Source: Acidobacteriota bacterium (GTDB taxonomy: Bacteria > Acidobacteriota > Terriglobia > UBA7540). Taken from it: a DNA stretch of 64,000 nt. The stretch is from the NCBI GenBank assembly GCA_004298155.1, contig SCRD01000008.1:62001-126000 (forward strand), read 5' to 3'. This document shows, piece after piece, positions 1 through 64,000 of this stretch. Below the pieces are notes generated by a model. That model had not been told where the DNA came from. It saw nothing but the letters and a program-made list of their open reading frames with translations, and made no database searches. Position 1 is the first letter of the stretch. Each line of letters begins with the position of its first letter. Position numbers and translations under genes: made by a program.

Positions 1-222
1 CGAAAGATGGTGCAGAACGTAACGCTCGCCTTCGCGTTCAACGGCATCGGCATTCCGCTCGCCACGACTGGCTTGATCTATCCCATCTGGGGCATGCTCG
101 CTATGGCGGCCAGTGTAACGGCGATCTTCATCAATTCTCTGCATGGCCGCGGCGCTTATTTCTTCGAGGCCGTGAAAGGGGTCGGGCGCAGGCCCGAGAT
201 GCCTTCGAGCGCGGAGGCGTAA
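1..222 (+). CDS. P1B-type metal-transporting ATPase, C-terminal end (partial)
   Basis: The frame is open from the first base, so the gene begins outside the window. The visible 73 residues are the last two membrane helices of a heavy-metal P-type ATPase: an [10 protein letters not shown] helix and a GMLAMAASVTAIFINS helix. They closely match the same region of the complete ATPase at 8415-10997 ([27 protein letters not shown]). Both have FN where Cu(I)-exporting CopA proteins usually have YN, and MxxSV where CopA has MxxSS, so the transported metal may not be copper. This copy has no C-terminal HMA domain, unlike the 8.4 kb copy. It is followed after 15 bp by an HMA protein, so an ATPase/chaperone operon is likely. 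Confidence 0.85.
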   Translation, partial: RKMVQNVTLAFAFNGIGIPLATTGLIYPIWGMLAMAASVTAIFINSLHGRGAYFFEAVKGVGRRPEMPSSAEA

Positions 223-237
223 GCAAGGAGGTGTTCC

Positions 238-948
238 ATGCTCAAGTGAATCACTCTTGAAGTCATTGGGGATCAGCAGCTCCACTGTCAGAGTTGCGAG
301 CAGCGAGTTGAGAAGGCGCTCACAGCGCTTCAGGGTGTGAGAAAGGTTCGCGCGCACGCACGGGATCAACAGATTGGGATACTGTTCGACCCGGCGGTGC
401 TTGACACGACCGTGATCGCGGAGCGCTTACGCGAGGCCGGTTACGACACCGAGGAGGCAATATCACACGGGCCGCTCATGACAAAATCAATTTCTGGCTC
501 CAATAGCGGTCAAGGCGCGCGTGGAAGCAATCGCTCCTCAAGAGGCAAGGATTGGCTTCGTTCCCTGGCCGTGATCCCCGCCGCCTTCTTCTCCCTACTG
601 CCGAGCGCGACCTGCCCAGCTTGTCTTACCGCCTATGCCGGCCTGCTTTCAGCCATCGGCTTGGGATTCTTGTTTAACAAGAGAGTTCTCGCCCCGCTCA
701 TTGGAATCTTTCTTGCCATCGGCATCATCAGCGTCGCCTGGTCAATGCGCACGCACCGGCGTCTCGGCCTTCTCGTGATGACCGTCGTTGGGTCAGCCAT
801 AGTCGTCGCTGGGCGCTTGGTCTGGAACATCCCAGCCGTTCTCTATGCTGGCGTCGCGCTGCTCGTTGGCGCGTCCGTCTGGAACCTGTGGCTCAAACGG
901 CCTCGGCCGGAGTCGCTCGTTCAAATAGTGGATGGGTCGAACAGATGA
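238..948 (+). CDS. HMA domain fused to MerC-like membrane domain, with in-frame TGA at codon 4
   Basis: An AGGAGG ribosome site (226-231) points to the ATG at 238, but codon 4 (247-249) is TGA. The frame then stays open to 948. Residues about 5-70 form a heavy-metal-associated domain with HCQSC; residues about 105-225 hold four hydrophobic segments with a TCPAC motif resembling MerC-family inner-membrane mercury transporters. The paralogue at 19447 (MFKSAILEVVGDLQLHC) aligns residue for residue with this start (MLK-stop-ITLEVIGDQQLHC) and has Ser (TCT) at codon 4, so TGA could be a point nonsense mutation of a serine codon. Sec is possible but this is not a metal-ligand position. If codon 4 stops translation, restart could occur at the GTG at 337, losing most of the HMA domain. 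The 3' end overlaps the MFS gene by ATGA. Confidence 0.7.
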
Positions 949-2210
949 GTCCAGGAAGCAACGTAGAAGGCACAAAAGCCCAGAACCAGCGCGAGCGCCT
1001 GCTTTGGCTCTTATCAGGGGCCACATTCCTCATCTTCTTCCAAGGGTACATGGTCGCCCCGCTCATTCCTCGCCTCTCGGCGCTATTCGGAGTTTCTCCG
1101 AGGGCGATGGGTCTGGTCGTTCCGGCCTACATGATCCCGTATGGCGTAGCGACCTTGTTCTACGGTCTGCTCTCGGACCGTCTGGGCCGGTGGCCCGTCA
1201 TGTTCGCCTCGCTTGTCGCCTTTGTCGTATTCACAGCGGCTACCGCGACCGCGCATTCCGCCTCTCAGTTGATCGGTTGGCGATTATTGACGGGGCTCGG
1301 AGCGAGTGGAGTCATACCGCTGGGGCTAGCATTGATGGGCGATCTTTTCCCCTATGAGCAGCGAGGGCGTCCGCTGGGATGGTTGTTCGGCGCAATGGCT
1401 GGCGGCGCTGCTTTCGGGGCAAGTGCGGGAGTGATTCTCGGGGCATTCATCGGTTGGCGGCTGTTGTTCATCGATGTGGCGGGTGGCGCTGCTTGTGTTT
1501 TGGCGCTTCTGTTTCCTTACCGCTCGCTTTTCCCGAGGCCGTCGGCGGGGCCGGCTCTCTCCTTGAGCGAGGTTTTCGCGAGCTATTGTAGCCTGGTCGC
1601 AACGGGCCGTGGACTCCGTACTTACGGGTACGTGTTCTGGAACGGGATATTCCATGGAGGTGTTTTTGCATGGCTAGGCCTGTATCTTGTCCGGCGCTAT
1701 GGGCTGGGCGAGGCGGGCATCGGACTCGCGCTCCTGGGCTATGGTATCCCCGGCTTCCTGCTAGGGCCGACCATTGGAAGAGCGGCGGATCGTTGGGGGC
1801 GGCGGTGGCTGTTACCCGCCGGCTTTGGAATCGCTGCGGCTTCGGCGGCGGTGTTCAGTCTCAGGATACCGCTGATAATGGTTCCTCTCACAGCAGCAAC
1901 GCTGTCGCTCGGTTACGACATGACCCAGCCGCTGCTTGCGGGAATTGTCACCGATCTCGACAGAAAGCGCGTCGGCCAGGCCATGGGGCTGAACGTCTTC
2001 GCCCTCTTCATCGGATTTGGTTTGGGAAGCCTCGTGTTTGGTGAGGCACTTCGGCTGGGCTTCGTCATGGCACTCGCAATGTTCGGCGCAGTCCAACTCG
2101 CGGCTGCGCTGGCGGCTATCCTGGCTTTTCGGCTTGAGGCCCCGAGATGCAGCACTCAGATGAGCCCTGTTGACAGGCTGCCAAAGAGCAACGATCGCCG
2201 AGATCCGTGA
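945..2210 (+). CDS. MFS transporter
   Basis: Twelve-helix major facilitator superfamily permease of about 421 residues. The signature between helices 2 and 3 is present (GLLSDRLGRWPVM), and a second copy after helix 8 (GRAADRWGRRWLLP) marks the second six-helix half. The ATG at 945 overlaps the stop of the upstream HMA-MerC gene in ATGA, which favours this start over the longer frame opening at 888. Substrate cannot be read from the sequence. Co-transcription with metal genes suggests export of a metal, a metal complex or a related toxicant, which is inference only. Confidence 0.85.
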   Translation: MSPGSNVEGTKAQNQRERLLWLLSGATFLIFFQGYMVAPLIPRLSALFGVSPRAMGLVVPAYMIPYGVATLFYGLLSDRLGRWPVMFASLVAFVVFTAATATAHSASQLIGWRLLTGLGASGVIPLGLALMGDLFPYEQRGRPLGWLFGAMAGGAAFGASAGVILGAFIGWRLLFIDVAGGAACVLALLFPYRSLFPRPSAGPALSLSEVFASYCSLVATGRGLRTYGYVFWNGIFHGGVFAWLGLYLVRRYGLGEAGIGLALLGYGIPGFLLGPTIGRAADRWGRRWLLPAGFGIAAASAAVFSLRIPLIMVPLTAATLSLGYDMTQPLLAGIVTDLDRKRVGQAMGLNVFALFIGFGLGSLVFGEALRLGFVMALAMFGAVQLAAALAAILAFRLEAPRCSTQMSPVDRLPKSNDRRDP

Positions 2211-2232
2211 CCACGAAGACGAAAGAAGGCGC

Positions 2233-2263
2233 TTGACTCTATACCTGAATACACGGTTTAGGC
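2233..2263 (+). promoter_or_regulatory. MerR-type promoter/operator
   Basis: A -35 box TTGACT (2233-2238) followed by CTATACCTGAATACACGGT and a -10-like TTTAGG gives the over-long 18-19 bp spacer typical of promoters activated by MerR-family regulators. The opening TTGACTCTATA recurs at four other sites in the window (11279 minus, 17138 minus, 17213 plus, 17785 plus). It lies directly upstream of the desulforedoxin-like gene. Confidence 0.75.
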
Positions 2264-2285
2264 TCGCGGTGAAAGGAGGAATGCC

Positions 2286-2429
2286 ATGGCTTTGAAACAA
2301 GGCGAAGTTTACCGATGTCGCGACGCCCAATGCGGATGCGAAATTACCGTGACCCGCGGCGCCAATCCAAATTGCAAGGGCAATCAGAATCCGCGCTGCT
2401 GTTGCGGCAAGGAAATGGTGAAGAAATGA
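2286..2429 (+). CDS. Small Cys-rich desulforedoxin-like protein
   Basis: Encodes 47 residues with seven cysteines. The start is set by AAGGAGGA at 2273-2280. The opening GEVYRC, the later CxC and the ending CCCGKEMVKK resemble desulforedoxin and the N-terminal domain of desulfoferrodoxin (GDVYKC...CCGEDMVKQ), which bind one iron by four Cys. Here extra residues and Cys lie between the two halves (C11, C16, C18, C30, C38, C39, C40), so the protein could bind another metal or act as a small metallothionein. The MerR-type promoter 23 bp upstream suggests metal induction. Function is inferred from motif similarity and context. Confidence 0.7.
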   Translation: MALKQGEVYRCRDAQCGCEITVTRGANPNCKGNQNPRCCCGKEMVKK

Positions 2430-2437
2430 GCGCCAGG

Positions 2438-2461
2438 GGGCGGTGCCGCGCGGTACCGCCC
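2438..2461. terminator. GC-rich hairpin after the small Cys-rich gene
   Basis: GGGCGGT (2438-2444) and ACCGCCC (2455-2461) form a perfect 7 bp stem with a 10 nt loop, starting 8 bp after the stop codon of the Cys-rich gene. There is no T-tract, so it could be a weak terminator or an mRNA-stabilising hairpin between this gene and merT. Confidence 0.4.
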
Positions 2462-2515
2462 AATGCGCGTCTTCGAAATTATTGCAGCGTCCTTCCAAAT
2501 AAGACCGTATGCCTC

Positions 2516-2562
2516 GGAAAATTTCCTGAACCCTATGGCCGCTATGGGGTTCATCCAACAGA
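2516..2562 (+). promoter_or_regulatory. Second dyad element in the merT leader, shared with the merR leader
   Basis: Contains TGAACCCTAT-GGCCGC-TATGGGGTTCA, an inverted repeat flanked by GAAAATTTCC and ATCCAACAGAGG. A close copy lies in the same orientation relative to its gene upstream of merR (17029-16985, minus). The ACCCTAT/ATAGGGT-like half sites resemble operators of Zn/Cd/Pb-sensing MerR-family regulators, so this may be a second promoter/operator. No convincing -10 box is seen. Confidence 0.5.
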
Positions 2563-2583
2563 GGGAGAGAGGAGAAGGCGCTT

Positions 2584-3054
2584 ATGAATCATTCGACCTC
2601 GGGGATCACAGCAGCGGAAGCAGCGCGGCAGATAAGGCCGTCAGGCGCGCGGGAAACAGTCTCGGCTTATCTGACCCTGTTTACGTCGCTGGCCACGTTG
2701 TTTTGCTGCGTTCTTCCGGCGCTCCTGGTGCTGCTTGGTCTCAGCTTGACCAGCGTCCTGGCATTTTTCACGAGTATCCCTGGATGGCAGCATTTCGGCC
2801 AATACGATATCTGGCTCTTCCCGCTTTGCGGCGTCCTGCTCGCTTTGGGGTTTTACTTCGCTTACTTCCGCCAGAACCGGCTCGAAGGCGAAGTCTGCGA
2901 AATCCCGGCTGGCGGACGCGAAAGCCCCTGCTCGACCGCCACGCGCTGGAACCGACGAATCCTATGGTTCTCCCTGGCCCTTTATAGCCTGGCGTTGCTG
3001 ATGAACTTTTGGGGAATCGGATGGATGAAAGTTCATGGCTACTTCAACCATTGA
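2584..3054 (+). CDS. MerT-like mercuric/metal ion inner-membrane transporter
   Basis: 156 residues with three to four hydrophobic segments (about 28-55, 72-95, 122-150). The first helix carries the vicinal pair in LFCCVLPALLVLLGL, the hallmark of MerT transporters that take Hg(II) from periplasmic MerP and pass it inward. A second Cys pair lies in the cytoplasmic loop (EVCE...SPCST), as in classic MerT. A ribosome site (GAGGAGAAGG) precedes the ATG. The next gene at 3097 encodes a related small membrane protein with C-U at the pair position. A paralogue lies at 17265-17717. Confidence 0.85.
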   Translation: MNHSTSGITAAEAARQIRPSGARETVSAYLTLFTSLATLFCCVLPALLVLLGLSLTSVLAFFTSIPGWQHFGQYDIWLFPLCGVLLALGFYFAYFRQNRLEGEVCEIPAGGRESPCSTATRWNRRILWFSLALYSLALLMNFWGIGWMKVHGYFNH

Positions 3055-3096
3055 GACGAGCAAATCCCGCGGACCCCGGAGGAGGTGACATCGCGC

Positions 3097-3387
3097 ATGC
3101 AAATCCGAAAGATGGGCTTTGGCCCAATTCTCTTATCACTCCCGTGGTGTTGAATCCTGCCGGCGGCCCTGTCCACGCTTTCTCTGCGCGGGGCAGCGAC
3201 GGCCCGGTGGGTCGCGGGCTGGCTGATGCCGGTCCTATTTGTCACTTCCGTAGGATTGCTGGTATACGCGCATTATCGCGCCTGGTGGCGCCATGCGGGG
3301 CCTCTTAAAACGCAAATGATCCTTCTGATCAACACGGGACTGGTGGCTTGGTTATGGTACGGAAGGCTTGGAACCTTGTGGCGCTGA
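3097..3387 (+). CDS. Small MerT-like membrane selenoprotein with vicinal Cys-Sec pair
   Basis: Reading the TGA at 3151-3153 as Sec gives a 96-residue protein starting at ATG 3097 behind a strong GGAGGAGGTG (3078-3087). Residue 19 is Sec within LSLPWCUILPAAL, aligning with the FCCVLPAL pair of the MerT gene just upstream. A second hydrophobic helix (WLMPVLFVTSVGLLVYAHY) and a third near the C-terminus (LLINTGLVAWLW) are visible, so it is an integral membrane protein with its selenol in helix 1. Without readthrough only an 18-residue peptide would be made, and the reading frame after the TGA retains membrane-protein character. No convincing SECIS hairpin was found by eye, so Sec rests on motif, context and the strong start. 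Confidence 0.72.
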
Positions 3388-4153
3388 AGCCCATTGAAAT
3401 CGCAGCAAGCGGCTTGCAAAGGTTTACAGTAATTCGGGGACTGCTTATCGCGCCGATGCTGCTGGGGCTGGCCGCGCTCGCGCCGCTTCCCTTGCGCGCC
3501 CAGGCGGTTATCGCGCCCGGCGGGCGCACGCTTTTCAACCGCAGTAGCCTGGTTCGCTCGTTCGTCGAGCGGGTACATCTCTCAGTGCAAGCGCCCGACG
3601 GGAAGTTCGTGGACGTCACAGAATATGTCACGCCGCTGGCCTTTTTGGCCTTCAGGCCCCCTCGGGATCAAAGCGTTTCTCGACGGGCGCCTTTGCATAC
3701 ACCGGGGGCGTAATTTTTCAGAAAATGTCGAGGCTGAGGTATTCGTTGACGGCAGATTTCCAATACACAATTGCCAGTGAGACCGAAGCTGGACTTTCGC
3801 AGGGCAACACGGCCCAGTATGATGTGGCACCTGCATATTTCATGATCCCGCGCGAGGGAACGCCAGCGAGAGCGGGCTGGTGGCGAAAAACATTCGACCG
3901 GGTATTTCGGAACGGGGCTTTTGCTCTTGTAGAACTCAACGGCACATCGCAGAGTCGTGCGTTTGCGCATGGGGCGGGGAGCGTTTCGAACAGCGGCGGC
4001 ACGACGCTTTATGTTTCGCCGGGCATTCAATATTTTGTGAGCCGATCGTTTCTCGCCGAATTTTCGGCCCCGATTCTACTGGTGAGGGATTTGAATGGAA
4101 TCCAGCCTCGGCTAGATTCCAGGTTTGTGCTCGGTTTTCGGTGGTTGTTTTAA
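3354..4153 (+). pseudogene. Decayed outer-membrane beta-barrel protein (copy 1)
   Basis: Matches the protein at 21004 from its start (ATG GTA CNG AAG) through the signal peptide and IIAPGGRTLFNR region to EYVTPLAF (about 3640). About 90 residues present in the other copy are then missing and the frame shifts: the continuation GAFAYTGGVIFQKMSRLRYSLTADFQ is read in the frame that ends at 4153. The C-terminus (FVLGFRWLF) looks like a genuine barrel end with a terminal Phe, which the other copy lacks. The family resembles predicted transporters of the phenol meta-pathway type (PF13557-like beta barrels). Deletion plus frameshift mean no intact product. Confidence 0.75.
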
Positions 4154-4177
4154 CGCACCCACTTGGAGGTACTTGAA

Positions 4178-4699
4178 ATGCGAATGGCAAATCCAAAAAA
4201 TGTGATTGTGATTTCGCTTGCCTTGCTTCGCCTGCTGGTCGCGGCGCCAACTTCAGCGCAAGTAGTGAAGGCTACCGTCAGAATCAACGGCATGATATGA
4301 GGGCTTTGAGCGAAAGGGGACCAAAAGGCCCTTGAGCGTCTGGATGGCGTTCGTCATGCTGATGTCAATTTGGTGAAAGGTCAGGCGACAGTTTTCCCAA
4401 AGCCAGTAAAATCCTTTGATCCTGCTCTGATTCCCAAAGCGATCCACGATATGGGATTTACAGCGACGGAAGTGGAGATCGTCGCGGACGAAACACTTGC
4501 TTCGCGAGATGGTGAGTTGCAATTGGATGTGCCAGGTTTGAAGCACCCTTTTGTCTTGGCCGGAGGAGCGCGGGCGAAGTCACTCCAGGGAGATAAGAAC
4601 TTGATTGGAAGGCGGATTCGGGTAACAGGGAAGCTTCAAATGGGTCGCGGGAATCTTCCGCCGGCGCTGACCGTCGAGAATTTCCAGCGGTCCACCTGA
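4178..4699 (+). CDS. MerP-like HMA selenoprotein with Sec-x-x-Sec metal site
   Basis: A GGAGG (4165-4169) precedes ATG 4178, followed by a signal peptide ending near TSAQ. The HMA domain then reads NGMIUGLUAKGDQKAL, with TGA at 4298-4300 and 4307-4309 exactly at both Cys positions of the canonical GMxCxxC. The frame stays open to TGA 4697 (173 residues). The rest of the HMA fold is conserved (LERLDGVRHADVNL, DPALIPKAIHDMGF), followed by an OB-like region (VTGKLQMGRG). The paralogue at 18786 has U-S-I-C at the same place. A hairpin at 4314-4333 (AAGGG-GA bulge-CC, loop AAAA, GG-CCCTT) has its loop 25 nt after the first TGA. Predicted role: periplasmic capture of a soft metal such as Hg(II) for MerT. 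Two stops exactly on both ligand codons make random decay unlikely. Confidence 0.8.
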
Positions 4700-5237
4700 C
4701 CGATGCAAGATCTCGCAGACGACTTTCCTGCACACGGTTTTTCCGGACGATAGGCGGGCGGCATAGCGATCTTGAAGGTTTTTGTCGATGACGATGTCCT
4801 CGAGCGCATGGTCTTACATCAGCGTGAGGAGGCAAATATCAATATCATAGTTGCCTCCCCCTGAGCTTGCCAGCGGGGATGCGTACGACCGCTGAAATGC
4901 AGGTAGAGCCGTCGGCGTTGGCGCCATTCCGGAAAGTGGACCAGCCAGAAGAGCGGGTACTTCAAATTGCTGCCAAAGATTTTTCGCCCCCGCAAGTAAT
5001 AGTAGATGGGAATGCCGAGATTAAATTTTCACCCTAACCCTCCACTTTTTCGACGACCTCCCGAATTGTGCTATAGATAATCAACTCGCCCCGTTGTGCC
5101 ACGAGCGTTCAATCGCCGTAGTGTTGTCGGTAGCCCGCACTTCAGCACAACCAATTTTTGCTCACCGGACGCGAAAGCCATGAGCAGTTACGTTCGATTG
5201 TCATTACCGGTACCCACCAAGCCAAAAAAAACTTGTA
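4700..5237. other. Intergenic region, no gene seen
   Basis: No frame here shows recognisable protein motifs. The only structure noticed is a perfect inverted repeat, GGAGGCAA (4828-4835) and TTGCCTCC (4851-4858), with a 15 nt loop, which could be a bidirectional terminator or a remnant of a mobile element end. Confidence 0.5.
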
Positions 5238-5984
5238 TCACCCGAGATGCCGAAGGACAACCAGAGTCTCGTCATCACTACGCGGCAAGCCGCCTCGATA
5301 CGCTTGGATTCCTGTCATCAGAGCGCAGCACATTTCGGCGGGTGAGTCCGCAGCCACGCTCCGGGCCAACTCCAGCAGGCCGCCTCGCCCAAGCTGTTTG
5401 CCGGACTTGTCCGTCGATTCCGTAATCCCGTCGGTGTAGAGAACGATCATATCGTCCGCGCCAAGCCGCACGCCAGTCTGGCAGTAAGCAGTACCCGGAA
5501 TTAATCCCAAAGGCAGCCCTGCGACCTCCACCGCAAACTGCGTTGAGTCCCGCAGCAGGTCCCAGGACTTTTCTTGTTCCCGATACCAGAGGGCCGGAGG
5601 ATGGCCGGCGTTGCTGAACAGGAGTTCTCCAGTTTCGAGATAGAACCCGAGGACGGCGGCAGTTGCGTACCGCATCTCGGTCGGCTCCTCGGCAAATACA
5701 TCATTCAGTTCCCGCATCAATGCGGATTGGTCCCAGTTGTTCGTGTGCCTTTGAAGGATGTAACGCAGTTTCTCTGCCATTGAACTGGCGCGGCTTCCGT
5801 GCCCGGCCACATCCGCCAAGGCGATGCGCGAAACCATGCCTCTGCTGCAAACGGAGAAGTAGTGAACGTCGCCGCCCCCCGAAGCAGGATCCAGCGGCGC
5901 TGAATAGACCCATCCATCGAGGCCCGGCAATTCCACGGGGTGGTTGGCACTTTGATTGCCGCCCCAGAGCTCGAAACAGGACAA
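5238..5984 (-). CDS. PP2C-type (SpoIIE/RsbU-like) protein phosphatase
   Basis: 248 residues covering essentially one SpoIIE-type phosphatase domain. Metal-binding motifs are visible: SGGGDVHYFSV near residue 37, ALADVAGHG near 56, NAGHPPALW near 125, LYTDGITES near 185 and DDETLVVLRHLG at the C-terminus. These enzymes dephosphorylate anti-anti-sigma proteins in partner-switching pathways. No sensory N-terminal domain is attached, so it may be a truncated form or act with another protein. The neighbourhood contains decayed genes; its target is not evident. Confidence 0.75.
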   Translation of the reverse strand: MSCFELWGGNQSANHPVELPGLDGWVYSAPLDPASGGGDVHYFSVCSRGMVSRIALADVAGHGSRASSMAEKLRYILQRHTNNWDQSALMRELNDVFAEEPTEMRYATAAVLGFYLETGELLFSNAGHPPALWYREQEKSWDLLRDSTQFAVEVAGLPLGLIPGTAYCQTGVRLGADDMIVLYTDGITESTDKSGKQLGRGGLLELARSVAADSPAEMCCALMTGIQAYRGGLPRSDDETLVVLRHLG

Positions 5985-6091
5985 TCTTGCGCCATCTCAT
6001 GCCTCGGCGTTCACCAGGTTCAATAAGTTGGATGAAGCCCGCACGTCCTCGGTTCAGGGCTTTCCGGGGACGCGGGTGGAGAAGTACGCGT

Positions 6092-6866
6092 TCAGCCCGG
6101 ACGTAACCTCGGTGAGGCCGTGTTCGAGATTGCGGTCGAGCGCCCACACCACTTCCGAGATTTTCTTCCCTTGCACGGGCTCGCTAGGGAATAGAAGTGC
6201 GTCCAGTCGGTCCTATGCGTTTTGCGGTCAAGCAGCTCGAACTCCATGGATACCAGCGCCGCGATGCTCTCCCCTTTGTCAACCTCATCGAAATCATAAA
6301 GTCGACCGTGCAGCACAAAGTTCCCTTGTTCCGACGCCGCCCCGAGAGCCAGACCAGGGTTGTCAGATCCCGGCACGCAGAAGGCGCAGGCTTCAGCCAT
6401 GGTTTAGGCCCGGTCTAACAGCCTATGAACATCGACACCCACTAACGACGCGGGCACCAGGCCAAACAAAGTCAAGGCTGAGTAGCGCCCGCCTACGTCC
6501 GGAGTGGCAAGAAACACCCGACGGAATTTGCGCTCGTGGGCCAAATTTACAAGGGGCGTTCCCGGGTCCGTGATGGCGGCAAAATGATGACCCGGGGTAC
6601 TGGTCATCCGTCCAAGGCGCTGCCAGAAATAGCGGAAGAAAGACAGCGGCTCCGTGGTTGTACCGGATTTGCTCGACACCAGAAAAAGCGTGCAGCGCAA
6701 GTCTACGTGTGCTTCTATGGTTCGTACAGCGGCCGGATGCGTGCTGTCCAAGACGGTCAGGCGGGGGTAGCCGTCCCCTTTTCCCCAATACCCCATCTTT
6801 CCTTGGCGCTCTGCCCTTCTTCCAAAGTTTCCGATACGAAGAGCGCAGGACCCGGTCCGGCTTCAC
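6092..6866 (-). pseudogene. Remnant of glucose-6-phosphate isomerase (transaldolase-PGI type)
   Basis: The minus frame 6796-6404 shows PGI sequence: LDSTHPAAVRTIEAHVDL, SSKSGTTTEPLSFFRYFW and FRRVFLATPDVGGRYSALTLFG. An in-frame TAA (6404) interrupts it just before MAEACAFCVPGSDNPGLALGAA, which continues the same protein as in bifunctional transaldolase/PGI enzymes. After about position 6330 the similarity is lost and the frame runs into unrelated sequence to 6092. The upstream end near 6866 is also degraded. Only an internal piece of the enzyme remains. Confidence 0.65.
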
Positions 6867-6991
6867 GGTGGCCCAGACTTTTTAGTTTCACAGGGGTTTG
6901 GAGAAGGTTGGCAAGACAATTGCGGCTTCATTAATTATGTTTACGAGCGTAACGGCTTGCCAAGCTCTCTTGGTGCCAGTTGCTTCAGGCG

Positions 6992-7333
6992 ATGGAGAGT
7001 GGCGACGATATTCTCATGGTCATGGCGCGCGAACTGGTCACCGAACAGCACATTGGGGAATCAGCGGACGAGGTGTGGCGAGCGTTGCAGAAAGAGCGGG
7101 CGGAAGCGTTCGGCGCACGGGCCGTGGAGGCTTTGGAGTCCGCTGTCGAACCCGAACCTCCAGATCGGGGGATGTCGGATTCCGTCATCGTGCCACCAGC
7201 AATGACGCCGACTATCGAGACGCAACTTCTGATGTTCGGCGCTAGGCTCGAAACAGCGCGACGGCGCAGAAGCGCGCGACGGCTCGCGGGTAGCGTCCCA
7301 ACATCTGATCAACTGGCATTGTTCAACAATTGA
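6992..7333 (+). CDS. Hypothetical protein
   Basis: Open frame of 113 residues from ATG 6992, charged and Arg/Glu-rich (ESADEVWRALQKERAEAFGARAVEALE, then a basic stretch RRRRSARR and the end DQLALFNN). The amphipathic first half could be helical. No known domain recognised and no clear ribosome site; it lies among decayed genes, so it may be a fragment. Confidence 0.3.
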   Translation: MESGDDILMVMARELVTEQHIGESADEVWRALQKERAEAFGARAVEALESAVEPEPPDRGMSDSVIVPPAMTPTIETQLLMFGARLETARRRRSARRLAGSVPTSDQLALFNN

Positions 7334-7478
7334 AGACAAAAATGGTCGTGCTTCCAGGGGGGCATATTACGCGCGCCAATTAAAGGTCCCTTGGCCCCCA
7401 GGGTTAATGCGGCTTGCCCCGCGGTTTAAACTCCTTGAGTTCTTCTTCCCCTACTTGGCGAACCATCCTGTCCACCAG

Positions 7479-7892
7479 CTAGGCCGGCACGTCCATTTCC
7501 TTGGCGATCGAGCGCCCGACCTCCGTCTGGGCAATCCTACGGCGTTTCTTTCCCAGTAGGCGCTTAGGCTCCTTCGCGACCGTGGCTCTGATTTCGGCCA
7601 AGTCGTGCGCTGTCGGCTCCGCTGGATCACTCAGCCGGTCGCTGTGGAGAAGACCGTCGAGCATGGGGTAGGCCTTCTCATAAATGGCGCGTTCCGCGAG
7701 TTCGCCGAAACTGTGAAACCGCAGCTTGCCCTTTGGCGTGAGCTCGAAATGCGCCATGAAGTCGCGAACAGCAGTCAGATGGGAGCCGTCCGCGTTGCCG
7801 ATTTCGTCCAAGTATTCGATGGCGGCCTCTTTCGTCGGCACTGCAACAAAAGAGCAGTCTCCGTTTTCCCAACGGCACATGAACAGTGGCAT
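7479..7892 (-). CDS. Conserved-looking hypothetical protein
   Basis: 137 residues from ATG 7892, chosen over the longer frame to 7982 because GGAGG lies 7 nt upstream on the minus strand. Starts MPLFMCRWENGDCSFVAVPT and includes a mixed alpha/beta half and a basic C-terminal helix region (KRLLGKKRRRIAQTEVGRSIA). No membrane segment or signal peptide. The family is not recognised. Confidence 0.5.
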   Translation of the reverse strand: MPLFMCRWENGDCSFVAVPTKEAAIEYLDEIGNADGSHLTAVRDFMAHFELTPKGKLRFHSFGELAERAIYEKAYPMLDGLLHSDRLSDPAEPTAHDLAEIRATVAKEPKRLLGKKRRRIAQTEVGRSIAKEMDVPA

Positions 7893-8414
7893 AAGCGTCC
7901 TCCAGACGACAACTGGCGAGCCCCTCTGTTGCTGAGCGGGAACTAGACAATCCGGATCGTGAGATTTCCTGCCCACGCTCATCCGCTGCGGTCGTCCCTT
8001 CGATTATAGGACGCGAGCGAGTGGCTACCGCAAACTTATGCGGCGATCCTCACGCCGTGGAATCTCCTTCCTCACGCAAACACGGCCAATACGATTTTCC
8101 CCTCACACAATCGGATTTCTACGGTTCTGTGCAAAAGCCTGTCGACAAGCTGGGCTCTCCCTACCGTATTCGCTTGTGTTGGAAGAGCCTTGACCTCTTT
8201 GCACCGCTCTGGGGCATTTGGAGGCGGCATGGAAAACACCAGATGACACAGTGGCGCTTCCCCGGATCACGCTTCATTCGATCCGGCCCCCCGCTACAAG
8301 ATGATCCCCGTCGCCGCCAAACCGAAACGGTCGAAAAGTTCCTTCTCTTCACCCTAGTCCGGTCAATCAACGTCCACATTTGCCACAAGCAGCGGCGTCA
8401 GAGGATCCAATTTG
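7893..8414. other. Intergenic region, no gene seen
   Basis: Open frames on both strands lack recognisable motifs or ribosome sites. The region separates a hypothetical gene from the end of the minus-strand metal export cluster, so a terminator for that cluster is expected here, but no clear hairpin with T-tract was seen. Confidence 0.4.
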
Positions 8415-10997
8415 TCACCATGGTTCGCCCAGACTTTTTGCTTGCCTGCCCGCCCGGCGACTGTTCAATGAATCCGCCTCATCCGTGAGTTGGAAACCCT
8501 GCTCAATTATGGCTTCCCGGATGCCATCCGGTTCCGCTTCTCCCTCACGATAGGTGACGGTGACCACCTTCTTGGACAAATCGCCTGCCACGTCCTCAAT
8601 GCCCCTCCGCTTGGCAACAGCCGTTCTCATTGCAGCCATGCAGTGGCCGCAATGCATATTCCCAACCTTAAGCGTCAATTGCGCCTCACGTCCAGCCCGG
8701 TGGCCGGGCAGAAGCCGTCCTGCGAAGGAGTTGGTCAAAATCGTGGTGACGCTCGCAATCATCGCGACCATTGCCCATACGGGGTGAAGCATGCCAGTAA
8801 CGGCAAACGGAACGCCAATGCCATTGAAGGCAAAAGCCAGCGAAAGGTTCTGAACGGTCTTCCTATAAGAAGATTTGCCTATGGAATACGCATCAACGAC
8901 GGCGCTCAGGCGCTCTCCAATCAGGACCACGTCGGCGGATTCAATCGCAATATCCGTTCCAGCGCCGATGGCAATCCCCACATCGGCCTGCATCAGAGCA
9001 GGGGCATCATTGATGCCGTCGCCCACCATGGCCACCTTAAAGCCCTGGTCCTGGAGTCCGAGGATTACAGCCGCCTTATCCTGCGGAAGCACCTCGGCAC
9101 GAAATTCCGAGATCCCCACTTCTTGCGCCACGGCTTCTGCCGTGCGACGGTTGTCGCCGGTTAGCATCAGCGGCTCGATGCCAGCGGCCCGCATCTGCCG
9201 GATCGCCGCGCGCGCGTCAGGCTTAATCTGGTCAGCGATGCCGATCAGACCGGCGAATATTCCGTCTATGGCGAGCGCAACTACCGTGTTGCCTCTGCGA
9301 CTCATCTCGTCAATTGAGTCTTTGCCGGAGGCGACATCCACTTGCTCGGCGGTGAGGAATTGTGCCTTCCCGACCAAAACACGGTGACCCTCCACAGTCG
9401 CGCTGACGCCCATACCGGGAGTCGCCTGAAAGGCTCCGGCGTCTGGAACGGAAATCTGCTCTGACTGTGCCGACGCGACAATCACGCGCGCCAAGGGGTG
9501 CTCGGAAGCCCGCTCGGCGGCCGCGGCGAATCGGAGAATATCTTCCCGGCTGTGACCGGGTTCTGCTCGGATGTCCGTAACCGCAGGCTCGCCGCGCGTG
9601 ATCGTCCCGGTTTTATCGAGCGCAACTTTCTGAATGTCTTTGAGAACCTGAAATGCTTCCCCCGAGCGCATCAGCACTCCGCGTTCGGCGGCCATGCCTC
9701 CGCCGCGGATCATGGCGAGCGGACTGGCCATTCCCAAAGCGCACGGGTAGCCCATGACCAGTACCGCCAGCACGGCGAGAATCGCTCGCGTCCAGTTCGG
9801 CGAGCCGGTTACGGCCCAGGCTCCCAGCGTCCAGATGACGAGCGCCAGACCCGCCGCGCCCAGCACGGCTGGAACGTAGATCGCCAGCACGCGGTCCACT
9901 AACGCCAAAATGCCAGGCTTAAGCGCGTGCGCCTCCTCAACGCTTCTTGCCACCTGCTGCAGGAAACTTTCTTCGCCGACATTTGTGACTCGAACCAGCA
10001 GTGCGCCGGTTTGATTGATCGAACCCCCGATAACCTCATCGCCTGGCTTCTTCTCGCGGGGGATAGGTTCTCCGGTGACAAGACTCTCGTTGACCCCCGA
10101 GGCGCCCTCGGCCACTTCGCCGTCCACCGGAATCGATTCGCCGGGACGAACCCGTACCAGGTCGCCAACGCGAATCAGCTCGAGCGGTATCTCTTCTTCC
10201 TTGCCGTCGCGGACAAGGCGCGCTGTCGGCGGCACCAAGGAGAGAAGCTTGCGAACAGCCTGGGAACTGCGGGTGCGGACGCGCATCGAGACGTAGCCGG
10301 AGAGCAGATGGTACGTGGTGATGAACACCGAAACCCCGAAAAAGTCGGCGATCGGGAAAGTTGGTGAGAAATAGCCCAGGATGCCGCCGGCGAGGCCGGC
10401 GAAGGCCCCGAGTTCCAGAAGCACGTGCTGGTTGAGAATGCCGCGGCGCAGGCTGGCCCACGCCATCAGTAAAATGTGCCACCCAGGCCCAAACACCGTG
10501 CCGAAAGCCAGAAGCGGCATGAGCAAAGGCAACAGCGGAACCGACTGCGGGTTTCGTACCACGCCGGTCCACATCAGGATCATCATCGTCAGAGCGATGG
10601 CGGTGAACCCGGCGGCCACAAGTAAGTTATTTCGCTCCCCCAGCATCATCGCGTGTTCTTCCTCGAACGTGAGCACTTTCCGGGGATCGCGAACGGTGTA
10701 GCCGAGGTCGATGATGATTTTCTTTAGCTCGCGGGCCGACATGCGTGAAGGCTCGTACTCGACGAGTGCTTCCTCGTGCGCCAGATTGACGCTTGCCCGG
10801 CGCACCCCTTCTGCGCGCTCGAGCGCTTTCGTCATGCTGGCGACACAGAACGAGCACGACATGCCGCCCACTTTCAACTGGAGTTTTTCGACTCCTCTCG
10901 ATATTCCCGGCTCTATGGCCGCGCTCCGTCCTGGAGCGAATGCGTCGGGTACATTGGACCGATGTTGAGGAGCTTGGGGAATTAGATCGGGACTCAT
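8415..10997 (-). CDS. P1B-type heavy-metal ATPase with N- and C-terminal HMA domains and a YPC ion-path motif
   Basis: 860 residues. Order: HMA domain (GGMSCSFC, near 43-50), six membrane helices with the actuator loop (TGEPIP), the ion-path motif GYPCALG, phosphorylation site DKTGTIT, P/N-domain motifs ([16 protein letters not shown]), last two helices ([15 protein letters not shown]), then a second HMA domain (GNMHCGHC) at about residue 785. CopA-type pumps normally have CPC in the ion path; here the first Cys is Tyr (TAC). With FN and MxxSV in the last helices this suggests altered metal specificity, although the flanking chaperone argues for a soft monovalent or thiophilic metal. Start ATG overlaps the upstream HMA chaperone stop by ATGA, so the two are translated together. 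Confidence 0.9.
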
Positions 10998-11227
10998 GCT
11001 GCGTCTCCGAGTTTTACCTCATATCCGATTTGCTGCAATCTAGCTTGCACCTGCTCAGCATTCGTGCGCTTGGGATCAATGGAGACCGAAACGCGCTGTT
11101 CCTTTGCGCTGGCTTGCACGTCTTCGACGCCAGGAAGACGTTTCAGCGCGCGTCCAATCCGCTCTTCGCACGATTCGCAGTGGATCTTCTCCGCACCTGT
11201 GACGTTGAATTTAAGATTGAGAGCCAT
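10994..11227 (-). CDS. CopZ-like HMA metallochaperone
   Basis: 77-residue single HMA domain. The metal site is [10 protein letters not shown] (Cys at about 17 and 20), with the conserved hydrophobic spacing ([24 protein letters not shown], then LQQIGYEV). It would ferry a thiophilic metal ion in the cytoplasm to the adjoining P1B ATPase. AAGGAGGAACG lies just upstream of the start on the minus strand, and a MerR-type promoter ends about 20 bp further up, so it is the first gene of the chaperone-ATPase operon. Confidence 0.88.
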
Positions 11228-11246
11228 GATCGTTCCTCCTTGCTTT

Positions 11247-11279
11247 CAGCTTAAGGTCTGTACCCGCCTATAGAGTCAA
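11247..11279 (-). promoter_or_regulatory. MerR-type promoter/operator for the chaperone-ATPase operon
   Basis: On the minus strand TTGACT (11279-11274) is followed by CTATAGGCGGGTACAGACC and TTAAGC, again with a long spacer. The opening TTGACTCTATA is identical to four other sites in the window, indicating control by the same MerR-family protein, most likely the one encoded at 16532-16945. Confidence 0.75.
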
Positions 11280-11310
11280 GAGGGTTCGCATGCTCCCGCG
11301 GGAGCGGGAG

Positions 11311-11643
11311 TTACCGGTTCAGAGCCGCCTTTTCAAATGTCGCCTGAAGCTGGCCTTCCGTAATCACGCCGTCGAGCCGTTCGCTCTCCTTGCCATCTCT
11401 AAACACCAGCAAGCTCGGTATATTTTTCACTCCGAGACGGGCTGCGATCGAGAAGTCATGTTCGATGTCAATCCGATATACGGGAACCCGTTCTATATAC
11501 TGCCGGGCGATCCGCTCTAGCCGTGGTTCGAGGACGCGGCAAGGCGGACAAGTCGCCTGATAAAAGTCGAGCAGCACGGGACCTCTGGCTTCGAGGACCT
11601 TCGCTTCAAAATCGCTGGCCGTAATAGTTTGGATTGGCTCCAT
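11311..11643 (-). CDS. Thioredoxin-like protein
   Basis: 110 residues, a plain thioredoxin fold without signal peptide. Active site TCPPC (about residues 31-35) follows VLLDFYQ; the cis-proline loop NIPSLLVFRDGK and the C-terminal helix are present. CPPC rather than CGPC changes redox potential in known thioredoxins. It lies between the ABC exporter and the ATPase operon, so it may keep metal-binding thiols or selenols reduced; that role is inferred from context. Confidence 0.85.
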   Translation of the reverse strand: MEPIQTITASDFEAKVLEARGPVLLDFYQATCPPCRVLEPRLERIARQYIERVPVYRIDIEHDFSIAARLGVKNIPSLLVFRDGKESERLDGVITEGQLQATFEKAALNR

Positions 11644-11757
11644 TGTTTTCGCCTTTCTCGGGAAGCGGAAAGCAGATGACCGGGAAAAAGGACATTGTCC
11701 ACGCCCTCAGATCTCAGGTCAGGCTCCTCCATTCGATCCGCCCCGCCGGTCAGTGTC

Positions 11758-12456
11758 CTATCCCTTCGCTTCCGAGCCATTGGTCTCGACGATGCGCCCA
11801 TCCATAAGATGAATCACCCGATCCACTTCGGTAATCATTCGTTGGTCGTGCGTCACGACCAAAATCGTCGTGCCTTGTTCGTTGCTCACCTTGCGCAATA
11901 GCCGCATCACCGCCAAGCCGCGCTCAGTGTCAAGCGAAGCCGTAGGCTCGTCGGCGAGGATTATGGCCGGGCTGTTCGCCAGAGCGCGGGCGACGGCCAC
12001 CCGTTGCCTTTCACCGCCCGAAAGTTGGTCGGGGAGCAGATCGGCGCGATCAGCTACCTCGAAGTAATCGAGCAACTCGTTGGTGCGCGCCTCCGCTTGC
12101 CGTCCCGCGATGCCGATCAACTCCATGGGGAGCAGTACGTTCTCTTTGGCGGTAAGAAAGGGGATTAAATTGGCAAACTGAAAGATGAACCCAACCTTCT
12201 CACGGCGAAGCCGTTGCAGATCCTGCCATCTGCCGTTGTGAATATTCTCACCTTCCAGGATGACGCTCCCTTCCGTAGGCACGGTGACAAGTCCCAAAAT
12301 CATCAGAAGCGTGGTTTTGCCCGATCCGCTCGGCCCCATGATGGCAAACAGTTCCCCTGGCCGCACCGCGAGGCTGATGTCCTTAACGGCTTCCACCTGT
12401 GTGCGTCCTTCGCCATAAACTTTGAGCAGATTCTTCGTCTCGATTGCGTATTCCAT
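11758..12456 (-). CDS. ABC transporter ATPase, LolD/MacB/DevA type
   Basis: 232 residues with a complete nucleotide-binding domain: Walker A GPSGSGKTTL, Q-loop FQFANLIPFL, signature LSGGERQRVAVARAL, Walker B IILADEPTASLD and H-loop VVTHDQ. It pairs with the FtsX-like permease directly upstream and the membrane-fusion protein and TolC beyond it, giving a complete tripartite exporter. Such DevA/MacB-type pumps do not drive substrate through the membrane by alternating access but push periplasmic substrates to TolC. Confidence 0.92.
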   Translation of the reverse strand: MEYAIETKNLLKVYGEGRTQVEAVKDISLAVRPGELFAIMGPSGSGKTTLLMILGLVTVPTEGSVILEGENIHNGRWQDLQRLRREKVGFIFQFANLIPFLTAKENVLLPMELIGIAGRQAEARTNELLDYFEVADRADLLPDQLSGGERQRVAVARALANSPAIILADEPTASLDTERGLAVMRLLRKVSNEQGTTILVVTHDQRMITEVDRVIHLMDGRIVETNGSEAKG

Positions 12457-12521
12457 CGGTTGATGCTCTCCTGAGTTCCCGATCCTCCGCTAAGGATTTC
12501 GGCCCACTTCGCCCAAATGCC

Positions 12522-13874
12522 TCAGGTCCCCAATACGCTGCGTGGATCCACCTTGGTTGCCCGCCGAATCGCCATGATGCTGGCCAGAACCGCGATGATG
12601 GCGATAACCACCAGCATCTGGACGACATCCCCGGCCGTAGCAACAACTCTTCTTGGGAAATAAGGCTCGCTGGCCTTTTCAAGCACCGCTCCCAGCAGGG
12701 TTCCCAGAAGCCCCATGAGCACGGCCTGCTCGAGAATCATGGCGTAGATGCGGTGTCCCTGTGTGCCCAGCAGCTTCAACACAGCTATTTCTTTGATTTT
12801 GTCCAGCGTGAACGTGTAGATGATAAGGCCGATCACAACACCGGCAATGAGCAGCAGAATGAGGCGAAATAGTGACAGTTGCATCAGGATGAGCCGGTTC
12901 GAGCCCATCAGTTGCATGTTCACCTCCCGTGCTGCTGTATAGACCTGGAGATGTTTCCACCGCGCGATCTCTTTTGCCACTTGCTCAACCGGCACCCCGG
13001 GTGCGACCTTCACCGCGATCGCGTTGACAAAGCTCAAATCCTCCGGAATTTGGGAAGCGTTCTCGGCCAATGTGCCAGTCAAGCGCGGAACCAGGGCCGC
13101 TTCGCCTGTTTCCTGGGGTTCGCCGTTGTCTACTGCAAATCCCTGGCGGTCAATCGGGTCAGGCACACCCGCGATCTCGGCTTCTGTGCGTCGGCGAATA
13201 TTGCGCAGCAGATCCGGGTCCGCCTCGAAGAGCATGTTTTGCGCGTCGGTCAAAGTTGCGTAAATCACCGGGTCAGCAGTGTACCCAACCATGTTCTTCG
13301 CCAATCCGACCACGGTGTAATCAAAATCCCCGATGCGAATGCGTTCGCCAACCGGCAGCCCGGTCTTCACGTCCGCGACAATCTCGTAATGGCTGGCTTC
13401 GATACCTCGCCCAGCGACGATCACCGGCGGGCCGCCAATGTGACCCGGCTCATACCCAATTACGATGAACCGCAAGTCATGCGGAATATTCATCCAGCCC
13501 GGTTTGACCATCGTTCGCGTCCCGATCAGGGTGTTCATATACATCAGCTTCATCAGTGGCGTCGGATGGAACGGTCGCTCTACGTGGTCCCAAGCCATGA
13601 CCAGCGGACTCGCCTCAGCCACTCCGTCCATCGCCTGAATGGCGTGGTAATAGTCCTCGGGAAAGCGCGAGATCTCGACGAATGGACCGAGCCAGTCTTT
13701 TTGGACAACCCAAAGGTCGGCGTCCGTTTTCTGGATGATGGTCGCGGAGTCGAGGATAACACCGCGAATAATGCCGCCGATCGTCAGCTCCACCATCAAG
13801 AGAAGACCGACCCCGATAGTCGCGCTTACGAACTTGAACAGATGGTAGCGAACGTCTTTGACCGCCAGATTCAC
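12522..13874 (-). CDS. FtsX-like permease of tripartite exporter (DevC/MacB-like)
   Basis: 450 residues: one N-terminal membrane helix (VSATIGVGLLLMVELTIGG), a large periplasmic domain of about 260 residues, then three C-terminal helices with the FtsX-type pattern (LLIAGVVIGLIIYTF, KEIAVLKLLGTQGHRIYAMI, VVIAIIAVLASIMAIRRATKVDP). The KEIAVLKLLG segment is the usual coupling region to the ATPase. Gene order permease-ATPase with short spacing supports one operon. Confidence 0.88.
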   Translation of the reverse strand: MNLAVKDVRYHLFKFVSATIGVGLLLMVELTIGGIIRGVILDSATIIQKTDADLWVVQKDWLGPFVEISRFPEDYYHAIQAMDGVAEASPLVMAWDHVERPFHPTPLMKLMYMNTLIGTRTMVKPGWMNIPHDLRFIVIGYEPGHIGGPPVIVAGRGIEASHYEIVADVKTGLPVGERIRIGDFDYTVVGLAKNMVGYTADPVIYATLTDAQNMLFEADPDLLRNIRRRTEAEIAGVPDPIDRQGFAVDNGEPQETGEAALVPRLTGTLAENASQIPEDLSFVNAIAVKVAPGVPVEQVAKEIARWKHLQVYTAAREVNMQLMGSNRLILMQLSLFRLILLLIAGVVIGLIIYTFTLDKIKEIAVLKLLGTQGHRIYAMILEQAVLMGLLGTLLGAVLEKASEPYFPRRVVATAGDVVQMLVVIAIIAVLASIMAIRRATKVDPRSVLGT

Positions 13875-13981
13875 TCGAACCTCCTATTGCAAAAGCTCCC
13901 CGCATTCAGCGATTGCGATCACCTGCCGCAGGAAATCGGCCTGCTGCCTGTTGGCGCTAGTGACAGCTTGCTTGTCACTCC

Positions 13982-15196
13982 TCACTCTCCACTCGACGCC
14001 GATGCAATGCGCACTTTCTCATGGAGTTCGATCCCCATTGGTTTTGTAATGACCCAATCGCCGCGCTTGAGCTCTCCCTTGACGGCCTTAACCGCGATGA
14101 TCGGCAAGCGCGGGCTGCTGGCAAGAGACTCGACGATAACAGGGCGCACCCTGTTATCAGCGCCCACGACCAGGATCATTCGCTCGGCGCCGGCTTGCAT
14201 AACGGCAGAGGCGGGCACTGCCAGCGCATCCTTCGCCTCGCTGACCCGGATATACACATCCGCCCATTGCCCAAGTTCGAGTTCTTGAGCCGGGAGCGGG
14301 AACTGGACTTCGACGGTCATTTCCTCGGTCGTCGGGTCCGCTTGGGGACTTATCCGGAAAACGCTCCCAGGGATCGGGTCATTGGCGCGGCCGCGCAGGA
14401 CGACGGTAGCCGGCTGGCCTGCTCGGATTTTGCCGGAGAAGCGCTGGTCCACATAGGCGTCCACCATGGTGATGCTTGGGTCTGCGATAGTTACCACCGG
14501 CTCGCCAGGAACGACGGCGTCGCCGGGCCGCTTGGGCAAATCGGTTACCACCCCGCTCAAATACGTAAAAACCCTGGTCTCTGAGAGATTGAACTCCTCA
14601 AACTTGACGTCGGCCTTAGCCGCCTGAACTTCGCGTTCTGCCGCTCTGACGTCGGCTTCGGCGGCGTTAACAGCGCTTGCCGCCACGCGATACCGTTCAT
14701 CATATCCGTCCGCCTCTTCCTGGCTGACTGCTCCCGCCGCAACCAGGTATTTTTCACGCCCCCAGGCGCGCTTCGTCTGCCATCGCGTCGCAACCCTTTC
14801 CGCTACCGCCGCCCGGGAGGCTTGTTCTGCGGCATACGCCGCTGCCAAGCGGGCTTGTGCGCGCTCCAGGTCGCGGAGGATATCCGTATTTTCCAATTCA
14901 GCAATGAGCTGGCCTTGGTGGACGAAATCTCCCTGGTCAACAAAGACCCGTTCGATCCGTCCGGGAATCTTCGCCCCCACTCTCGCCAGCCTGTCAACGG
15001 TAACCACTCCACTCCCCTCGACTTCAGCCGGGACGTTCCGCTGCTCGACGCGCACAACGGAAACCTCCGGAGGCGTGAGGAATTTCTTCTTGACGATAAA
15101 AAACACGATCACAGCAAACAACACGTACAAAAGCCGCTTGCCCATCTTTCTCAGGCCGAATCTATCGCGCTGTTGCTGCTGTTCTGTCCTGTCCAT
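13982..15196 (-). CDS. Membrane-fusion protein (HlyD/DevB-like periplasmic adaptor)
   Basis: 404 residues. An N-terminal membrane anchor (LLYVLFAVIVFFIV, about 20-33) is followed by a split lipoyl domain (GSGVVTVDRLARVGAKIPGRI and VFTYLSGVVTDL), a coiled-coil hairpin rich in Ala/Glu/Arg (about 105-215), a beta-barrel domain and a membrane-proximal domain. It would bridge the FtsX-like permease and TolC. Confidence 0.88.
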   Translation of the reverse strand: MDRTEQQQQRDRFGLRKMGKRLLYVLFAVIVFFIVKKKFLTPPEVSVVRVEQRNVPAEVEGSGVVTVDRLARVGAKIPGRIERVFVDQGDFVHQGQLIAELENTDILRDLERAQARLAAAYAAEQASRAAVAERVATRWQTKRAWGREKYLVAAGAVSQEEADGYDERYRVAASAVNAAEADVRAAEREVQAAKADVKFEEFNLSETRVFTYLSGVVTDLPKRPGDAVVPGEPVVTIADPSITMVDAYVDQRFSGKIRAGQPATVVLRGRANDPIPGSVFRISPQADPTTEEMTVEVQFPLPAQELELGQWADVYIRVSEAKDALAVPASAVMQAGAERMILVVGADNRVRPVIVESLASSPRLPIIAVKAVKGELKRGDWVITKPMGIELHEKVRIASASSGE

Positions 15197-15206
15197 GGAC
15201 CGCTCC

Positions 15207-16532
15207 TTACTGCCCTGTCTCGCGGTTGAGTGCAGCCGTGGCGACGGTCGAGTCGGCCAGCGCGCGGTAGTAATCCGCTTCCGAGGTCAATAGCGCCGCC
15301 TGGGCGTCCAGCAAGTGCTCGATTCTGTCCCGCCCATACCGCACCATCAGTTGTTCGATCCGCAGCGTTTCCCGCGCATCGGCAATAGATGATTGCGTTG
15401 CTCGAATACGCGCTTCCGCGTCCCGCACCTGGAGCCAGGCTGTCCGCGCCCGCTCGATCGCGTCCAGCCGCTCCTGTTCGGCCTTTGAGCGGGCTTCAAG
15501 TTCGCGGCTCTTGGCCTCCGCCACGCGATGCTTGAGCTGCCGATCAAAGATGGGGTAGCTGAAGGTAAAGCCGGCGATCGCTCCTCCCCGGTAGGCGGAA
15601 AATGGGTCCGGACTGTGGTCATAAAACGCAGTCGAAAGAGAAAACGTCGGACGAAGTTCCGATTTCGCGGCCTTCAAGGAATTCTGCGCGACTTCGACCC
15701 GCGCCTCTGCAATCTGGTATTGCGGATTGGCCGCGGCGGCAGCGCGAGTTGCGTCGTCTGAGGAGATCGTAACTTCCGGATGGGGCAACGTCGTCTCGGT
15801 GACGACGGGTGTGTCTATTTCGCGGCCCATGAGGGCATTTAACTGGCCTGCCAGGACCTGCCGCTCGTTCCTAAGATCAATGAGCCTGGCTTCGACATCT
15901 GCCAGGCGCGTGTCAATCTTGAGCAGGTCGACGCGCGCCACCTTCCCAACCTTTAGGCCCTCCGCCATGTCGCGCCGGCTTTCGGTCAGTGCCTTGACGG
16001 ATTCCTGGGCGGCCTGAACATCGCGGTCAGTCTCAACCAACCGGGCATAAGTGGTGGAGACTTCGAACACCAGGTTGCTTTCCACGTCGCGCACGTTCGT
16101 CTGAGCCATATAACGCTCCGCCTCGGCGACCTGCTGCGCCGACCGTATCCGGCCTCCCGTGTAAATTGGCAAGGTTGCCGTGGCAATTCCAACCAGGTGG
16201 CCATCGGCGAACGGTTGGCTTGGCATTTGCACGAGGGGAGTTAGCGGAAACGCCAGGCCGCTCTCCGCCGCCTGATTGCTCCCCAGCATTGCCGCGCCGA
16301 CGTCCACCTGAGGCAGCCGCTCAGCCTTCGCCGCGGCAACCACCGCCTTTTGGGTGACCACGCCTTGCCGCGTGGCGGCCAATAGAGGGCTGTGTTGCTT
16401 CGCATACTCGATGGCGGCGTTGAGCGTCAGAACACGCGCGTCGGGCTGCTGCGCCCCGAGCCGGCTAGAGAAGAACGACAGAAACAAGAGCGTCTCGCAA
16501 GCCCCAACTTTTCGCCATACCGGTTTGATCAT
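15207..16532 (-). CDS. TolC-family outer-membrane efflux protein
   Basis: 441 residues with a signal peptide (cleavage near RLGAQ) and two long alternating helix/barrel repeats typical of the OEP family (LNAAIEYAKQHSPLLAATRQGV; NPQYQIAEARVEVAQNSLKAAKSELRP, with QLMVRYGRDRIEHLLDAQAALL near the end). It forms the outer-membrane duct of the ABC exporter. Its ATG overlaps the stop of merR by one base, so regulator and exporter form one operon. Confidence 0.88.
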   Translation of the reverse strand: MIKPVWRKVGACETLLFLSFFSSRLGAQQPDARVLTLNAAIEYAKQHSPLLAATRQGVVTQKAVVAAAKAERLPQVDVGAAMLGSNQAAESGLAFPLTPLVQMPSQPFADGHLVGIATATLPIYTGGRIRSAQQVAEAERYMAQTNVRDVESNLVFEVSTTYARLVETDRDVQAAQESVKALTESRRDMAEGLKVGKVARVDLLKIDTRLADVEARLIDLRNERQVLAGQLNALMGREIDTPVVTETTLPHPEVTISSDDATRAAAAANPQYQIAEARVEVAQNSLKAAKSELRPTFSLSTAFYDHSPDPFSAYRGGAIAGFTFSYPIFDRQLKHRVAEAKSRELEARSKAEQERLDAIERARTAWLQVRDAEARIRATQSSIADARETLRIEQLMVRYGRDRIEHLLDAQAALLTSEADYYRALADSTVATAALNRETGQ

Positions 16533-16945
16533 TATTTGAGGCCTCCTGTGGCGCGCTCAATCAGGACACAAAAAGCGTCGGCGGAAACCTGATTTGCGCC
16601 CGAAGCTTTCCATTGCTCGAGCGCCTTGGCGAGCTCCAGCCGAAAACTATTAAGCGTCCGCAGCTGCTCCTCGATGTCGTGCAGATGGCGTTCGGCAAGC
16701 GTTATGACTTTGCTGCACGGACATTGTCCGCGGCCCTTCATTCGCAGGATTTCCCTTATCTCTTCGAGAGAAAACCCCAATGCCTTTGCTTGGCGAATAA
16801 AACGAAGCTGCTTCAGGTGCGCCTCCGCGTAGCGGCGGTAACCGGATTCCGTTCTGCCTGGATCCTGCAGTAACCCCTGCCGCTCATAGAAGCGGACCGT
16901 TTGGATGTTGACGTGGGCCTTCGAGGCCAACTCGCCGATCTTCAT
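16532..16945 (-). CDS. MerR-family metal-responsive transcription regulator
   Basis: 137 residues. N-terminal winged helix (MKIGELASKAHVNIQTVRFYERQGLL, then GYRRYAEAHLKQLRFIRQAKALGFSLEEI) and dimerisation helix (about 82-112). In the sensing region GQCPCSKV falls where MerR has Cys82, and DAFCVLIE aligns with the C-terminal MerR Cys126. The middle ligand (Cys117 in MerR) is absent, the equivalent stretch reading ALEQWKASG. So it resembles MerR but with CPC plus a single distal Cys, suggesting a different coordination geometry or metal. It is first in the operon with the TolC/MFP/ABC exporter and has both a MerR-type promoter and a second dyad upstream. Confidence 0.88.
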   Translation of the reverse strand: MKIGELASKAHVNIQTVRFYERQGLLQDPGRTESGYRRYAEAHLKQLRFIRQAKALGFSLEEIREILRMKGRGQCPCSKVITLAERHLHDIEEQLRTLNSFRLELAKALEQWKASGANQVSADAFCVLIERATGGLK

Positions 16946-16984
16946 GAGAACTTCACCTCCTGACGCGGCCTTTTCCCGTTCGCC

Positions 16985-17029
16985 TCTATTGGATGAACCC
17001 TATACCGGCTACTGGGTTCAGAAAATTTT
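16985..17029 (-). promoter_or_regulatory. Dyad element in the merR leader, partner of the merT-leader element
   Basis: Read on the minus strand: AAAATTTTC, TGAACCC, about 13 nt, GGGTTCA, TCCAATAGAGG. It matches the element at 2516-2562 in both the dyad and its flanks, in the same orientation to its downstream gene, and lies about 40 bp before the merR start. It may be an autoregulatory site or a second promoter. Confidence 0.5.
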
Positions 17030-17105
17030 GCGATCGCTCTAAGCCGTTACTGCGGCAGACCGAACCCGGGGCATCGCGAACTTACTCGCGGGTTCCCTCA
17101 GCGGC

Positions 17106-17138
17106 CAGACTAACGGTTATACCTGTGTATAGAGTCAA
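17106..17138 (-). promoter_or_regulatory. MerR-type promoter reading toward merR
   Basis: On the minus strand TTGACT (17138-17133) is followed by CTATACACAGGTATAACCG and TTAGTC. This shares TTGACTCTATAC with the plus-strand promoter 75 bp away at 17213, so the two face away from each other between merR and merT, an arrangement usual for MerR-controlled divergent operons. Confidence 0.7.
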
Positions 17139-17212
17139 GCCCTTTTATTGAATGGCGAGGCAATAAGCGCCTGTTGGTGAAATTCGGAAAGGGAAAAGAA
17201 CGAAAAAACTGC

Positions 17213-17244
17213 TTGACTCTATACACGTGTACGGCCTCTAGCCT
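17213..17244 (+). promoter_or_regulatory. MerR-type promoter for merT copy 2
   Basis: TTGACT (17213-17218), then CTATACACGTGTACGGCCT containing the dyad ACACGTGT, then a weak -10-like CTAGCC. Ends about 20 bp before the merT start. Same core as the other four sites. Confidence 0.75.
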
Positions 17245-17264
17245 CAAATCGAAAGGGGTGAGTG

Positions 17265-17717
17265 ATGCTGGAGGCCATCGAGAAAACACAAACCAGGAGC
17301 CAGCGGCGTCCTGGGCGCTGGGTGCCGCTTTTCAGTTATCTTTCTCTATTCGGCTCATTTGGGACTTTGTTGTGTTGCGCCCTGCCCTCGCTGTTGGTTC
17401 TGCTCGGCCTGGGGGCGACGATGGCTTCTTTCCTGTCCGCATTGCCATTCCTCGAGACAATGTCCCGGTACAAACCGTGGACCTTTAGCATCTCAGGTGT
17501 CCTGATCGCTGCCGACTGGATTTATCTTTACTGGCTTGCGCCGAGACTTCGCGCCCGGAGCGGCACGGGGGAGGTTTGCCCCGTGGACGGCCCAAGCGCG
17601 TGCTCGACCGCCGACCGAGTCAGCCGCGTGACGCTCTGGGTGGCGACGGGAATCTACGCGGTCGGATTCTTCACTGCCTTCATTCTGGGGCCGCTGCTAT
17701 GGAAATTTGGGTCATAA
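17265..17717 (+). CDS. MerT-like metal ion inner-membrane transporter (copy 2)
   Basis: About 150 residues with helices near 24-55, 65-85 and 120-145. The first helix carries LLCCALPSLLVLLGLG, the paired Cys motif of MerT. The cytoplasmic loop has EVCPVDGPSACST, matching EVCE...SPCST of copy 1 at 2584. GTG at 17262 is an alternative start; AAAGGGGTG precedes the ATG at 17265. It has its own MerR-type promoter and is followed by a second such promoter driving the barrel and UxxC MerP-like genes. Confidence 0.85.
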   Translation: MLEAIEKTQTRSQRRPGRWVPLFSYLSLFGSFGTLLCCALPSLLVLLGLGATMASFLSALPFLETMSRYKPWTFSISGVLIAADWIYLYWLAPRLRARSGTGEVCPVDGPSACSTADRVSRVTLWVATGIYAVGFFTAFILGPLLWKFGS

Positions 17718-17784
17718 GAGAGAGGCCGCTTGAGGACGACGGAAGGAGAAAGCGAGTCTGCGCCGGGAGAGCCAATCCTTCCGC

Positions 17785-17816
17785 TTGACTCTATACCTAA
17801 CAACAGGGTTTAGCCT
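17785..17816 (+). promoter_or_regulatory. MerR-type promoter for the barrel/MerP-like operon
   Basis: TTGACT (17785-17790), CTATACCTAACAACAGGG, then TTTAGCCT as a possible -10. Same core as the four other MerR-type sites. It shows that the open frame extending to 17785 is not the real start of the next gene. Confidence 0.72.
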
Positions 17817-17859
17817 ATGCATGTGGAGTTGCGCGAGCGTTGAGGCTGAAGACATAGAG

Positions 17860-18786
17860 ATGGTGATGACCCGTACTAACCCAACTCGTCCTACCCCTTC
17901 CTGGACCAACATTCTGCGGCGCGCCGCCTTGCTGGCGCTGGCTCCCTGCTTGATGATGGTCCTCATTTCGAGTGGCGCGTACGCTTCCGGTCACGGGCCG
18001 CTTTTTGGCCTGAGCGAGCCCGTGCTCGGGAAAGGGGCGGTAGAGCTAGATGAATTCTTTGGTGCCCGCGGAGGCTCACCGTTTGACGGCACAATGTTCA
18101 CGAGCATGCTTTCCTACGGCGTTACTGGCAATCTCCAGCTCTCTGTCACCGCCCCATACTTGATCCACCAGCCTGTATTGCCGACCTTTCGCTTGAACGC
18201 CATGATGCCAGGGAACAACGAAGCAGAGGGCATCCTGGCTTGGCGCTTCCAAAGGAAGGAGTGGAGCGTTGGAAAACGCTATGGGAGCACGGCCTACTTT
18301 GGGCTTGATCTTCCAACCGGATCGAACGCCCTGGGCATTCGAGGCGGGCCGGGCTTTTACGAGGCCGTCGCAACCGGTTATGCATCCCGGAGTTGGTATT
18401 TGTGGGGCGGAATTGGAGACAATCAGTTCACGTCACGCCTGGGAGATCAGCGAGTGAATGATCTCTTTTACAGCGGCGTCTGGGGTTACCGGCCCAAGTT
18501 CCTGCGGGGTAAATGGACCAAGCCCGACGGGCGGTTGTTCATTGAGATGATTGGCGACCATTTGGGTTCTGCCGAGCGCGCGGGGGTGAATCTGCCTCAA
18601 ACCCGTGGCGATCAAATTATGCTCGGCCCAACCACATTGTGGCTGTTTAGGAATTTCGGCATTGAGGGCGGTATTGTCTGGCCCATCTATCAGAATTTTC
18701 AGCCCGGCGTGCCACGCGAACACTACCGAATCGCCGCGGACGTTACCTATTTCTTTCCATTAAAGAGTCTGTTTGGGAGGATGTGA
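17860..18786 (+). CDS. Predicted outer-membrane beta-barrel protein
   Basis: 308 residues. ATG 17860 (or 17866) is chosen because the upstream part of the frame overlaps the promoter. A signal peptide (AALLALAPCLMMVLISSGAYA) is followed by alternating amphipathic strands (GTMFTSMLSYGVTGNLQLSVTAPYLI, EGILAWRF, YGSTAYFGLDLPTG, ATGYASRSWYLWGGIGD). This looks like the transporter-like barrels annotated near PF13557, but the exact family is uncertain. The stop overlaps the next ATG (TGATG), so it is translationally coupled to the Sec-containing MerP-like protein and may form an outer-membrane pore for the metal. Confidence 0.72.
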   Translation: MVMTRTNPTRPTPSWTNILRRAALLALAPCLMMVLISSGAYASGHGPLFGLSEPVLGKGAVELDEFFGARGGSPFDGTMFTSMLSYGVTGNLQLSVTAPYLIHQPVLPTFRLNAMMPGNNEAEGILAWRFQRKEWSVGKRYGSTAYFGLDLPTGSNALGIRGGPGFYEAVATGYASRSWYLWGGIGDNQFTSRLGDQRVNDLFYSGVWGYRPKFLRGKWTKPDGRLFIEMIGDHLGSAERAGVNLPQTRGDQIMLGPTTLWLFRNFGIEGGIVWPIYQNFQPGVPREHYRIAADVTYFFPLKSLFGRM

Positions 18787-19346
18787 TGATCAAACTGGCA
18801 ATCAGGAATGCATGGACCGTGCTAGCCGTCTTTCTGGCGATGCTTGCCATTTCGAGCCCTTCGATGGCCCAGGTATTTCGCGCGCAGGTGCGGATTCAAG
18901 GGATGGATTGAAGCATCTGCGCGTATGGGGCTCAAAAGTCCCTCCAGGGCCTGGAAGGCGCTGGCAAAGCACACGTCTTTCTCAACAAGGGGCTCGGCGT
19001 CGTCTACTCGAAGAGCGGCGCAAGCTTCGATCCGGAGCAAATTCCGGCGGCAATCAATAACACCGGCTTTTCAGTGCCCGCGGTTCAAGTGACGGTAGCT
19101 GGAACAATCGAGAAGTCGGGAAACAATTTGCTGCTCAAAGTTCCTGGACTCAGATACTCGTTCACGCTCAAGGGTGGCAACGCGTATCAGTCTTTGGAGC
19201 AGGAGCCGTCGCTAGTCGGAAAGACTGTCACGATCTCTGGCAGCTTGGCGAATCCTTCGCCGCACCCGAAGCCGCCCTTTGAGCTGTCGGTTGATTCTTT
19301 TGAGCGCGGCGCAAAGCCGCCCACGCCGGGCGGTGCGAAAACTTAG
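18786..19346 (+). CDS. MerP-like HMA selenoprotein with Sec-x-x-Cys metal site
   Basis: 186 residues when TGA 18909-18911 is read as Sec. Signal peptide ends near SMAQ; the HMA motif is QGMDUSICAYGAQKSL, i.e. GMxCxxC with the first Cys replaced by Sec at residue 42. After the HMA domain come DPEQIPAAINNTGF and an OB-like segment (VPGLRYSFTLKGG, LVGKTVTISGSL), shared with the UxxU protein at 4178. A hairpin GGGGCT-CAAA-AGTCCC (18927-18942) has its loop 24 nt after the TGA. Start overlaps the barrel stop, a strong sign that this is an active, coupled gene and not a decayed one. Predicted periplasmic soft-metal binder. Confidence 0.85.
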
Positions 19347-19446
19347 ATTGCCACCAGTGCATTGATGTTCCGAGCGCGCAATCGTCGGATAGCGGTTACA
19401 AATTCCCTCGGAATCGTGGCGTAAAGAAACATAGGGGGCATCGTCC

Positions 19447-19866
19447 ATGTTCAAGTCTGCGATTCTCGAAGTCGTCGGAGACCTGCAACTCCACTGTTCG
19501 GGCTGCGAGCAGCGCGTCGAGCGGCTGCTCAAGCGCGTGCACGGCGTAGCGCAGGTTCATGCGCAGGCAAAAAATCAACGCATTGAGGTAATGTTTGATT
19601 CGGGGGTGGCGGAACCCGCTGCCATCCAAAAGCGACTACGCGAGGCTGGTTACGAAACCCGGGAGGCAACTTCGCAGCAGCCAGCCACGACAGAATCAAT
19701 CTCCGAGGCTGATAGCGGTGAAGGGACGCCGATACGCAATGCCCCCTTAAGAGGCAAGAATCACCTTCGTCCCCTCGCCGCGATCTCCACCATTACGCTT
19801 CTGCTCCTGGGAGTGGCAGGCTACCTGCTGTACTTGCATGCGGGGTCCATTCTCGAGAGAGGCTAG
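19447..19866 (+). CDS. HMA domain protein with C-terminal membrane anchor
   Basis: 139 residues. The N-terminal HMA domain has LHCSGCEQRVERLL (Cys 17 and 20) and LREAGYET; a polar linker of about 35 residues leads to one membrane helix (LAAISTITLLLLGVAGYLLYL). It is the intact paralogue of the HMA half of the gene at 238 but with a single helix in place of the MerC-like domain. It is followed 4 bp later by the CcdA-cupredoxin gene, so the pair may pass metal or electrons between cytoplasm and membrane. Confidence 0.78.
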   Translation: MFKSAILEVVGDLQLHCSGCEQRVERLLKRVHGVAQVHAQAKNQRIEVMFDSGVAEPAAIQKRLREAGYETREATSQQPATTESISEADSGEGTPIRNAPLRGKNHLRPLAAISTITLLLLGVAGYLLYLHAGSILERG

Positions 19867-19869
19867 GCA

Positions 19870-20913
19870 TTGCCTCCGCTGCTCTTCCTGGCATTGGCGC
19901 TAATCGGCGGAGCCGCTTCTTTCTTCTCGCCTTGCAGTATCGCCATCACGCCGGCGTTTCTGGCCTATCTCGCCACCGGGACGCTGCCCGAAAAAGAAAC
20001 ACGCGTCCTCTCGCGCCCACTCATCTGGGCGGCACTCCTCGTCGCCTCGGGCATTGTCGTTTTCTATGCGGTAGCGGGCAGCATCGTCGGGCTCGTCGGC
20101 AGCATTGCTTACAATTACCTGATTTATTTCATTCCTGTCGTCGGTTTAGCATTCCTTCTGCTTGGGGCACTGATATTGTTGGGACGCGTCGGCGGGTTGG
20201 GATTCGTGGAACGTTGGAACCCGATGAATCGCCTTTATGCGCGCCAGGAAGTCGCCGAACCTGCCGTGGGCACGCGCCGTAAAAGCACGTTCGTAGCGTT
20301 CGGGTTTGCCTATGCTGCCGCGTCGCATACGTGTTCGCTGCCGATCTTTCTCGGCATTCTTCTGGTCCCTCTTGTGGTCGGTAATTACCCGCTCGCCGCA
20401 CTCTCGGTCTTTGCCTACGGCTTCGCCATTGCCCTTCTGGTGGTAACAATGATGGCGCTCGGCCATCGGGTATCTGCCGGCCTGCGGAGTTTAGGGCCTT
20501 GGCTGATGCGCACGACGGCTGTGCTATTCATCGGCACCGGCGCGTTCTTGTTCGTTTACTTTGGCCAGAATTACGGCGCCTATTTCAACAAGGGTTCGAC
20601 GAAGGCAGCGGTGACCGTGGCTGTTGATCACCGATATCAGTTAATCGAAGGCGCCGATGCGACGGGTTATCCCTACGCGCCGCGCGTCCTCGACATACCT
20701 GCCGGCAAGGTGGTTCAGGTGGCAGTGACTGATCACGTTGGAGGCTGTCTGTTGCGCACTGTGTTTGAGGGGCTTGGCACCGACGGGCGCACGGTCAAAA
20801 TCGTGGTGCCGGTCGGAGAAACTCGCGTGGTTTCGCTTTATGCGCCACGCCCCGGACGTTACGCATTCCATTGCGGTGAGAATATGTTTTCCGGCACGGT
20901 TGTGGCTCAGTGA
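19870..20913 (+). CDS. CcdA/DsbD-like membrane domain fused to a cupredoxin-like domain
   Basis: 347 residues from TTG 19870 (GAGAGG upstream). Residues about 1-235 hold six or more helices with the paired motifs SFFSPCSIAITPAFLAY and AYAAASHTCSLPIFLGIL, the two membrane Cys of CcdA/DsbD electron carriers. The C-terminal 110 residues form a cupredoxin-like beta sandwich with VGGCLLRT and YAFHCGENMFSG, giving Cys, His, Cys and Met as possible ligands. This fusion would place a metal site in the periplasm beside a transmembrane thiol relay. Context suggests it reduces thiol or selenol groups of the MerP-like proteins, which is inference. Confidence 0.75.
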   Translation: MPPLLFLALALIGGAASFFSPCSIAITPAFLAYLATGTLPEKETRVLSRPLIWAALLVASGIVVFYAVAGSIVGLVGSIAYNYLIYFIPVVGLAFLLLGALILLGRVGGLGFVERWNPMNRLYARQEVAEPAVGTRRKSTFVAFGFAYAAASHTCSLPIFLGILLVPLVVGNYPLAALSVFAYGFAIALLVVTMMALGHRVSAGLRSLGPWLMRTTAVLFIGTGAFLFVYFGQNYGAYFNKGSTKAAVTVAVDHRYQLIEGADATGYPYAPRVLDIPAGKVVQVAVTDHVGGCLLRTVFEGLGTDGRTVKIVVPVGETRVVSLYAPRPGRYAFHCGENMFSGTVVAQ

Positions 20914-21003
20914 GACGCCCGTAAAGAAGCTGGAATGTAAAGCAACTTGTGGAAGTTCAGGATCGGGGCTCTCGACCTTTACCCAGGGACCCGTAATTTG
21001 ACT

Positions 21004-22185
21004 ATGGTACCGAAGTTAAGGAACTTGCTGCCGTTGAACATGATTAGATTCGCGCATAGGAATTCTCCTCCCACTCGAAAAGTCGTGAGGTTATGCCTCC
21101 TCTCGACCATCGCAGCTTTGGCCGTTTTTACCCCGCCTTCATTGCGCGCGCAGGCGATTATCGCGCCCGGCGGCCGCACGCTCTTCAATCGTGAAAGTCT
21201 GGTCCGCTCGTTTGTCGAGCGGCTGCATCTCTCGATCGAAACCCCCGACGGGAAATTTGTGGACGTGACCCAATACATCACGCCACTGGCCTTTGTTTAC
21301 GCCTTCGCTCCGAAGTGGCAGGTCATTGTCGTCCAGCCGGGAGTCAGCGCGAGTGTCACCGAGGGCGCCGGGACCGAAAGTATGACACAGCACGTGCCTT
21401 ACTGTTTCGCTGATTCCCAGTTCATCTTGCAGTATGACGGCCTTTATAGCCGGAACGCTCCTGGTGGGCTGACGCGTCTCTCGGGAATCTTTGGCCTTGA
21501 GGCGCCCACGGGCGCCGTGCGCTTCTCAACCGGGGCTTTTGGCTACACCGGAGGGTTGGTGTTTGAAAAAGTATCAAGGCTCCGATACGCTTTCACGGCC
21601 GACTTCCAATATACAATTGCCACGGAAAACGAAGCGGGATTGTCGCAAGGCAACACGGCCCAGTACGACGTAGCTCCAGCCTACTTCATCATCCCGCGGG
21701 AGCAGACGCCCGCGGATGCGAGCGGATTTCGGCGGACTTTCGACCGCGTCTTTCACAACGGCGCCTTTGCCATTGTTGAACTCAACGGCACATCGCAAGC
21801 TCAGGCGTTTGCGCGCGGGACGGGCGCGAATCCAAACAGCGGCGGCACGGCACTTTATGTTTCGCCGGGCATCCAATATTTCGTCAGCCGCAGGTTTATT
21901 GCGGAGTTTTCAGTGCCCATTTTCGGCCAGAACTGGGAACGCCCATTCCGCTGGAGAAATCCCCTCCGATTCGCTGATGGTTTCTCCGGGTTTCTTCAAA
22001 ACCTTTGGGATAACGGCGCGGATAGACTTGCTCAACGTGATGTTTTCCTAGTCCCATCTGAACGGTCTGCGTCACTGCTTTTTCCGGCAAGTGCAGCGCT
22101 GTTTCCACCACGGGTAACAGGGCCCGGCCCTCAGCATCTTAGCACTGGTTACAAGGTCGCGTGGCGCCGACCTCGTGGCGGGTAG
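21004..22185 (+). CDS. Outer-membrane beta-barrel protein (copy 2, C-terminus replaced)
   Basis: 393 residues from ATG 21004, the start conserved with copy 1 at 3354. Signal peptide ends near LRAQ. Conserved barrel sequence (IIAPGGRTLFNRESLVRSFVERLHLSI through LYVSPGIQYFVSRRFIAEFSVPI) matches copy 1 until about 21920; the last 85 residues are unrelated to the copy 1 barrel end and are unlike a barrel terminus, suggesting that a deletion or recombination replaced the true C-terminus. The frame ends inside the convergent glycosyltransferase gene. The family resembles PF13557-type predicted transporters. It may no longer insert correctly. Confidence 0.6.
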   Translation: MVPKLRNLLPLNMIRFAHRNSPPTRKVVRLCLLSTIAALAVFTPPSLRAQAIIAPGGRTLFNRESLVRSFVERLHLSIETPDGKFVDVTQYITPLAFVYAFAPKWQVIVVQPGVSASVTEGAGTESMTQHVPYCFADSQFILQYDGLYSRNAPGGLTRLSGIFGLEAPTGAVRFSTGAFGYTGGLVFEKVSRLRYAFTADFQYTIATENEAGLSQGNTAQYDVAPAYFIIPREQTPADASGFRRTFDRVFHNGAFAIVELNGTSQAQAFARGTGANPNSGGTALYVSPGIQYFVSRRFIAEFSVPIFGQNWERPFRWRNPLRFADGFSGFLQNLWDNGADRLAQRDVFLVPSERSASLLFPASAALFPPRVTGPGPQHLSTGYKVAWRRPRGG

Positions 22186-24295
22186 TCAGCCGAGTGCTGG
22201 CCGAGAAGTCGGAGCTTCCTTCAGCCAAAAACAGTAGGAGGTATTGTGAACCCGTGACCTGCCCCAAATTAGCTATCGGCGAACTTGCCTGCGCGGGTAC
22301 GATTCGTCTGAAGGATGGCTCGGATGGCAGCCAAAGGAGCATGGTGAGTTGTGGACTGAGTTTCCAGACGGCCTGGGTTGCATCTACGTACAGCACCCAA
22401 AAATAGACAAAGCCCGAAAGGCCAACCAAGCGCGCGCTCCAATGGAATACAGGGACGCACGCCGCCACCGCGATGAACCAGGTGAAATACCAGCCTTGAA
22501 TAGCAGGCGTCAGAACCAGCAGCGAAAAGAAGGAAATTGCAGCGGCACGCCATGCATCGGTCACTCGCCACGCAATCACCGCAGCGACGCACAGGAGAGG
22601 CAGCAGGTAGATCTGGTCATGGGGTTTGATTCCAGTCAGCCACCTCACCGCACCAGGGACGAGGGGCATGCTCCAAGAGTAAGTTACCCAATCATGCGGG
22701 CCGAGTTGATGCCATCGCGTGCCAGGAAAAATGATTGCCAGCGGCGCAACCATCGGCAGAGCCGCCAACGTTCCTGTCCACAAAGCGGGCCGCAGCCCAT
22801 GATCGCGCCATGATCGCCAGAGCCACCAGAACACCAGCGGCCCGGAAGCCCATTTCATTGCGATGCTCGAGCCCAGCAGCAAGGCGCCCACATAAAATCT
22901 TGAAGCGCTGGGTTCGGACGAAACAAGAAGCAGCGCGCCAAGCAACGGTAGAACAAACAGGCTGTCGTAGTGACCGCCGCCCGCGAAGGAGTAGATGACC
23001 AAAGGATTCCACCCATAGGCGAGAGCGACCCTGCGGCCGAAACGGCGCAACAGTAGCACCATCACGCCAAGGTCGGCCACAGCAAAAAGAAGTTTGAACC
23101 CAAAGGCGCCCGAACCAAGCGCGGCCATCAACGCAAAGCACAATTGCGCGGCCGGCGGGTAGACGGCTGTCGATGTTGGACGGTCAACGCGCGGCCATAC
23201 AACTGCATCCCTTAAATGTTTGAGTGCCCTGGCATTCGGCGGGAGATGATATGGATTATAGCCCGCCAGCGTAACGCGCCCTTCCCAGATGTAGCGCCAG
23301 ATGTCGTTTCCGGGGTGCATGAAAAGCAGGATGAGCCGGGTTCCCACGGCTACACTCCAGAGAAGACCCAATGAGGGACGCCGGAGCAGCCAGCCCACAC
23401 CGTAGCCCGCACCCATCACTGCCGCACCGATCAAGAATCGCGGTACATTCTCTCGAACTGCAAAATCCCCGAACGGGAGCATCATCGACGTACCGACGAG
23501 TAGCAGCGACGCTGCAAGGTAGCTTAGCGCACGTTGAACGAATGGCCTTTTGAGCCAGAGCGAGGCGAGGGTGCACAGCATACTTGTGGCCGCCTGAATC
23601 GTGCCCATGACCGTGCCGGAGATTTTGGGAGCGCCTGCCATTCGCGGAAAATTCCGTACTGGGATTTCGCAGGTGCTCGTGCCCTCTTCTGCTGCCCTCA
23701 CCTGCATTTCCACTGTCCAACCGAAGCCGCGGCTTTGCACCTTCAAGCCTTCATATGCACGTCTCGAAATTAAGCGCAAAGGGCCGAGGTCAGAGTAGTC
23801 CTCTTTGAATAACCACCGGATTAACGCGGTGATCAGCCTGTTTCCGAAGCGCTGCACTTTGGTGAGATAGCCTGCCCCCCCCATCTCGGCCAAGCGATTG
23901 CCGAGGACGAATTCGGCCCGCCTGGTTGCGCGCATCATCGCCGGCACGCGTTCGATGTCATCGCTGCCATCGGCATTGCAAAAAAGAATCCACTCGGCGT
24001 CCGGCGGTAGATTCTCACATCCCGCCCAGCACGCCTGGCCATAGCCGCGTCGAGGCTCGCTGATCACCTCCGCCCCACATCGCCAAGCGACTTCGGCGGT
24101 CCGGTCGGAGCTCCCGTTGTCCACGACGCGAATCCGGCCCAATCGAATTCGCTTCAATCGGGAAATAACCTCAGGCAAGCTGACTTCCTCATTGAGAGCA
24201 GGGATCACCACGATCACATTCGTGAACGCAGGCATCGGGTATGACGAATCGGGTTCCATTCCTTTTTGGTCGTTTGGGCCGTTGAGCGAGGACAT
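22139..24295 (-). CDS. GT2 glycosyltransferase fused to a polytopic mannosyltransferase-like domain
   Basis: 718 residues. The first 230 are a family 2 glycosyltransferase: VIPALNEEVSLPEVI, VVDNGSSDRT and FCNADGSDD (metal-binding), as in dolichyl-phosphate sugar synthases. The rest has about ten hydrophobic helices (about 260-680), with a loop ARALKHLRDAVVWPRVD and an HPG early motif, resembling GT87/GT39-like lipid-linked sugar transferases. The fusion suggests making and using a polyprenyl-phosphate sugar in one protein. It follows DUF547 with no gap on the same strand. Confidence 0.8.
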   Translation of the reverse strand: MSSLNGPNDQKGMEPDSSYPMPAFTNVIVVIPALNEEVSLPEVISRLKRIRLGRIRVVDNGSSDRTAEVAWRCGAEVISEPRRGYGQACWAGCENLPPDAEWILFCNADGSDDIERVPAMMRATRRAEFVLGNRLAEMGGAGYLTKVQRFGNRLITALIRWLFKEDYSDLGPLRLISRRAYEGLKVQSRGFGWTVEMQVRAAEEGTSTCEIPVRNFPRMAGAPKISGTVMGTIQAATSMLCTLASLWLKRPFVQRALSYLAASLLLVGTSMMLPFGDFAVRENVPRFLIGAAVMGAGYGVGWLLRRPSLGLLWSVAVGTRLILLFMHPGNDIWRYIWEGRVTLAGYNPYHLPPNARALKHLRDAVVWPRVDRPTSTAVYPPAAQLCFALMAALGSGAFGFKLLFAVADLGVMVLLLRRFGRRVALAYGWNPLVIYSFAGGGHYDSLFVLPLLGALLLVSSEPSASRFYVGALLLGSSIAMKWASGPLVFWWLWRSWRDHGLRPALWTGTLAALPMVAPLAIIFPGTRWHQLGPHDWVTYSWSMPLVPGAVRWLTGIKPHDQIYLLPLLCVAAVIAWRVTDAWRAAAISFFSLLVLTPAIQGWYFTWFIAVAACVPVFHWSARLVGLSGFVYFWVLYVDATQAVWKLSPQLTMLLWLPSEPSFRRIVPAQASSPIANLGQVTGSQYLLLFLAEGSSDFSASTRLTTRHEVGATRPCNQC

Positions 24296-25126
24296 TTAAT
24301 TCGTCAGGCTGCGAAGCCAGTTCTCAACCCAGTCAATCGCATACTGCAGCCGAGAATAATTTCCTCCCAGGTCTGATTGATCATTCAGCCCCCAATCGTA
24401 TTCCGGGAAGCTGATTTCGAGCTTCCTGCCGCCTAATTCCTCGATAGATTGTTGAGGTGCGTACTTCCTCAAGAAGCCCTGGAGCCCGCCCGGGTAGGCA
24501 TCAAAATCCTTCCGATACCATTTAAGAATGGGACTGATTTCCGCCTTGCCCTGCAATGGATAAAATCGGTTGAGGGATGGATTGGCCAACCATTCGCGCA
24601 CGTTGTCATCGAGCTGTTCATCCAATCGACCGGCAACATAGGCCTCGCGCCTCAAGGGAGGACAGCTGCGCGCAGCACAAACAAGAGCCGCATGAATCCG
24701 CGGGTCCCTCATAGCACGCAATTGCGACTCGATTTCGTTCAGTGAAACCATCTTGCCGTCCAGCTTGTGGCGAGGAGCAGTGAATGGAGAATCGGTGCTC
24801 CAGATGCTTTTGATCGGGTAGTTTTTGACGATCCATTGGATGGTGAAGGCGTTGTAGGCGTTGATTAAAAGGGCCTTCTTCTCATTCAGCGACGCAGGAA
24901 AGATTCCCGGGCGGCCTAGACGGGCAATATACTCGTTCAGTCGCAGGGCGCCGTCTTTCTTGAGGCGCGCATAGTCAACGCGATGATTTGCGTTTACGAA
25001 TTGCTTGAGCACGGCATCCCACGGAGCGGAATCAAGGGCAGGGAGCGCTTGCAAGGAAGAAGTCGGCTTGCCTAACGCCAGCAAGACCATCATGACAGGC
25101 AATAACCTCATGAGGAATTCTTTCAT
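24296..25126 (-). CDS. DUF547 family exported protein
   Basis: 276 residues with a signal peptide (LLPVMMVLLALGKPTSS). The DUF547 core is clear: NEKKALLINAYNAFTIQWIVKNYP, SLNEIESQLRAMRDPRIHAALVCAARSCPPLR and AYVAGRLDEQLDD, followed by ISPILKWYRKDF. These proteins share fold features with papain-like peptidases (Cys and His in the SCPPL region and upstream), but the role is unknown. Immediately upstream of the glycosyltransferase. Confidence 0.88.
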   Translation of the reverse strand: MKEFLMRLLPVMMVLLALGKPTSSLQALPALDSAPWDAVLKQFVNANHRVDYARLKKDGALRLNEYIARLGRPGIFPASLNEKKALLINAYNAFTIQWIVKNYPIKSIWSTDSPFTAPRHKLDGKMVSLNEIESQLRAMRDPRIHAALVCAARSCPPLRREAYVAGRLDEQLDDNVREWLANPSLNRFYPLQGKAEISPILKWYRKDFDAYPGGLQGFLRKYAPQQSIEELGGRKLEISFPEYDWGLNDQSDLGGNYSRLQYAIDWVENWLRSLTN

Positions 25127-25321
25127 TGTTTTATTCCAGGAAGAGGAAGACCTCTACTTCTGTTTTTAATTTCTGAGATGCATACATCACTTACCCAACC
25201 CTCTAATCTATTTACATTTATGGTTCTGCAGAGAGTTGATAAGGACTGCGAGTTGCTTGCCGGCCAGATTCTTGAAGGTCGCCATAATGGAACCTCGGTT
25301 TGCTATATTCATTCTTCTTCT

Positions 25322-25987
25322 TTATACAATCGCTTCCCTGATGTCTGCGCTGCTTACGCCTGAAGGCTCGGGATTTGATTTGAATGGAAGTCCGTTCTCG
25401 CCAGGTCCTTTGATCATGCGCTTGGCGAGTCGCCCAACCAAGAAGACGACGACCGGGGCAAAAGTGAAAACCCAAACCCATTGCCCCGTGAGAACCCATG
25501 GGGCGTGTGGCCCAAGAATTCTCCCCGACAAGGCGAGTGAGCCTGCCCACAGAAAGCCTCCGAGCAGATCGAGACAAAAAAAGCCCATGATCGGATAGCC
25601 AGCGGAGCCCACGAATGGTGGTGCAAACATGCGCACTCCCGGAAAAAACTTCGAAAAAAGCAAAGTCAGAATTCCAAAGCGACGGAAGAACCGTTCCGTG
25701 TTCAAAACACAGGTCCGAGAGCCAAGTGTGAACTTGCAGTAAACGTGTAACACGCGCGTGCCCCCGTAGCGGCCCAGAAAATACCACGGGGCTTCGCCTA
25801 GGGTAGCTCCAAGACCCGCAACAAGTGTGAGGAAGAGGATCCCTCTGTTACCACTTGCAGCCTCCGCTCCGGCAAGCACGACCAGTGGCCCGCCCGGCGA
25901 GGGGAAGCCCAAGAATTCCAGTACAGCGGCTGCGAAAACGGCACTGCTGCCGAGCCAAAGTTCCGTCACTGGATATGACCAATGCAT
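25322..25987 (-). CDS. DedA family membrane protein
   Basis: 221 residues with the DedA core: FLGFPSPGGPLVVLAGAEA, GATLGEAPWYFLGRYGG, a short loop CKFTLGSRTCVLNTERFFRRFG, then FSKFFPGVRMFAPPFVGSAG and two closing helices. DedA proteins are implicated in undecaprenyl-phosphate or phospholipid translocation. The CKxTLxxxTC loop is a feature of a DedA subgroup often fused to rhodanese domains; no rhodanese is present here. Confidence 0.85.
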   Translation of the reverse strand: MHWSYPVTELWLGSSAVFAAAVLEFLGFPSPGGPLVVLAGAEAASGNRGILFLTLVAGLGATLGEAPWYFLGRYGGTRVLHVYCKFTLGSRTCVLNTERFFRRFGILTLLFSKFFPGVRMFAPPFVGSAGYPIMGFFCLDLLGGFLWAGSLALSGRILGPHAPWVLTGQWVWVFTFAPVVVFLVGRLAKRMIKGPGENGLPFKSNPEPSGVSSADIREAIV

Positions 25988-26138
25988 TTCCTGCCTGACT
26001 CTTCAATTAAATTTTTTCGCGAGTTTCGCCTTACGTGTCTGCTCCACCTTTCCATTGGCTTAGGCCGCGCTTCACTGTTATGATTCGCAGGTACTAAGTC
26101 CAATAAAGTAAGTGTAAGATCGCCTGAACTTCTTACAG

Positions 26139-26729
26139 ATGGCTGTGACCAACTTTTCTGACCCAGAATTCCTGAAGCGACTGAGGGAGCGCGACGCCGC
26201 AAGCTTGGAGGCAGTTGTGGGTGCTTACCTCCCCCAGTTGATTCGGGCTGCTTGGGGGATGGGATTCTCACATGACGAAGCGCAGGATCTCGGCCAATCG
26301 GTATTCCTCGCATTGATGGAAGGTATAGCAAGGTTCGAAGGCCGATCCCACATCCGAACCTTTTTATTCGGCATCTTTTACAACAAAGTATCCGAGCACT
26401 TAAGGGACAAGCAAAAGTTGGAAGGAAACGATCCCATTGATGAGGTTATGGAGTCCCGATTCGACCTGAAGGGAAAATGGCGGCAGCCTCCTGCGAATAT
26501 CGAAGGAGACGTTTTCGGACGGGAAGTGCAAGAGATGCTTCGGGATTGCCTGGAAAACGTCCCGTCGGCTCAGCGCATCGTTTTTTATCTTCGGGAAGTT
26601 GAAGAGATGACGACGCGAGAAATTTGTAAGAAAATGGCAATCAGTGGCACTAACTTGGGTGTAATGCTCTTTCGTGCCCGCAATCGTCTGCGAGAGTGTC
26701 TTGAGAAGAAAGGGCTGAAAAAGGGATAA
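26139..26729 (+). CDS. ECF-type RNA polymerase sigma factor
   Basis: 196 residues. Region 2 (AAWGMGFSHDEAQDLGQSVFLALMEGIARFEGRSHIRTFLFGIFYN) and region 4 (LENVPSAQRIVFYLREVEEMTTREICKKMAISGTNLGVMLFRARNRLRECL) are both complete. Followed 5 bp later by a zinc-binding anti-sigma gene, a usual pairing. Confidence 0.92.
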   Translation: MAVTNFSDPEFLKRLRERDAASLEAVVGAYLPQLIRAAWGMGFSHDEAQDLGQSVFLALMEGIARFEGRSHIRTFLFGIFYNKVSEHLRDKQKLEGNDPIDEVMESRFDLKGKWRQPPANIEGDVFGREVQEMLRDCLENVPSAQRIVFYLREVEEMTTREICKKMAISGTNLGVMLFRARNRLRECLEKKGLKKG

Positions 26730-26733
26730 CCAA

Positions 26734-26967
26734 ATGTATTGTTGCTCCGAAATCGTCCGGCTCGTCTCGACCGACGAGTACTTGGATGCTGGCCTTATGA
26801 AGAGGTTCCAAATCCGCTTCCACCTCGCGATGTGCGAGAACTGCTCAAAGTACGTGCGCCAACTCCGGGCATTGGCACGGGCTGTCCGGAAGAACAGTGA
26901 GCCGGTGCCACCTTCTGAAGTTGAGAGCGCTAAGTCCCACATTCTTCAGCGGTTTTCACGGAAGTAA
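26734..26967 (+). CDS. zf-HC2 (ZAS) anti-sigma factor, soluble
   Basis: 77 residues with the His-x3-Cys-x2-Cys zinc motif HLAMCENCSKYV. No membrane helix, so it should sense a cytoplasmic signal, perhaps oxidation or metal binding at the zinc site. It would hold the sigma factor encoded just upstream. Confidence 0.85.
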   Translation: MYCCSEIVRLVSTDEYLDAGLMKRFQIRFHLAMCENCSKYVRQLRALARAVRKNSEPVPPSEVESAKSHILQRFSRK

Positions 26968-27485
26968 GGGCCTGCCGCCAACCTGTTGTAATATTCAGAT
27001 TCAAATCATCAATCACCGTTAAGCTCCGGGAATTAGAATCCGCCTGATAACCCGGTTTTTGGTGTTGATCCACAGCTAACCCGTTGATTCTTGGTTGTCA
27101 AAATGCCAGTTTTGATAGTCGTCGAGCAGAATCCTTAGGCCTGGCTAAAGATCCTGTAAGTGGAGTTAACTGTCGAGGGGAACTTACGCCCAATGCTTTC
27201 AGGATGCGGGTTAATTGCTGGAGATCGGTCTGCGAAGAGACCACGCTATCATGTTCATAAAACTATACTTGCTTCAATCGAGCGGCTTCTGAGAAACGGA
27301 TGTCCACTATTTACAGCAGGGAAGCGATTTCGGACCTCGCTCTCGAGAAACGTTCTGATTTGCGATCTTTTCTTCAGAAAACTTGGAGAGGTGGGGAATT
27401 TGGCAAAAAAGCTGTAATAACTTCCCGCAAACCGTCACTTACAAACATGGGTTCTGTCGGCCCAAAACCAAGAGTTGGAGGAACT
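26968..27485. other. Intergenic region, no gene seen
   Basis: Relatively AT-richer than its neighbours and without convincing coding frames. It likely contains the promoter for the small exported protein at 27486; no known RNA motif was recognised. Confidence 0.5.
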
Positions 27486-27881
27486 ATGAGAAAAGTTTCG
27501 CTGACATTTCTTGCTTTTCTGGTCTTCTGTGGGATCTCAGTTGCTGCTCCCCAAGGTGGCCAGCAGAAAGCCTTTACAGGAGTGATTATGGACAGCCAGT
27601 GCGCGATGATGGGCAGCCACGAAAAGATGGAAGGGATGCATTCCGACATGTTCAAGAAACCCAGTGCGTCGCTCACTGGACCGGAAGCCAAAAAGTGCGC
27701 CCTCGCGTGCGTTAAGATGGGCGGGAAATTCGTGCTTTATAACCCAAGGACGAAGCGCACCTATCAACTGTCCGACCAGGAAAAACCCCGAGAGTTGGCT
27801 GGAGAAAAGGTCAGGGTCACAGGCACTTACGATGCAGCATCGAAGACCATTCAGGTTGAATCGATAGAAGCCGCTTCCTGA
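27486..27881 (+). CDS. Exported DUF5818-like small protein
   Basis: 131 residues from ATG 27486, chosen over the longer frame because GGAGG lies at 27478-27482 and a signal peptide (VSLTFLAFLVFCGISVAA) follows. The mature part holds FTGVIMDSQCAMMGSHEKMEGMH, KKCALACVKMGGKFVLYNP and LAGEKVRVTGTYD. This pattern is typical of small acidobacterial exported proteins; the conserved Cys pairs could form disulfides or bind metal. Function unknown. Confidence 0.75.
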   Translation: MRKVSLTFLAFLVFCGISVAAPQGGQQKAFTGVIMDSQCAMMGSHEKMEGMHSDMFKKPSASLTGPEAKKCALACVKMGGKFVLYNPRTKRTYQLSDQEKPRELAGEKVRVTGTYDAASKTIQVESIEAAS

Positions 27882-28135
27882 AACAGCAAAGTCTAAACCA
27901 GAGAGAGGCGGATTGCTTTTCCTAATGAAATAGACTGCTGTGGTACCGCCTCTCTCCGGGATCAAATCTAACGCGGCCATGTTAAGACTTGAAACTCCCC
28001 TATGGCCAGGCATTGTGAAATCGGGAATTGAAAAGGGCGTCCGTGGATGTTTTTCCGGAGCCCGATCAACCTTGAACACAACACCCAGCTGCACATGCAT
28101 GAGGGGTGGTACGGCCATGCAGGAAAGGAAAGACA

Positions 28136-31100
28136 GTGTTTCGTAAAATTTTCTCTATTCTTGTCCTCTTAAGCTTCACGAGCCTCTTGGGTATCGCCGA
28201 TGTGTCCAGGGCATTGATCTCAGGTACCGTGACGGATTCCAGCGGGGGCGTTTTGCCGGGGGCATCGGTCATCGCCAAGAACACGGCGACTGGTGTTTCG
28301 CAAACTACAACCACAAATGGGGCCGGTGTTTATCAACTGCTAGACTTACAGCCAGGGCGATATAGCATCAGGGTATCGCTTCTGCATTTCGCAACCCAGC
28401 AAAGGCCGCAAGTTCTGCTTCGCGTTGGCGATGAGCTCCGCCTCGATTTCTCCCTGGCTCCCGGTGGCCAAAGAGAAACGATCGAAGTTAAGGAATCAGC
28501 GCCTCTTGCGCAAACCGAATCTGCCACCGCCTCGACAGTCGTTAATGAAAAGGCCATTGAGGAACTACCCTCCGACGGCCGGCAACTGCAAAATTTCGTC
28601 CTTATTACGCCAGGCGTAGATGCCGGATGGAACGTCTCAACAGCCGCGAACCGTTACGGGAAGGCACGGGAAAACACCGAAGGAGCTTTCTCAGTGGACG
28701 GCGCCCGCGCCCGTTCGAACGATTTCTTGTTCGATGGAATGCCAATGAATCTGCATTACTACAGCGTGATCAACTTTGAGCCGTCGGATGAAGCGGTGCA
28801 GGAATTTGAGGTACTGCGCTCCATCCCTCCGGCTGAATACGGGCGGACCATGGGAGGCCAGGTAGTTATCGTCACCCGGGCTGGAACTGACCACTACTAT
28901 GGTTCGCTCTATGAATTCTTCCGCAATGACGTTCTGAACGCGAACGATACTTTCAGCAACCGCACGGGCCAGCCGCGCGGCGAAGTACGCCACAATCAGT
29001 TTGGCGGCACTCTGGGGGGACCGATCTGGAAAGACAAGCACTTTTTCTTTGTGAACGTCGAATTGCTGCGCAATCTGGAGGCTTCCGAACCTCACACCTC
29101 ATTTATTCCGACTTTACAGGAAAGGCAGGGGTTGATTCCCTATACCGACGCGAACGGCGCACAGCACGTGCTTGACGTGAGCAATCAGATCGCACCCGTG
29201 AGCTCTAAACTGGTAGGGCTCTACCCGGTCCCAAACGCCAGCCTCCCATCGGGGAATTACACCACGACGCTGCCCATCCGCCTGAATGACTATCAATTCA
29301 CTGTTCGCACAGATCACCATTTGACAGAACGCGATACGATCACCGAGCGAACATCCTGGAATCTGAACGACCAGACTTACATTATCGACCGCTTTGGCGG
29401 GCCCTACATACCTGGCTTTCCCCTCGTGAATCCCGAGGAGACCGGAAATGGAACGCTTGGGTATTTTCATGTGTTTTCGGCGTCGATGGTTAACGAAGCG
29501 AGGTTTGGCATCAATCGGTATACCAACCGACTCGCCAATGGCGATACAAGGGACGCCACCCTGTTCGGACTTCCGAACGGTTCGAGCGCCAACGGTATCC
29601 CTTTAATTGACTTCTCACGAGGCGGCCTCGCGGACCTGGGAGGCCTGAACTGGTATAACCGCGACCAAAACGAACTGACCGTCTATGCATCTGACAAATT
29701 GAGTATCCTGCGTGGAAACCACAGTCTCAAGTTTGGCGGTGATTTTAGCCGCTTCCAATTCAACACGCGTGGGGCCACAAATGAGCGCGGAACTATTTTT
29801 TTTGATGGGTCTCGGAACAATCTGATTCCCAAACTTCCTCAGAATCAGGTGGCAAATACGATTGCAGACCTGCTGCTGGGTCTGCCGTCAGAAGCGACGA
29901 TCACCACAGGCGCGTTCGGGAGAGGCTACCGGGACCTGGGCTGGGCGCTTTTTGCACAGGATAAGTGGCGTGCTACGCGTCGCTTGACACTGTCCTATGG
30001 GCTGCGTTACGAATACACCGGCCCTTGGAGCGAAGTACATAACAGGCTGTCCAATTTCCTGCCAGGCGAGGGGATCGTAACGCCGGGCACACCAGGATGG
30101 AATGGGTTGTACCATGCGGACCGGAACAATTTTGCGCCGCGGTTCGGGTTCGCTTACGATGCTTTTGGCACAGGCCGGACGGTGGTGCACGGAGGGTTTG
30201 GCATTCTTTATGGGATCCTCTCGCAGGCAAGCACGGCGCAGCAGATCGAAAATAACGCGCCCTTTTCCGCCCAAGGCGTAACTTTTTCTCCCGCGCCGTT
30301 CTCGCAGGATCCTAATACTCCGACAACAACATTGACGGATCTCCGCATAAGCACCACGCCGTCAAATTCGCTCTCAGCGATTCCTCAGAACGTTCTCACT
30401 CCGTACAGTATGCAGTTCAGCCTGGACCTCGAACAGTCCATTGGCAAAGGGTGGATTGTGGAAGCGGCATACCGGGGGACGCGAGGGGTACGACTCCCTT
30501 TCGATTACAACATCAACCAGGTGCCACTGGATTTTCTTAGCGCCGCCGAGCGCGCGCAAATCAGCGCTGCCGTAGCAGCTAACCAGGATACTTCCCCGAT
30601 CATCAATCCATTGAGGCCCTACCCGGCATTTAACACCATCGAACTATTCACAAACGAGGCGACCTCGACATACCATAGCCTCCAGTTGGAGGTAGAGCAC
30701 CGCCTTAGCAACAGCCTGAACCTGTTGGCCGCATATACCTATTCCAAATCGATCGACAACGCTACCGACTTCGCGTCCGGTGATCCCAGCGAACATGTCC
30801 TCGACAGTTACAACAGGCGGCTGCAACGGGCAGTCTCGAGTTTTGACATCCCGCAGCGGTTTACAGCCGCGTTCAACTACGCGGTACCCGCGCCACAGTG
30901 GAAATCTTTCTTGGGAAACTGGCAAGTCAACGGGATCGTCACGCTACAGTCGGGGCAGCCCTTCACCCCATTTTCAAGTGCCCTTGATCCCTATCGCAAT
31001 GAGGCCTTTAACCGGCCGAATCTGATGGGTGACCCGGCAGCGAACGTTCTATCAGGTTTCGCCTACAATCCCGCAGCGTTCGCGCCTGCGCCCTTCGGCA

Positions 31101-31345
31101 CGTTCGGAAATAGCGGCCGCAACGTGGTGCGAGGCGGCAGTTTCCGCAGCGTCGATCTGTCCGTGTTCCGGACTTTTTCTTTCCGCGAGCGCCTGAAGCT
31201 GCAATTCAGGGCTGAAGCGACCAACGCCTTCAATGCGGTGAATTTCCAGGGACCCGTGATGGACCTCCAGTCACCAGCCTTTGGCTCGTTTGATGTGACA
31301 GCAACTCCCCGCACGCTCCAACTGGGCTTGAAATTGAGTTTTTGA
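28136..31345 (+). CDS. Oar-like TonB-dependent receptor
   Basis: About 1069 residues from GTG 28136 (AGGAAAGG upstream; signal peptide FSILVLLSFTSLLGIADVSRA). The N-terminal carboxypeptidase-regulatory domain (ISGTVTDSSGGVLPGASV) is followed by a plug domain and a large 22-strand type barrel ending in LQLGLKLSF, with the terminal Phe expected of barrels. Such Oar-like receptors are abundant in Acidobacteriota and probably import oligosaccharides or other large substrates. The ECF sigma pair upstream could control it, but a decayed spacing of 1.1 kb makes this uncertain. Confidence 0.88.
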   Translation: MFRKIFSILVLLSFTSLLGIADVSRALISGTVTDSSGGVLPGASVIAKNTATGVSQTTTTNGAGVYQLLDLQPGRYSIRVSLLHFATQQRPQVLLRVGDELRLDFSLAPGGQRETIEVKESAPLAQTESATASTVVNEKAIEELPSDGRQLQNFVLITPGVDAGWNVSTAANRYGKARENTEGAFSVDGARARSNDFLFDGMPMNLHYYSVINFEPSDEAVQEFEVLRSIPPAEYGRTMGGQVVIVTRAGTDHYYGSLYEFFRNDVLNANDTFSNRTGQPRGEVRHNQFGGTLGGPIWKDKHFFFVNVELLRNLEASEPHTSFIPTLQERQGLIPYTDANGAQHVLDVSNQIAPVSSKLVGLYPVPNASLPSGNYTTTLPIRLNDYQFTVRTDHHLTERDTITERTSWNLNDQTYIIDRFGGPYIPGFPLVNPEETGNGTLGYFHVFSASMVNEARFGINRYTNRLANGDTRDATLFGLPNGSSANGIPLIDFSRGGLADLGGLNWYNRDQNELTVYASDKLSILRGNHSLKFGGDFSRFQFNTRGATNERGTIFFDGSRNNLIPKLPQNQVANTIADLLLGLPSEATITTGAFGRGYRDLGWALFAQDKWRATRRLTLSYGLRYEYTGPWSEVHNRLSNFLPGEGIVTPGTPGWNGLYHADRNNFAPRFGFAYDAFGTGRTVVHGGFGILYGILSQASTAQQIENNAPFSAQGVTFSPAPFSQDPNTPTTTLTDLRISTTPSNSLSAIPQNVLTPYSMQFSLDLEQSIGKGWIVEAAYRGTRGVRLPFDYNINQVPLDFLSAAERAQISAAVAANQDTSPIINPLRPYPAFNTIELFTNEATSTYHSLQLEVEHRLSNSLNLLAAYTYSKSIDNATDFASGDPSEHVLDSYNRRLQRAVSSFDIPQRFTAAFNYAVPAPQWKSFLGNWQVNGIVTLQSGQPFTPFSSALDPYRNEAFNRPNLMGDPAANVLSGFAYNPAAFAPAPFGTFGNSGRNVVRGGSFRSVDLSVFRTFSFRERLKLQFRAEATNAFNAVNFQGPVMDLQSPAFGSFDVTATPRTLQLGLKLSF

Positions 31346-31425
31346 AATGGTCCATGTTTGGAAGAAGAAATGGGCAACAGGAATAGCTACAGGGAATCAA
31401 TCTGACGAAAGGTGAGCCGAGAAAA

Positions 31426-32466
31426 ATGGAATCTATCTACTACGTCATGACCTTTCTATGCCATCGGCAGTGCCCGCACTGCTATGAAGATCGCTTTCAT
31501 CCTTACTACGGAGAGGAACTCGAGAGGGTTGTTGGAGAATCCCGACGGAATTTCCGGCGCATCATCAGCCATTTTCCGTCCCGCATGACCTATCAGGACG
31601 TCGACGACGGCTTGAACGAAAAGCCGGGACGCATCATCCTCGCCGGGGGCGAGATTCTGTTGAAAGAAGTCCGTGAGTCTGTCTTATATCCAGCACTTGA
31701 ACAACTCCACGCAAAGTATAAGGACCAGGGTGGAGTTCAACTCTTGGTGCAGACCACGGGCGATGTCTTGACAGAGAAAATCCTTCAAGATTTGCTTCAT
31801 CGCCACGTCTATCTTGTTTCCGTTTCAGGCATAGATCCCTACCACGCGGGTATGGAGACGGAGCTTGCCCGGAGCAAGCTGCGGAACAAACTCACTTCGA
31901 TGTTTTTGGGAAATGGCATGAAGCTGTTTTCCGGTAGCCCCATCAGCAAGACGGACGGGAAGTCAGAGGGGCCTTTCTTCCACTTCTTTGGGGCTACCCC
32001 TGACACCTGGATCGGCAAAATCTGGCCTCGTGGCCGCGCCCAGACAAACGAACTTTCAACGGCAACCCTTCGGGATAATTTCTGCAATGGATGGTCCGGT
32101 GGGCTTAATTTCCTCCAGCGCCGTTACAGCGGGTCGGAAGTTTCCGTTGAGCCCAATGGCAAAGTTTATCCCTGCTGCATGAAGACCCAGATGGCTATTG
32201 GCAACCTTCTCGATGAGGATCTGGACGAGATTATCGATCGACTTGTCGGTAATCCGGTATACGAAGCCATCTCCAAGGGGCATCCGGAAAGGATGGGCAT
32301 CGCCCATGGTTGGAGCGTGGAGAAGTTCCTCGAAAAGTCAAAGGCTACTCTTCCAAGCGGGCGCGTTTATGAAAACTTGTGTGTCGGATGCGACACCTTT
32401 CATCGTGAAGTGCTGATGAAAAGAAGGAGTGACCTGGTCTCTATTGCAGAGGGCAGATCAAAATGA
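31426..32466 (+). CDS. Radical SAM protein with C-terminal Cys-rich region
   Basis: 346 residues. The radical SAM cluster motif is CHRQCPHC (Cys 12, 16, 19). GGEILL is the SAM-binding GGE stretch. The C-terminal part has EPNGKVYPCCMKTQMAIGNLLDEDL and CVGCDTF, resembling SPASM/twitch-type auxiliary cluster regions. Substrate is unknown. It leads a run of same-strand genes (TVP38, flavin reductase, glycosyltransferase-radical SAM fusion, asparagine-synthase-like). Confidence 0.85.
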   Translation: MESIYYVMTFLCHRQCPHCYEDRFHPYYGEELERVVGESRRNFRRIISHFPSRMTYQDVDDGLNEKPGRIILAGGEILLKEVRESVLYPALEQLHAKYKDQGGVQLLVQTTGDVLTEKILQDLLHRHVYLVSVSGIDPYHAGMETELARSKLRNKLTSMFLGNGMKLFSGSPISKTDGKSEGPFFHFFGATPDTWIGKIWPRGRAQTNELSTATLRDNFCNGWSGGLNFLQRRYSGSEVSVEPNGKVYPCCMKTQMAIGNLLDEDLDEIIDRLVGNPVYEAISKGHPERMGIAHGWSVEKFLEKSKATLPSGRVYENLCVGCDTFHREVLMKRRSDLVSIAEGRSK

Positions 32467-32505
32467 CTGGCTCGCGCTCAATCATCAGCAGGTCGACAGA
32501 AGGTT

Positions 32506-33297
32506 ATGGCACTTATGCTCAGGGGTTCTATGCGGCCTAGATTTGGAAACAAAGCACGCATCGCGATTGGCTTGGTCGTCGTTCTGGCCGTTGCCGCTGC
32601 GGCCTATCTGCTCCCATTGGGGCAGTGGACACTCGAATTCATTGGCTGGATTAGGGGCTTCGGTGTTTTCGGAGCCTTCATTTATGGAGTGTTCTATGCC
32701 GTTGGAACCGTCCTCTTGTGGCCCGGGACTGCGCTCACGCTGGGAGGCGGGTTCCTGTATGGCGCTTTTTGGGGGACTGTCCTCGTATCACCGGCCAGTG
32801 TTGCAGGGGCCACGGTAGCGTTTATATTGTCGCGGTCCTTTGCTCGCGGCTGGATAGCTCGCAAGGTCGAGAAATACCCTCGGTTTGCGGCGATTGACCG
32901 CGCGGTGGGGAAGCACAGCTTCAAAACCGTTCTTCTCTTGCGGTTGCAGCCCGTTAATTTGCCGTTTGCCGTACTCAATTACGCCTTGGGTTTGACGTCC
33001 GTCAATCTAAGCGATTACATCCTGGCTTCCTGGCTGGGGATGCTGCCGGCGACCATCCTTTACGTCTACATCGGATCGGTGGTTCGCGATGTCGCCAGCC
33101 TCTTGCATGGAGGTTACTCCGGGGCGACGTCCTGGCAGAGGCTTCTATTTTTGGGCGGGCTGGTTGCTACAGGGATTTTCGTTGTCTTTCTAACCCGGCT
33201 GGCCAAGCGGGCTCTCGAAGAAGAGATGGGAGAGGGACAGGTCGCCGCAAATGGAAAAGGGCAAACAGGAGATGAGTTCCATGAAAACACTGCTTGA
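32506..33297 (+). CDS. TVP38/TMEM64 (VTT-domain) membrane protein
   Basis: 263 residues with helices near 20-40, 55-100 (GVFYAVGTVLLWPGTALTLGGGFLYGAFWG), 150-180 and 200-235. Characteristic VTT motif: LLLRLQPVNLPFAVLNYALGLTSV. Such proteins often sit next to flavin disulfide reductases, as here (33281). The overlap of its end with the next gene supports co-translation. Confidence 0.85.
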   Translation: MALMLRGSMRPRFGNKARIAIGLVVVLAVAAAAYLLPLGQWTLEFIGWIRGFGVFGAFIYGVFYAVGTVLLWPGTALTLGGGFLYGAFWGTVLVSPASVAGATVAFILSRSFARGWIARKVEKYPRFAAIDRAVGKHSFKTVLLLRLQPVNLPFAVLNYALGLTSVNLSDYILASWLGMLPATILYVYIGSVVRDVASLLHGGYSGATSWQRLLFLGGLVATGIFVVFLTRLAKRALEEEMGEGQVAANGKGQTGDEFHENTA

Positions 33298-34804
33298 AAC
33301 ACTCCTTGCTCCCGACGATGCCTACAACCGAGAACTTCTTGAAAACGCCCACCCGCCTGCCTGGGTGAATCCGAAACCGCACGATGTTTATAACCTCGTA
33401 GTGCTCGGAGCAGGTACAGCAGGGCTGGTTGCCACGGCGGGCGCGGCCGCCCTTGGCGCCCGTGTCGCCCTTATCGAGGAACTCCTGATGGGAGGAGATT
33501 GCCTGAATTTCGGATGTGTGCCTTCAAAGGCCCTGATCAGAGCTGCACGCGCCGCCCACGCACCCAGTGAAGCACAGGAGTACGGTGGCCCCACTGCAGA
33601 GGTGAACGTCTTTGACTTTTCGAGAGTGATGGAAAGGATGCGGCGGCTGCGGTCCGAAATTTCCGCGCATGATTCGGTCAAGCGCTTCGGTTCGCTGGGT
33701 GCCCAGGTCTTTCTAGGAGCTGCTTGTTTCAACTCGCCCAACACGGTGGAAGTTGGCGGGCATTCCCTCAGATTCAAGAAGGCCATTATCGCCACCGGCG
33801 GAAGGCCGGCAGGTCTAAATATCCCCGGTCTTGCGGACGCTGGTTTTCTCACCAACGAGACCGTATTTTCGCTTACTGAGTTACCGACCCGTCTGCTCGT
33901 GATTGGCGCGGGTCCTATCGGCTGCGAGCTGGCGCAGGCATTCCAGCGGCTGGGAAGCCAGGTTACTTTATTCGACCTGGCCGCTCGCATCCTCCCGGAG
34001 GAGGATGCGGATGCGTCTTCTCACCTGACAAAGCGCTTTGAGAGGGAAGGGATAAAACTTGTACTCGGAGCGAATTTGCGCTGGGTTGAGTGCCGAAACG
34101 GCGACAAAGTCCTTCACTTCATGCGAGGCGAGTGCGAGGAAAAGGCAGCGGGAACAGAGATTCTGCTTTCGGTCGGCCGCGTCCCCAATACCGAAGGACT
34201 GAACCTCGGAGCTGCGGGGGTGGAATACGACGCAAAAGGCGTGAAGGTTGACGACCAACTGCGCACCACAAACCCTGATATCTATGCTGCCGGAGACGTC
34301 TGTTCTCGATTCAAGTTCACGCACGCCGCCGAAGCGATGGCGCGAATCGCCCTGCAGAACGCGCTTTTCTTCGGGCGGAAGAAGGCGAGCGATTTGATCA
34401 TTCCTTGGACTACGTACACCGATCCCGAAGTCGCCCATATCGGATTTACGGAGGAAGAGGCACGGAAGCGCGGCCACCAGGTCGAGACTTTTACCCTGCC
34501 GCTCGCCGAAGTGGACCGCGCGATTCTCGATGGCGAGACCGAAGGGTTTGCACGGGTCCACATGGATCGAAAGACGAGGCGCATCTTGGGAGCAACGCTC
34601 GTAAGCCGTCATGCCGGCGAGAACATCGGCGAACTTGTATTGGCCATGAACCAGCGGCTCAAACTCGAAGCCTTAAGTGGTGTTATCCATCCATATCCCA
34701 CGCAAGCGGAGGTGATCAAGCGGCTGGGCGATGCGTCCATGCGCTCGCGCCTGAAGCCGTGGATGAAGCAGCTCCTGAAAAAATATTTCAGCTTGCGGCG
34801 GTAG
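33281..34804 (+). CDS. Flavin-dependent disulfide reductase (mercuric-reductase/dihydrolipoamide-dehydrogenase-like)
   Basis: 507 residues from ATG 33281 (AGGAG upstream). FAD site GAGTAGLVATAGAAALG; redox pair GGDCLNFGCVPSKAL; NAD(P) site IGAGPIGCELAQAFQRLG; second FAD motif TTNPDIYAAGDVC; dimer-domain HPYPTQAEVIK. There is no NmerA domain and no C-terminal Cys pair, so it is not a classic MerA although it belongs to the same group. The partner could be a low-molecular thiol, a thioredoxin-like protein or a metal ion. Confidence 0.88.
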   Translation: MKTLLETLLAPDDAYNRELLENAHPPAWVNPKPHDVYNLVVLGAGTAGLVATAGAAALGARVALIEELLMGGDCLNFGCVPSKALIRAARAAHAPSEAQEYGGPTAEVNVFDFSRVMERMRRLRSEISAHDSVKRFGSLGAQVFLGAACFNSPNTVEVGGHSLRFKKAIIATGGRPAGLNIPGLADAGFLTNETVFSLTELPTRLLVIGAGPIGCELAQAFQRLGSQVTLFDLAARILPEEDADASSHLTKRFEREGIKLVLGANLRWVECRNGDKVLHFMRGECEEKAAGTEILLSVGRVPNTEGLNLGAAGVEYDAKGVKVDDQLRTTNPDIYAAGDVCSRFKFTHAAEAMARIALQNALFFGRKKASDLIIPWTTYTDPEVAHIGFTEEEARKRGHQVETFTLPLAEVDRAILDGETEGFARVHMDRKTRRILGATLVSRHAGENIGELVLAMNQRLKLEALSGVIHPYPTQAEVIKRLGDASMRSRLKPWMKQLLKKYFSLRR

Positions 34805-34844
34805 GGAGCGCTAAAAGGCTAGAGAAGGTTGATGGAAAACTCGT

Positions 34845-36755
34845 ATGAAGATATCGGTCATCATCCCCGTCCTGAATGAGCGTGAGTGTGTGCCCGGAAA
34901 TCTGAATGCGCTAAGGCAGACAGACTGGATTCACGAGATCATTGTGGTCGATGGAGGCAGCACAGATGGCACGCTCGGGTGGCTCCAGCAACGGGATGGA
35001 GTCAGGATAGTTGAGGCCACAGTGGGAAGGGGGATTCAGCTTAACGCAGGCGCCAGGGTAGCGACGGGGGATACGCTTGTGTTCCTACATGCCGACACCC
35101 GCCTGCCTCCCGACGCAGGAAAACACCTGAAAGCCACACTCGGATCTCCTGAGGTGGCTGGCGGATGCTTCTGTGTGCGTTTTCAGGAGCACCGACCGCG
35201 CTTATTGGGCCTGGTTGCGGCGGGCATCAACTGGAGGACTCGTGTCACACACAGCGCTACAGGAGACCAGGCGATTTTCGTACGGCGAGGCGTTTTTGAG
35301 AAGCTAGGCGGATTTCGTGAATGGCCTCTCTTCGAAGACGTCGATTTTGTGAGCCGGATGAAACGCGTGGGGAGGCTTGCCACGATTCGTTCTCGAGTAA
35401 CCATCTCCGCGCGGCGCCATCTGAATTACGGCATTTGGAGGACCGTCCTGCTCATCTACTTCTTGCGAATAGGCTTTTGGACCGGAATTTCATCCTTCAC
35501 CCTAGCCCGATGGTATGAGCGGTCGAGCACGCACATGCCTCCTCCGAGTGCGTTCAGAATTTTAATGAGAGGAATGTTCCTTCGACCTCAAGCACCTCAG
35601 CGATCTGGTCCCGGGTGGCCCGTCATTCGTGGCAGCCCGGCACGCCAAGATCGAGAAGTCCGCAGTCAGGTTAAGCAGGAAATCGCTGGCTTCGGAGATC
35701 AAGAGATGCGTAGCAAAAGCTGGGATCTTTCAGCCTTGTTGCGTGCTGGAGGGGCTGTTCTGTTAGGCCGGCGACCGGTATTGTCGATTGAAATCACTCG
35801 CGAGTGTCCTCTTCGGTGCCCGGGTTGCTATGCATTCGATTCTGGGCACTTGGGCGTGGCGGGGCCTTTGCGGCAACTGAGCGATCTTCAGGGTGATGCG
35901 CTGGTGTCCGGGGTCTTGGAACTGGTGAACCGTTTCCGGCCCGTCTACGTTTCGATTGTCGGAGGAGAACCCCTGGTTCGCTTTCGAGAACTGAGCATCT
36001 TGCTTCCCCGATTATCCAGCCTCGGCCTGGAAGTCCAACTCGTCACCAGCGCCGTGCGCCCCATTCCGACCGCTTGGAGGGATTTGCAGAACTTGCACCT
36101 TGTCATCTCCGTGGATGGCCTTCAGCCCGAGCACGACCGGCGGCGTGCGCCGGCAACTTATGACCGGATCCTGAAGCACATTGCCGGACACCGGCTCATC
36201 GTGCACTGCACGATTACGAGGCAGCTCTTGAAACGACCGGGCTATCTGGAGGAATTTACTAACTTCTGGTCCAATCGCGCGGAAATTAAGAAAATCTGGT
36301 TCAGCCTTTACACTCCCCAGCAGGGTGATCGGAGCGCGGAAAGGCTGGCTCCACTGGACCGCATCGAAGCAGTCGCTGAACTCTCCCGGTTGCGCGCCCG
36401 CTTTAAGAAAATAGACCTCCCACAACGCGCGATCGAGAGTTATCTGCGCCCACCGGCATCTCCCGGGGAATGCATTTTTGCTCAAACGACACTGTGCGTT
36501 TCGGCCGACCTGGCCACTCGAATCACACCGTGCCAATTCGGCGGCAACCCTGTCTGCACCGAGTGTGGTTGCATGGCTTCCGCGGGGCTGATCGCGATCG
36601 GAAGGCATAGGGTGGCAGGGCTGCTTCCCGTCTCCGCCATCTATTCATTTTCAAGGAGCTTGGGTGGACAACTGGCCCGGATGGGCACGATGCTTCCAAA
36701 GCAGCCCGGGCTGAGGGGTCCCGAGCGGGCCTCTACCATTTTCAAATTAGGGTGA
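34845..36755 (+). CDS. TIGR04283-type glycosyltransferase fused to a radical SAM domain
   Basis: 636 residues. Residues 1-225 are a family 2 glycosyltransferase with VIIPVLNERECVPGNLNAL, VVDGGSTDGT, FLHADTRLPPDA and ATGDQAIFVRR...LFEDVDFVSRMKR, the pattern of the TIGR04283 family (first named rSAM/selenodomain-associated transferase 2, later arsenosugar biosynthesis). A linker of about 60 residues follows, then a radical SAM domain from about 305 with CPLRCPGC (Cys near 322-329), GGEPL and late Cys (PASPGECIF, CQFGGNPVCTECGC). The frame is uninterrupted, so this is a real fusion in this sequence. Substrate unknown. Confidence 0.82.
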   Translation: MKISVIIPVLNERECVPGNLNALRQTDWIHEIIVVDGGSTDGTLGWLQQRDGVRIVEATVGRGIQLNAGARVATGDTLVFLHADTRLPPDAGKHLKATLGSPEVAGGCFCVRFQEHRPRLLGLVAAGINWRTRVTHSATGDQAIFVRRGVFEKLGGFREWPLFEDVDFVSRMKRVGRLATIRSRVTISARRHLNYGIWRTVLLIYFLRIGFWTGISSFTLARWYERSSTHMPPPSAFRILMRGMFLRPQAPQRSGPGWPVIRGSPARQDREVRSQVKQEIAGFGDQEMRSKSWDLSALLRAGGAVLLGRRPVLSIEITRECPLRCPGCYAFDSGHLGVAGPLRQLSDLQGDALVSGVLELVNRFRPVYVSIVGGEPLVRFRELSILLPRLSSLGLEVQLVTSAVRPIPTAWRDLQNLHLVISVDGLQPEHDRRRAPATYDRILKHIAGHRLIVHCTITRQLLKRPGYLEEFTNFWSNRAEIKKIWFSLYTPQQGDRSAERLAPLDRIEAVAELSRLRARFKKIDLPQRAIESYLRPPASPGECIFAQTTLCVSADLATRITPCQFGGNPVCTECGCMASAGLIAIGRHRVAGLLPVSAIYSFSRSLGGQLARMGTMLPKQPGLRGPERASTIFKLG

Positions 36756-36779
36756 GCGCTTACTATTTACGGAGGGATC

Positions 36780-37628
36780 GTGGCATCGCAATCGCAACCG
36801 GCGCGAATGGACTTGAGTCCGCGCGCGGCTCGACTCAGAGAGCTTCTGGAAAGCGCCGTTAAAGGCTCGACAGCTGAAGGAATCCTCTTGTCCGGAGGGT
36901 TGGACACAAGTATCCTCTCCGCCATTGCCGCTCATCGGGGCCGGAAATTGCGGGCCATCTGCATATCGGTAGCCGAGGGAGTCGGCCCCGACGAGCCTTT
37001 TGCCGAGGCCCTTGCCAAGCGCTGCGGGTTCCCGCTTCGAATCCTGCGACCGAGGTTGCGCGATCTCGTAGCGGCCGTGCCAGCGGTGATGCGCGTTCTC
37101 GGGGGATTCGACCCGATGGAACTGCGTAACAGCGCGGTCACCTGGCTGGCGCACCAAGCCGCAAAGGAAGAGGCCATTGCCGCGGTCATGACGGGGGATG
37201 CGGCTGACGAGCTTTTCGCAGGCTACAGTTACATCTTCAATATGCCTCGCGAACAGGTACGCCCTTACCTTGACTTCCTCAACCGCGTCATGCGTTTTAG
37301 CTCGATCCCGATGGGGGAGAGCATAGGTGTCGCGGCTCACTTGCCGTACCTCGATCCTGCCGTGCGCGAATTCGCCCTAACCCTTCCAGCCGAAGATCTG
37401 GTCGTGGAGCGGGCAGGCGAGCGTTTTGGGAAGAAGATTCTGCGCGAAGCTTTCGGTGATTTGCTCGGGGACGACATCGGTTGGCGCGTCAAGACCCCGA
37501 TTGAGTATGGGTCGGGGAGCCACACGCTGCAAGAATTCGCTCTTGACTCCGTTTCCGACGAGGAGTTCGAAGCGGCGCGTGTAAGGGTCAAGGCCGAAGA
37601 TGGCGTTTTGCTTCGGGACAAGGAGTAA
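36780..37628 (+). CDS. Asparagine-synthase-like ATP pyrophosphatase, ended early by TAA
   Basis: 282 residues from GTG 36780 (GGAGG 4 nt before). The ATP-pyrophosphatase domain carries the PP-loop LSGGLDTSILSA and MTGDAADELFAGY, with PYLDPAVREFALTLP near the C-terminus, as in the synthetase domain of AsnB-type amidotransferases; no glutaminase domain is present. After TAA at 37626 the same frame continues with a plausible C-terminal tail and zinc ribbon (see next entry), so the gene was probably longer. It lies 24 bp after the glycosyltransferase-rSAM gene. Confidence 0.82.
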   Translation: MASQSQPARMDLSPRAARLRELLESAVKGSTAEGILLSGGLDTSILSAIAAHRGRKLRAICISVAEGVGPDEPFAEALAKRCGFPLRILRPRLRDLVAAVPAVMRVLGGFDPMELRNSAVTWLAHQAAKEEAIAAVMTGDAADELFAGYSYIFNMPREQVRPYLDFLNRVMRFSSIPMGESIGVAAHLPYLDPAVREFALTLPAEDLVVERAGERFGKKILREAFGDLLGDDIGWRVKTPIEYGSGSHTLQEFALDSVSDEEFEAARVRVKAEDGVLLRDKE

Positions 37629-37772
37629 TTTTTCTACTACCGGATTTACCGGACAATTTTGCCAGCCCCACGCGAGCAGGCGGGCGGAGCGAAGCGGTGC
37701 ACGGCCTGCGGCGGGCCTGTGGAGAGAAAGGAACAGAAATATTGCCGCATCTGCGGCGCTTACCCCTGTTGA
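37629..37772 (+). pseudogene. Detached C-terminal zinc-ribbon tail of the asparagine-synthase-like gene
   Basis: In frame with the gene above, directly after TAA, the sequence reads FFYYRIYRTILPAP, then RCTACGGPV and YCRICGAYPC before TGA 37770. Two CxxC knuckles make a zinc ribbon, and FFYYRIY continues the preceding RDKE naturally. A CAA or CAG glutamine codon mutated to TAA would explain the break. Whether any readthrough occurs cannot be told. Confidence 0.6.
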
Positions 37773-37864
37773 CGCGCCGAAATACCAAAACTCGAGGTAG
37801 CCGGCCCATGGATTGAAACTTGGATGATGGAACCCTCATCGAATCGAATCTTGGAGGTCGTAAT

Positions 37865-38440
37865 ATGTTTCAAGAATCCCGTCGGGTGCCCGCCTCACCC
37901 AACGATGTCTGCCCGCTGATGCCGGGGATTCCTGTCCCCTCGGTCACGATAAGAACAATTGAAGGATATGATTTGAACCTGGCCGAGGCAGCCACGGAAA
38001 AACCAACAGTCCTGGTTTTTTATCGTGGAGGCTGGTGACCGCACTGCAACCGGCAGCTCGGCGAGCTGCGAAACATCGAGCCTCAACTCGACGAATTCGG
38101 TTTTCAGCTCATCATGATTGCTCCGGACCGCCCCGCCAAACTGCGCGAGACTTATGAAAAGTACAAGTTTCGAGGCCTGCTTCTTTCCGACGCCCGGATG
38201 GCGGCTGCGCAGGCTTTTCGGGTGGCTTATCAGGTGGATGAAGATACCCTGAAGCAGTTGGACGAATACGGGGTCGATCTGGAGGAAGCCTCAGGGGAGA
38301 AGCACCACCAGCTTCCGGTGCCGGCAGTATTTATAGTGGGACCTGAGGGGATCATTCAGTTTGCCTATGCGAATCCTGATTATAAAGTCCGGATCAGTCC
38401 TGAAATGCTCCTTGCTGTGGCAGGAACCGTGCGAAAGTGA
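37865..38440 (+). CDS. Cytoplasmic peroxiredoxin-like selenoprotein
   Basis: 191 residues with TGA 38036-38038 read as Sec. Motif YRGGWUPHCNRQLGEL at residues 53-68 matches the AhpC/TSA-family pattern YRGxWCPYCxxxL, with Sec at the peroxidatic Cys and Cys three residues on. The fold continues with LIMIAPDRP, LLLSDARMAAAQAFRVAY and VPAVFIVGPEGIIQFAYANPDY. No signal peptide. GGAGG at about 37853 supports the start. The hairpin GCAGCTC-GGC-GAGCTGC (38053-38069) has its loop 24 nt after TGA. Sec-containing members of this family are known. First of five consecutive redox-type genes, four with Sec. Confidence 0.9.
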
Positions 38441-38506
38441 CGCTTGCGGGCATCCTGGCTAAGTGGATTGGAACCGTCAAACAAAACTATACGGAGGTGA
38501 GAAACC

Positions 38507-38986
38507 ATGTCCGCTTCTGACAAAGTTGTTTATACGTCGCACGTTCGCATCGAGCGCGAGCGTGGCCCTGTGCGCTTGGCATATCTGCCGGCGGAAAAGC
38601 AGCCGGTTGTTTTTGGCGTGCACTCTGAGGTGGCTGAACATTACAAAGTCTCGCCGGATGCCTATCCGCCGCGGGCGACTACCCTCGATTACGTGGTCGC
38701 AGCAGCAGCGGGCTGACTGACGGGTACCTTCGGGGGTGCGCTGGAAGCGCGCCAGATTGATGTCTCGGACGGGAAGCTGACCTCGGAAACTCAGGGAGAA
38801 ATTGAACTCGATGGAGATGTTCTCGTCATTCGCCGGATTTTTGTCCGCTATAAGCTCCGTGCCCCTCAAGAGATGCGGGAGACGATCGAGCGGATTCACA
38901 GCATCCATGCGGATCATTGTCCGGTGGCCCGCTCCATACGGGCAGCCATCGAGGTTCGGACCTCATTCGAGCTGGTGGCTCCGTAA
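38507..38986 (+). CDS. OsmC-family peroxidase selenoprotein
   Basis: 159 residues with TGA 38714-38716 as Sec. In OsmC/Ohr enzymes two Cys reduce organic hydroperoxides: the first follows a small-residue helix start and the second lies in a CP motif. Here the first is Sec (VAAAAGULTGTF, residue 70) and the second is Cys in HADHCPVARSI. Beta-strand regions VVYTSHVRIERERG and EIELDGDVLVIRRIFVRYKL fit the fold. GGAGGTGAG precedes the ATG. A hairpin GGTGCGC-TGGAA-GCGCGCC (38735-38753) has its loop 28 nt after TGA. Confidence 0.88.
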
Positions 38987-39109
38987 GATAGTCAGGTATT
39001 TGATACGCCGGCTTGGTTTGAACACCGGCTATCGCCTTTAACGAATCTCCATCGAGATTTCTGCATCGAAGATCTGGGGAAGCGACGGGCCAGCGAAGGA
39101 GCGATCCAA

Positions 39110-40198
39110 TTGAAACGAGGCGATCCGAGCGGTTCTCTGTTATCACGTCTTTTCGTGGTTATTATGGCTGTGACTGCCCTATTGTGTGGCCCGGCATCCG
39201 GTGCAGCCCGGGCTGTGACCGTGGAGAAGTCCGTATCGCACCCGGCAAATGTACGGTATTTTGAGTTGACGTATAGGGTGAGCATCGACAATCTGCCTAT
39301 TCGATTCCACACAGCGCGGATCTGGATTCCTATCGCCAGTTCGGACGTCCATCAGGAAGTGTGGCTGGAACGAGTCTCGGGCTCAGTTCCGTGGAGGATT
39401 ACCCGCGACCGCGAGTACGGCGACCGAATGTTATATGCGGAGATTCGCAACCCGCGGGTCCTGCGGGTGCAATTTAAGCTGAAGTACATAGTAAGCCGGA
39501 GAGAATACTCTAAAGGCTCTTATCGGGAGCTTTTGCGCTATAACAATGACCCCGTGTCACCGGAACTGATCCCAAAACGCTGTCTTGAGCCTGACCGGCT
39601 GATTTCGATTGACGGAGAGATGAAAATTCTGGCTGACCAGGTAACCAGAGGGAAGCAGGGGCCGGTGGAAATCGCTCATGCCGTCTACAATTACCTTTTC
39701 CGCACCCTTCGTTATGACAAATCGGGAACAGGTTGGGGCCGTGGCGACGCGTTCTGGGCCTGTCAGGCCAAGCGCGGAAACTGTACCGACTTTCATTCAG
39801 CGTTCATCGGCATGATGCGCGCCGAAAAAATTCCGGCGCGATTCGTTATCGGCTTCGCACTGCCGGAAAATATTTCACAGGGTGTGATTCCTGGCTATCA
39901 CTGCTGGGCAGAGTTTTACGTCGGTGGCGTAGGATGGGTGCCAGTCGACATTTCCGAGGCGTGGCTGGATAAGAAGAGATACGGCTACTATTTCGGGACG
40001 GTTGACCCCAACCGCGTCCGCATGTCGGTTGGAAGGGATATCACGCTCGTACCTCGCCAAGCTGGCCCGTCCGTCAATTATTTTGTCTATCCTTACGTCG
40101 AGGTTGACGGAGAACCATTTCATCATGTTGGGGAAAAATTCAATTTCCGCAACCTTCCAGCCGGGACCCAGAAGGTACGGCCTGCAACGGAGGAATGA
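39110..40198 (+). CDS. Exported transglutaminase-like protein
   Basis: 362 residues from TTG 39110 (AAGGAG upstream), with a signal peptide (LFVVIMAVTALLCGPASGAARA). The transglutaminase-like triad is visible: Cys in KRGNCTDFHSAFIGMMRA, His in YHCWAEFYVGGVGWVPVD and the following Asp. N-terminal part is a beta domain (LTYRVSIDNLPIRFHTARIWIPI). Family members act as peptidases or acyltransferases in the cell envelope. It is embedded between Sec-peroxidase genes, with no visible link in mechanism. Confidence 0.85.
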   Translation: MKRGDPSGSLLSRLFVVIMAVTALLCGPASGAARAVTVEKSVSHPANVRYFELTYRVSIDNLPIRFHTARIWIPIASSDVHQEVWLERVSGSVPWRITRDREYGDRMLYAEIRNPRVLRVQFKLKYIVSRREYSKGSYRELLRYNNDPVSPELIPKRCLEPDRLISIDGEMKILADQVTRGKQGPVEIAHAVYNYLFRTLRYDKSGTGWGRGDAFWACQAKRGNCTDFHSAFIGMMRAEKIPARFVIGFALPENISQGVIPGYHCWAEFYVGGVGWVPVDISEAWLDKKRYGYYFGTVDPNRVRMSVGRDITLVPRQAGPSVNYFVYPYVEVDGEPFHHVGEKFNFRNLPAGTQKVRPATEE

Positions 40199-40207
40199 AG
40201 TCATCCC

Positions 40208-40798
40208 ATGAAGCAAAGGTGCCTGCATAACTTCTGGTTCAGAAGACCTCTTGCGATTCTCCTGCTGGCCGCATCGGGAGGTTTCAGCCCGCTTACCGCA
40301 AATGCACAGGATCAAATCCTGCCGCTCAAGGTGAAGGTTGGTGAAAAAGCTCCCGATTTTGCTCTGCCCTCGGCCGAGGGCAAGACGGTCCGGCTTTCGG
40401 ATTTCGCCGGCCACAACGTTCTGATTGATTTCTACCGCGGCTACTGGTGACCTTACTGTATGGGCGAGCTCGGTGAGATCGCGAAGCACAATAGAGAGTT
40501 TAAGGAGTTGGATGTTCAGATCATTGCCGTCAGCGTGGACCCCGTGGACAGAGGGAAGTGGGTCAAGGATAAATTGAAAGCTTCGTTCCCTATTCTTTCG
40601 GACTCAAAGCAAGTCGCCATGAAGCTCTATGGAACCCGCTCCCCAGAATACCGCAACCGCAAAGGGGCTAGCGTCAATACGCCGACGCTTGTCTTGATTG
40701 ACAGGAGCGGTACGATCCGTTGGATCCACCAAGCCGAAGATTACCATGTTCGCGAGCGGCTTCAAGAGGATCTGGCCCACGCACGCAAACTGAAATAG
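40208..40798 (+). CDS. Exported peroxiredoxin-like selenoprotein
   Basis: 196 residues with TGA 40448-40450 as Sec. A signal peptide (PLAILLLAASGGF...TANAQ) places it in the periplasm, unlike the cytoplasmic homologue at 37865. The fold follows: GEKAPDFALPSAEG, DFYRGYWUPYCMGELGEI (Sec at residue 81), DVQIIAVSVDPVD, FPILSDSKQVAMKLYG, NTPTLVLIDRSGTIRWIHQ. The hairpin GCGA-G-CTC-GGT-GAG-A-TCGC (40464-40482) has a GGT loop 24 nt after TGA, containing the GU usual for bacterial SECIS loops. Confidence 0.9.
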
Positions 40799-40910
40799 GC
40801 TCTGATCGAGGACTTTCCTCAAAGGACTAAGAGAATCTCCTGAAGGTAAGGGGCCCCGCTGGGCCGCGTGCAATGAGCTTCCGGGAACTCGTTCGGACGG
40901 GAGGTTGAAG

Positions 40911-42359
40911 ATGAGAAAACGGATTTGGGGTATCCTTGCAGCCGGTGTTGTGGCAGGAGGGCTCGCAGGGTTCGTGCTGTCCCGTGACACAAAACAGGCG
41001 ACCCCTCCGGCGCCCTCGCCGGTCGAGTTCCGAAAAGGCGAATTGTTTCCGACCCTAGTTTTGCCTCGCCTCCGCGACGGCCAGCCCGGCTCTATCGGGG
41101 ACTTTCGAGGCAAGAAACTGATCCTCCACATTTTCGCATCTTGGTGAGCGGGCTGCCGCGTGCATGTGCCCGTGTGGCACGAAGCGACGAAAAAGCTGCA
41201 GGAAGAGGGAAAAGTGCAGATGGCCGGGATCATCGAAGAGCAGTATCCGGACCGCGCCCGCCTTTTTATGCAATGGAAGCGGATGCACTGGCCAATTCTG
41301 GTGGACTCGCTCGACCTGCTCAGAGTTTCTGGAATTCCAATCACCCTCGCAATCGACGAGTATGGTGTCATCCGGCTGGTGAACCCGACCCTTGAAGAGT
41401 TCAAACAGAAGTTCCTCAACAGGACCTTTGAGAAACCGTCAAACTTGCCCGCCGTCAGGGACACGGTTCCGGACGTAGTTTCCTTAAAGCAAGCCACGCG
41501 CCAGGGCACGGCAAAAACTTTAGAAAGATATGCGAATGCGCTCCTGGAGTGGGACGGCCCCAACCGGCTCGGTGAGGCCATCGAGGCTTATCAACAGGCC
41601 CTGCGCCTGGAGCCTGATTCCGGCCCCTTGCGCTTCCGCCTTGGCGTGGCGTATCGCAAGCGCTACGATTCCAAGTTCCGCCAGCCGGACGATTTCCAGA
41701 AGGCTGTCAATGATTGGAGCTCGGCGCTGGAGATCGATCCCAACCAGTACATCTGGCGGCGGCGTCTCCAGGAATTTGGCCCGCGGCTCGACAAGCCTTA
41801 TCCGTTTTACTATTGGGTGGCCACAGCGCGGCAGGAAATCACTGCCCGTGGCGAGACTCCCGTGCCGCTCGCGGTCCAGCCCTCGGGCGCCGAAGTTGCT
41901 CAACCCGGAAGGACTTTCGCGAGAGCCGCCGGCGAGCCTAAAAATCCTGACCCGCAGGGCAGGATTCTCCGTGATGAGGGCCAATTTGTCAAAATTGAAA
42001 CGACGGTTGTGCCCGGTACACGGGCTGAAAACGTTTACGCTGTGGACGTGACGTTTCGCCCGAATCCGGCAAAGAAGACTTATTGGAACAACGCGGCCGG
42101 CAATCTGGTCTTTTGGGTCAGCCTTCCCGCTGGCTGGAACGTCAGCCGGCACCTCTTGGCCGTTCCCAATCCTCCCCAGCCGGAGAGCAAGGAACCCCGT
42201 AAGGTCGAGTTCGAAGTGAAGGGTCCCGGCCAAAGGCTCGCCCGGCCTGTCAGCTTTTCCGCTTACGCTCTCTATTATGTGTGTGAGATGGTGAACGGCG
42301 TCTGCATGTACCGCCGGCAGGATGTACCGATCACTATCGCACCGCACGGATTCAAATAG
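40911..42359 (+). CDS. Thioredoxin-like selenoprotein with TPR and DsbD-alpha-like domains
   Basis: 482 residues with TGA 41145-41147 as Sec (residue 79). The N-terminus is a membrane anchor or signal (WGILAAGVVAGGLAGFVL). The thioredoxin-like domain has HIFASWUAGCRVHVPVW, replacing CxxC by UxxC, and the cis-proline strand ISGIPITLAIDEYGV (here VSGIPITLAID). Residues about 200-300 form TPR-like helices (LEWDGPNRLGEAIEAYQQALRLEPDSGPLRFRLGVAYR). The C-terminal part ends ALYYVCEMVNGVCMYRRQDVPI, the Cys-bearing strand of DsbD N-terminal (DsbC-corrector-like) domains. One protein thus combines a selenol disulfide reductase and its electron-receiving domain. SECIS by eye is weaker (CGGGC/GCCCG pairing at 41149-41172). 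Confidence 0.87.
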
Positions 42360-42373
42360 AGCGGCCCGAAGGT

Positions 42374-42541
42374 ATGTGTGAGAACCGTGCGCAGAAGAGG
42401 GCAAAACCGAGGGCGGTTCTTGAAAGCGAGGCATCAGAGGGCGTGAAACAAGTTTACGAGGACATCAAAAACCGGGGGCGGATGAGGACACTGGGCACAC
42501 TATTTAACAGGAACGGGATTCGAATAGTTCCGGAGGAGTAA
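42374..42541 (+). pseudogene. Small fragment resembling a halocarboxylic-acid dehydrogenase (DehI-like)
   Basis: A 55-residue frame includes SEGVKQVYEDIKNRGRMRTLGTLF, similar to the conserved VKxIYEDIKxxLGxPxVNxLF segment in DehI-like proteins. It is far shorter than that family and stops before the body of the domain, so it is probably a remnant. The match was made from memory of the motif and is weak. Confidence 0.35.
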
Positions 42542-42544
42542 GGG

Positions 42545-42876
42545 ATGGTTAAGGTCAGCGTCGTGTATCCGAACGGCGAAGGAAGACCCCTAATATGGCG
42601 CACTACCTGGATGAACATATACGCCTGGTCCGCCAGAAATTGGGCGCGCACTTAAGGGTGGTTGCTGTCGAGCACGGCTTGGCAGGCGCAACGCCCAGAT
42701 CGCCTGCTCTTTATCTTGCAATGGAACATCTCTTGTTTGAGTTGGTGCAAGCGTATCAGACTTCCTTCGGGCCACATGCCCAAGCCATTCTGAATGATGT
42801 CCTCCACTTCACGAACGCCCAACCTGTTCTGCAGATCAGCAAAGTGAAGATTCAGAGCCGACTGGCTTCTTGTTGA
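42545..42876 (+). pseudogene. EthD-family gene with a frameshift
   Basis: ATG 42545 behind GGAGGA gives MVKVSVVYPNGEG, the start of EthD-family proteins. The continuation is found in the +2-shifted frame from 42595: MAHYLDEHIRLVRQKLG, LRVVAVEHGLAGA, ALYLAMEHLLFELVQAYQTSFGPHAQAILND, PVLQISKVKI. The shift falls at about 42580-42592. About 105 residues are otherwise complete, so the lesion is recent or a sequencing indel. Confidence 0.7.
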
Positions 42877-43103
42877 AGGTATCGACGGCACATTCGAGGC
42901 ATCAAGAAATCGGTGTGTCGATTCGCGCAAGGACGCCGCCGGCCAGCCAGGAGAGCGCCCCCCTAAGGCGAGAACACCTTTCCTGGCGCGCGCTTTGGAT
43001 GGCCAGACGGACCTTATCAGCCGCTGATTGGGGCATCTGAGCACATAGGGGCAAAGTTTTAATCCGAAAAACTATCCAGAGTTGGGAGCCTTGGCAAAAC
43101 GAC

Positions 43104-43850
43104 TCAGGCTCTCTCTGGGTAATCCACGAGAAGGGGCTCCTCAACGGGGCGCGAGAGAAGCCCCAGGGCCGCCATAACAATTTGATTCTGCAAGTCCTGG
43201 TTGTGCGGAGCGCCAAGCGGATATCCCAGCGGGCGATCCACAATGAGTACGCGAGGTGGCCGGACTCGTTCGGTTATCTCCCGCAGCAAGCTGATCGAAA
43301 CGGTTGGGATGCCGGACTTCTCGATCACACTTTGAACCAGTCCCACGGACTGGTGGCAAAGAGGTCAAACTGGAGTTAGCAGCACACTGTCCGCCTTGTC
43401 TTCCGACAGCCTGCGGGCAATCTCCGGCGCGGTGATATTCACCAAGCGCGCCGGCGCCGAGATTGAACCCATCAGGCTGTAGTGTTGCAACGCCACGTCC
43501 CCAATGAGCCCTTCGGTTTTCAGCTTGCGCAGCCGGTCCAGCGGCAGCGCCAGATTCTTGTCGCGCTCAATGCCCGTGTGATTGAAGGCGTCGCTCCTGT
43601 GGCCGATTCGAAGTGTGTTCAGATCGGCTTCGAGCGTGATCTCCCGATAAGAGCAGTCACCGCCGCGGACCGATGAGTCGAACGGCTCCTGGTCGGGCCG
43701 GTAGAAGGCTGCGCTTGTGACCACGGCAATTCGGGATTGCGATAGAGGTTTCTGAAGAACTGCGCCAGGACGCCAATCAAATTGCCGATAGCGGTAAGTC
43801 CGCATGAAGATTCGATACTTCAATTTGAGATCAGATAGCTTGGCCATCAT
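43104..43850 (-). CDS. GrdB-like (glycine/sarcosine/betaine reductase selenoprotein B family) selenoprotein
   Basis: 248 residues with TGA at 43367-43365 as Sec (residue 162). The sequence LLTPVUPLCHQSVGLVQSVIEKSGIPTVSI fits the GrdB-type segment in which Sec precedes a Cys and is followed by an amphipathic helix and GIPTV. The N-terminal half contains FDSSVRGGDCSYREI and LRIGHRSDAF, also of GrdB type. It is much shorter than clostridial GrdB (about 430), matching a short GrdB-like subgroup found outside amino-acid fermenters. The hairpin CCAGTCC-GTG-GGACTGG (43353-43337) begins 14 nt after TGA with a GU-containing loop. No glycine reductase partners (GrdA, GrdC, GrdE) are nearby, so the reaction is unknown. 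Confidence 0.88.
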
Positions 43851-44003
43851 GCTTGCCTCGGGAGGAACCCCGATCGAGCTCTTGAACTCGTCCTCGAATA
43901 AACTGTACGCTCCTTCGGGGTTCCTGTCCTATCCTTGAAATCTTTAGCATCGGAAGGGCTCAGCCTCTCGCGGGAGTGGCCAGCGCCTCTCCAGGCGAGT
44001 CAA

Positions 44004-44750
44004 CTATATGCAATGGATTCGGACCCAGAAACTAGGCCCGAAGGGGGCTGTGTATTCCAGGTTCAAACGCCGGTACGCTTCCGCTGGAATGCCAATATCG
44101 GCAAGGTAAAGTTCTCCTGTCCTTTCTGGAAGAAGTCCGGTCTTAGGCAGTGCAAGGGTCATCGTCCAATGCGGCACGATACAAGTCCCCATCACTTCAC
44201 CGGTAGTGGCGTCTAAGCCGGAAGGCACATCCAGCGTAAGAATCCGGGCCTGGGTTGAATTCGCCCAGCGGATAAGTTCTGTCATGCCTTCGTCAGGAGC
44301 CGACTTCAATCCGTAGCCGACGAGCGCGTCCAAGATAAGGTCAGGCCTCACGTCAGAAAGCAAGCGTCTTTCAATTTCTCGTCCACCTGCGTACTGGAAG
44401 ACCTTCCCTTGCCACGCAGCGACCTCTCCCATGCGCTCGGGCCGGGCAAGGCAGAGCCGAACATCGACGTTTCGATTAGCAAGGTGACGGCCTGCACAAA
44501 TACCACCGCCTCCATTCCCACCGCCTCCAGCCAGTACCACGACCTCGGCTTTCTGCCACTCTTTCCCCAGGAGTTCGATCGCAAGGAGGCCCAGATTCCT
44601 TCCGGCGTTCTCCATCATCTGGTAGAGATTCGGGCCTGTCTCTTCAATGGCGATGCGGTCGATCTCTCGCATTTGCTCAGCCGTTACCGCTGGAACTTCC
44701 TTACGTATGCTTGTGAAAAAGCGCCGTCTGAATTCATTAGGTTTTTTCAT
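44004..44750 (-). CDS. NAD(P)H-hydrate epimerase domain protein (YjeF N-terminal type)
   Basis: 248 residues from ATG 44750 (MKKPNEF), preferred over the longer frame. YjeF_N features: TAEQMREIDRIAIEETG, NAGRNLGLLAIELLG, VVVLAGGGGNGGGGICAGRHL, LILDALVGYGLKSAP and LDVPSGLDATTG. It repairs damaged NAD(P)HX by epimerisation. The kinase half usually fused (NnrD) is absent. Confidence 0.88.
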   Translation of the reverse strand: MKKPNEFRRRFFTSIRKEVPAVTAEQMREIDRIAIEETGPNLYQMMENAGRNLGLLAIELLGKEWQKAEVVVLAGGGGNGGGGICAGRHLANRNVDVRLCLARPERMGEVAAWQGKVFQYAGGREIERRLLSDVRPDLILDALVGYGLKSAPDEGMTELIRWANSTQARILTLDVPSGLDATTGEVMGTCIVPHWTMTLALPKTGLLPERTGELYLADIGIPAEAYRRLNLEYTAPFGPSFWVRIHCI

Positions 44751-44867
44751 ACCAATCTGACCATGAGTTGGAACAACGGTTTTGCCGACCGCACGAGCCG
44801 TCGCCCAGTGGATTGAACTTACGTTACGCTGCAAATCGTCCCAACTGCCAGATCGCGGCCGCTCCTC

Positions 44868-45335
44868 TTACCGAACCGTACTTACTTGTAAAAGAGACTG
44901 GCAAATGGGCACCAGACGTTCAAATTCTCGGAGCAGCGTCACGTTCTCGGCCCGCGCTCCCTCAATCAGCGGCTTAGTTTTCGTCCAAACTGCATAAGCC
45001 GTCGCCCCGATGGTTCTCAGGATTGTTCGCTCGTCCACGATACCGAGAGTGATTAGCGTACCCACTCGATTATAGAAGCCCATCACTCGGAGGAATGCCG
45101 CTTCACCACCTTTCCCGTGCCGGATTCGGAATTCCTGCCGGGAATCTTCAGTGACGTCATGAATGACCCAGAGCTGCGCTACCATAAAGTCTGGACTCTG
45201 CCAAATCCCGAATAGTTCGTTTGTGACCGTGATAAAGCGGTCGCGACGCACGTTGCGGAGTTGGATCGCAACAAAGATAGCGCTGACGACAAGCGCCATG
45301 GCCGTTATCAGCGGGGCGATTTCCAGAAGTTGCAA
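44868..45335 (-). CDS. DUF4760-like membrane-anchored hypothetical protein
   Basis: 155 residues with one N-terminal helix (PLITAMALVVSAIFVAIQL) and a helical cytoplasmic part (NVRRDRFITVTNELFGIWQSPDF, FLRVMGFYNRVGTLITLGIVDERTIL). This resembles DUF4760 proteins of unknown function. No link to its neighbours is visible. Confidence 0.6.
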   Translation of the reverse strand: MQLLEIAPLITAMALVVSAIFVAIQLRNVRRDRFITVTNELFGIWQSPDFMVAQLWVIHDVTEDSRQEFRIRHGKGGEAAFLRVMGFYNRVGTLITLGIVDERTILRTIGATAYAVWTKTKPLIEGARAENVTLLREFERLVPICQSLLQVSTVR

Positions 45336-45517
45336 AGTTCACCATCCTCTTTGGCTTTGGCTAGTGCACCTGTTTGTCCGAGACCAAAGGCTACAGGTAC
45401 TTTCCCATCCCCTTTACAGCTCCAGACCCTCGCAATGTCAGGCATATCTGACCAGCTATCAACCCCATACCTTCTGACTCCTCGACGTTCGGCCAAACCT
45501 CAAAATAAATGCGAGGT

Positions 45518-46876
45518 TTAAGGGAACAAATATTGCGTATTCGAAACGTGTGTCGGATACGAATAAATCGTATCTCGCAGGTCCGAGACCCGCAGCCCTT
45601 TGCGGATTGCGAGCGCAAAGAGATTGATGTGCTCCTCAGCGTGCGAGCCCAGAAGGTGAGCGCCAAGAATCCTATCGGTTCCTTCCTCCACCAAAACCTT
45701 GTATGCGGCACACGTTTCGGCAATCCGGCGCGAAGCGTACCAGCTTGACATATCGCCGGCGCTGACTCGGAAATTCAGGCCCATCTTGCGGGCGGTTCGT
45801 TCATCGAGGCCTACCGCCGCCAGAGGAGGAATGGTAAAGGCGACGCTTGGTACGCTCCCGTAATCCGCTTTTTGGTGATTTCCGTTTAACAGGTTCGATG
45901 TGACGATCCAACCCTCATACCCAGCTACAGGGGTCAGTGGCGGGTTGCCGCTCGAAGCGCAGTCGCCCGCAGCGTACACGGCTGGGTTCGATGTGCTTTG
46001 GAGATATTCATTTACTTTTACTCCGTGCCCCTCGTGCTCAACTCCACCCATCGCGAGATCCAGTTCGTCGATTTCGGGCACACGGCCTGCGCCATGAACA
46101 ACCAGATCTGCTGGATATTCCTTTTCGTCTTTGCCATTAGAGGTTTTCACAATCAGACCAGATAGCCTCTTCCCAATGCTCTTAACTGACGTTTCCAGCT
46201 GAACATCGATCCCGATTTCCCGCGACCACCTTACAAGCCGGCCCACCAGGTCCGGTTCAAAACGTTCCAGCCCGTGCGATCCGCGATGCAAGATGGTGAC
46301 CTGCGCTCCAGCTCGCGCAGCCACATGCGCAAACTCGAACGAAATATACCCGCCTCCGACGAACACAATGCGCTGCGGTAACTCTTCAAGCTCCAGAAAC
46401 TCTTCGCTCGTCGTCAGGTACTCTTCTCCTTCGATGTTCAGCTTAGCCGGCCGGGCTCCGGTGGCAACTACGATATGCTTTGCTTCAAGCACGTCATTAG
46501 CCACCTGGATCGACCGCGGTCCCACGAAGTGTGCGGTTCCATGGAAGGTATCAATTCCTGCCTTGCCGAAGCTCTCTTCGCGCGATTTCGGCACTGGTTC
46601 CGTAAAGGTTCTCTTGAAACGAATCAGTTCTTCCCACTCAATGCGGATACCATGGGTATTTATCCCCTTCCCACTCATGCGGCGTGCCCAATCGACAGCT
46701 TCTGCCGCGCCGACTAACACTTTCTTCGGATCGCAACCGCGCAACGCGCACGTGCCTCCAAAGGGCCGCGAATCAACAATCGCTACATTCCAGCCTTCGC
46801 GACGGCACTTCGATGCCACCGTTGACCCCGCCGAGCCTGTTCCAACCACAATCAAGTCATATTCCTTCGCCATCAA
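45518..46876 (-). CDS. Glutathione-reductase-like flavin disulfide reductase
   Basis: 452 residues. FAD motif VVGTGSAGSTVASKCRREG, redox pair GGTCALRGCDPKK, NAD(P) motif VGGGYISFEFAHVAARAG, second FAD motif SNPAVYAAGDCA and dimer-domain end IYSYPTHVSNTQYLF. The redox segment with CALRGC (Cys-x4-Cys) is like glutathione-reductase-family enzymes. The C-terminal His found in glutathione reductase is here in SYPTH. It could reduce a thiol carrier that supplies the nearby selenoenzymes. Confidence 0.87.
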   Translation of the reverse strand: MMAKEYDLIVVGTGSAGSTVASKCRREGWNVAIVDSRPFGGTCALRGCDPKKVLVGAAEAVDWARRMSGKGINTHGIRIEWEELIRFKRTFTEPVPKSREESFGKAGIDTFHGTAHFVGPRSIQVANDVLEAKHIVVATGARPAKLNIEGEEYLTTSEEFLELEELPQRIVFVGGGYISFEFAHVAARAGAQVTILHRGSHGLERFEPDLVGRLVRWSREIGIDVQLETSVKSIGKRLSGLIVKTSNGKDEKEYPADLVVHGAGRVPEIDELDLAMGGVEHEGHGVKVNEYLQSTSNPAVYAAGDCASSGNPPLTPVAGYEGWIVTSNLLNGNHQKADYGSVPSVAFTIPPLAAVGLDERTARKMGLNFRVSAGDMSSWYASRRIAETCAAYKVLVEEGTDRILGAHLLGSHAEEHINLFALAIRKGLRVSDLRDTIYSYPTHVSNTQYLFP

Positions 46877-46948
46877 TCCACCCTCCTGATTTTGATAATC
46901 AGTTACGCCGACTTCGTAAAGGATCCACCGGCCGGAGCTGCCGTCAGA

Positions 46949-47905
46949 TCACTTCTTTGCTTTTCTGAAATGATAAGCCTTCGCTTTGGGGAAAAAGTGG
47001 CGGAGATCGCTTTTGAATCCCACGAACCAAATGAAGCGGCCATGCACTTCGGGTTCAACCCGGGCTGTCCTGGAATGGCGATCAAAACGGACGAGGAAAC
47101 TTTGACCTGCGAGCTGCTCGCTTACCGGACCATGTGCTTTATGCAGTTGAGAAAACGGGAAAATCTCTGCATCTCCCTCAACCATAACTAATAAAGCCGG
47201 GGCGCGGTCAAGCGGCATTCCGGCATACGGGTCGGCATGGTAATTTCTCTGGTAACCTGTCGCGAAGGAGAGAACAAGTGTGTCCGGATGCATGCTGCTC
47301 CAGCTTTTCCACGTCGCATTTTCCGCAGGCAGCACTTTAAGTTTGGTTCCCGCCATGGAGCCAGTCACTGCCTCCGACAGCAACTGTGACCAGAGACTCC
47401 CTGTCTGCCTGTCGAAGAACAGAAGGTTGTGCTTGTAAAGAAGCCCTGAGACTCCGAAGATCCGCCGATGACCATTTATGATCGGGTCGTAAACTACGCC
47501 CGAGCCGCAAAGCGGTCACCAACTGACCAGGATGGCCCTGCCTCCCACTCGGTCGTTCACCAGTTCGTGCCAGTTCAGGATGCGAACCGGATACGCCTTC
47601 GCCTGCCCGTTCATGAAAACGCCCAGCACGCGGTCAGAAGGTTCGAGAAGACGCCCAGCTTCCTCCGCAGAGATATCTTCAGGGTCGGTCAATGCAGGAA
47701 TACCACCCCGCGGAGGGCCTCCTCCCTGGATTTTGCCCAGCGGGATGATATGGCGCGTCACGTCAAACGGCTGGGTACCCTTCCCGTTTCGTATGAGCTT
47801 TGGTTTTTGCTCAATCCGAACACGTTGGGCCCAACCCACAGCAGGCGCCCAAAACAGAATGAGGACAGCGCATAGAATTACTCTATTGTAGATTGTCCTC
47901 AACAT
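46949..47905 (-). CDS. DUF3179 exported selenoprotein
   Basis: 318 residues with TGA 47518-47516 as Sec (residue 130). Signal peptide LCAVLILFWAPAVGWAQ. DUF3179 core: PFDVTRHIIPLGKIQGGGPPRGGIPALTDP, VLGVFMNGQAKAYPVRILNWHELVND, then ILVSWUPLCGSGVVYD, where other members have TYCPLCGS; the Cys is replaced by Sec. The rest fits (FGVSGLLYKHNLLFFDRQTGSLWSQL, and YAGMP, FVRFDRHS). The hairpin CGGGCGTA-GTT-TACG-A-CCCG (47502-47483) has its GTT loop 24 nt after TGA. The function of DUF3179 is unknown; the CxxC-like pair suggests redox or metal chemistry. Confidence 0.88.
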
Positions 47906-48058
47906 ATCTTCTCTGTAGCTGAATGCCTATTTATTTACATTCACGAACAAGGATCGGCCGCAAGGGACCCGGACCGCAGCAACGCAACTCTCTAACGGCA
48001 CTGAACTCGTCCCTGCTCGATTTTCCTCGGGAGACATTCACACTTCTCTTAACATTAG

Positions 48059-48766
48059 TTACTGCTGCGAGTGGCTTAAACTCGCTTCCTCAACGCCATG
48101 ACCCAGGGTTAACCGAATTCGCGAGAGCACAATGCTTGGTTGCTGACCCAGAAAACGACGTGCAAGCCAACCCAATGCAATACCGAAGGCGGCGTGGGCC
48201 AGGGAAACAACGGTGGGAAATCCAATAGAAAACTGCAGGCCAAAATAGCCCACCCCCAGAGACTGAACTACTGGACTGACCATGAATCCCACGCCTATCA
48301 CTAGGCCATATACGAGGCCTGCCCACACTCTCTTCGTCCCAACCAGGAGCACGAAAATGATACCGAAGGCCGCCCCGTTCCAGAAGTGATATGCCCAGCC
48401 TGCGATATTGGACGCCGTGTTGGGGCCCAGGGCAAACCGGTCAAGCAGCAAAACCCCCATCAACTTGGGCAGGCTGCCCGGCATGTAACCGAGATGAAAC
48501 CCGGTGATCCGAACAGCCTCCAAAGCTACCGTAGAAATGCCGCCTGCCAAAGCTCCCCAGCCAATAGACCGGGCAATGAGTGGACTCCGTGTCCTGGCAA
48601 GCAGTGCGATGACCGCCACTCCAACGATCGAGGGAATCAGCCACTGCTTTGCCAGGACATTCAGGGTTCCATACCCGGCTATTGCTGCGGGGAAGATGTT
48701 CGGCCCCACGGACGCCAGCGCCAGAGCTAGACCGGTGAGTATTAGAGTTCCTAGACCGTTTCTCAC
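48059..48766 (-). CDS. Polytopic membrane protein of unknown function
   Basis: 235 residues with six or seven hydrophobic helices (TLILTGLALALASVG, WLIPSIVGVAVIALLA, SIGWGALAGGISTVALEAV, WAYHFWNGAAFGIIFVLLVG, LVYGLVIGVGFMVSPVV, VVSLAHAAFGIALGWLA). A His-containing membrane motif (AYHFWNG and SLAHAAFG) is notable and could bind a metal or haem. Family not recognised. Confidence 0.65.
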   Translation of the reverse strand: MRNGLGTLILTGLALALASVGPNIFPAAIAGYGTLNVLAKQWLIPSIVGVAVIALLARTRSPLIARSIGWGALAGGISTVALEAVRITGFHLGYMPGSLPKLMGVLLLDRFALGPNTASNIAGWAYHFWNGAAFGIIFVLLVGTKRVWAGLVYGLVIGVGFMVSPVVQSLGVGYFGLQFSIGFPTVVSLAHAAFGIALGWLARRFLGQQPSIVLSRIRLTLGHGVEEASLSHSQQ

Positions 48767-48813
48767 TTTAACCTCGCTTTCTCATTGCGCTTGCGCCATT
48801 GGCCTATGGCCGT

Positions 48814-49272
48814 TCAGTGCGTGGCGCCTTGGGCAATGCCCTGGATTTTCATGTCCAGCATCTTGGCCATCATGTTGACCTGCTGATTGTTGAGCTGGCC
48901 AAGCGCCGCTGACGGTTTCTCATAACTGACATATGTGTGGCCGTCAGAGTCTTCGTAAACGAAAATGCGGACTGGAACAAACAGACCCACGGAGCGGTCC
49001 GCTGTGAATAGCTTCTTCCCCATGTTCGGATTTCCGACCAGGAAGGACTCGCCCTTAAGCTGCAGCCCGGTCATGGAAAGCATCTGGCCCTGATTCAAGT
49101 GGCCCATCACCATCAGCCCATTCTGGCTCGTTGCGGATTTGACCTGTGACACGGTTTGATCAAAGCTATGCTGGCTCTCGACCTTGACGATTGAATTCTG
49201 CGCCATCGCCATCCCGTTAAAGGCCATACCCAGTACTGCAATCGCTAATGGCATCAACAGTTTGCGTTTCAT
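48814..49272 (-). CDS. Exported DUF302 protein
   Basis: 152 residues from ATG 49272, chosen because a signal peptide follows (LLMPLAIAVLGMAFNGMAMAQ). DUF302 features: VESQHSFDQTVSQVKSATSQNGLMVMGHL, KLFTADRSVGLFVPVRIFVYEDSDGHTYVSYEKPS. DUF302 proteins bind small molecules or metals in a ferredoxin-like fold; role unclear. Confidence 0.8.
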   Translation of the reverse strand: MKRKLLMPLAIAVLGMAFNGMAMAQNSIVKVESQHSFDQTVSQVKSATSQNGLMVMGHLNQGQMLSMTGLQLKGESFLVGNPNMGKKLFTADRSVGLFVPVRIFVYEDSDGHTYVSYEKPSAALGQLNNQQVNMMAKMLDMKIQGIAQGATH

Positions 49273-49684
49273 TCTTATCTCCCTCATCAGTTTGTGATTT
49301 GAGCTTCTGGCAGCGATAACTCCATCAAGTTCTCCTGCCAAATCGCTGGAAGCTTTGGTCTGTCTGCACTGGTGATTCCCCACGCGCAGATGGCTCGTAT
49401 GCTTCCTTTATATGAGTGCATTGCCCCGCGGATTTATTACACTCTTTCGGACCGGAGCCAATCCATTCGAACAAAAGGGCCCGAACTAACATTCGGCGAA
49501 GGGGGCAACCCGTTAATTGTCACTATGAGCACACAAATTTTGCTCCGGGGTTCCCCGAAGAATGAACAGCCCACGATCATGAGATAAAAATCGGGATTCG
49601 CCCCGGTTGGCTTCGGACTCAACCCGTAATGTTTTTCAGATTTCAGAGATAAATTTGGCGCCTCAGCGCGTCTACTGTATAGGC
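49273..49684. other. Intergenic region upstream of the ECF operon
   Basis: No convincing coding frame. It separates divergent genes (DUF302, minus; ECF sigma, plus) and should hold both promoters. No known regulatory motif was recognised. Confidence 0.45.
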
Positions 49685-50239
49685 ATGGAACCCCGGAGGG
49701 CGGTGGCTAGTATCGAAGATGTCGGACCGGTTCGAAAGCCGCCGGTCGAAAGCGTGGTACTGCGCCATCTCGATGAACTATACCGCTTAGCTTTGCACAT
49801 GACACGCGATCAGGACCGTGCTCAGGACTTAACTCAGGAATGCATCTTTCGCGCTCTGAAAAACCAGAGACAAATCACAAGAAATGCCAAAGCGTGGCTT
49901 TTTCGGACGCTTTACAACGCTTTTGTCAGCGAATACCGGCGGCGGCACTCCCGGGAGCCGTTTGAAGAAGCAAGCACATTTGCATTGGAGGCGGAATTCC
50001 TGCCAGATCCTCTGCCGGGGATCATCGCCGCGCGGGACGTTCGAACTGCCGTCGAAAGCCTACCTGCGGCTCTCCGCGTCATTATATGGCTTTCGGATGC
50101 GGAAGATTTCCGACTCAAAGAGATTGCAGAAATACTCGAACTGCCGCTTGGGACGGTGGCTTCGAGATTGTTCAGGGCCCGTCAAGAGCTCCGGCAGTTG
50201 TTGTCTGCCTACGGGCCAGTCGAGGAGAAGAACCTATGA
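49685..50239 (+). CDS. ECF-type RNA polymerase sigma factor
   Basis: 184 residues from ATG 49685. Region 2: DELYRLALHMTRDQDRAQDLTQECIFRALKNQ, NAKAWLFRTLYNAFVSEYRRR. Region 4: VESLPAALRVIIWLSDAEDFRLKEIAEILELPLGTVASRLFRARQELRQLL. The end overlaps the anti-sigma start (ATGA). The RND efflux operon follows, so it probably regulates export. Confidence 0.92.
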   Translation: MEPRRAVASIEDVGPVRKPPVESVVLRHLDELYRLALHMTRDQDRAQDLTQECIFRALKNQRQITRNAKAWLFRTLYNAFVSEYRRRHSREPFEEASTFALEAEFLPDPLPGIIAARDVRTAVESLPAALRVIIWLSDAEDFRLKEIAEILELPLGTVASRLFRARQELRQLLSAYGPVEEKNL

Positions 50240-50991
50240 CCTGCAAAGAATACCAGCAGGCATGGATTGAAGCTGAAAACGGCAAAGAAGCCAAGCCCGA
50301 GATCCGCGGGCACATTGCGAACTGCGTCCTTTGCCGGCAATTTGCGCATGAACAAGAGGCGCTGCGAAGCCACCTGAGGAGACTGGCCATGACAGAGTCA
50401 GCGTCGCCCTCGCTTCGCCAGCGGATCGAACGAGCACTTCAGGATCAAGCGTCCTCTCAATTGCTTAGACGCCGCCTTTGGACAGGGGTCGCGGCGGCCG
50501 TGGCTGTTTTGATCGTGACCCTGGCCGGTCTCCATTGGTATTGGAGAGCCACCGCGCTCTCTCCGAATCAGGTCGCCCAGGATTTTATCGTTGACCACCT
50601 GCACAACCTTCCTGCCCGGGAGGAAATTGTGTCGCCCTCGGCATCCGAGGTTGAAAGTTGGTTTGCTGGGAGAGTGGACTTCGCAGTTCAGGTGCCGAAG
50701 GTTGCCTCCGCAGTTCTGCAGGACGCCAGGGTGAGCGATATCGCCGGACGGAAGGCGGCCCTGCTTCACTACCGGCGCGAATCCGACCAGAGAGTGGTTT
50801 CTCTATTTGTGATGCCAGAGCCGAAGTCCTTTGAAGCTGAGAAGAGGCCCATCGAGGTCTGGAAATCGAACGAGGGCCTCAATTCGACCCTTTGGTGCCA
50901 CCGGGGACTAGTTTACAGCCTGGTTGCAGCATTGGATTCGAATTCACTACACCAGATCGCCGATTTGATCAAGCGACAGCAGGATAACTGA
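50236..50991 (+). CDS. Membrane-bound ZAS anti-sigma factor
   Basis: 251 residues. HIANCVLCRQFAHE gives the His-x3-Cys-x2-Cys zinc motif at about 32-40, and one helix (VAAAVAVLIVTLAGLHWYW) separates it from a periplasmic domain of about 150 residues (DFIVDHLHNLPAREEI, AALLHYRRESDQRVVSLFVM). It would tether the ECF sigma factor to the membrane until an envelope signal arrives. Confidence 0.87.
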   Translation: MTCKEYQQAWIEAENGKEAKPEIRGHIANCVLCRQFAHEQEALRSHLRRLAMTESASPSLRQRIERALQDQASSQLLRRRLWTGVAAAVAVLIVTLAGLHWYWRATALSPNQVAQDFIVDHLHNLPAREEIVSPSASEVESWFAGRVDFAVQVPKVASAVLQDARVSDIAGRKAALLHYRRESDQRVVSLFVMPEPKSFEAEKRPIEVWKSNEGLNSTLWCHRGLVYSLVAALDSNSLHQIADLIKRQQDN

Positions 50992-51033
50992 AGTTTTGCG
51001 GTCGTCAGCGAAGCAAATTTCCCAGGAGAGCTT

Positions 51034-54000
51034 ATGGTCCGGGCAGCCCTTAGAAACCCTTATCTCGTCATCGTGGGAATCCTTGCTATCGTTTTGCTGG
51101 GAATCACTCTCCTCTTGCGCATCCCGGCGGACATCCTGCCGATTTTTAAGACTCCTGCCGTGCAGATTCTTACCCTCTATCCCGGAATGCCAACCGACGT
51201 GATGGAACGCGACATCGCCAACCGCATTGAGCGCTGGACTTCGCAGGCCAATGGCGTGGCCCTTCAAACCTCGAAAAGCCTGCTCGGGGTGAGTGTAGTG
51301 CGGGACTTTTTCCGTCCTGACATTGACCCCAACACGGCCCTCTCCCAGGTATCTTCGCTTGCCATTTCCGACCTTTATTACATGCCGCCGGGAACCATTC
51401 CCCCCATGGTCATGCCCTACGACCCCACGGCATCTATCCCACTGGCGCTCGTGACCGTCTCCAGCAAGACCATGAACGAAACCAAGCTCTACGATATTGC
51501 TTATTTCAATATCCGCAACATGCTGAGCGGGATCACCGGCACGATCGCTCCTGCTGTTTTCGGCGGGCGTATTCGCCGCATCCTGGTGTACGTTGACCCC
51601 AGCAAGCTTGCGGCACGGGGTCTTTCGCCGCTGGATGTGGTGAACGGGCTTCAACGATGGAATACGCTGATCCCCACAGGCGATGCCAAACTTGGGGCAA
51701 CGGACTACATGATCGTCACCAATGGCATGGTGCCGACGGTAGCTCAAATCAATAATTTCCCACTGAAGGTCGTGGATGGCTCGCCTGTTCTCGTGAAGGA
51801 CATTGGCCGTGCCGAGGACACACACCAGATTCAGACGAACGTGGTCCACATCAACGGACGGCGGCAGGTTTATATCCCCATCTACCGCCAGCCTGGGGCG
51901 AACACCATCCAGGTGGCGGAGGGTGTCAAGAAAGCTCTCGCCGGCATCCAGGCGCGGATTCCCAAAGGCGTTGACCTCAAGGTTATCTTCGACCAGTCCG
52001 TGTATGTCCGCCGTTCTCTCGCTTCGCTTGAGAAAGAGGTCCTTCTGGGCGCCATGCTGGCGGCCCTCATGGTTTTGCTTTTTCTCGGGAGCCCGCGCTT
52101 TACCGGCGTCGTCTTCCTGACTATTCCTCTCTCGATCCTAGCGGCTTTCATCGGACTGTATGCGACCGGCAACACCCTCAATATGATGACGCTCGGCGGT
52201 CTGGCGCTGGCCGTCGGAAGGCTCGTTGATGACTCGATCGTGGTGCTGGAAAACACCGTCCGGCACCTACGGATGGGAAAGCCCGCGCTTGTCGCAGCCA
52301 AGGACGCAGCGGAAGAAGTGGCTATGCCGGTCATCGTTTCGACCATCACTACTGTTGTCGTGTTCTTCCCGGTGGTTTTTATTTCAGGCCTAGGGCGCTT
52401 CTTGTTTTCACCCTTGGCTTTGAGTGTGGCCTTTGCCATGGCGGCTTCTTATGTGCTGGCATTGACTCTCATACCGGCCTACAGTTCGCGCTTCTTGCAC
52501 CCGGAGAAGGAAGAAGTAGGGTCCACTAACAGGCGATCGCTGCTGGTTGTAGTGTCCTCCAAGCTTGAAAATCTGAAGGATGTTTATGAGCGCTGGCTCC
52601 GCCGCGCGCTTGCACGGAGGAAAACCATCCTCGCAACGGCTGGGCTGGCTTTTGTTGCCGCTATCGCTCTCTACTCGTTGCTTGGCAAGGAACTCTTTCC
52701 GCCCATTGATGCCGGACAGTTCACCATTCTGATTCACGGCCCATCCGGCATGCGCATCGAGCTGAGCGAGGATTTAGCGGCGAAAGTCGAAGAGGCGGCC
52801 CGAAAGGTGATTCCACCCCAGGAGTTAAACACGATTGTGACCAATACCGGGGTGCTCTATGACTGGCCGGCGGCCTATACACCGAATGCTGGGCCAATGG
52901 ACAGCTTTATGAACGTCCAGCTCACCGAAAACCATAAAGTCAGCGCCCAGGAATATGTGAGCCGCCTGCGGAAAGTTCTGCCCTCAGAATTCCCAGGAGC
53001 AGGGTTCGCTTTCGATACGGGCGGGCTGCTGAGCGCCGCCCTCAACTACGGCTTGCCGTCTCCAATTGACATTCAGGTTTCCGGCAACAGCCTGGAAGTT
53101 GGGCAGGGTATCGCGCGAAAGATTCAGGCGCAGGTTCAGCAGGTACCTGGCACGATGGACGTGCGCATCCAGGAGAAGCTCGACTATCCGGTTTTAAACA
53201 TCGATGTGGACCGAATGAAAGCCGCTTACCTTGGACTGACTCAGGAGGATGTCGTCAAGAACATCGAGATCGCCATCAACTCGAGTGTCAATTTTCTTCC
53301 TGCGTTCTGGATTGACGAAAACAACGGCAACCACTACTTTCTGGGGGCGCAGTACCCGGAAGACCTGATCCGCAACATTGCGACGCTTGAGAACATTCCG
53401 CTCACCGACCCCGCTCTGGATGGCAAAGAAGAACAAGACGTCACTCTGGTGAAAAACATCGCCAGAATTACCCGCGGCATAGCGCCAGTCGAGGTGGAGC
53501 ACCGGGCCATCACCCGTGTTACTGACGTTTATGCGAATGTCAGCGGGCGCGACATTGGATCGGTCGCAAGCAATATTGAGAAACAGCTCGCTCACGTGAC
53601 TCTCCCCGCTGGTTATCACGTGGCCATGCGAGGCGAAGTGCAGAGCATGCGGGAGTCTTTTTCAGGGCTTGGTTTTGGGCTGTTAATGGCCGTGGCCCTG
53701 GTTTACCTGGTGATGGTGGCGCAGTTTCGTTCTTTTCTCGATCCATTGATCATCCTCTTTGCAGTGCCGCTGGGGATTATTGGCGTTATCGCCATCCTGC
53801 TTCTGACCGGGACCACCGTCAATATTCAGTCCTACATCGGCGCCATCTTCATGGTGGGCATTGCCGTTTCAAACAGCATTTTGCTCGTGGAATTTGCGAA
53901 TCGCCTGCGAACCGAGGGAATGCCTGTTTATGAAGCGGCGGTCCACGCCGGCGGCATCCGTTTACGCCCTATCCTGATGACCTCCTGCGCAGCCATTGTG

Positions 54001-54180
54001 GGTCTGCTCCCCATGGCATTTCACATCGGAACAGGCTCGGAGGCAAACGTTCCGCTGGCCCGCGCGGTCATCGGAGGTCTCGCCGCTTCTACGGTTCTGA
54101 CGCTTTTCGTTGTTCCCGCTCTGTATATTGCGATCAAGTCGCGCGGGGACAAATCGGAAGGAGTGACGCCCAGTGTCTGA
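51034..54180 (+). CDS. RND-family efflux pump inner-membrane transporter
   Basis: 1048 residues. Two six-helix halves with large periplasmic loops: IVGILAIVLLGITLLLRIPADILPIF, then LALAVGRLVDDSIVVLENTVRHLRMG, the proton-relay type helix, and ALVYLVMVAQFRSFLDPLIILFAVPLGIIGVIAILLLTG plus FMVGIAVSNSILLVEFANRLR in the second half. The VDDSIVVLEN segment has Asp pairs expected of proton translocation. It is closer to the AcrB/MexB-type or uncharacterised HAE group than to CzcA. Forms a tripartite pump with the next two genes (start of the MFP overlaps its stop by 8 nt). Confidence 0.92.
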   Translation: MVRAALRNPYLVIVGILAIVLLGITLLLRIPADILPIFKTPAVQILTLYPGMPTDVMERDIANRIERWTSQANGVALQTSKSLLGVSVVRDFFRPDIDPNTALSQVSSLAISDLYYMPPGTIPPMVMPYDPTASIPLALVTVSSKTMNETKLYDIAYFNIRNMLSGITGTIAPAVFGGRIRRILVYVDPSKLAARGLSPLDVVNGLQRWNTLIPTGDAKLGATDYMIVTNGMVPTVAQINNFPLKVVDGSPVLVKDIGRAEDTHQIQTNVVHINGRRQVYIPIYRQPGANTIQVAEGVKKALAGIQARIPKGVDLKVIFDQSVYVRRSLASLEKEVLLGAMLAALMVLLFLGSPRFTGVVFLTIPLSILAAFIGLYATGNTLNMMTLGGLALAVGRLVDDSIVVLENTVRHLRMGKPALVAAKDAAEEVAMPVIVSTITTVVVFFPVVFISGLGRFLFSPLALSVAFAMAASYVLALTLIPAYSSRFLHPEKEEVGSTNRRSLLVVVSSKLENLKDVYERWLRRALARRKTILATAGLAFVAAIALYSLLGKELFPPIDAGQFTILIHGPSGMRIELSEDLAAKVEEAARKVIPPQELNTIVTNTGVLYDWPAAYTPNAGPMDSFMNVQLTENHKVSAQEYVSRLRKVLPSEFPGAGFAFDTGGLLSAALNYGLPSPIDIQVSGNSLEVGQGIARKIQAQVQQVPGTMDVRIQEKLDYPVLNIDVDRMKAAYLGLTQEDVVKNIEIAINSSVNFLPAFWIDENNGNHYFLGAQYPEDLIRNIATLENIPLTDPALDGKEEQDVTLVKNIARITRGIAPVEVEHRAITRVTDVYANVSGRDIGSVASNIEKQLAHVTLPAGYHVAMRGEVQSMRESFSGLGFGLLMAVALVYLVMVAQFRSFLDPLIILFAVPLGIIGVIAILLLTGTTVNIQSYIGAIFMVGIAVSNSILLVEFANRLRTEGMPVYEAAVHAGGIRLRPILMTSCAAIVGLLPMAFHIGTGSEANVPLARAVIGGLAASTVLTLFVVPALYIAIKSRGDKSEGVTPSV

Positions 54181-55393
54181 ACAAATCGCCCCCAAAAGCA
54201 AATCCTCTCTTGTCCGCCAGGGAGCGCGGACAACAGTCACATTGGCTATTCTGCTGCTTGTGTCAATTGTCCTCTCCGCGTGTTCCGATCGGACTCGGGC
54301 CGACTCCGAGGCTTCGAACCCCGCTGCATCCAAAGTGGCTGTCGGCGTCGTAGCAGCTCAACAACAAGACCTCGCTCGCAGGATTACACTTCCGGGAACC
54401 TTGGTCGCCTTCAATGAGGCCACGCTGTACGGGAAAGTGTCAGGATACCTCCGCTCAATCGGGGTGGACAAGGGTGACCATGTGCGCCGGGGCGAAGTCC
54501 TCGCCGTGCTCGAAGTCCCGGAGATGGTGAAGGAAGTTGACCAAGCCCAAGCCTCGTACCAGCAGGCCCTAGAGGACGTGAGCCGGGCCAAGGCCAGCGC
54601 TAATCTGCAGGCGGCTACTTTCGACCGCTATCTCGAAGTCCACAAGAAAGACCCGGATGCCATTTCGAAGCAGGAACTCGATCAGTATCAAAGCAAGAAT
54701 GAAGTGGCACAGGCTGACGTCGAACTGGCCAAGGCCAGGGTGAACACTGCGCACGCCAACCTGGAGCGTCTCGTTGCCCTCCATCAGTATTCGAAAATCA
54801 TCGCACCCTTCAGCGGCATCGTTACAGCACGCTTCGTGGATCCCGGCGCTCTAATTCAGGCTGCTACATCGTCCATGCAGAACCAGCCGGTCCTAACCGT
54901 ACAGGACCTGGACACGATCCGGGTTTACGTCAGTGTCCCCGAGGTGGACGTGCCTTTCATCCAAAAAGGCACGCCCGCGAGCCTGACGACCGCTGCTTAT
55001 CCCGGAAAGGTTTTCAAGGCTTCCGTAACGCGTTTCGCCGATGCGCTCGATCCTGCTACTCGCACCATGAAAACGGAAATCGACATCCGCAACCGCGACC
55101 ATACTCTGCGCCCGGGAATGTACGCGGATGTGACCCTCCACATCCAGACGATTTGCGACGCTGTCGTCATTCCGGATTCGGCCCTCACCATCGAAGGCTC
55201 GCAGAAGTTCGTGTGGGTCATCCATCAAGGAACTGCTCACCGAGTCCACGTTGAAACTGGACTCGACAATGGCGCGGAGGTCCAAATTCGATCGGGAATT
55301 TCCAGCGGCCAGCAGGTTGTCATTGAAGGCAAAGACGGGTTGACGGAGGGGAAAGCTGTCGAAGCTTCTAAGGTGGCGGGTGGAAGTGCCTGA
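54173..55393 (+). CDS. RND membrane-fusion protein, lipoprotein-type signal
   Basis: 406 residues from GTG 54173. LLLVSIVLSACSDRT contains a lipobox (LSAC), so it is likely a lipoprotein anchored in the inner membrane. Domains: lipoyl/coiled-coil (LYGKVSGYLRSIGVDKGDHVRRGEVLAVLEVPEM and IIAPFSGIVTARFVDPG), beta barrel and membrane-proximal domain (TRTMKTEIDIRNRDHTLRPGMYADVTL). Adaptor of the adjoining RND pump. Confidence 0.9.
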   Translation: MSEQIAPKSKSSLVRQGARTTVTLAILLLVSIVLSACSDRTRADSEASNPAASKVAVGVVAAQQQDLARRITLPGTLVAFNEATLYGKVSGYLRSIGVDKGDHVRRGEVLAVLEVPEMVKEVDQAQASYQQALEDVSRAKASANLQAATFDRYLEVHKKDPDAISKQELDQYQSKNEVAQADVELAKARVNTAHANLERLVALHQYSKIIAPFSGIVTARFVDPGALIQAATSSMQNQPVLTVQDLDTIRVYVSVPEVDVPFIQKGTPASLTTAAYPGKVFKASVTRFADALDPATRTMKTEIDIRNRDHTLRPGMYADVTLHIQTICDAVVIPDSALTIEGSQKFVWVIHQGTAHRVHVETGLDNGAEVQIRSGISSGQQVVIEGKDGLTEGKAVEASKVAGGSA

Positions 55394-55491
55394 CTTGCGC
55401 TCAGCAGACAGGGCCGCAAGCAAGAAAATCCCATGGTCGATTCGTAGGGTTAATTCGCCGGACCTCAGTCCTGTTTTTCGGGAGAAATCGA

Positions 55492-56802
55492 ATGAAAAGC
55501 AGAACCCTATTTTTGCTGGTGGCGGTCTTGGTGACTTTTGGACCGCAAGCGGCTGCGCTGGGTGGAGCGGCGCAGCCGTCGCCAGCGAATCTAACGCTCG
55601 ATCGCGCCGTACAGATTGCGATAAGCAATAGCCCGGAGATGCATGCGGCGCAGGAACGGGTGAACGAGGCCAGGATGTACGCGCAAGTGCAAAAATTCGG
55701 CTACTACCCTTACCTCAGTTTCAACGGCATCGGGAAGCTTGGCCTCTCGGGCGCTACCAACGGGCTTGGACTTCTTGGCCTGCCGGCCTCGCCATTCTTC
55801 CGGAACCTGGCCGACGCCTTCAACGTCAACCAGAACATATTCGATTTCGGACGAACCAGCCATTCGGTCAAAGTTGCGAATGCCGAAGTGAGCGTTGCCG
55901 AGCATGCTTTGGAGGAGGTTCGTATCCGGACGGCAGAGCAGACCGCGGAAGCTTTCCTGGAACTTCTCAGCCTTCAACGGGCCATCCAGGTCAAGGAACA
56001 GGATTTGAAAGAGAGGCAGTCGGTTGAACGTAGGGCCCAGGAGTTTTTTGAAGTAGGTCTAAGCTCCAAACTCGATCTGGATTTGGCAGAAGTAGGCACA
56101 AGCTCCGCTGAACTCGCTCTGACCCAGGCACATGCTGACGAGCAAGCGGCATGGAGCAAGCTCTTGGCTGCACTAGGCCAGCCTCAAGGGGGAAACTATC
56201 AACTCGTCGAGCCGTCAATTAAGCTGGAAGTGCCAGCCACGGTCGATTCAGAGACCGAGCAGGCAATAGCCAACCGGCCGGACTTGGTGCGAATGCAAGC
56301 TGAAATCGAGGCACAGCAGGAGCGCCTCGAGTATGCCCAAAGCCTCCGGCGTCCATCCCTGCGAGCTGTCTTCAGCGGCGGCTACGCGCGCTTTGCGGAC
56401 CCGACCGCCGCCAATCAGGCGGCCGGAGGTCTTGGCCTTTTTGCGCCCATTTATACCGGAGGCAGCCTTAAAGCAGAGGTCAGGGCCGAGCAGAGCAAGC
56501 TTGAAGCTTTGCGCTCGGAATATTCGTTCCGGGAACTCCAGGTGAGAACGCAAGTAAGTCAGGCCCACGCCAAGGTCATTAAAACGCTGAGTTCAGCACA
56601 GGCAAACGAGAAAATTGCTTCCTACGCCGAAGAAGCCCTCCGACTCGCCCGTACACGGTACAACGCCCAACTCATTTCAATGGTCGAGCTTTTGACCGCC
56701 GAAACGACAGCCGAATCAGCGCGCGCAGCGTACGCGCAAGCACTGTATGATTACGAAATAGCCCGTGCTCGCTTAAGCTCAACCATGGGCCTCCAACCCT
56801 GA
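55492..56802 (+). CDS. TolC-family outer-membrane protein of the RND pump
   Basis: 436 residues with a signal peptide (LFLLVAVLVTFGPQAAA). Repeated OEP helices: LTLDRAVQIAISNSPEMHAAQERVNEARM, LEVAR-type (ALRLARTRYNAQLISMVELLTAETTAESARAAYAQALYDYEIARARL). Completes the RND-MFP-OMF system, separate from the ABC-linked TolC at 15207. Confidence 0.9.
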   Translation: MKSRTLFLLVAVLVTFGPQAAALGGAAQPSPANLTLDRAVQIAISNSPEMHAAQERVNEARMYAQVQKFGYYPYLSFNGIGKLGLSGATNGLGLLGLPASPFFRNLADAFNVNQNIFDFGRTSHSVKVANAEVSVAEHALEEVRIRTAEQTAEAFLELLSLQRAIQVKEQDLKERQSVERRAQEFFEVGLSSKLDLDLAEVGTSSAELALTQAHADEQAAWSKLLAALGQPQGGNYQLVEPSIKLEVPATVDSETEQAIANRPDLVRMQAEIEAQQERLEYAQSLRRPSLRAVFSGGYARFADPTAANQAAGGLGLFAPIYTGGSLKAEVRAEQSKLEALRSEYSFRELQVRTQVSQAHAKVIKTLSSAQANEKIASYAEEALRLARTRYNAQLISMVELLTAETTAESARAAYAQALYDYEIARARLSSTMGLQP

Positions 56803-57015
56803 TCTTGTGAGATTCACGAGAGTGTGGCTGAGCGGCGTGACCATCACGCCCGTATTGGCGATGATCACATCGAAGGAATCACCTTTCTTCAGTAGCTCTT
56901 CGGCGCAAGCGGGTACGCTGGCAAGATTGGCAAGATCAACCACCACCAGGTCAAAGCCTCCCCCGGCTGCCGCTGCTTCCTTACGCACATGCGCGGTCGC
57001 CGCCTTGCGCAGGGC
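56800..57015 (-). pseudogene. Fragment of a short-chain dehydrogenase
   Basis: The minus frame shows GGGFDLVVVDLANLASVPACAEELLKKGDSFDVIIANTGVMVTPLSHT, the middle segment of SDR enzymes (VxLDLAxLxSVxxFAEE...LDVLINNAG). The nucleotide-binding N-terminus and catalytic YxxxK are missing and no stop-free whole gene exists, so this is a remnant. Confidence 0.6.
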
Positions 57016-57031
57016 CGGTTCGAAACCAACG

Positions 57032-57652
57032 GGCAAGCTGCACCTGAAGGTGTGTCCCGACCGCGTGATGAGCGGCAATGCTTTCGAACAGGTGCTCGGC
57101 GCGATGGCAAGAGCGGGGCTGGTACAGCTTGGCGACGAGGTCTTCGAGATGAACGACAAACAGATCGCTTACTGTACCGCAAGGCTGACACCCGCCGGCT
57201 ACTCCGTGAACGAAAAGACCCCGGCCAGCTTCGTCATGAGGGAAACTGCTCCTCCGCCAGAAAAACGCAAGCGGAAGAAGAAGTCCTCCGCTTCCGAAGC
57301 CCAGAAGAGATTCCCGAAGCCCGTAACCGCGGCCAGGCCCAAGGCGAGCGCTGCAGGATCAGTCACCGGCATACAGGCGCGCCTGGAAGCGGAGCTACGT
57401 GCCTGGCGTCTGGTCGAGGCCCGGCGGCTCGGCCTGCCGGCATTCCGAATCTTCAATGACCGCACCCTGCGGGCAGTGGCCGCCAATCGCCCGGCAACAA
57501 CCCAGGAACTGCTGGCCATCACGGGGATGGGGTTGCGCTCGGTCAAGAGATACGGGAGAGACATCTTCCGGGTCCTGCGTGAGAATGCTGGTGTGGGAAC
57601 CGGCAAGGGTTGTCTATTGCCCCAATCAGGTTTCGGAGTTCAGCTGCGTTAG
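57032..57652 (+). pseudogene. RecQ-type C-terminal winged helix plus HRDC domain fragment
   Basis: Reading from about 57032: VMSGNAFEQVLGAMARAGLVQLGDEVFEMNDKQIAYCTARLTPAGY is typical of the winged-helix end of RecQ-family helicases; a basic linker follows; then LRAWRLVEARRLGLPAFRIFNDRTLRAVAANRPATTQELLAITGMGLRSVKRYGRDIFRVL is a complete HRDC domain. The helicase domain is absent, and the frame upstream overlaps an SDR fragment on the other strand, so it is a truncated remnant. A second HRDC copy is at 58233. Confidence 0.65.
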
Positions 57653-58232
57653 TGGCGGTGTCCCACAGATCCACGGACGTCAGCGCCCGAGAGCATTTCC
57701 GAGTTTGCAAACCACAACTCCCTTCCTAAATATGGAAACCATGTGCACGACTAAGCTTTAGATATCAACAGTAAAAAGTAACCCGCCGTCAACACACTAT
57801 GGCGAACAGCTATTGCGGTTCAACTCGCGTGCCAGCGATGTGTACACTGATTCGCCCCGATCAGTGGCCCGACGAAGACTGACGGCGTGTTTTGTTTGAG
57901 TTGCAGCGAGGCTCAGGAGGATTTGTGTGCGCAAAATGTGCGCCGATTCGATGCGACGGCGGCACCTCCGAGGGATGCCTACCGGTGGGGGGGTAGACGA
58001 TCTCGCGTTCGCGGGGCGCACGAGTAATCGCCCGCCTGCCGTGTTCGGGAAAACAGGTGCAAAAAGGGGAGGTGGGATTGCGTAGAAGTTAACCGTGGCG
58101 CGGTTGCACGGGTCGAAACGACCGGCCAAGTCGTAGGGTGCGTCCTTGCAAGCGGAAGCTCCCTGCTCGTGAGCCGCTACCTCGGCAGTTCCGCCTTGCC
58201 TGGGGACACGATCAGTCAAGCCCAAAGACTCA
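57653..58232. other. Intergenic/remnant region between HRDC copies
   Basis: No known gene is visible. A long minus-strand frame (58552-57797) exists but reads through the HRDC coding strand and has no domain features. The flanking HRDC copies suggest past duplication or insertion. Confidence 0.4.
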
Positions 58233-58496
58233 GTGATCGCGGGAGCGAACCTGAAACCGCCGCAGGCCGGGTTTGAATCCCGACTCGAGGCAGCGCTGCG
58301 CACTTGGCGTTTGACTGAAGCAAGAAGACGTAACCTCCCCGCATTTCGTATCTTCAATGACCGTACATTACGAGCATTAGCAGCTCGCTGCCCGGTTACA
58401 ACCCAGGAGTTCATGGCGGTTACAGGGAATGGAATCAGTACGTTCGAGAAATACGGGAAAGACATCAGCCGCCTCCTGCGTGAGAACGGCAGTTGA
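58233..58496 (+). pseudogene. Second HRDC domain fragment
   Basis: The 87-residue frame includes SRLEAALRTWRLTEARRRNLPAFRIFNDRTLRALAARCPVTTQEFMAVTGNGISTFEKYGKDISRLLRENGS. It aligns over its length with the HRDC domain at 57362-57600. As it starts without a clear ribosome site and lacks helicase sequence, it is more likely a remnant of a RecQ-like gene than a stand-alone protein. Confidence 0.55.
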
Positions 58497-58613
58497 TGTA
58501 GATGGCTGAAACTGAAACTCTTACAATCACTTGCCGTTTCAATCTGGCGCAAATCGAACAGGCAAGGTTTTTATTTAATTGACTTAAATAAATCAATTTG
58601 AGATTATGCACGC

Positions 58614-61556
58614 ATGCCAAGGGACTCTCTTGCTCAATACCGCCTTCGCAAGACCGCAATAGAAATGAGGTCATTCACAGTGGCGGAGTTGACCTCGGCT
58701 ACCGGCCTGAATCGCGAGTCCGTTCAAGTGTTTCTTCACCGATTGGAAAAAAAGGGTTCGCTCCCCTTAAACAAGGAGAACCTCCTGGTTCGGGAACCGG
58801 GACGGCCAATCGTTCGCTATACATTGACGCCTGAAGGCATCGTCATACTGCAAGAAGAGAATGCACCATTCGCACGTGAGTTGAATGACTCAGGCCTTAG
58901 TGATACTCCCAACGATACTGCTGTTGAGCCGAAACGCACCCGAGGTCAACGCCCATGGGCACGCCGCCTAGGAAATCCGGAACGATGGAGTAACCAGGGT
59001 AACAAATTAGCCGTGCATACGCTAGCTCCCTTGTTGCGATCAGCTGAAGAGCCGTGCCCGTTGGTATTGCTTGGTGCCGGCGCATCCTTTCGCTCTGGGG
59101 TTCCGACGGCGTCGGACGCGGTAAAGCAAATCGCTCGACTCGTTTACTCTGAGCGCGAACTCAAGAATTCTCGACCGCCCGAGCGCGTGAAACCCTCCGA
59201 ATGGGAAACGTGGCTTCAGACGTTCGACTGGTTCATTCCTGGACCAGATCGGCTTGCAGAAAATTTTCCTCGCGTCGTAGAAAATTTGCTTGTCCCCGCT
59301 GAGTTTCGTAAACGCGTGCTCCTTGATTTAATGCGGCCCGTTAATGGCATAAGTATCGGCTACAAGGTCTTGGCCGATTTTGTCATGCGTGGCCTTATTC
59401 AGACCGTGTTCACTACGAACTTTGACACATGTCTTCCCGATGCGCTCAGGGAACGTCAGCCGCATATTCGTCACATTTATGAAGTCAACCGTGGAGTGGG
59501 CGATTACGATCAATTCAATGTGTACAGCAGATGCCAAATCGTCTGGGTACACGGTCGGGCGGAGCAATACTCTGATAAGAACGCTGCCGGAGAGACCGGC
59601 GCTCTCGACAAGGGACTTGTCTCGCGCGTTCGTCCCATGCTTGATGCATCACCGATCATCGTGATTGGATACAGAGGATCGGAACCTTCCGTGATGGAGG
59701 GCCTTTTCGGCCAGAACAACCAAGGCCGCCTGGATTTTCCCAACGGCGTTTACTGGTGCTTGCGACACAGTGAGAGCCTTCATCCAAATGTCGAAGCCTT
59801 GGGCCGGCGCTTGGGTTCCAATTTCCGCCTGCTCAGAATCGACGGATTTGATGAGCTTTTCGCGGAGCTCCAAAGAGAACTCCAAGGTTATGACCGTTAT
59901 GCGGCGGTAGGAACAGGTGCAAGAACGGTACACGATGCCCAGGCGTTCGATGAACGCGTCACCGCCCCCGCAACCCTAGAAGACTTGGACCTGGACCTGG
60001 CACTGTCGATTCTGCGCGAGTATTGCCAAAAGCTTGGACGTGCCCCCTTAACGAGAGAAATGTTGCTCCCCCTAATGCGAGAACAAGGTTTGATTGTTGC
60101 CAATTCCGGCAACGATCAGGTCACCGCAGGAGCCCTGTTGCTTTTTGGCAAGCGCACCCAAGATTTCTTTCCGCATGCCGTGGTATCGCTGACGGAGGCT
60201 GGTAAGAAACGTCAAGTCTACGATGGCAATCTCATCGCCCAGCACCGAGCTCTTCTTCAGAAACTCGAAACCACGGATGTCAATCCGCTGCTGAAGGTGA
60301 AGAGACGGCGCCAGCACACCGACCAAACTGCATATCCGCCTCGCGTGTTAGTAGAGTTGCTTGTCAACATGCTCGTGCATCGGGATTATGAACTCCATGA
60401 ACCATCCAGCATCGAGTTGCATCCGGGCTCCGAGATTGTTTTCTCCAATCCCGGCGCTCTAACTCAGAAGGTAGCTGGGAAGGTCACGGTTGAGAATGAC
60501 GGCCACATCATCATTTCAGAAGGTGTAACCGATCAGCGGAATCCTTCGCTGTGTGACATATTCTTCGGGATAAGCGCCATGGAACGGGCAGGAACCGGCT
60601 TGATTGACGTTAGCGAACTAATGCTGGCTGGAGGGGGGAGTTCCGCTTTTTACCATAATCCCGCCGAAGCGCGGTTCAAAGCCGTCGTCACACAACCCAT
60701 GTCATCCGCTGGATCACGTACCATCGCCCGGTCAGACGTGCCCACCGGGCTCTACGTTCTGAACGTTTTGCCGTTCAGTGTGATCCCGGAACACGTGTCA
60801 ATTGTGCGGCTCACGACACCCCTGCGCGAACGGCCGCGCATGATTGACCTTAGAGAGTGCGGCACGTTCGTGGATCGGGGTACGGAATTGTGGAGTTTCG
60901 TGCCGTTGCCAATTCTCACGAAGTTGCTTGAACCAATTATCGACAAGAAGGCCAGTCGGTCGAAACCGCGAACAGAGGTTGAGGCTTCGCAAGAGTGGAA
61001 ACGGGTTCTTTCTTGGCTGCTGCGCAAACATTTCGAGTACGAACTTGAGACCTTTGAAGAGGAGGATGGATTGATCCTCGAATACGGCCGCAAGCACCGC
61101 GCCTATTTTGCCGGTAAGAACAAAGGAGAACGCACCATCGTATGGCATAGCGCGCAGCGACGCAGCAACCGCCGCGAAGTTGTGAAGAGACGTGGCGACC
61201 CGCCAAGGGCGTGGTTTGAGAACGAAGGCTTCGGCTATGAGATCATCGATATGGCCGGCATGTGGTGCGTACGTATTAAGCCTTTCTACATGTTTACAGG
61301 GCCCGATGCGTTTACGCCGCTCCCGGCGTTCACGCGTGCGGCAAAGGCAACGCGCCGTATCAAGTTTGATCGCAACAAGAGCGTCGAGGCTGACCTCGCC
61401 TTTTGGGCGAGCTTTCTCGGGCGGGGAGCCGAGACTATGAACGTGGGCGACCTTCACGTTGACGACCTGTTGATTGATATGACGTTTTTGACAGTAGAAG
61501 TACCGGAAATTGGACTGAACAATGAGCCTGAATATAAGAATCGAATGTCTGCCTGA
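58614..61556 (+). CDS. wHTH-SIR2-RecG/AlbA-like-APAZ effector of a short Argonaute system
   Basis: 980 residues. 1-90: winged-helix DNA-binding-like domain (MRSFTVAELTSATGLNRESVQVFLHRLEKKG). 150-425: SIR2 domain with GAGAS (154-158), TTNFD (267-271), WVHG with catalytic-type His 313 and IGYRGSEPSV (351-360), i.e. NADase-competent motifs. About 440-680: region resembling the C-terminal part of RecG-like/AlbA-linked ATPases (PPRVLVELLVNMLVHRDYELHEPSSIELHPGSEIVFSNPGAL; FFGISAMERAGTGLIDV). About 740-980: APAZ domain (PAFTRAAKATRRIKFDRNKSVEADLAFWASFLGRGAETMNV), which mimics the Argonaute N and pairs with short pAgo. The next gene is a short pAgo with overlapping start. SIR2-APAZ/pAgo systems (SPARSA-like) deplete NAD(P) when guided to foreign nucleic acid. 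This four-part architecture is larger than the usual SIR2-APAZ. Confidence 0.85.
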   Translation: MPRDSLAQYRLRKTAIEMRSFTVAELTSATGLNRESVQVFLHRLEKKGSLPLNKENLLVREPGRPIVRYTLTPEGIVILQEENAPFARELNDSGLSDTPNDTAVEPKRTRGQRPWARRLGNPERWSNQGNKLAVHTLAPLLRSAEEPCPLVLLGAGASFRSGVPTASDAVKQIARLVYSERELKNSRPPERVKPSEWETWLQTFDWFIPGPDRLAENFPRVVENLLVPAEFRKRVLLDLMRPVNGISIGYKVLADFVMRGLIQTVFTTNFDTCLPDALRERQPHIRHIYEVNRGVGDYDQFNVYSRCQIVWVHGRAEQYSDKNAAGETGALDKGLVSRVRPMLDASPIIVIGYRGSEPSVMEGLFGQNNQGRLDFPNGVYWCLRHSESLHPNVEALGRRLGSNFRLLRIDGFDELFAELQRELQGYDRYAAVGTGARTVHDAQAFDERVTAPATLEDLDLDLALSILREYCQKLGRAPLTREMLLPLMREQGLIVANSGNDQVTAGALLLFGKRTQDFFPHAVVSLTEAGKKRQVYDGNLIAQHRALLQKLETTDVNPLLKVKRRRQHTDQTAYPPRVLVELLVNMLVHRDYELHEPSSIELHPGSEIVFSNPGALTQKVAGKVTVENDGHIIISEGVTDQRNPSLCDIFFGISAMERAGTGLIDVSELMLAGGGSSAFYHNPAEARFKAVVTQPMSSAGSRTIARSDVPTGLYVLNVLPFSVIPEHVSIVRLTTPLRERPRMIDLRECGTFVDRGTELWSFVPLPILTKLLEPIIDKKASRSKPRTEVEASQEWKRVLSWLLRKHFEYELETFEEEDGLILEYGRKHRAYFAGKNKGERTIVWHSAQRRSNRREVVKRRGDPPRAWFENEGFGYEIIDMAGMWCVRIKPFYMFTGPDAFTPLPAFTRAAKATRRIKFDRNKSVEADLAFWASFLGRGAETMNVGDLHVDDLLIDMTFLTVEVPEIGLNNEPEYKNRMSA

Positions 61557-63024
61557 GCCCAAGCTGTTATTCGGCGCCAACCAGACCGGCGTGGAACCGC
61601 GGCGCGCCATGGCCAAACACGGGGCTGCGGATAAGTCAGCGCCAAAGGAACTTCGCATTGGGATCGTCGGACCTACAGCGGAAGTGCAAATGGCACGTGC
61701 GTGGCTGCCCCGGCTCAACCGGATGGCCATTGCGCGCGAGAAGAACGCTCGCCGCTACCCAAACTGGCCGGGAGCGCGACAGGCCTTCGGCGTAACGTTT
61801 GTTATTGAAGAGAGGTTTGTTCGATCGATTGATGAGGAAAAGTTGAACCTCGCGCTGCATAATTCTTCTCTGGCACAAAAGTTCGACGACCTACTGGAAT
61901 TATTCGACGCGAAAATCCAGGGATTTTTCGGTGATGCGCGTCCCGATTGCATCATCGTGTGCCTTCCTGACGAACTCGCTGACATGCGCATCAGCAATCC
62001 CAAGCTCTCCGCAAGGGAGCGTGCGGCATTGGAGCGTCTGCAGCGGGAGGAAGAGCAGGAACAGATGTCGCTTTTCCAACCGACGCCAGAAGAGCTGAAA
62101 GCCGCCGAGGAATTACGGACGCAGGCGGAAGACCTGCTCTTTCGCACATTCTACCGGGCGCTGAAGGCCAAAATCATGACCCACCAGAATCCTGTGCCGG
62201 TTCAGGTGATGCGCCCGGATACCTTCCTGCGGTCAGATGAGGAAGGCCAAAGCAATGCGACGCGGGCATGGAATCTTGCCACATCTCTCTTCTACAAGTC
62301 TGGACACGAGCCGTGGCGGCCTGCGGATCTGCCTAGCAACACCTGTTTTATCGGCATTTCATTCCACCATCTCAAGCGCCGCGAAGGCGATGTCGTTTAC
62401 GCCAGCGTGGCGCAGGCGTTCTCTAATGAAATTGAGCCATTTGCGCTCAAGGGCTCGCTTGTACCCCACGATCAGAGCCGGGACCGCCAGCCTTATCTGA
62501 CTGACGCCCAAGCGGAGAGTCTCATGACGGATGTCCTCGATAAGTACGAAGCACTTGCAGGCATACTTCCCACGCGCGTCGTCGTGCACAAAACTAGCAT
62601 TTACCAGCCCGAAGAGGAGCAAGGGTTTCGCACCGCCGCCGAAGCGCGAGTCCCGGCATGCGATCTTGTATGGATACGCAGTACGGCGTTCCGTCTCATC
62701 CGAAAGGGGATGCAGGAGCCATGGCGTGGAACACTGTGCACTTGTGGGGATGAGTCATTTCTCTTCACGATGGGTTACGTTTCCTGGTGGGACGAATATC
62801 CCGGCCCGCACATTCCCGCACCACTTGAAATCGGATCGTGCGGAAGCACTGATATTCGCGAGCGTGCGCGCGAAGTTCTCGCGCTATCCAAAATGAACTG
62901 GAATTCCACCGAGGGGCTGGGGCGCTATCCCATAACAATCTCTTTCGCGCGCAAGGTCGGTACGTTGATGACGGAGCTTTCCGACAATCAGGAACCCAAC
63001 CCTTCGTATCGTTTTTACATGTAG
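61522..63024 (+). CDS. Short prokaryotic Argonaute (MID-PIWI), probably catalytically inactive
   Basis: 500 residues, the length of short pAgo proteins, which lack N and PAZ domains. PIWI-like regions: CFIGISFHHLKRREGDVVYASVAQAF, RVVVHKTSIYQPEEEQGF, FLFTMGYVSWWDEYPG and the closing WNSTEGLGRYPITISFARKVGTLMTEL. Where catalytic PIWI proteins have GIDV the sequence has GISF, so the first acidic residue of the DEDX tetrad is missing; the others are not seen either. It would use a guide to find nucleic acid and trigger its partner. The ATG overlaps the effector gene by 35 nt. Confidence 0.83.
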   Translation: MSLNIRIECLPEPKLLFGANQTGVEPRRAMAKHGAADKSAPKELRIGIVGPTAEVQMARAWLPRLNRMAIAREKNARRYPNWPGARQAFGVTFVIEERFVRSIDEEKLNLALHNSSLAQKFDDLLELFDAKIQGFFGDARPDCIIVCLPDELADMRISNPKLSARERAALERLQREEEQEQMSLFQPTPEELKAAEELRTQAEDLLFRTFYRALKAKIMTHQNPVPVQVMRPDTFLRSDEEGQSNATRAWNLATSLFYKSGHEPWRPADLPSNTCFIGISFHHLKRREGDVVYASVAQAFSNEIEPFALKGSLVPHDQSRDRQPYLTDAQAESLMTDVLDKYEALAGILPTRVVVHKTSIYQPEEEQGFRTAAEARVPACDLVWIRSTAFRLIRKGMQEPWRGTLCTCGDESFLFTMGYVSWWDEYPGPHIPAPLEIGSCGSTDIRERAREVLALSKMNWNSTEGLGRYPITISFARKVGTLMTELSDNQEPNPSYRFYM

Positions 63025-63031
63025 TCGTGCC

Positions 63032-63895
63032 ATGTCGAATCTTACTTATGTAGAAAAGCGAAAGCTTGAACAATTCCTTGGAATGAGCTCCGGATACGTG
63101 CTCGACTTCAGCAATCGAACCTTTGCGGAGTTTGTCCGTGAAAGCACTGGACGCAACATCTATGACTCGACTTACGATTATGCAAGCGGATCCAAAGCAA
63201 ATCGGTTGCGGGCCTTTTGGCAGAAGGAAGAAAATCTAGTGGTTGGAAAGCTGATGAGTGACATGCTTGACTATGCGGATGGAACTGGAGAATTGAAAGA
63301 GGTATGTCGTCTGATCGTTGGACGCCTTCTGCGAGATTGCCCAGTTCCTCACACGGGTATCGGGTCGCACCACCATGAGCAACAATTGCAGCAACAGCGA
63401 CTCTCTCAATCGCTAGGGCAATTGAAAGAAGAGTTTCTTGGCCTTGCTATAGAGCGCAACAGGAACAAAGCCGGCTTGGCTCTCGAAAAGGTTCTAAATC
63501 GATTGTTTGGGTTATATCAACTTCACCCCCGGCAGCCTTTCCGCGTCGTCGGAGAACAAATAGACAGATCGTTTGAATTGGAAGGACAAATCTACCTATT
63601 AGAGGCGAAATGGGAAAAGTATCCGTTACCTGAGGCAGATTTGCTTATTTTCAGAGGTAAGATTGAGGGGAAGTCCACATTTACGCGAGGTGTTTTCATC
63701 GCACTTAATGACGTCAGCTTGCCGGCGCGGCACGCTATCACAAGAGGGAAAGCGCCTTCATTTTTTGTTATGAATGGACACGACCTGACAATGATATTCA
63801 GCGAGGCAATGAGTCTGACCGATTTCCTCCGAAAGCGTGTTCGTCTTCTTGCCGAAGAGGGATGTGTCTGCATTCCTTTTTCAGAACTGGCGTGA
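63032..63895 (+). CDS. Predicted PD-(D/E)xK-type nuclease following the Argonaute gene
   Basis: 287 residues starting 7 nt after the pAgo stop. N-terminal domain (SGYVLDFSNRTFAEFVRESTGRNIYDSTYDYASGSKANRLRAFWQKEENLVVGKLM) resembles a domain often seen in abortive-infection and Argonaute-adjacent genes. The C-terminal half has AGLALEKVLNRLFGLYQLHP, then FELEGQIYLLEAKWEKYPL (ELEG...EAKW fits the D/E-x-K strand) and LLIFRGKIEGKSTFTRGVFIAL, as in Mrr/restriction-endonuclease-like folds. The tight spacing suggests it belongs to the Argonaute operon as a second effector or auxiliary nuclease. Confidence 0.72.
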   Translation: MSNLTYVEKRKLEQFLGMSSGYVLDFSNRTFAEFVRESTGRNIYDSTYDYASGSKANRLRAFWQKEENLVVGKLMSDMLDYADGTGELKEVCRLIVGRLLRDCPVPHTGIGSHHHEQQLQQQRLSQSLGQLKEEFLGLAIERNRNKAGLALEKVLNRLFGLYQLHPRQPFRVVGEQIDRSFELEGQIYLLEAKWEKYPLPEADLLIFRGKIEGKSTFTRGVFIALNDVSLPARHAITRGKAPSFFVMNGHDLTMIFSEAMSLTDFLRKRVRLLAEEGCVCIPFSELA

Positions 63896-63939
63896 GATAT
63901 CTCCCAAGCGCACCAAGGTAAGTTGCTGCTGTGGTCTTT

Positions 63940-63964
63940 GCGGGTTCGAACCCCGTTATCGCCT
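63940..63964 (+). other. tRNA T-arm-like sequence, possible attachment site
   Basis: GCGGG-TTCGAAC-CCCGT (63940-63956) has the five-pair stem and TTCGAAC loop of a tRNA T-arm (one G-T pair), followed by TATCGCC-T in the position of an acceptor strand. The matching 5' acceptor (GGCGATA) and the D and anticodon arms are not present upstream, so it is not a complete tRNA. It could be the duplicated 3' end of a tRNA left by integration of the defence island. The other copy would lie outside this window. Confidence 0.3.
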
Positions 63965-64000
63965 CGCGATAGGTCGAATCTAGCCTCGTCCCAGGCGGGT

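Follow-up and report, generated by a model that had tools for sequence, protein, structure and literature searches.

Bacterial genes with two closely spaced selenocysteine (Sec) codons have already been catalogued. The NCBIfam model NF041115 (UxxU_metal_bind; 74 positions) describes a metal-binding (seleno)protein, and the table of a 2026 review (PMC13188914) lists it as "Metal-binding protein ... NF041115 UxxU 2" and as "putative mercuric reductase, UxxU, 2 Sec". UxxU selenoproteins of the Prx-like and FmdB-like types are also on record (PMC13188914, PMC2398784). Sec was likewise annotated earlier in mer-type transport proteins, both in the MerT/CopZ fusion-like heavy metal transport selenoprotein (NF045683, MerT_CopZ_Se) and in a MerT selenoprotein (PF02411, C/SxxU). 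We found no description of a decoding mechanism for two close Sec codons in bacterial genes.

Here we analyze a gene at positions 4178..4699 (+ strand) of a 64,000-nt stretch of DNA from an Acidobacteriota bacterium (hereafter, the window), predicted to encode a selenoprotein with a signal sequence, an HMA domain carrying UxxU, and a C-terminal OB-like domain. As in NF041115, both Cys of an HMA-type domain are replaced by Sec as UxxU. Unlike NF041115 proteins, the window protein scores 48.2 bits against this model, below its cut-off of 95, and its family adds a signal sequence and the conserved C-terminal OB-like domain. None of the 396 genomes in our sample of the phylum reaches the NF041115 cut-off, and no member among 11 aligned family members beats the window protein against this model by E-value. 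The original prediction had presented UxxU as an undescribed metal site; the NF041115 entry and the review table show that it is already known, and by sequence score the HMA-OB family lies outside NF041115.

The window protein shares an exported HMA domain, the position of the GMxCxxC motif and mer-type neighbors with MerP (TIGR02052), and matches the MerP structures 1osd and 1afi. It differs from MerP in its score (31.5 bits; cut-off 92.55), in having Sec in place of Cys, and in its extra OB-like domain. The label "MerP-like" holds for the fold and the place in the cassette, and fails for membership by the NCBI model. Compared to NF045683, against which the protein scores 30.6 bits (cut-off 375), the HMA and membrane parts in the window are separate genes. 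The Prx-like and FmdB-like genes also carry two UGAs three codons apart in a single gene, but have other folds and presumed redox or regulatory roles. What appears to be new is the HMA-OB architecture, a pair of tandem hairpins tied to UxxU, and a companion PWCU/PWUU membrane protein.

The HMA-OB family

The open reading frame at 4178-4699 is intact and encodes a 173-aa product that is predicted to be secreted. A GGAGG ribosome-binding site (4165..4169, +) lies 8 nt before its ATG, and the gene ends in a terminal TGA stop (4697-4699, +). Two further TGAs are in frame: the first (4298..4300, +) corresponds to residue 41 and the second (4307..4309, +) to residue 44, and in our alignment these fall on the first and second invariant Cys columns of the HMA motif GMxCxxC. 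The translation reads MRMANPKNVIVISLALLRLLVAAPTSAQVVKATVRINGMI-U-GL-U-AKGDQKALERLDGV..., with the UxxU site in the context GMI-U-GL-U-AKG. The two codons are three codons apart with two residues between them, not six codons apart as first reported. The protein matches the Pfam HMA domain (PF00403) with 39.4 bits, above the gathering cut-off of 24.8, and has a predicted N-terminal signal-like helix. Alignment columns, Pfam match, ribosome-binding site and signal-like helix all bear out the earlier claim that the TGAs at 4298 and 4307 replace both Cys of the HMA motif in a protein with a signal peptide and a ribosome site.

An AlphaFold model of the protein (mean pLDDT 85.5) shows a ferredoxin-like HMA domain between the signal-like helix and a beta domain at the C-terminus. 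The HMA domain matches CopZ, copper-ATPase domains and MerP in fold, with Z scores of about 11-12.7. The C-terminal domain (4466..4696, +) is conserved throughout the HMA-OB family and has no Pfam match; modeled alone, it reaches a pLDDT of 91 and resembles OB-folds with weak E-values. A fold search with this domain listed no match at E under 0.001, and we term it OB-like because the weaker fold matches are consistent with one another. An Rfam scan of the window gave no RNA family at gathering scores.

A frame containing TGA-NNN-NNN-TGA is expected about once per window by chance under a third-order Markov model, so the case for Sec rests on conservation. When 396 genomes sampled throughout the window's phylum were searched at the protein level, nine contained relatives, and the best match carried exactly two TGAs in eight of these and CxxC in one. 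Alignment and RNA-model searches added further relatives, bringing the total in this phylum to 15 UxxU loci from 14 genomes, spread over 11 families; three UxxC loci and 14 CxxC relatives served as controls. The original prediction had proposed a search for UxxU, UxxC and CxxC relatives aligned at the same columns, and all three were found: every TGA of the full-length members sits on one of the two invariant Cys columns, placing in-frame UGA where homologs have Cys. No CxxU form was present among the family members collected. A scan of genome contigs with a single protein as query gave no match, a contig scan based on the alignment, in which Cys was read as TGY, could find only CxxC relatives, and a viral scan found no relatives. 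Together, the HMA match and the retention of both TGAs at 15 loci in 14 genomes, including a paralog at large synonymous distance, lift the double TGA above chance, and we rejected the chance reading because both codons are conserved across loci.

The same genome carries a second UxxU copy on another contig (C24), and the window itself contains a UxxC paralog (18783..19346, +) in which only the first Cys column has a TGA. Between the window and C24 UxxU copies, dN is 0.23 and dS 1.13 overall (dN/dS about 0.2), and in the HMA part dN is 0.06 and dS 0.58. By this comparison of sequences the HMA-OB gene is under purifying selection, and the reduced dS of the HMA part fits an additional constraint at the RNA level.

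The Sec genes on which the original prediction depended are present in the window's genome, where SelA (585 bits), SelB (368 bits) and SelD (377 bits) all score above curated cut-offs, as does tRNA-Sec (68 bits). The selD gene of this genome also contains a TGA in frame, and the loop of an ordinary hairpin, GAGTCCAA-GTATT-TTGGACTC, lies 19 nt downstream of it. From the alignments and the gene content of this genome, we conclude with high confidence that the HMA-OB family is a true double-Sec protein, with Sec predicted to be inserted at each of the two UGAs.

Tandem hairpins and the proposed decoding of two UGA codons

The bacterial SECIS (bSECIS) model specifies a 3-9 nt loop with a G in its first two positions, located 16-37 nt from the UGA; according to a review, some putative bSECIS elements do not fit the published model. 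Downstream of the two UGAs in the window, we identified two abutting hairpins. SL1 (4316..4332, +) has its loop 19-21 nt downstream of the first UGA, and relatives keep its stem with changed sequence; SL2 (4334..4352, +; GAGCGTC-TGGAT-GGCGTTC) has a bSECIS-like GG loop. Two abutting hairpins are found in all 15 UxxU genes. The SL1 loop follows UGA1 by about 20 nt, and in every gene the SL2 loop follows UGA2 by 31 nt and UGA1 by 40 nt. SL2 with an intact GG loop is present in 15/15 UxxU, 1/3 UxxC and 0/14 CxxC genes.

Given just the alignment of 14 UGA-bearing genes, RNAalifold predicts both SL1 and SL2. The paired positions of the two stems are filled by pairing bases in 91.8% of cells in these 14 genes versus 50.5% in CxxC relatives (SL2: 94.9% versus 39.8%), and in 92.3% of cells in the 15 UxxU genes alone; sliding the pairing partner by 1-3 bases brings pairing below 50%. 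We compared the observed pairs to a null in which synonymous codons were shuffled with each protein kept (4000 shuffles). SL1 has 81 pairs against 63.8 +/- 3.0 (best shuffle 74), and SL2 has 99 against 67.9 +/- 4.1 (best shuffle 81); both hairpins therefore exceed what the protein sequence explains. Covariation counts overstate independence because the sequences are related. SL1 is rebuilt from wholly different bases in four loci (L063, L084, L086 and L087), and SL2 retains ACGCC/GGCGT and the GG loop despite a peptide change from RLDG to RQAG. SL1 of the window copy carries a mismatch, and the stretch as a whole has an unremarkable folding energy (z -1.0). The natural series of 15 UxxU, 3 UxxC and 14 CxxC genes isolates the RNA feature that accompanies double Sec, and defines its exact bases. 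Overall, the gene very probably encodes a double-Sec HMA metal-binding protein with a functional double hairpin downstream, and SL1 and SL2 probably direct the ribosome to read through both UGAs.

We next compared these hairpins to the bSECIS model. SL2 of the window fits the model for UGA2, with 8 bp including a G-U pair, the loop TGGAT, a spacing of 31 nt and an energy of -9.8 kcal/mol, just as the selD gene fits it with one hairpin. The locus departs from the model in having two abutting hairpins, in that SL1 usually has no loop G, and in the 40-nt distance of SL2 from UGA1; in the window copy, where SL1 has no early loop G, neither hairpin fits for UGA1. Across the UxxU genes tested, SL2 fits UGA2 in 12/12, and a hairpin fitting UGA1 occurs in only 4/12. 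The original prediction had a single SECIS, its loop 25 nt after the first TGA and 16 nt after the second, serving both codons. Conserved RNA does lie downstream, in the form of two abutting hairpins, and of these only SL2 regularly follows the published bSECIS rules, for UGA2 only, as it lies 40 nt from UGA1. The UxxC genes are mixed for SL2: in L046 a perfect SL2 lies 40 nt from the single UGA, L035 has one G-G mismatch, and L089 retains only a remnant. A rule that SL2 is lost along with the second Sec was rejected as too strong on account of L046.

The simplest reading of this arrangement is one hairpin per UGA. With UGA1 in the A site, SL1 would stand at a normal SECIS distance (about 20 nt); as the ribosome advances 9 nt to UGA2, SL1 would be drawn into it, and with UGA2 in the A site SL2 would stand at an allowed distance (31 nt). 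We prefer this assignment with moderate confidence, and regard SL2 serving both UGAs as a strong rival, because a UGA1-fitting hairpin occurs in only 4/12 genes and the UxxC genes are mixed for SL2. More tentatively, we propose a two-hairpin relay in which SL1 recruits SelB for the first Sec and is melted by the ribosome, after which SL2 brings in SelB for the second. Such a relay would constitute a tandem SECIS in one bacterial gene, building an all-selenium mercury-handling chain from the UxxU HMA protein and a CU/UU membrane protein. SelB would contact both hairpins in such a relay.

The rival account also has a double-Sec protein, the only difference being the hairpin assigned to UGA1: SL2 would be the sole SECIS and bind SelB for both UGAs, at 40 and 31 nt. 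SL1 might assist it, act as a spacer or pause the ribosome, or could arise in part from conservation of the AYGAEKAL peptide. In favor of this account, the G[G/U] loop of the published model is consistently present in SL2 alone, and L046 retains a perfect SL2 at the same 40-nt distance from its sole UGA. Against it, 40 nt falls outside the 16-37 nt range, and SL1 both exceeds the synonymous-codon null and persists with wholly changed sequence in the four loci named above. We consider this account a real but somewhat doubtful possibility.

Proposed metal role and mer-type neighborhood

Under the preferred reading, in which both UGAs are read as Sec, the gene product would have a diselenol (UxxU) site and occupy the place of MerP in a mer-type cassette, with Sec as the predicted metal-ligand pair. 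Across genomes, the recurrent neighbors of HMA-OB genes are a MetA-deg-type outer-membrane barrel, MerT-like proteins, NHL propeller proteins, MerR or CsoR-type regulators, MerC, 2Fe-2S CopZ, and MerA or MerA-like reductases. In the window, a MerT-like membrane protein (2584..3054, +) weakly matches merT_RC607 and is conserved in the paralogous cassette with a dN/dS of about 0.06; no merA was identified in the part of the window examined. The C24 copy has a MerA (506.8 bits, above the cut-off of 454) and a MerR-family regulator nearby, and one further locus (L070) has a CsoR-like regulator, MerT, 2Fe-2S CopZ, MerC and a MerA-like reductase. With its HMA domain and signal-like helix, MerA near the C24 paralog and MerT or MerC elsewhere, the family resembles MerP as an exported HMA protein encoded beside mer genes. 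NHL beta-propeller-type proteins repeatedly adjoin HMA-OB genes (L066, L067, L069, L100 and L101).

Selenolates are expected to hold Hg(II) very tightly. The exported HMA-OB protein could capture Hg(II), or another soft metal like it, on the outer side of the inner membrane and pass it to MerT/MerC-type transporters, after which MerA would reduce it. Judging from the neighboring genes, the cargo is most likely Hg(II) or a soft metal of that kind, an assignment in which we have moderate confidence. A different role, in which the UxxU site is a selenol redox center forming a Sec-Sec diselenide rather than a metal-transfer site, would agree with the occurrence of most known UxxC/UxxU motifs in redox proteins (PMC13188914, PMC2398784). 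The fold is that of an HMA domain and not thioredoxin, and the neighbors are MerT/MerC/MerA/CsoR-type metal genes, making a redox center unlikely.

The gene at 3097..3387 (+) encodes a 96-aa membrane protein with a TGA at position 3151 within a PWCU motif. This TGA is kept in three other loci (L097, L098 and L099), one of them PWUU: it occurs in the C24 paralog and in another genome, where a strong hairpin follows 26 nt further on, and a third genome has TGATGA at the motif, giving two adjacent predicted Sec (PWUU). By its sequence conservation this small membrane protein is probably a second selenoprotein, which suggests that a neighboring membrane protein took the same path to Sec. In the C24 cassette the situation of the window copy is reversed: the PWCU gene (L099) has a frameshift near its C-terminus, and the barrel gene is intact.

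Integrity of the gene and its cassette

We also considered that only UGA1 is decoded as Sec and that UGA2 mostly terminates translation, yielding a selenium-gated switch with little full-length product. The UxxC genes L035, L046 and L089 do have Sec at the first position alone, but SL2 lies at a canonical distance from UGA2 in 15/15 UxxU genes and does not occur in CxxC genes, and the HMA region past UGA2 is under purifying selection; we judge this reading very improbable. The outer-membrane-barrel gene of the cassette (3348..4153, +) is frameshifted and lacks ~190 nt compared to the intact C24 copy (358 aa); another barrel copy lies at 20947-22185 of the window. Because this adjacent gene is broken, the window copy's cassette may be partly decayed. 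Such nearby decay or assembly error could point to a pseudogene or sequencing error at the UxxU gene as well, yet the frame at 4178-4699 has no other stop or frameshift and both TGAs recur in 14 genomes and in a diverged paralog (dN/dS 0.21), so that we reject a pseudogene reading of the family and hardly credit one here.

A third mer-like cassette spans 17148-22185 and contains MerT-like, outer-membrane-type, UxxC HMA-OB, and HMA plus CcdA-like proteins along with the second barrel. Elsewhere in the window, an HMA-MerC fusion (238-948, +) has TGA as its fourth codon (247-249; MLKUITLEV...) and an intact HMA Cys pair, with no ATG, GTG or TTG start between this TGA and the HMA core. The TGA at 247-249 may represent Sec, a mutation, or a non-standard start.
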